7,835 bases of DNA. Origin: Bacteroidia bacterium (GTDB lineage Bacteria; Bacteroidota; Bacteroidia; Bacteroidales; Azobacteroidaceae). The stretch covers positions 1 through 7,835 of the forward strand of contig BNYG01000057.1 in the NCBI GenBank assembly GCA_026000155.1, given 5' to 3'. Below, piece by piece: positions 1 to 7,835 of the stretch (within the stretch, counting starts at the first letter, position 1; each line of letters opens with the position of its first letter). The translations under genes and the position numbers were made by a program. Under the pieces are notes generated by a model. The model did not search any database and had not been told where the DNA came from. It saw only the letters and a list, made by a program, of their open reading frames with translations.

Positions 1-160
1 AAGAAAACATCATCAACTTTTTCATCTCCGGCTTGACTAACGCTAAAGCGGAAAGGTTAAATGGCAAAATCCAACGATTTGTTTCTTCCAACTATGGAAT
101 CAAGGATAAAGATTTTGCTTTGTATAGATTGGCTAATTATTTTTCATAGCACCTGAAAAA
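1..160 (+). mobile_element. Right end of an ISL3-like insertion sequence (partial)
   Basis: The left edge of the window is the 3' end of an insertion sequence, recognised only from the transposase C-terminus it encodes. After the transposase stop at 147-149 about ten A-rich bases (near 150-160) remain before the sequence becomes readable as a different protein, so the IS end lies close to 150-165. The exact terminal inverted repeat and target duplication cannot be set because the other IS end is outside the window. The element interrupts the discoidin-domain gene that follows. Confidence 0.6.
3..149 (+). CDS. Transposase C-terminus, ISL3-like DDE family (partial)
   Basis: The frame is open from the window edge and gives 48 residues ending in LYRLANYFS before a TAG stop. 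It contains the motif TNAKAERLNGKIQ. In ISL3-like DDE transposases this region carries the final catalytic glutamate (here the E encoded at 51-53) followed by the conserved N and K/Q positions; the downstream run NYGIKDKDFALYR is also typical of Bacteroidetes members. The enzyme would excise and reinsert its own element. The N-terminal zinc-binding and first two catalytic parts lie outside the window, so activity cannot be judged. The assignment rests on motif recognition from memory; a related family such as ISAon1 is the main alternative. Confidence 0.7.
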   Translation, partial: ENIINFFISGLTNAKAERLNGKIQRFVSSNYGIKDKDFALYRLANYFS

Positions 161-1280
161 AATAATTAACCTTAAAATCAAAGACGAATGGGGAAATGTC
201 AGCCAAGTATCCGATACCCTTTATTTCGGCGTTGACAGTGACGAGCCGGTCATTTATTGGACAGCCACCGCTTCTTCCTCCAACCTGGGCGAAGATCCGT
301 ATCGTGCAATAGATAAGGATCTGAATACCCGCTGGAGTTCGGGCGCCGCTCAAACCGGTAACGAATGGTTTATCGTCAATATGCAAGATTTACAAACATT
401 TAATACCATTGTCTTGAATCAGTCGGGAGCACCCGGCGATTATCCCCGCTTGTGCGATATCTATGTATCGAACGACGGTCTCAACTGGGGCAATCCGGTT
501 GTTACAGTGTCCGGTATGACAGAAGACGAAATGCGTATCCGGCTACCGAAAGTTTATTCCGCACGGTATGTGAAAATCACGCAGAATAGAGAATCAAACA
601 GCGGTAGTTGGTGGGCGATTAACGAATTTTCCGTGGACAATGTCACGTATGACGGCTGGTTTGCCGCTGCTTCCTCTTCCGGTTCCGGACACAATGCAAG
701 CAATGCGGTGGATAACGATCCCAATAGCAGTTGGAATTCAGGCGCTGCTCAAACCGGTAATGAATGGTTTACGGTGGACTTATTGAAGAAGACCACGTTT
801 AATATCATTATACTGAATCAAGAAGGAAGTGAAGACGATTATCCTCGTGAATATGCCGTCTATGGATCCGAAGACGGTGTAACATGGCCTACTCGATCTT
901 TAGTTACGGGCAACGGAACACCGGGAAAGGAAACTCGTATTCCTTTTACTAGAAAATGGGGATACCGGTATTTAAAAATTGCTCAAACCGGACAATCGGA
1001 GGGTAGTTGGTGGTCGATCTATAATTTATCCGTAGAAATCAGTACGGCGATTACCCATCCGGAAACTAATCCGTTACAAATACGATACAGTGAAGGTAAA
1101 TTGAAAATAATCAATGCTTTACCTGATTCGCAACTAACGATTTATTCCCTTTCGGGACAAACGGTCAAACAGGAAACGAACGTTACCGGTACTATCGAGG
1201 TGAATCTGCCACAGGGTATTTATTTAGTAACGGTCCGGGACAAATACCGGGTTTGCACAGAGAAATTAATTATAAAATAA
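150..1280 (+). pseudogene. Discoidin-domain T9SS cargo protein, 5' end removed by an IS
   Basis: The frame is open without a start from the IS stop at 149 through to TAA at 1278-1280. Readable protein begins near KIKDEWGNVSQVSDTLYF, the end of an Ig-like or linker domain. Two F5/8 type C (discoidin) domains follow, roughly 255-645 and 651-1041, each with an RxIDxDLNTRW- or NAVDNDPNSSW-type strand, a GAAQTGNEWF motif and a closing RY(V/L)KI strand. The last part (about 1069-1277) is a T9SS type A sorting domain ending in QGIYLVTVRDKYRVCTEKL. Such domains bind carbohydrate or surface glycans; the role of the missing N-terminal part is unknown. The first in-frame ATG at 381 lies inside the first discoidin domain and would give a protein with no signal peptide, so I call this a broken gene. 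It sits 12 bp upstream of the CotH gene and was probably co-transcribed with it. Confidence 0.75.
339..771 (+). repeat. Direct repeat between the two discoidin domains (339-372 and 738-771)
   Basis: The two discoidin domains share a nearly identical 34-base stretch encoding SGAAQTGNEWF at 339-372 and 738-771. I count 31 of 34 matches, and all three differences fall at third codon positions. The copies are 399 bp (133 codons) apart and in frame, which is what tandem duplication of one domain would leave. Flanking protein similarity (LNQ, DYPR, GSWW) runs through both domains but is weaker at DNA level. Confidence 0.7.
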
Positions 1281-1292
1281 TAAGTAAACAGA

Positions 1293-3182
1293 ATGAAATT
1301 AAAAGCAACGGTGTTGGGGATGTTGTTCCTTGTGTATTCAACCACCCTATTCTCTCAAAACGAAGATTGGCTATTTTCCCCGAAAGGGGTTGGCGAAATT
1401 CGGATTACCCTGGCGGACGGCAAAAAAATCGGCGACATCAAAAATGAGAAAAACGACAAGGATTATGCCGGGAAATTAGATGCCACCATGCAAGTCAAAA
1501 ATTCCGGATCGTCCGAATATGTGACGGAAGATTTTTATAACGGAAAAATAAAGATTGAAGGCCGGGGAAATACGACTTGGGGTGTTCCCAAAAAACCGTA
1601 TAATATTGATTTGGTAGGAGATGACGAGATTACTGAAATTGAGTCTCCATTATTAGGCATGCCGGCGGCGGAAGAATGGAGTTTATTGGCATTCTGGCAC
1701 GACCGGAGTTTGATGCGCATTCCGATGGCCATGTATTTAGGTCAACACATGAATGGCATTAAATGGTCGCCCCGCATGCGTTATGTAGAATTGTGGATCA
1801 ACAACGACTATCGGGGTCTGTATCTTTTATCCGAAAAAATACAACGCGGAAACGACCGGATCGATATTAAAAAATTGACCGATGCGCCGGAAGACCAAGT
1901 CGAGCCGCGTGTTTCCGGAGGATATATATTGGAAGGATCCTCCGAAGGGAAACTGACCGATATTGAAAAATCGGTTCAATTCAAAACGGAACGGGACAAT
2001 ATTAATTTTACCTTTAAATATCCGAAGCCTAAAAATGTAACTCCGGAACAAAGGGCATGGATTTGGAATTACATCAATACATTTGAAAATGTTTTGCGCA
2101 GTGACAATTTCAAAGACCCGGTAAACGGTTATCAAAAATACATTGATGTGGAAAGTTTCATCGATTGGACGATTTTGCACGAGCAATCCAGAGGAGTGGA
2201 TAATTTGTTTCACGCCAGTACGTTTGTCCATAAAGACCGGGAAGGCAAGCTGAATATGAGCGCTCCTTGGGATTTTGACTTGTCGTACGGCAATGCCGGA
2301 TCGCCGGATGCCGACAGCCGGCAGGAAACAGGCAATATGGTACGGACACACCGGTGGTTTGACCGCTTGTCGAAAGATCCTGCCTACATGGCGCGATACA
2401 AGGCCCGTTTGGATGAACTGACTCCGCTCTTCAATCAAATTCCGGCCATTCTGAATGCCAATTACGAACAATTGTATGAATCCGGCGCCATCGAGCGGGA
2501 AAAAGACAAATGGCCTCAAATATTATGGGAATTTCAGGGAGAAACCGATATGGAAACTCCTTTTGAACATAAAGCGCATGTGCGGTTTCTCAGCGATTGG
2601 GTAACGGCGCGGAATGCCTGGTGTTATGTGGCAGTAGGAGCCGATGACGATGAAAAAGGAGAACGGTTGATAAGGACTAAACCGGTCATCCGCATCATGG
2701 ATCCGGAAGCGATGGAAGAAGAAGGCAGTTTTAGTGTGAAAGTAATGAAAGGATACGAATATAGTTGGAATGACGGCAATGAAATAACCGACAACGTCAA
2801 ACGAATCAGCGCCAAAGGTAAATATTGGGTGAAAGTTTTAGATAGCCACGGGTATGTCAGTCTCGCATCCGATACGCTTTATTACAAGGTAGAACCGCCG
2901 GCTCCCCCGACAGGTATTGCTGTTACGAAGGCAAATTCGTTTACTTATACCAATCCGGTGAACGATGAGTTGCAGATAGAGTATAATGCATCCAACGATT
3001 TCAGCTTGTCGGTACAATTGTTTGATCTGAAAGGAATACGAGTGAAAAACGCCGGTGCTTTTGTGACACCGGGTAATAACCGCATTCAAATTCCGGTATC
3101 CGGTTTGGAAAACGGAATGTATATCCTGCAATTAGGAACCGAAAACGGAATCGTTGCCAAGAAGATTATAGTGAGTCGATGA
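1293..3182 (+). CDS. Secreted CotH kinase family protein with T9SS sorting domain
   Basis: This is a 629-residue protein. It opens with a signal peptide (MKLKATVLGMLFLVYSTTLFSQ), with cleavage likely just after residue 22. Residues about 80-440 form a CotH-kinase-like domain: RGNTTW at 91-96 and KKPY at 100-103, YRGLYLLSEKI at 173-183, SGGYILE at 208-214, DWTILHEQSRGVDN at 291-304, and WDFDLSYGN at 326-334, whose aspartates match the metal-binding position. CotH proteins are atypical protein kinases first defined on spore coats; in Bacteroidota they are exported and their substrates are unknown. Residues about 465-535 look like an Ig-type module ending in ASDTLYYKVEPP, and 545-629 is a T9SS type A sorting domain ending in GMYILQLGTENGIVAKKIIVSR. 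The start follows the previous stop by 12 A-rich bases with no Shine-Dalgarno sequence, suggesting an operon. Family call is firm; kinase activity is inferred. Confidence 0.88.
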   Translation: MKLKATVLGMLFLVYSTTLFSQNEDWLFSPKGVGEIRITLADGKKIGDIKNEKNDKDYAGKLDATMQVKNSGSSEYVTEDFYNGKIKIEGRGNTTWGVPKKPYNIDLVGDDEITEIESPLLGMPAAEEWSLLAFWHDRSLMRIPMAMYLGQHMNGIKWSPRMRYVELWINNDYRGLYLLSEKIQRGNDRIDIKKLTDAPEDQVEPRVSGGYILEGSSEGKLTDIEKSVQFKTERDNINFTFKYPKPKNVTPEQRAWIWNYINTFENVLRSDNFKDPVNGYQKYIDVESFIDWTILHEQSRGVDNLFHASTFVHKDREGKLNMSAPWDFDLSYGNAGSPDADSRQETGNMVRTHRWFDRLSKDPAYMARYKARLDELTPLFNQIPAILNANYEQLYESGAIEREKDKWPQILWEFQGETDMETPFEHKAHVRFLSDWVTARNAWCYVAVGADDDEKGERLIRTKPVIRIMDPEAMEEEGSFSVKVMKGYEYSWNDGNEITDNVKRISAKGKYWVKVLDSHGYVSLASDTLYYKVEPPAPPTGIAVTKANSFTYTNPVNDELQIEYNASNDFSLSVQLFDLKGIRVKNAGAFVTPGNNRIQIPVSGLENGMYILQLGTENGIVAKKIIVSR

Positions 3183-3190
3183 TCTCTTTT

Positions 3191-3309
3191 CTGTCATTGC
3201 GGGCTTGACCCGCAATCCCAAGATGTCCGTTAAACACCAATGATGCAAGGAGTTGAATAATAGTGATTAACGATTTTCAGAGGATTGCGGGTCAAGCCCG
3301 CAATGACAG
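3191..3309. repeat. 119-bp fold-back element with perfect 28-bp inverted arms
   Basis: The arms at 3191-3218 and 3282-3309 are exact reverse complements over 28 bases. Each arm is itself a hairpin: ATTGCGGG, five loop bases, then CCCGCAAT (3196-3216 and 3284-3304). Inside, CGTTAA (3228-3233) and TTAACG (3267-3272) are inverted too and lie nine bases from each arm, so the whole element can fold as one long hairpin with a 9 by 9 internal loop. This resembles a MITE or paired REP-like repeat. Arms containing TTGCGGGCTTGACCCGCAA occur in several bacterial genomes by my recollection. There is no U-tract, so I do not call it a terminator, and I see no clear target duplication. It sits 8 bp after the CotH stop and marks the break in the next gene. 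Confidence 0.85.
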
Positions 3310-4648
3310 AGAGAAGAGTGATGACAGTATTGGAAGTAATTTCGCCATTTCCATAACCGATGATAAAGATATTCAGCCGGATACGACTTCGACCATTTTA
3401 TCGCGGATTTTATTGACTTCGGAATTGCGGGGATATGTGGCCAATCCGGCATATTATTTTCAACCAGACAACCGGCAAGCGGAACAGGCATCCGATTTGT
3501 TGATGATGACTCATGGCTGGAACCGTTACGACATCCCGAAAGCCATGCGTGGCGATTATCAATACCTGACCATTCCCAACGAAGAATCACAGTCATTTTC
3601 GGGAATAGTGAAAGGCGGATTATTATCCAAACCTTATGCCAATTCCAAAGTGACGATTATTTCCAGCAATACCTTTTTCCATGATGTGGCGGAAACTGAT
3701 GAAAAGGGGCTGTTTACATTCAAGAATTTTGAGTTTCCCGACAGCACTTCCTATATTATTCAGGCTTTGAATAAAAAAGGGAAAGACATCGTGGAATTGT
3801 ATTTGGATGACATTACCTATCCGGCAGTATCCTCTACAAAAAATCAGTTAAGGAAACAAACGGAAGAAATAGTCAAACCGGAATTCAAAGAATATGTTGA
3901 AAAAGCGGATTTAAAATATACGAACGAAAACGGAATGCGGATGCGTACTTTGCCGGAATTGATTGTAGAAGGACGTTTTAAACCACATCAATCCCCTTTT
4001 TATACGATGCCTGATGATTTTATATCGGAGGATGAAATAAGACGTTCGTCCGATATGCGTAGTTTATTAAGGAAGAGTTCTGAGTTGAGAATGAACAACA
4101 ATGCACTAAGAGTACGTGCTACTAAAGCCATGCCTGTTACTGGCCCTCCAATGATTATGATTGATGGACAAAAAATGATCTATGGTGGAACTGATGATAT
4201 CAATGATGATGAAGTTTGGAATATTTTGGATCACTTGGACATTGAAGATATTGCACAAGTAGATATTATTAATAGTATGGCTAAAAGACTTGTTTACGGT
4301 ATGACGTATGGAAAAAATGGTGTTATTGAAATATATACCAAAAAAGGCTATTGGAATAAAGGTAAACCCAGGTTTAATACGCAACAAATCATACCTTTAG
4401 GTTATCAATTACCAATAGAATTTTATTCCCCGCAATACGATACGCCGGAAAATAGAAACAGTACAACACCCGATTTGCGAAGCACCATTTACTGGAAACC
4501 TGATGTTTTGGTGGATTCCGACGGGAAAGCTTCGGTAGATTTTTATACTGCCGACAGTCCATCGACCTATTCGGTTATTATCGAAGGAAGTACACCCGAA
4601 GGGAAATTGATTTACCAACGGGAAGAGGCGGCGGTAGTGGTGGAGTAA
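3263..4648 (+). pseudogene. 5'-truncated carboxypeptidase-regulatory/TonB-plug surface protein
   Basis: The longest open frame begins with GTG at 3263, but its first residues (QRIAGQARNDR) are translated from the right arm of the fold-back repeat. Family-like sequence starts near 3332 (GSNFAISITDDKDIQPDTT). No in-frame ATG occurs until 3503. Counting from 3263, residues 24-110 match the segment preceding the regulatory domain in Bacteroidetes MG2/TonB-plug proteins. Residues 111-190 look like a carboxypeptidase-regulatory beta-sandwich (SFSGIVKGGLLSKPYANSKV). Residues 295-363 are a TonB plug-like domain (PPMIMIDGQ, then GKNGVIEIYTKKGYW). Residues 378-461 are the usual conserved end (YWKPDVLVDSDGKASVDFYTAD). 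Full-length relatives from memory have about 400 more N-terminal residues including a signal peptide, so this is the C-terminal half only. It cannot be exported as it stands and is probably a relic. The C-terminus is intact. Confidence 0.75.
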
Positions 4649-4676
4649 GGAGAAAGTAACTTGTAAAAGATAGATT

Positions 4677-5324
4677 TCAGTTTTTCCATTTGTCGGGTAT
4701 TGTAGATGTTTTTGTCCCATTGGTAACGGTATCAGACATTATGCTATTGAAGAATTTTGATTTATTATATTCAAGTTTTACCACTTTTCCTTTGTTTTGT
4801 ACGATATTATTATTCAAATCACCGGAATGTCCTGTCGGTGGGAAATATACTTTGACCTTTTTATCAGGAAAATTTTGCTGGATAAATTCAAGAGGAGGCA
4901 CAAGGTCACTGTCTGCACTTACTAATATGACAACATCCGTTTTATTCAGAGCGCAGTCACCTATTATTTGAACTGAAATATTGACATCTGTTCTTTTTTC
5001 TTCGGGCTTGTCAATAGAGGCATTGCAATAAGGGCATGTAATCTGCTTGGCGAAATATTTCCCCCGAATAATCTCAAATTTGTCTTTATTAATAATTTTG
5101 TTTGCATTTAGCAAAGCTCCTTGACGACTGCTTTTACTGGAACTAAGTGGCGTAGCTGTAAAATATACTACTCTTTGAAGAATCTGATCCTGACCTAAAA
5201 ATTGTTCAAATAATTTAACAAAGTCAATCCAGTAAAATTTTTTCCAGTCGGAATCGATAATCTTTTTTCGCTTTAATCCGTAATAAAAATTAAATCCATC
5301 AATGTAAACAGTAACTCTTTTCAT
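4677..5324 (-). CDS. NYN-domain (LabA/DUF88-like) putative ribonuclease
   Basis: A 215-residue soluble protein with a PIN-like NYN fold. It begins MKRVTVYIDGFNFYYGLK, where D9 and N12 are the first acidic/polar active-site positions. EEKRTDVNISVQIIGDCALN (108-127) supplies D113, and LVSADSDLVPPLEF (134-147) supplies D138 and D140; together these form the expected metal-binding acidic cluster. A CPYC pair (97-100) precedes the EEK.TDVNI motif, as in several DUF88 proteins. The family is predicted to cut or process RNA in the cytoplasm; the substrate is unknown. No signal peptide or membrane segment is seen. The gene is markedly AT-rich (sampled lines near 23-37% GC) against about 45-50% in its neighbours, suggesting separate acquisition. 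It converges on the pseudogene at 4648 with only 28 bases between and no strong terminator there. Its own promoter and a terminator-containing leader lie directly upstream. Confidence 0.87.
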   Translation of the reverse strand: MKRVTVYIDGFNFYYGLKRKKIIDSDWKKFYWIDFVKLFEQFLGQDQILQRVVYFTATPLSSSKSSRQGALLNANKIINKDKFEIIRGKYFAKQITCPYCNASIDKPEEKRTDVNISVQIIGDCALNKTDVVILVSADSDLVPPLEFIQQNFPDKKVKVYFPPTGHSGDLNNNIVQNKGKVVKLEYNKSKFFNSIMSDTVTNGTKTSTIPDKWKN

Positions 5325-5330
5325 ATTGTT

Positions 5331-5363
5331 TTAGAATAAAAAAGCCGCTACTTTTGAGCGGCT
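5331..5363 (-). terminator. Intrinsic terminator within the NYN gene leader
   Basis: On the minus strand a 7-bp perfect stem AGCCGCT/AGCGGCT (5363-5357 with 5349-5343) encloses a 7-base loop and runs straight into TTTTTT then ATTC. This is a textbook intrinsic terminator in minus orientation. The plus strand has no U-tract after the stem. Its 3' end is only about 10-15 bases before the NYN start codon, so it would stop transcripts before the gene rather than after it. It may also terminate GH9 read-through. Confidence 0.85.
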
Positions 5364-5394
5364 AGCCCATACAAGAAAGTATGGGGATGCTTTA
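5336..5394 (-). ncRNA. Short structured leader RNA of about 60 nt upstream of the NYN gene
   Basis: A transcript from the promoter at 5430-5400 would start near 5394 and, if stopped at the terminator, end near 5336. It contains two perfect 7-bp hairpins in a row: CCCATAC/GTATGGG with a 6-base loop (5385-5379 pairing with 5372-5366), then the terminator stem. The first bases AAAG can pair with the terminal U-run, which would close the RNA into a three-way junction, or weaken the terminator as an antiterminator. There is no leader peptide of useful length. It could be an attenuator, a cis-regulatory element or a free small RNA. The structure is seen directly; its existence as a separate RNA is inferred, and I do not recognise an Rfam family. 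Confidence 0.5.
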
Positions 5395-5399
5395 CAATA

Positions 5400-5430
5400 C
5401 AAAGATAATCATTATTAATATAATACACAA
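5400..5430 (-). promoter_or_regulatory. Bacteroidetes-type promoter for the NYN leader and gene
   Basis: On the minus strand, TTG (5430-5428) is followed after exactly 20 bases by TATCTTTG (5407-5400). This matches the phylum's -33/-7 consensus TTG-N19-21-TAnnTTTG at every defined position. Transcription should start about five bases downstream, near 5394, giving a leader of roughly 70 nt before the NYN start codon. Confidence 0.75.
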
Positions 5431-5440
5431 TAATTTATTG

Positions 5441-5490
5441 AAATTTAGATTAATTCTAATTTGATAGTTGTATAGTTCCAAATAGTTGTA
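5441..5490. other. Intergenic stretch after GH9 with short AT-rich repeats
   Basis: Between the GH9 stop and the NYN promoter there is no gene. Two copies of ATAGTTGTA lie at 5464-5472 and 5482-5490, an 18-base offset, with a partial TATAGTT between them. An imperfect AT-rich inverted repeat (AAATTTAGA and TCTAATTT) lies at 5441-5462. It has no GC stem or U-tract and is at best a weak 3' structure for the GH9 mRNA. These may be chance in an AT-rich gap. Confidence 0.3.
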
Positions 5491-5494
5491 CGGC

Positions 5495-7669
5495 TTATTT
5501 CTGAATAATAATGCGTTGCAAATAGTTTTTATGAGCCGTTGTTATCCGGAGAAAATAAATAGCCGGCGGATAAGAAGATACATCCAATTGAACGAAATTG
5601 CCGTTCACCGGTTGTGTCTTCAATAACCGCATTTGTACATCAAACAAATCCAATTGGGAAATAGGTTCTTTCTGGAAACGAACATAAATGAGTCCTTTTG
5701 CCGGATTGGGATAAACTTCCGGTTGCTCCGGAACTACAGTATTGGTCAAGCTATTGTTGTTTTTTTTAGAAACAAATTTAGACAGCAAACGAATATAAGC
5801 CATTTGATAAGCTCCCATGGGTTCTGTGATTTCCCATGAATTGAGAGGCCAGCTTGTATTAAAATCTTTGTACATTTTGGCAGCCGGTTGATTGACAGGA
5901 ATTTCCTCCGATGTACATTGACTGTTATTGCCGGAAGAACCGCAATTGTTCGGACAACATCCGTCCCATTTATAATTTTCGTTGGGACCTCCGGACAGAT
6001 AACCCGGCGCCGGACCGTATGAAGTCGGGCTGACTTTATCCCATTTCACACTGTTGTGGTCATACCAGGTATGATAAATTTCGGTCAAACTTTTGGAGGC
6101 GCCATACGTATTCATGTTGGTAAGATAAACGAATCCCATGGGATTGACGCCGTGGATATAATGCAAATAATCTTCGGCTGCATCGGCATACAAACGGTTC
6201 TTATCCGGTTCCAGCGATTGATCGGAAAAGAAGTAAAACGTCATTCCGTAATCCGATTTGTATTTATTAGAACCCCAGTTGTAGTCTTTGATGAATGAAC
6301 GATAACCGTCTTTCCCGATTTTTCCGGCATAATTTTCCGGTTTATTAAAAGCGGTTTTTAAAGCGGAGATGATTCTGTTTTTTACAGTTCCGGAAATGCC
6401 GTCTAACGAAAGATAATAGAAACACAGAAAGTGGTCGGAACTCCAGTATTGCTGCATATCGTTGTTCCACGCAATCAATGGCAACACCGTATATCCGTTT
6501 TCGAAAACGGAAAGGTATTGTTTTTCTCCGGTCATTTCGTAGAGATACAAGGCTGCCGTCATACGAATGGCTTTCCGGTTGTAATCGCCCTCTACTTCCT
6601 GGTCGCCCGCACCCAAACCGGTCGAACCGTTGTCTGATGAATTATTGTGAAAAATCACATTGGGATTTTGTTCCGCCCAGTTCCACGCTTTCAAGGCAGC
6701 CGTTTGAAGTTGTCCGGCATATTCCGTTAAACCAATCTGTTTGAAAACTTTATATCCGATAGCGAATGCTTTGGCCGCCGATGTGGTGGACATGGTGCTT
6801 GCCGGTCCGTACAGGCTTTGTCCTTTGGCTGCCGAGGGAGGCGATGCGCTGCTCAATCCGACAATACTCAACACCGAACCGTCTTGTTCCTGCATTCTCA
6901 ACAACCAGTCCATTCCCCATTTGGCCTCGTCCAATAAATCGGGAATCCCGTTTCCGGATTCGGGAATATTGTAATCGTCCGTCCAGATTTCCGGATTTTC
7001 GAGATAAGAAAGCATCATCCATTCGATATAATTACAAGCCCAATTGGTATATTTATTGTAATCGCCGGCATCATACCAGCCGCCATGCAAATCGCGTTCG
7101 GTAGCCATATCGCTTTTTTTGTTGTACAAACGACAATTTTTGTCCTGAAGCGGCCCGACATGACTGGCGCCGTCCGCCCAGCCTTCTCCCGCAAAACGAG
7201 CCAACTTTTCGCAACCGGCCCGTTGGTAGAAAAACATCCGGACAGCGTGTTTCAGTACGTCATTATACACATTTTCACCAATGTGGAAAGGATAAGATTT
7301 GACATTATTGGCGACATCAAGAATGTAGTATTTTCCCGGAACAGAAACAGAGGAAAAGTCAAACCACCAGATTTGGTCGCCCGAATCCGTATCAGTCACC
7401 CCATTATTGTAGGCAACCGGAGCATCCTGAAAAACCGATTGATTGGTCGCAGCATTCACCACTTGATACACAGGACCCGGAGAGAAAGAGTTTCCATTGT
7501 CAAACCCTATTTTAGGATTTTTGATGACCGCCGTTTTGGTTGCTTGCGGTAGATAGCCGAACTGGTCTGTTAAAATGAAGGGCGAAGTTTCTTGTCCTGT
7601 TATTTCCGGAGAAATACAGAAAAGAAACAGCATCCATGTGACTCCTGCTATCGTTTTTATTTTTTTCAT
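5495..7669 (-). CDS. Secreted GH9 glycoside hydrolase (endoglucanase-like) with T9SS tail
   Basis: A 724-residue protein. The signal peptide MKKIKTIAGVTWMLFLF runs to about residue 25 (ITG then QETS). Residues 30-130 form the N-terminal Ig-like domain found before many GH9 catalytic modules (FILTDQFGYLPQATKTAVI). The catalytic (alpha/alpha)6 barrel spans about 135-633. GGWYDAGDYNKY holds D200 and D203, the paired aspartates that position and activate water. HGVNPMGFVYLT (506-517), YHTWYDHNS (532-540) and PGYLSGGPN (555-563) are substrate-cleft motifs. SWEITEPMGAYQMAYIRLLS carries the probable acid E613. A cysteine cluster (C571, C572, C576, C585) lies just before it. Residues 648-724 are a T9SS type A sorting domain (VYPNPAKGLIYVRF). 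GH9 enzymes cleave beta-1,4-glucan by inversion; cellulose, xyloglucan or mixed-linkage glucan are all possible here. The start is fixed by the basic N-terminus of the signal peptide. No carbohydrate-binding module is visible. Confidence 0.93.
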   Translation of the reverse strand: MKKIKTIAGVTWMLFLFCISPEITGQETSPFILTDQFGYLPQATKTAVIKNPKIGFDNGNSFSPGPVYQVVNAATNQSVFQDAPVAYNNGVTDTDSGDQIWWFDFSSVSVPGKYYILDVANNVKSYPFHIGENVYNDVLKHAVRMFFYQRAGCEKLARFAGEGWADGASHVGPLQDKNCRLYNKKSDMATERDLHGGWYDAGDYNKYTNWACNYIEWMMLSYLENPEIWTDDYNIPESGNGIPDLLDEAKWGMDWLLRMQEQDGSVLSIVGLSSASPPSAAKGQSLYGPASTMSTTSAAKAFAIGYKVFKQIGLTEYAGQLQTAALKAWNWAEQNPNVIFHNNSSDNGSTGLGAGDQEVEGDYNRKAIRMTAALYLYEMTGEKQYLSVFENGYTVLPLIAWNNDMQQYWSSDHFLCFYYLSLDGISGTVKNRIISALKTAFNKPENYAGKIGKDGYRSFIKDYNWGSNKYKSDYGMTFYFFSDQSLEPDKNRLYADAAEDYLHYIHGVNPMGFVYLTNMNTYGASKSLTEIYHTWYDHNSVKWDKVSPTSYGPAPGYLSGGPNENYKWDGCCPNNCGSSGNNSQCTSEEIPVNQPAAKMYKDFNTSWPLNSWEITEPMGAYQMAYIRLLSKFVSKKNNNSLTNTVVPEQPEVYPNPAKGLIYVRFQKEPISQLDLFDVQMRLLKTQPVNGNFVQLDVSSYPPAIYFLRITTAHKNYLQRIIIQK

Positions 7670-7673
7670 GTGT

Positions 7674-7704
7674 CAAAGATAATGGATATTGTAGAATTGT
7701 GCAA
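7674..7704 (-). promoter_or_regulatory. Promoter abutting the GH9 start codon
   Basis: On the minus strand TTG (7704-7702), exactly 20 bases, then TATCTTTG (7681-7674) match the Bacteroidetes consensus and equal the NYN promoter in sequence and spacing. Only four bases separate the box from the ATG at 7669-7667, so the transcript start should fall on or within a few bases of the start codon. That predicts a leaderless or nearly leaderless mRNA. Confidence 0.7.
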
Positions 7705-7714
7705 TGATTATCAG

Positions 7715-7745
7715 TTGGTTTATATGCCTATTCTTCGTATCTTTA
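7715..7745 (+). promoter_or_regulatory. Divergent plus-strand promoter for the right-edge gene
   Basis: TTG (7715-7717), 20 bases, then TATCTTTA (7738-7745) matches the Bacteroidetes promoter with one mismatch in the final base of the -7 box. The predicted start near 7750 leaves a leader of about 20 nt containing AAAGAAAAGA before ATG at 7771. It lies back-to-back with the GH9 promoter, the two -33 elements being only 10 bases apart. Confidence 0.5.
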
Positions 7746-7770
7746 TGAGTACCAACAAATAAAGAAAAGA

Positions 7771-7835
7771 ATGAATACAACTTATCCCACCAACATGAGT
7801 GATAGGTCCGCTGCAAAAACATATTTTCCGGATGT
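7771..7835 (+). CDS. Start of a plus-strand gene cut by the window edge, possible transposase
   Basis: An ATG at 7771 opens a frame that stays open to the window end, beginning MNTTYPTNMSDR and containing TYFPD. The A-rich AAAGAAAAGA just upstream and the promoter at 7715-7745 support a real start. The opening 'TTYPTNMSD...YFPD' resembles the N-terminus of IS4/IS5-type transposases (YPTxLTDxQW...FP), though the usual QW pair is missing here. Only 21 codons are visible, so the family call is tentative and it could be an unrelated gene. Confidence 0.45.
   Translation, partial: MNTTYPTNMSDRSAAKTYFPD

Follow-up and report, generated by a model that had tools for sequence, protein, structure and literature searches.

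The window analysed here, i.e. the whole stretch of 7,835 nucleotides, carries on its minus strand the gene for a protein of the NYN family, and between this gene and a GH9 gene located upstream of it there is a short predicted RNA gene with signals of its own. The features of this region, in the direction in which they are read, are listed below.

5495-7669, minus strand: GH9 gene, upstream of the promoter-like pair and on the same strand.
5430-5428, minus strand: predicted -33 element TTG, identified from the sequence, with a 20-nt spacer to the -7 box.
5407-5400, minus strand: predicted Bacteroidota -7 element TATCTTTG (TAnnTTTG), identified from sequence and conservation.
5394-5338, minus strand: predicted small RNA, about 57 nt long, whose two ends (5' near 5394, 3' near 5338) are likewise predicted.
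5390-5383, minus strand: C-rich 5' stretch GCATCCCC, reaching into hairpin 1, identified from alignments A1 and A2.
5385-5379 with 5372-5366, minus strand: hairpin 1 (CCCATAC/GTATGGG), 7 bp with a 6-nt loop, identified by folding and covariation.
5363-5357 with 5349-5343, minus strand: hairpin 2 (AGCCGCT/AGCGGCT), 7 bp, the stem of an intrinsic terminator, identified by folding, a terminator scan and covariation.
5342-5338, minus strand: U-run of the terminator, 13 nt ahead of the NYN start codon.
4677-5324, minus strand, ATG at 5324: NYN gene, 215 aa, identified by Pfam (NYN) and PADLOC (HEC-09).

The arrangement described in the first-pass annotation, viz. a promoter-like pair, two hairpins of 7 bp and a terminator whose U-run ends 10-15 bases before the NYN start codon, is borne out in the sequence, the distance being 13 nt. 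Hairpin 2 is the single terminator detected within positions 4600-5600 (shuffled sequences: mean 0.5, sd 0.7), and the fold of 5400-5322 has an energy of -25.0 kcal/mol versus a shuffled mean of -12.3 (sd 2.65; z -4.78), with none of 200 dinucleotide shuffles being as good. The RNA was further said to lack the usual tandem repeats, and no direct repeats of at least 10 nt, of the kind that characterise type III antitoxin RNAs, were found in either 5325-5410 or 5100-5500. For the -7 box, whose sequence TAnnTTTG we take to be the Bacteroidota consensus, the number of matches in the window (9) is not above that expected by chance (7.9), and its credibility comes instead from its conservation across loci, the full consensus being present at 25 of the 36 Bacteroidota-type loci of the same-strand class and at 8 of the 17 divergent ones, compared with about 2% in shuffles. 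A TTG at a comparable distance is listed in 24 of the 36 same-strand loci, a figure given without a shuffled control. Rfam, which the annotation had proposed to search, gave no match at the gathering score in the window, and in 20 related loci the only such match was ColE1 RNAI, located outside the two-hairpin RNA; at a permissive threshold, 13 matches were obtained for 5300-5480, all far under the gathering scores and judged to be due to chance. A second DNA match to the upstream region, on another contig of the same genome (C19), spans only query positions 30-70, i.e. the promoter part without the hairpins. Elsewhere in the window, positions 3183-3317 contain a 55-nt inverted repeat, 80% complementary and with its arms 25 nt apart, which has 93 matches in the window's own genome (both strands counted), as in a high-copy MITE/REP-like palindrome. 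An ORF of 461 aa (3263-4648) without a Pfam match has its GTG start inside this palindrome, and from its sequence it looks like a gene with its 5' end missing.

A Pfam scan of the 215-aa protein identified NYN only, the Abi_2 domain being absent. The protein matches the PADLOC profile PDLC04163 for HEC-09 (E 1.8e-49, residues 1-199), as do all 54 of 54 aligned NYN sequences, across which the residues D9, N12, E109, D113, D138 and D140 are invariant. HEC denotes an Hma-embedded candidate in PADLOC, and the HEC-09 model covers the protein alone, without an RNA. Among the folds listed, the best matches of the window protein are NYN folds, and by this modelling it is a PIN-like NYN fold with a conserved acidic active site; its identity to the NYN domain of MARF1 and to VPA0982 (PDB 5yaa, 6fdl, 2qip) is about 10%. 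MARF1 differs in being a large animal protein, and the accessible text of the literature searched on MARF1 and VPA0982 does not mention a linked RNA gene. Based on its sequence, the NYN protein is a predicted RNA-cutting enzyme and a candidate anti-phage protein. HEC-09 is listed in the accessible part of one report among the systems correlated with phage susceptibility (PMC12447246). An RNA partner is not mentioned in the accessible text of the publications that were found to name HEC-09, and in the literature searched, which covers the field in part, no earlier report links an RNA to HEC-09 or to any NYN gene of bacteria.

Relatives of the NYN gene were gathered by protein similarity, and in them the promoter, hairpins and terminator follow in the same order just ahead of the start codon. 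When upstream regions were scored by a rule that looks for two neighbouring hairpins followed by a T-run within 250 nt on either strand, a score of at least 45 was reached by 45 of 55 NYN upstream regions, but by only 1 of the 89 further ORFs taken from these loci (L004-L080), these control ORFs being mechanically defined stretches of at least 150 aa rather than annotated genes. The 55 upstream regions come from Bacteroidota genomes and two phage-type contigs, and they number 49 once near-copies are removed. Five of the low scorers (L004, L005, L007, L010 and L046) nonetheless carry the RNA in alignments A1 or A2, the hairpin scorer having missed or under-scored them. Virus-like contigs, which were used for no model, provide a separate set, where 91 candidates led to 80 kept and 74 scored, of which 53 loci were left after short upstream regions and near-copies were dropped. 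At the threshold of 45, this layout was detected in 29 of these 53 loci versus 0 of 170 other ORFs (here at least 130 aa, again mechanically defined), and at a threshold of 40 in 38 of 53 versus 5 of 170, with 15 of the 53 loci scoring below 40. The layout, judged by score or by eye, also precedes NYN in a planctomycete (L011), a bdellovibrionote (L012), a cyanobacterium (L013), Thermus (L087), Actinomycetota (L086, L088) and plasmids of Pseudomonadota (L083, L089), while a clear two-hairpin RNA was not found in the plasmid loci L091 and L093. Loci L068-L073 were inspected by eye rather than scored by the rule; here the RNA is present in L069 and L071, L072 has one terminator hairpin, and no clear two-hairpin RNA is seen in L068, L070 and L073. 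Loci L075-L077 contain only C-terminal parts of NYN. The 16 NYN hits with E of 1.2e-81 or lower in one protein-similarity search all have the RNA, as do the 9 hits with E below 1e-40 in another, which include three near-identical copies in one genome (G027); however, as many of these loci trained the models, these are counts and not blind tests. The distance between the NYN start and the RNA ranges from 10 to 61 nt, and for 42 same-strand loci the median distance from the end of the aligned stretch of RNA to the start codon is 14.5 nt. In genome G027, the RNA and NYN occur three times (L026, L028 and L080, on contigs C43, C180 and C233) in a near-identical stretch of about 1.28 kb, with more repeats in the flanks, and the sequences suggest a recent duplication or a mobile unit.

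The conservation of the hairpins upstream of related NYN genes, on which the first-pass annotation had staked its proposal, is accompanied by covariation. In alignment A1, which contains 19 same-strand RNAs, 95.1% of the pair cells hold standard pairs, and all 14 of the 14 pairs (7 of 7 in hairpin 1 and 7 of 7 in hairpin 2) show changes on both sides, compared with 7.6 expected in shuffles. The covariation score is 0.706 versus 0.211 in shuffles, and none of 500 shuffles reaches the observed value; if the pairing partners are slid by one to three columns, then pairing falls to 34-52%. In alignment A2, consisting of 19 divergent RNAs, 12 of 15 pairs are changed on both sides, and again the covariation score was equalled by none of 500 shuffles. 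The divergent RNAs consist, in this order, of a 5' part resembling CAUCnCC, hairpin 1, a linker resembling UCCGA, hairpin 2 and a U-run, and the motif CAUCnCC, frequent among them, is similar to the GCATCCCC stretch of the window. On the strands proposed to encode the RNA, G-U pairs are more numerous than A-C mismatches (9:4 and 16:7), which is a weak indication of strand. In 20 RNAs having either a NYN remnant or no NYN, 90.6% of the cells are paired versus the 95.1% noted above, i.e. there is slight erosion. Covariance models were made from the two classes, model R1 being trained only on same-strand RNAs and R2 only on divergent RNAs; R1 matches the window at 5335-5399 on the minus strand with 67.1 bits and E 2.4e-11, the window being among its training sequences.

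In the second group of loci, from Bacteroidota, Thermus and Microbacterium, the T-run after the hairpins is found only on the strand opposite to NYN. In this group, which includes a sister clade of that of the window, the RNA is predicted from its sequence to point away from NYN and to have a promoter-like box and a terminator of its own, and no full-consensus promoter for NYN was found in the divergent class either in the spacer (0 of 17) or upstream (0 of 17). When each model was applied to the loci of both kinds (R1 on 44 loci and R2 on 46), R1 recovered the RNA in three of the 16 divergent loci given, namely L048 (E 8.2e-6), L022 (3.5e-5) and, weakly, L087 (0.046), and R2 recovered RNAs of the same-strand kind in three of the 46 sources given, namely L086 (E 1.8e-5), L019 (2.2e-4) and L009 (0.0027). 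Every match up to an E of 1 in these scans was at the predicted site beside NYN, and two later scans on 53 loci each gave a few weak matches out of place (L223, L168 at position 4800, L174 and L178; E 0.027-0.84). These results indicate that the RNAs of both orientations are homologous, with a cross-detection that is partial. In additional genomes of the divergent class, R2 matches L153, L154 and L156 with E no higher than 5.3e-14, and L155 has only a weak R1 match (0.26); NYN contains a stop in L154 and is in two pieces in L156. In a Streptomyces plasmid (L149:2796-2860), R2 weakly matches (E 0.011) the strand that does not encode NYN, and this is possibly another divergent copy. In a tree of 55 NYN sequences (alignment A3 minus 15 P-rows plus 16 locus proteins, seven trimmed to the matched part), the divergent form makes up one supported set of 11 (99/88) adjoining the clade of the window, and the divergent L088 pairs with the same-strand L086 (100/99). 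On this sequence tree, there are at least two changes of orientation.

NYN relatives are also common on mobile elements, with 190 plasmid records obtained in a search with the NYN protein of the window and 322 with a protein of the divergent class, and three phage records. Small plasmids with NYN relatives are of 3461, 3555 and 5359 bp and have two, four and five annotated genes. Upstream of NYN in the 5359-bp plasmid (L085:1970-2050), two 28-nt direct repeats, 86% alike and 53 nt apart, precede a strong terminator hairpin; from this sequence, a relative of the RNA that does have repeats may exist in enterobacterial plasmids. In a Paenarthrobacter plasmid (L150), a NYN relative is located two genes past the gene for an ApeA-like HEPN protein.

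Whole-genome scans with the models, which covered Bacteroidota genomes, show that the RNA also occurs where NYN is damaged or missing. The R2 model gave 43 matches at E of 2.9e-8 or lower over 395 genomes, of which 16 have an intact NYN beside them, 12 a broken NYN or a remnant (three of these being short matches only, E 0.017-0.093), 14 have none and 1 could not be judged due to a contig end. Ten weaker hits (E 2.8e-4 to 0.0072) were left out of this count, and the two of them that were inspected both lack NYN. Over 97 genomes, R1 gave 14 matches at E of 6.8e-7 or lower, with 9 intact, 4 truncated and 1 absent NYN, weak hits (E 4.6e-4 to 0.1) being excluded. The genome of the window has three copies of the RNA, where NYN is intact (C57), truncated near residue 100 (C8) or cut after about 13 codons (C96), and several remnants similarly retain the RNA and the first 13-100 codons of NYN followed by other sequence. 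However, as NYN is a target about 10 times longer, plain decay will also leave copies of the RNA behind, and the orphan RNAs are therefore ambiguous.

For the 14 loci without NYN, the first ORF in the direction of NYN was listed. In nine of them, another gene, mostly a defence gene, begins at a distance of -12 to 63 nt, which is the spacing of NYN itself; in the remaining five, the next ORF is at least 149 nt away or absent. The genes in this position are HsdR at 23 nt in L124 and L126 (an ORF of L127 shares the start peptide), PDC-S32/AbiJ_NTD4 at 37-40 nt in L129 and L132, DUF3800 at 63 nt in L120 and 38 nt in L136, a Schlafen-type AlbA_2 ORF in L133 and, in L134, an ORF that weakly matches DrmA. 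In L122 and L138, a NYN stump is followed by an Abi_2 gene, which PADLOC calls AbiD for L122. Further neighbours are HsdM (L121), HipA (L119 and L120), PDC-M41B (L131), PDC-S54 (L136), HigB (L116) and a nucleotidyltransferase (L115); genes of an ordinary kind are a methyltransferase (L128), a peptidase (L130), a RibD-type protein (L116) and a semialdehyde dehydrogenase (L131), and the ORFs of L127, one of L116 and L118 have no match. The ORFs scanned were picked by place and by eye, with no background rate for comparison. From these sequences, defence genes seem either to replace one another at the spot adjacent to the RNA or to share the RNA (L120, L124, L126, L129, L132 and L136). That DUF3800 genes carry the RNA in general was tested and found no support, the starting locus alone having it (1 of 7): near relatives of the L120 protein in six other genomes, no R2 RNA was found up to an E of 10, and due to this the pairing in L120 looks like a replacement. 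With a permissive threshold, the RNAs of L120 and L136 had 6 and 5 sub-threshold Rfam matches, DUF3800-I being among them.

Type III toxin-antitoxin systems are found on plasmids and phages. In their layout, as given in the accessible text of PMC12373285, the RNA gene lies directly upstream of the nuclease gene with a terminator between the two. The window and its same-strand relatives share this order with ToxIN, CptIN and TenpIN, whereas the divergent class does not, and the module further differs from these systems in that its protein is recognised by Pfam and by the best fold matches listed as NYN and not as ToxN/AbiQ, the RNA is without tandem repeats and it occurs in either orientation. 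In view of the lack of repeats and the apparently different toxin family, the module of the window is not placed within type III. A closer parallel in arrangement is AbiF/RCd22 from a Clostridioides difficile prophage, where, according to the accessible text of the same report, promoter, RNA, terminator and protein gene follow each other, no second promoter is predicted, the protein gene is reached by read-through and the RNA neutralises AbiF by binding (PMC12373285). The order of promoter, structured RNA, intrinsic terminator and protein gene and the setting of phage and defence are alike in both; however, AbiF has an Abi_2 domain where the window protein has NYN, RCd22 has two repeated motifs and the window RNA none, and the accessible text does not mention a divergent arrangement for AbiF/RCd22.

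Sequence and its comparison across loci support an RNA gene with a covarying structure, promoter-like and terminator signals, linkage to HEC-09 and two orientations. On this basis, the RNA may well be the antitoxin half of a two-part RNA-NYN module, likely working in the manner of type III toxin-antitoxin systems or of AbiF/RCd22, although we put this forward as a tentative reading. If so, then the two-hairpin RNA would bind and restrain the adjacent NYN endoribonuclease; the promoter would yield many short RNAs ending at hairpin 2, and occasional read-through past this hairpin would produce a little NYN mRNA, so that the RNA would be in excess. In the divergent form, RNA and NYN would be on separate transcripts and the RNA would act in trans. 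Infection by a phage or loss of a plasmid could cut the supply of the RNA, or the RNA could be titrated or cleaved, and the NYN protein thus freed would cut RNA, halting growth or the phage. This reading is favoured by the linkage of the RNA to NYN, its covariation, the homology across orientations, the two or more changes of orientation on the tree, the promoter box, the nuclease fold with its invariant acidic residues, the layout shared with AbiF/RCd22 and the defence setting, which comprises the HEC-09 match, the defence genes beside orphan RNAs, the plasmids of 3.4-5.4 kb and the 91 virus-like contigs. It is marked down because other genes stand in the place of NYN, which a NYN-specific antitoxin does not explain, and it is weakened by the fact that an activating RNA would leave similar traces, by the less clear distant relatives, by the lack of tandem repeats, by the ambiguity and slight erosion of the orphan RNAs, by the absence of a full-consensus NYN promoter in the 17 divergent loci and by the partial detection across orientations.

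If the RNA were instead a cofactor that NYN cannot do without, serving to activate, scaffold or aim it, then its presence beside all of the strong intact NYN genes would be accounted for, and the common unpaired C-rich 5' stretch beside hairpin 1 could contact a target. However, NYN is a remnant or absent at 26 of the 43 strong RNAs of the divergent type, no variable guide-like segment was noticed in the RNAs, and a terminator ahead of the start codon fits an excess of RNA over protein, which make this role unlikely. Also unlikely, and marginally more so, is that the RNA is a portable element for control or sensing which works for any defence gene adjoining it, NYN being merely its commonest neighbour. 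The nine loci with HsdR, PDC-S32, DUF3800, AlbA_2 or DrmA-like genes in the place of NYN are in its favour. Rfam contains short RNAs filed by their neighbour gene, such as those named for DUF3800 genes (e.g. RF02969), two divergent-type RNAs here adjoin genes of this kind, and DUF3800-I gives a sub-threshold match to one of them, the RNA of L120 (16 bits with a cut-off of 44.2, E 3.3). Neither the window nor the 20 related loci match these families at the gathering score. However, the independent events are few, the HsdR and PDC-S32 cases each looking like copies of one event, the six relatives of the L120 protein lack the R2 RNA, and several of the loci retain NYN remnants, for which replacement of NYN is the simpler story. 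A small regulator of other messages, with NYN as the nuclease that processes or uses it, is improbable: the promoter and terminator signals that the RNA has to itself in either orientation would suit it and the single-stranded C-rich stretch could pair with ribosome-binding sites, but strong sequence variation under a covarying structure is unusual for a conserved pairing seed, and the surroundings are those of plasmids, virus-like contigs and defence.

The first-pass annotation had offered, besides a separate small RNA in a type III layout, attenuation or a leader cut by the NYN protein itself. The separate small RNA has gained from the conservation of the promoter, hairpins and terminator and from their covariation, whereas the cis-acting leader, in which attenuation or self-cleavage would set the level of NYN and the RNA would have no separate function, has lost ground and is now slightly less probable still than the regulator. 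The short distance between RNA and start codon in the same-strand class, as a rule too small for a second promoter, speaks for such a leader. However, the divergent RNA is outside the NYN message in the sense orientation, yet it is homologous, covarying and has its own promoter box, the orientation has changed at least twice, and RNAs exist without NYN; a leader confined to the NYN message is thus unable to explain the two orientations. We consider it very improbable that the hairpins act as DNA, i.e. as an attachment or recombination site for the swapping of defence genes. The remnants that break off within NYN and the defence genes in its place agree with such a site, but the strand of the RNA is the one that retains promoter and terminator, G-U pairs exceed A-C mismatches there (a weak difference), and the breakpoints vary from locus to locus. 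Hardly tenable is the reading, which the annotation had itself named as a danger to its proposal, that hairpin 2 does no more than terminate the GH9 gene upstream on the same strand, as a promoter box lies between the two and relatives keep the hairpins before NYN where the upstream sequence and neighbour differ. It is the homologous divergent RNA with its own promoter and terminator signals that favours a separate RNA over both the leader and the GH9 terminator.

A broader proposal, which we regard as doubtful, is that HEC-09 is not a single-gene defence, and that a portable, repeat-free two-hairpin RNA encoded on either strand checks NYN across phyla and can be taken over by DUF3800, type I restriction or PDC-S32 effectors that replace NYN. 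The candidate defence protein HEC-09, modelled alone until now, gains a likely RNA partner from these results, and tests on the NYN protein alone or on the RNA alone may mislead. The covariance models R1 and R2 allow this RNA to be annotated where Rfam finds nothing. If the antitoxin reading is correct, then a supposed single-gene defence would become a two-part RNA-protein system whose RNA is able to flip its orientation and yet remain linked, and the NYN (PIN-like) nucleases, which range from bacteria to animals, would enter the small set of proteins that are held by an RNA antitoxin.
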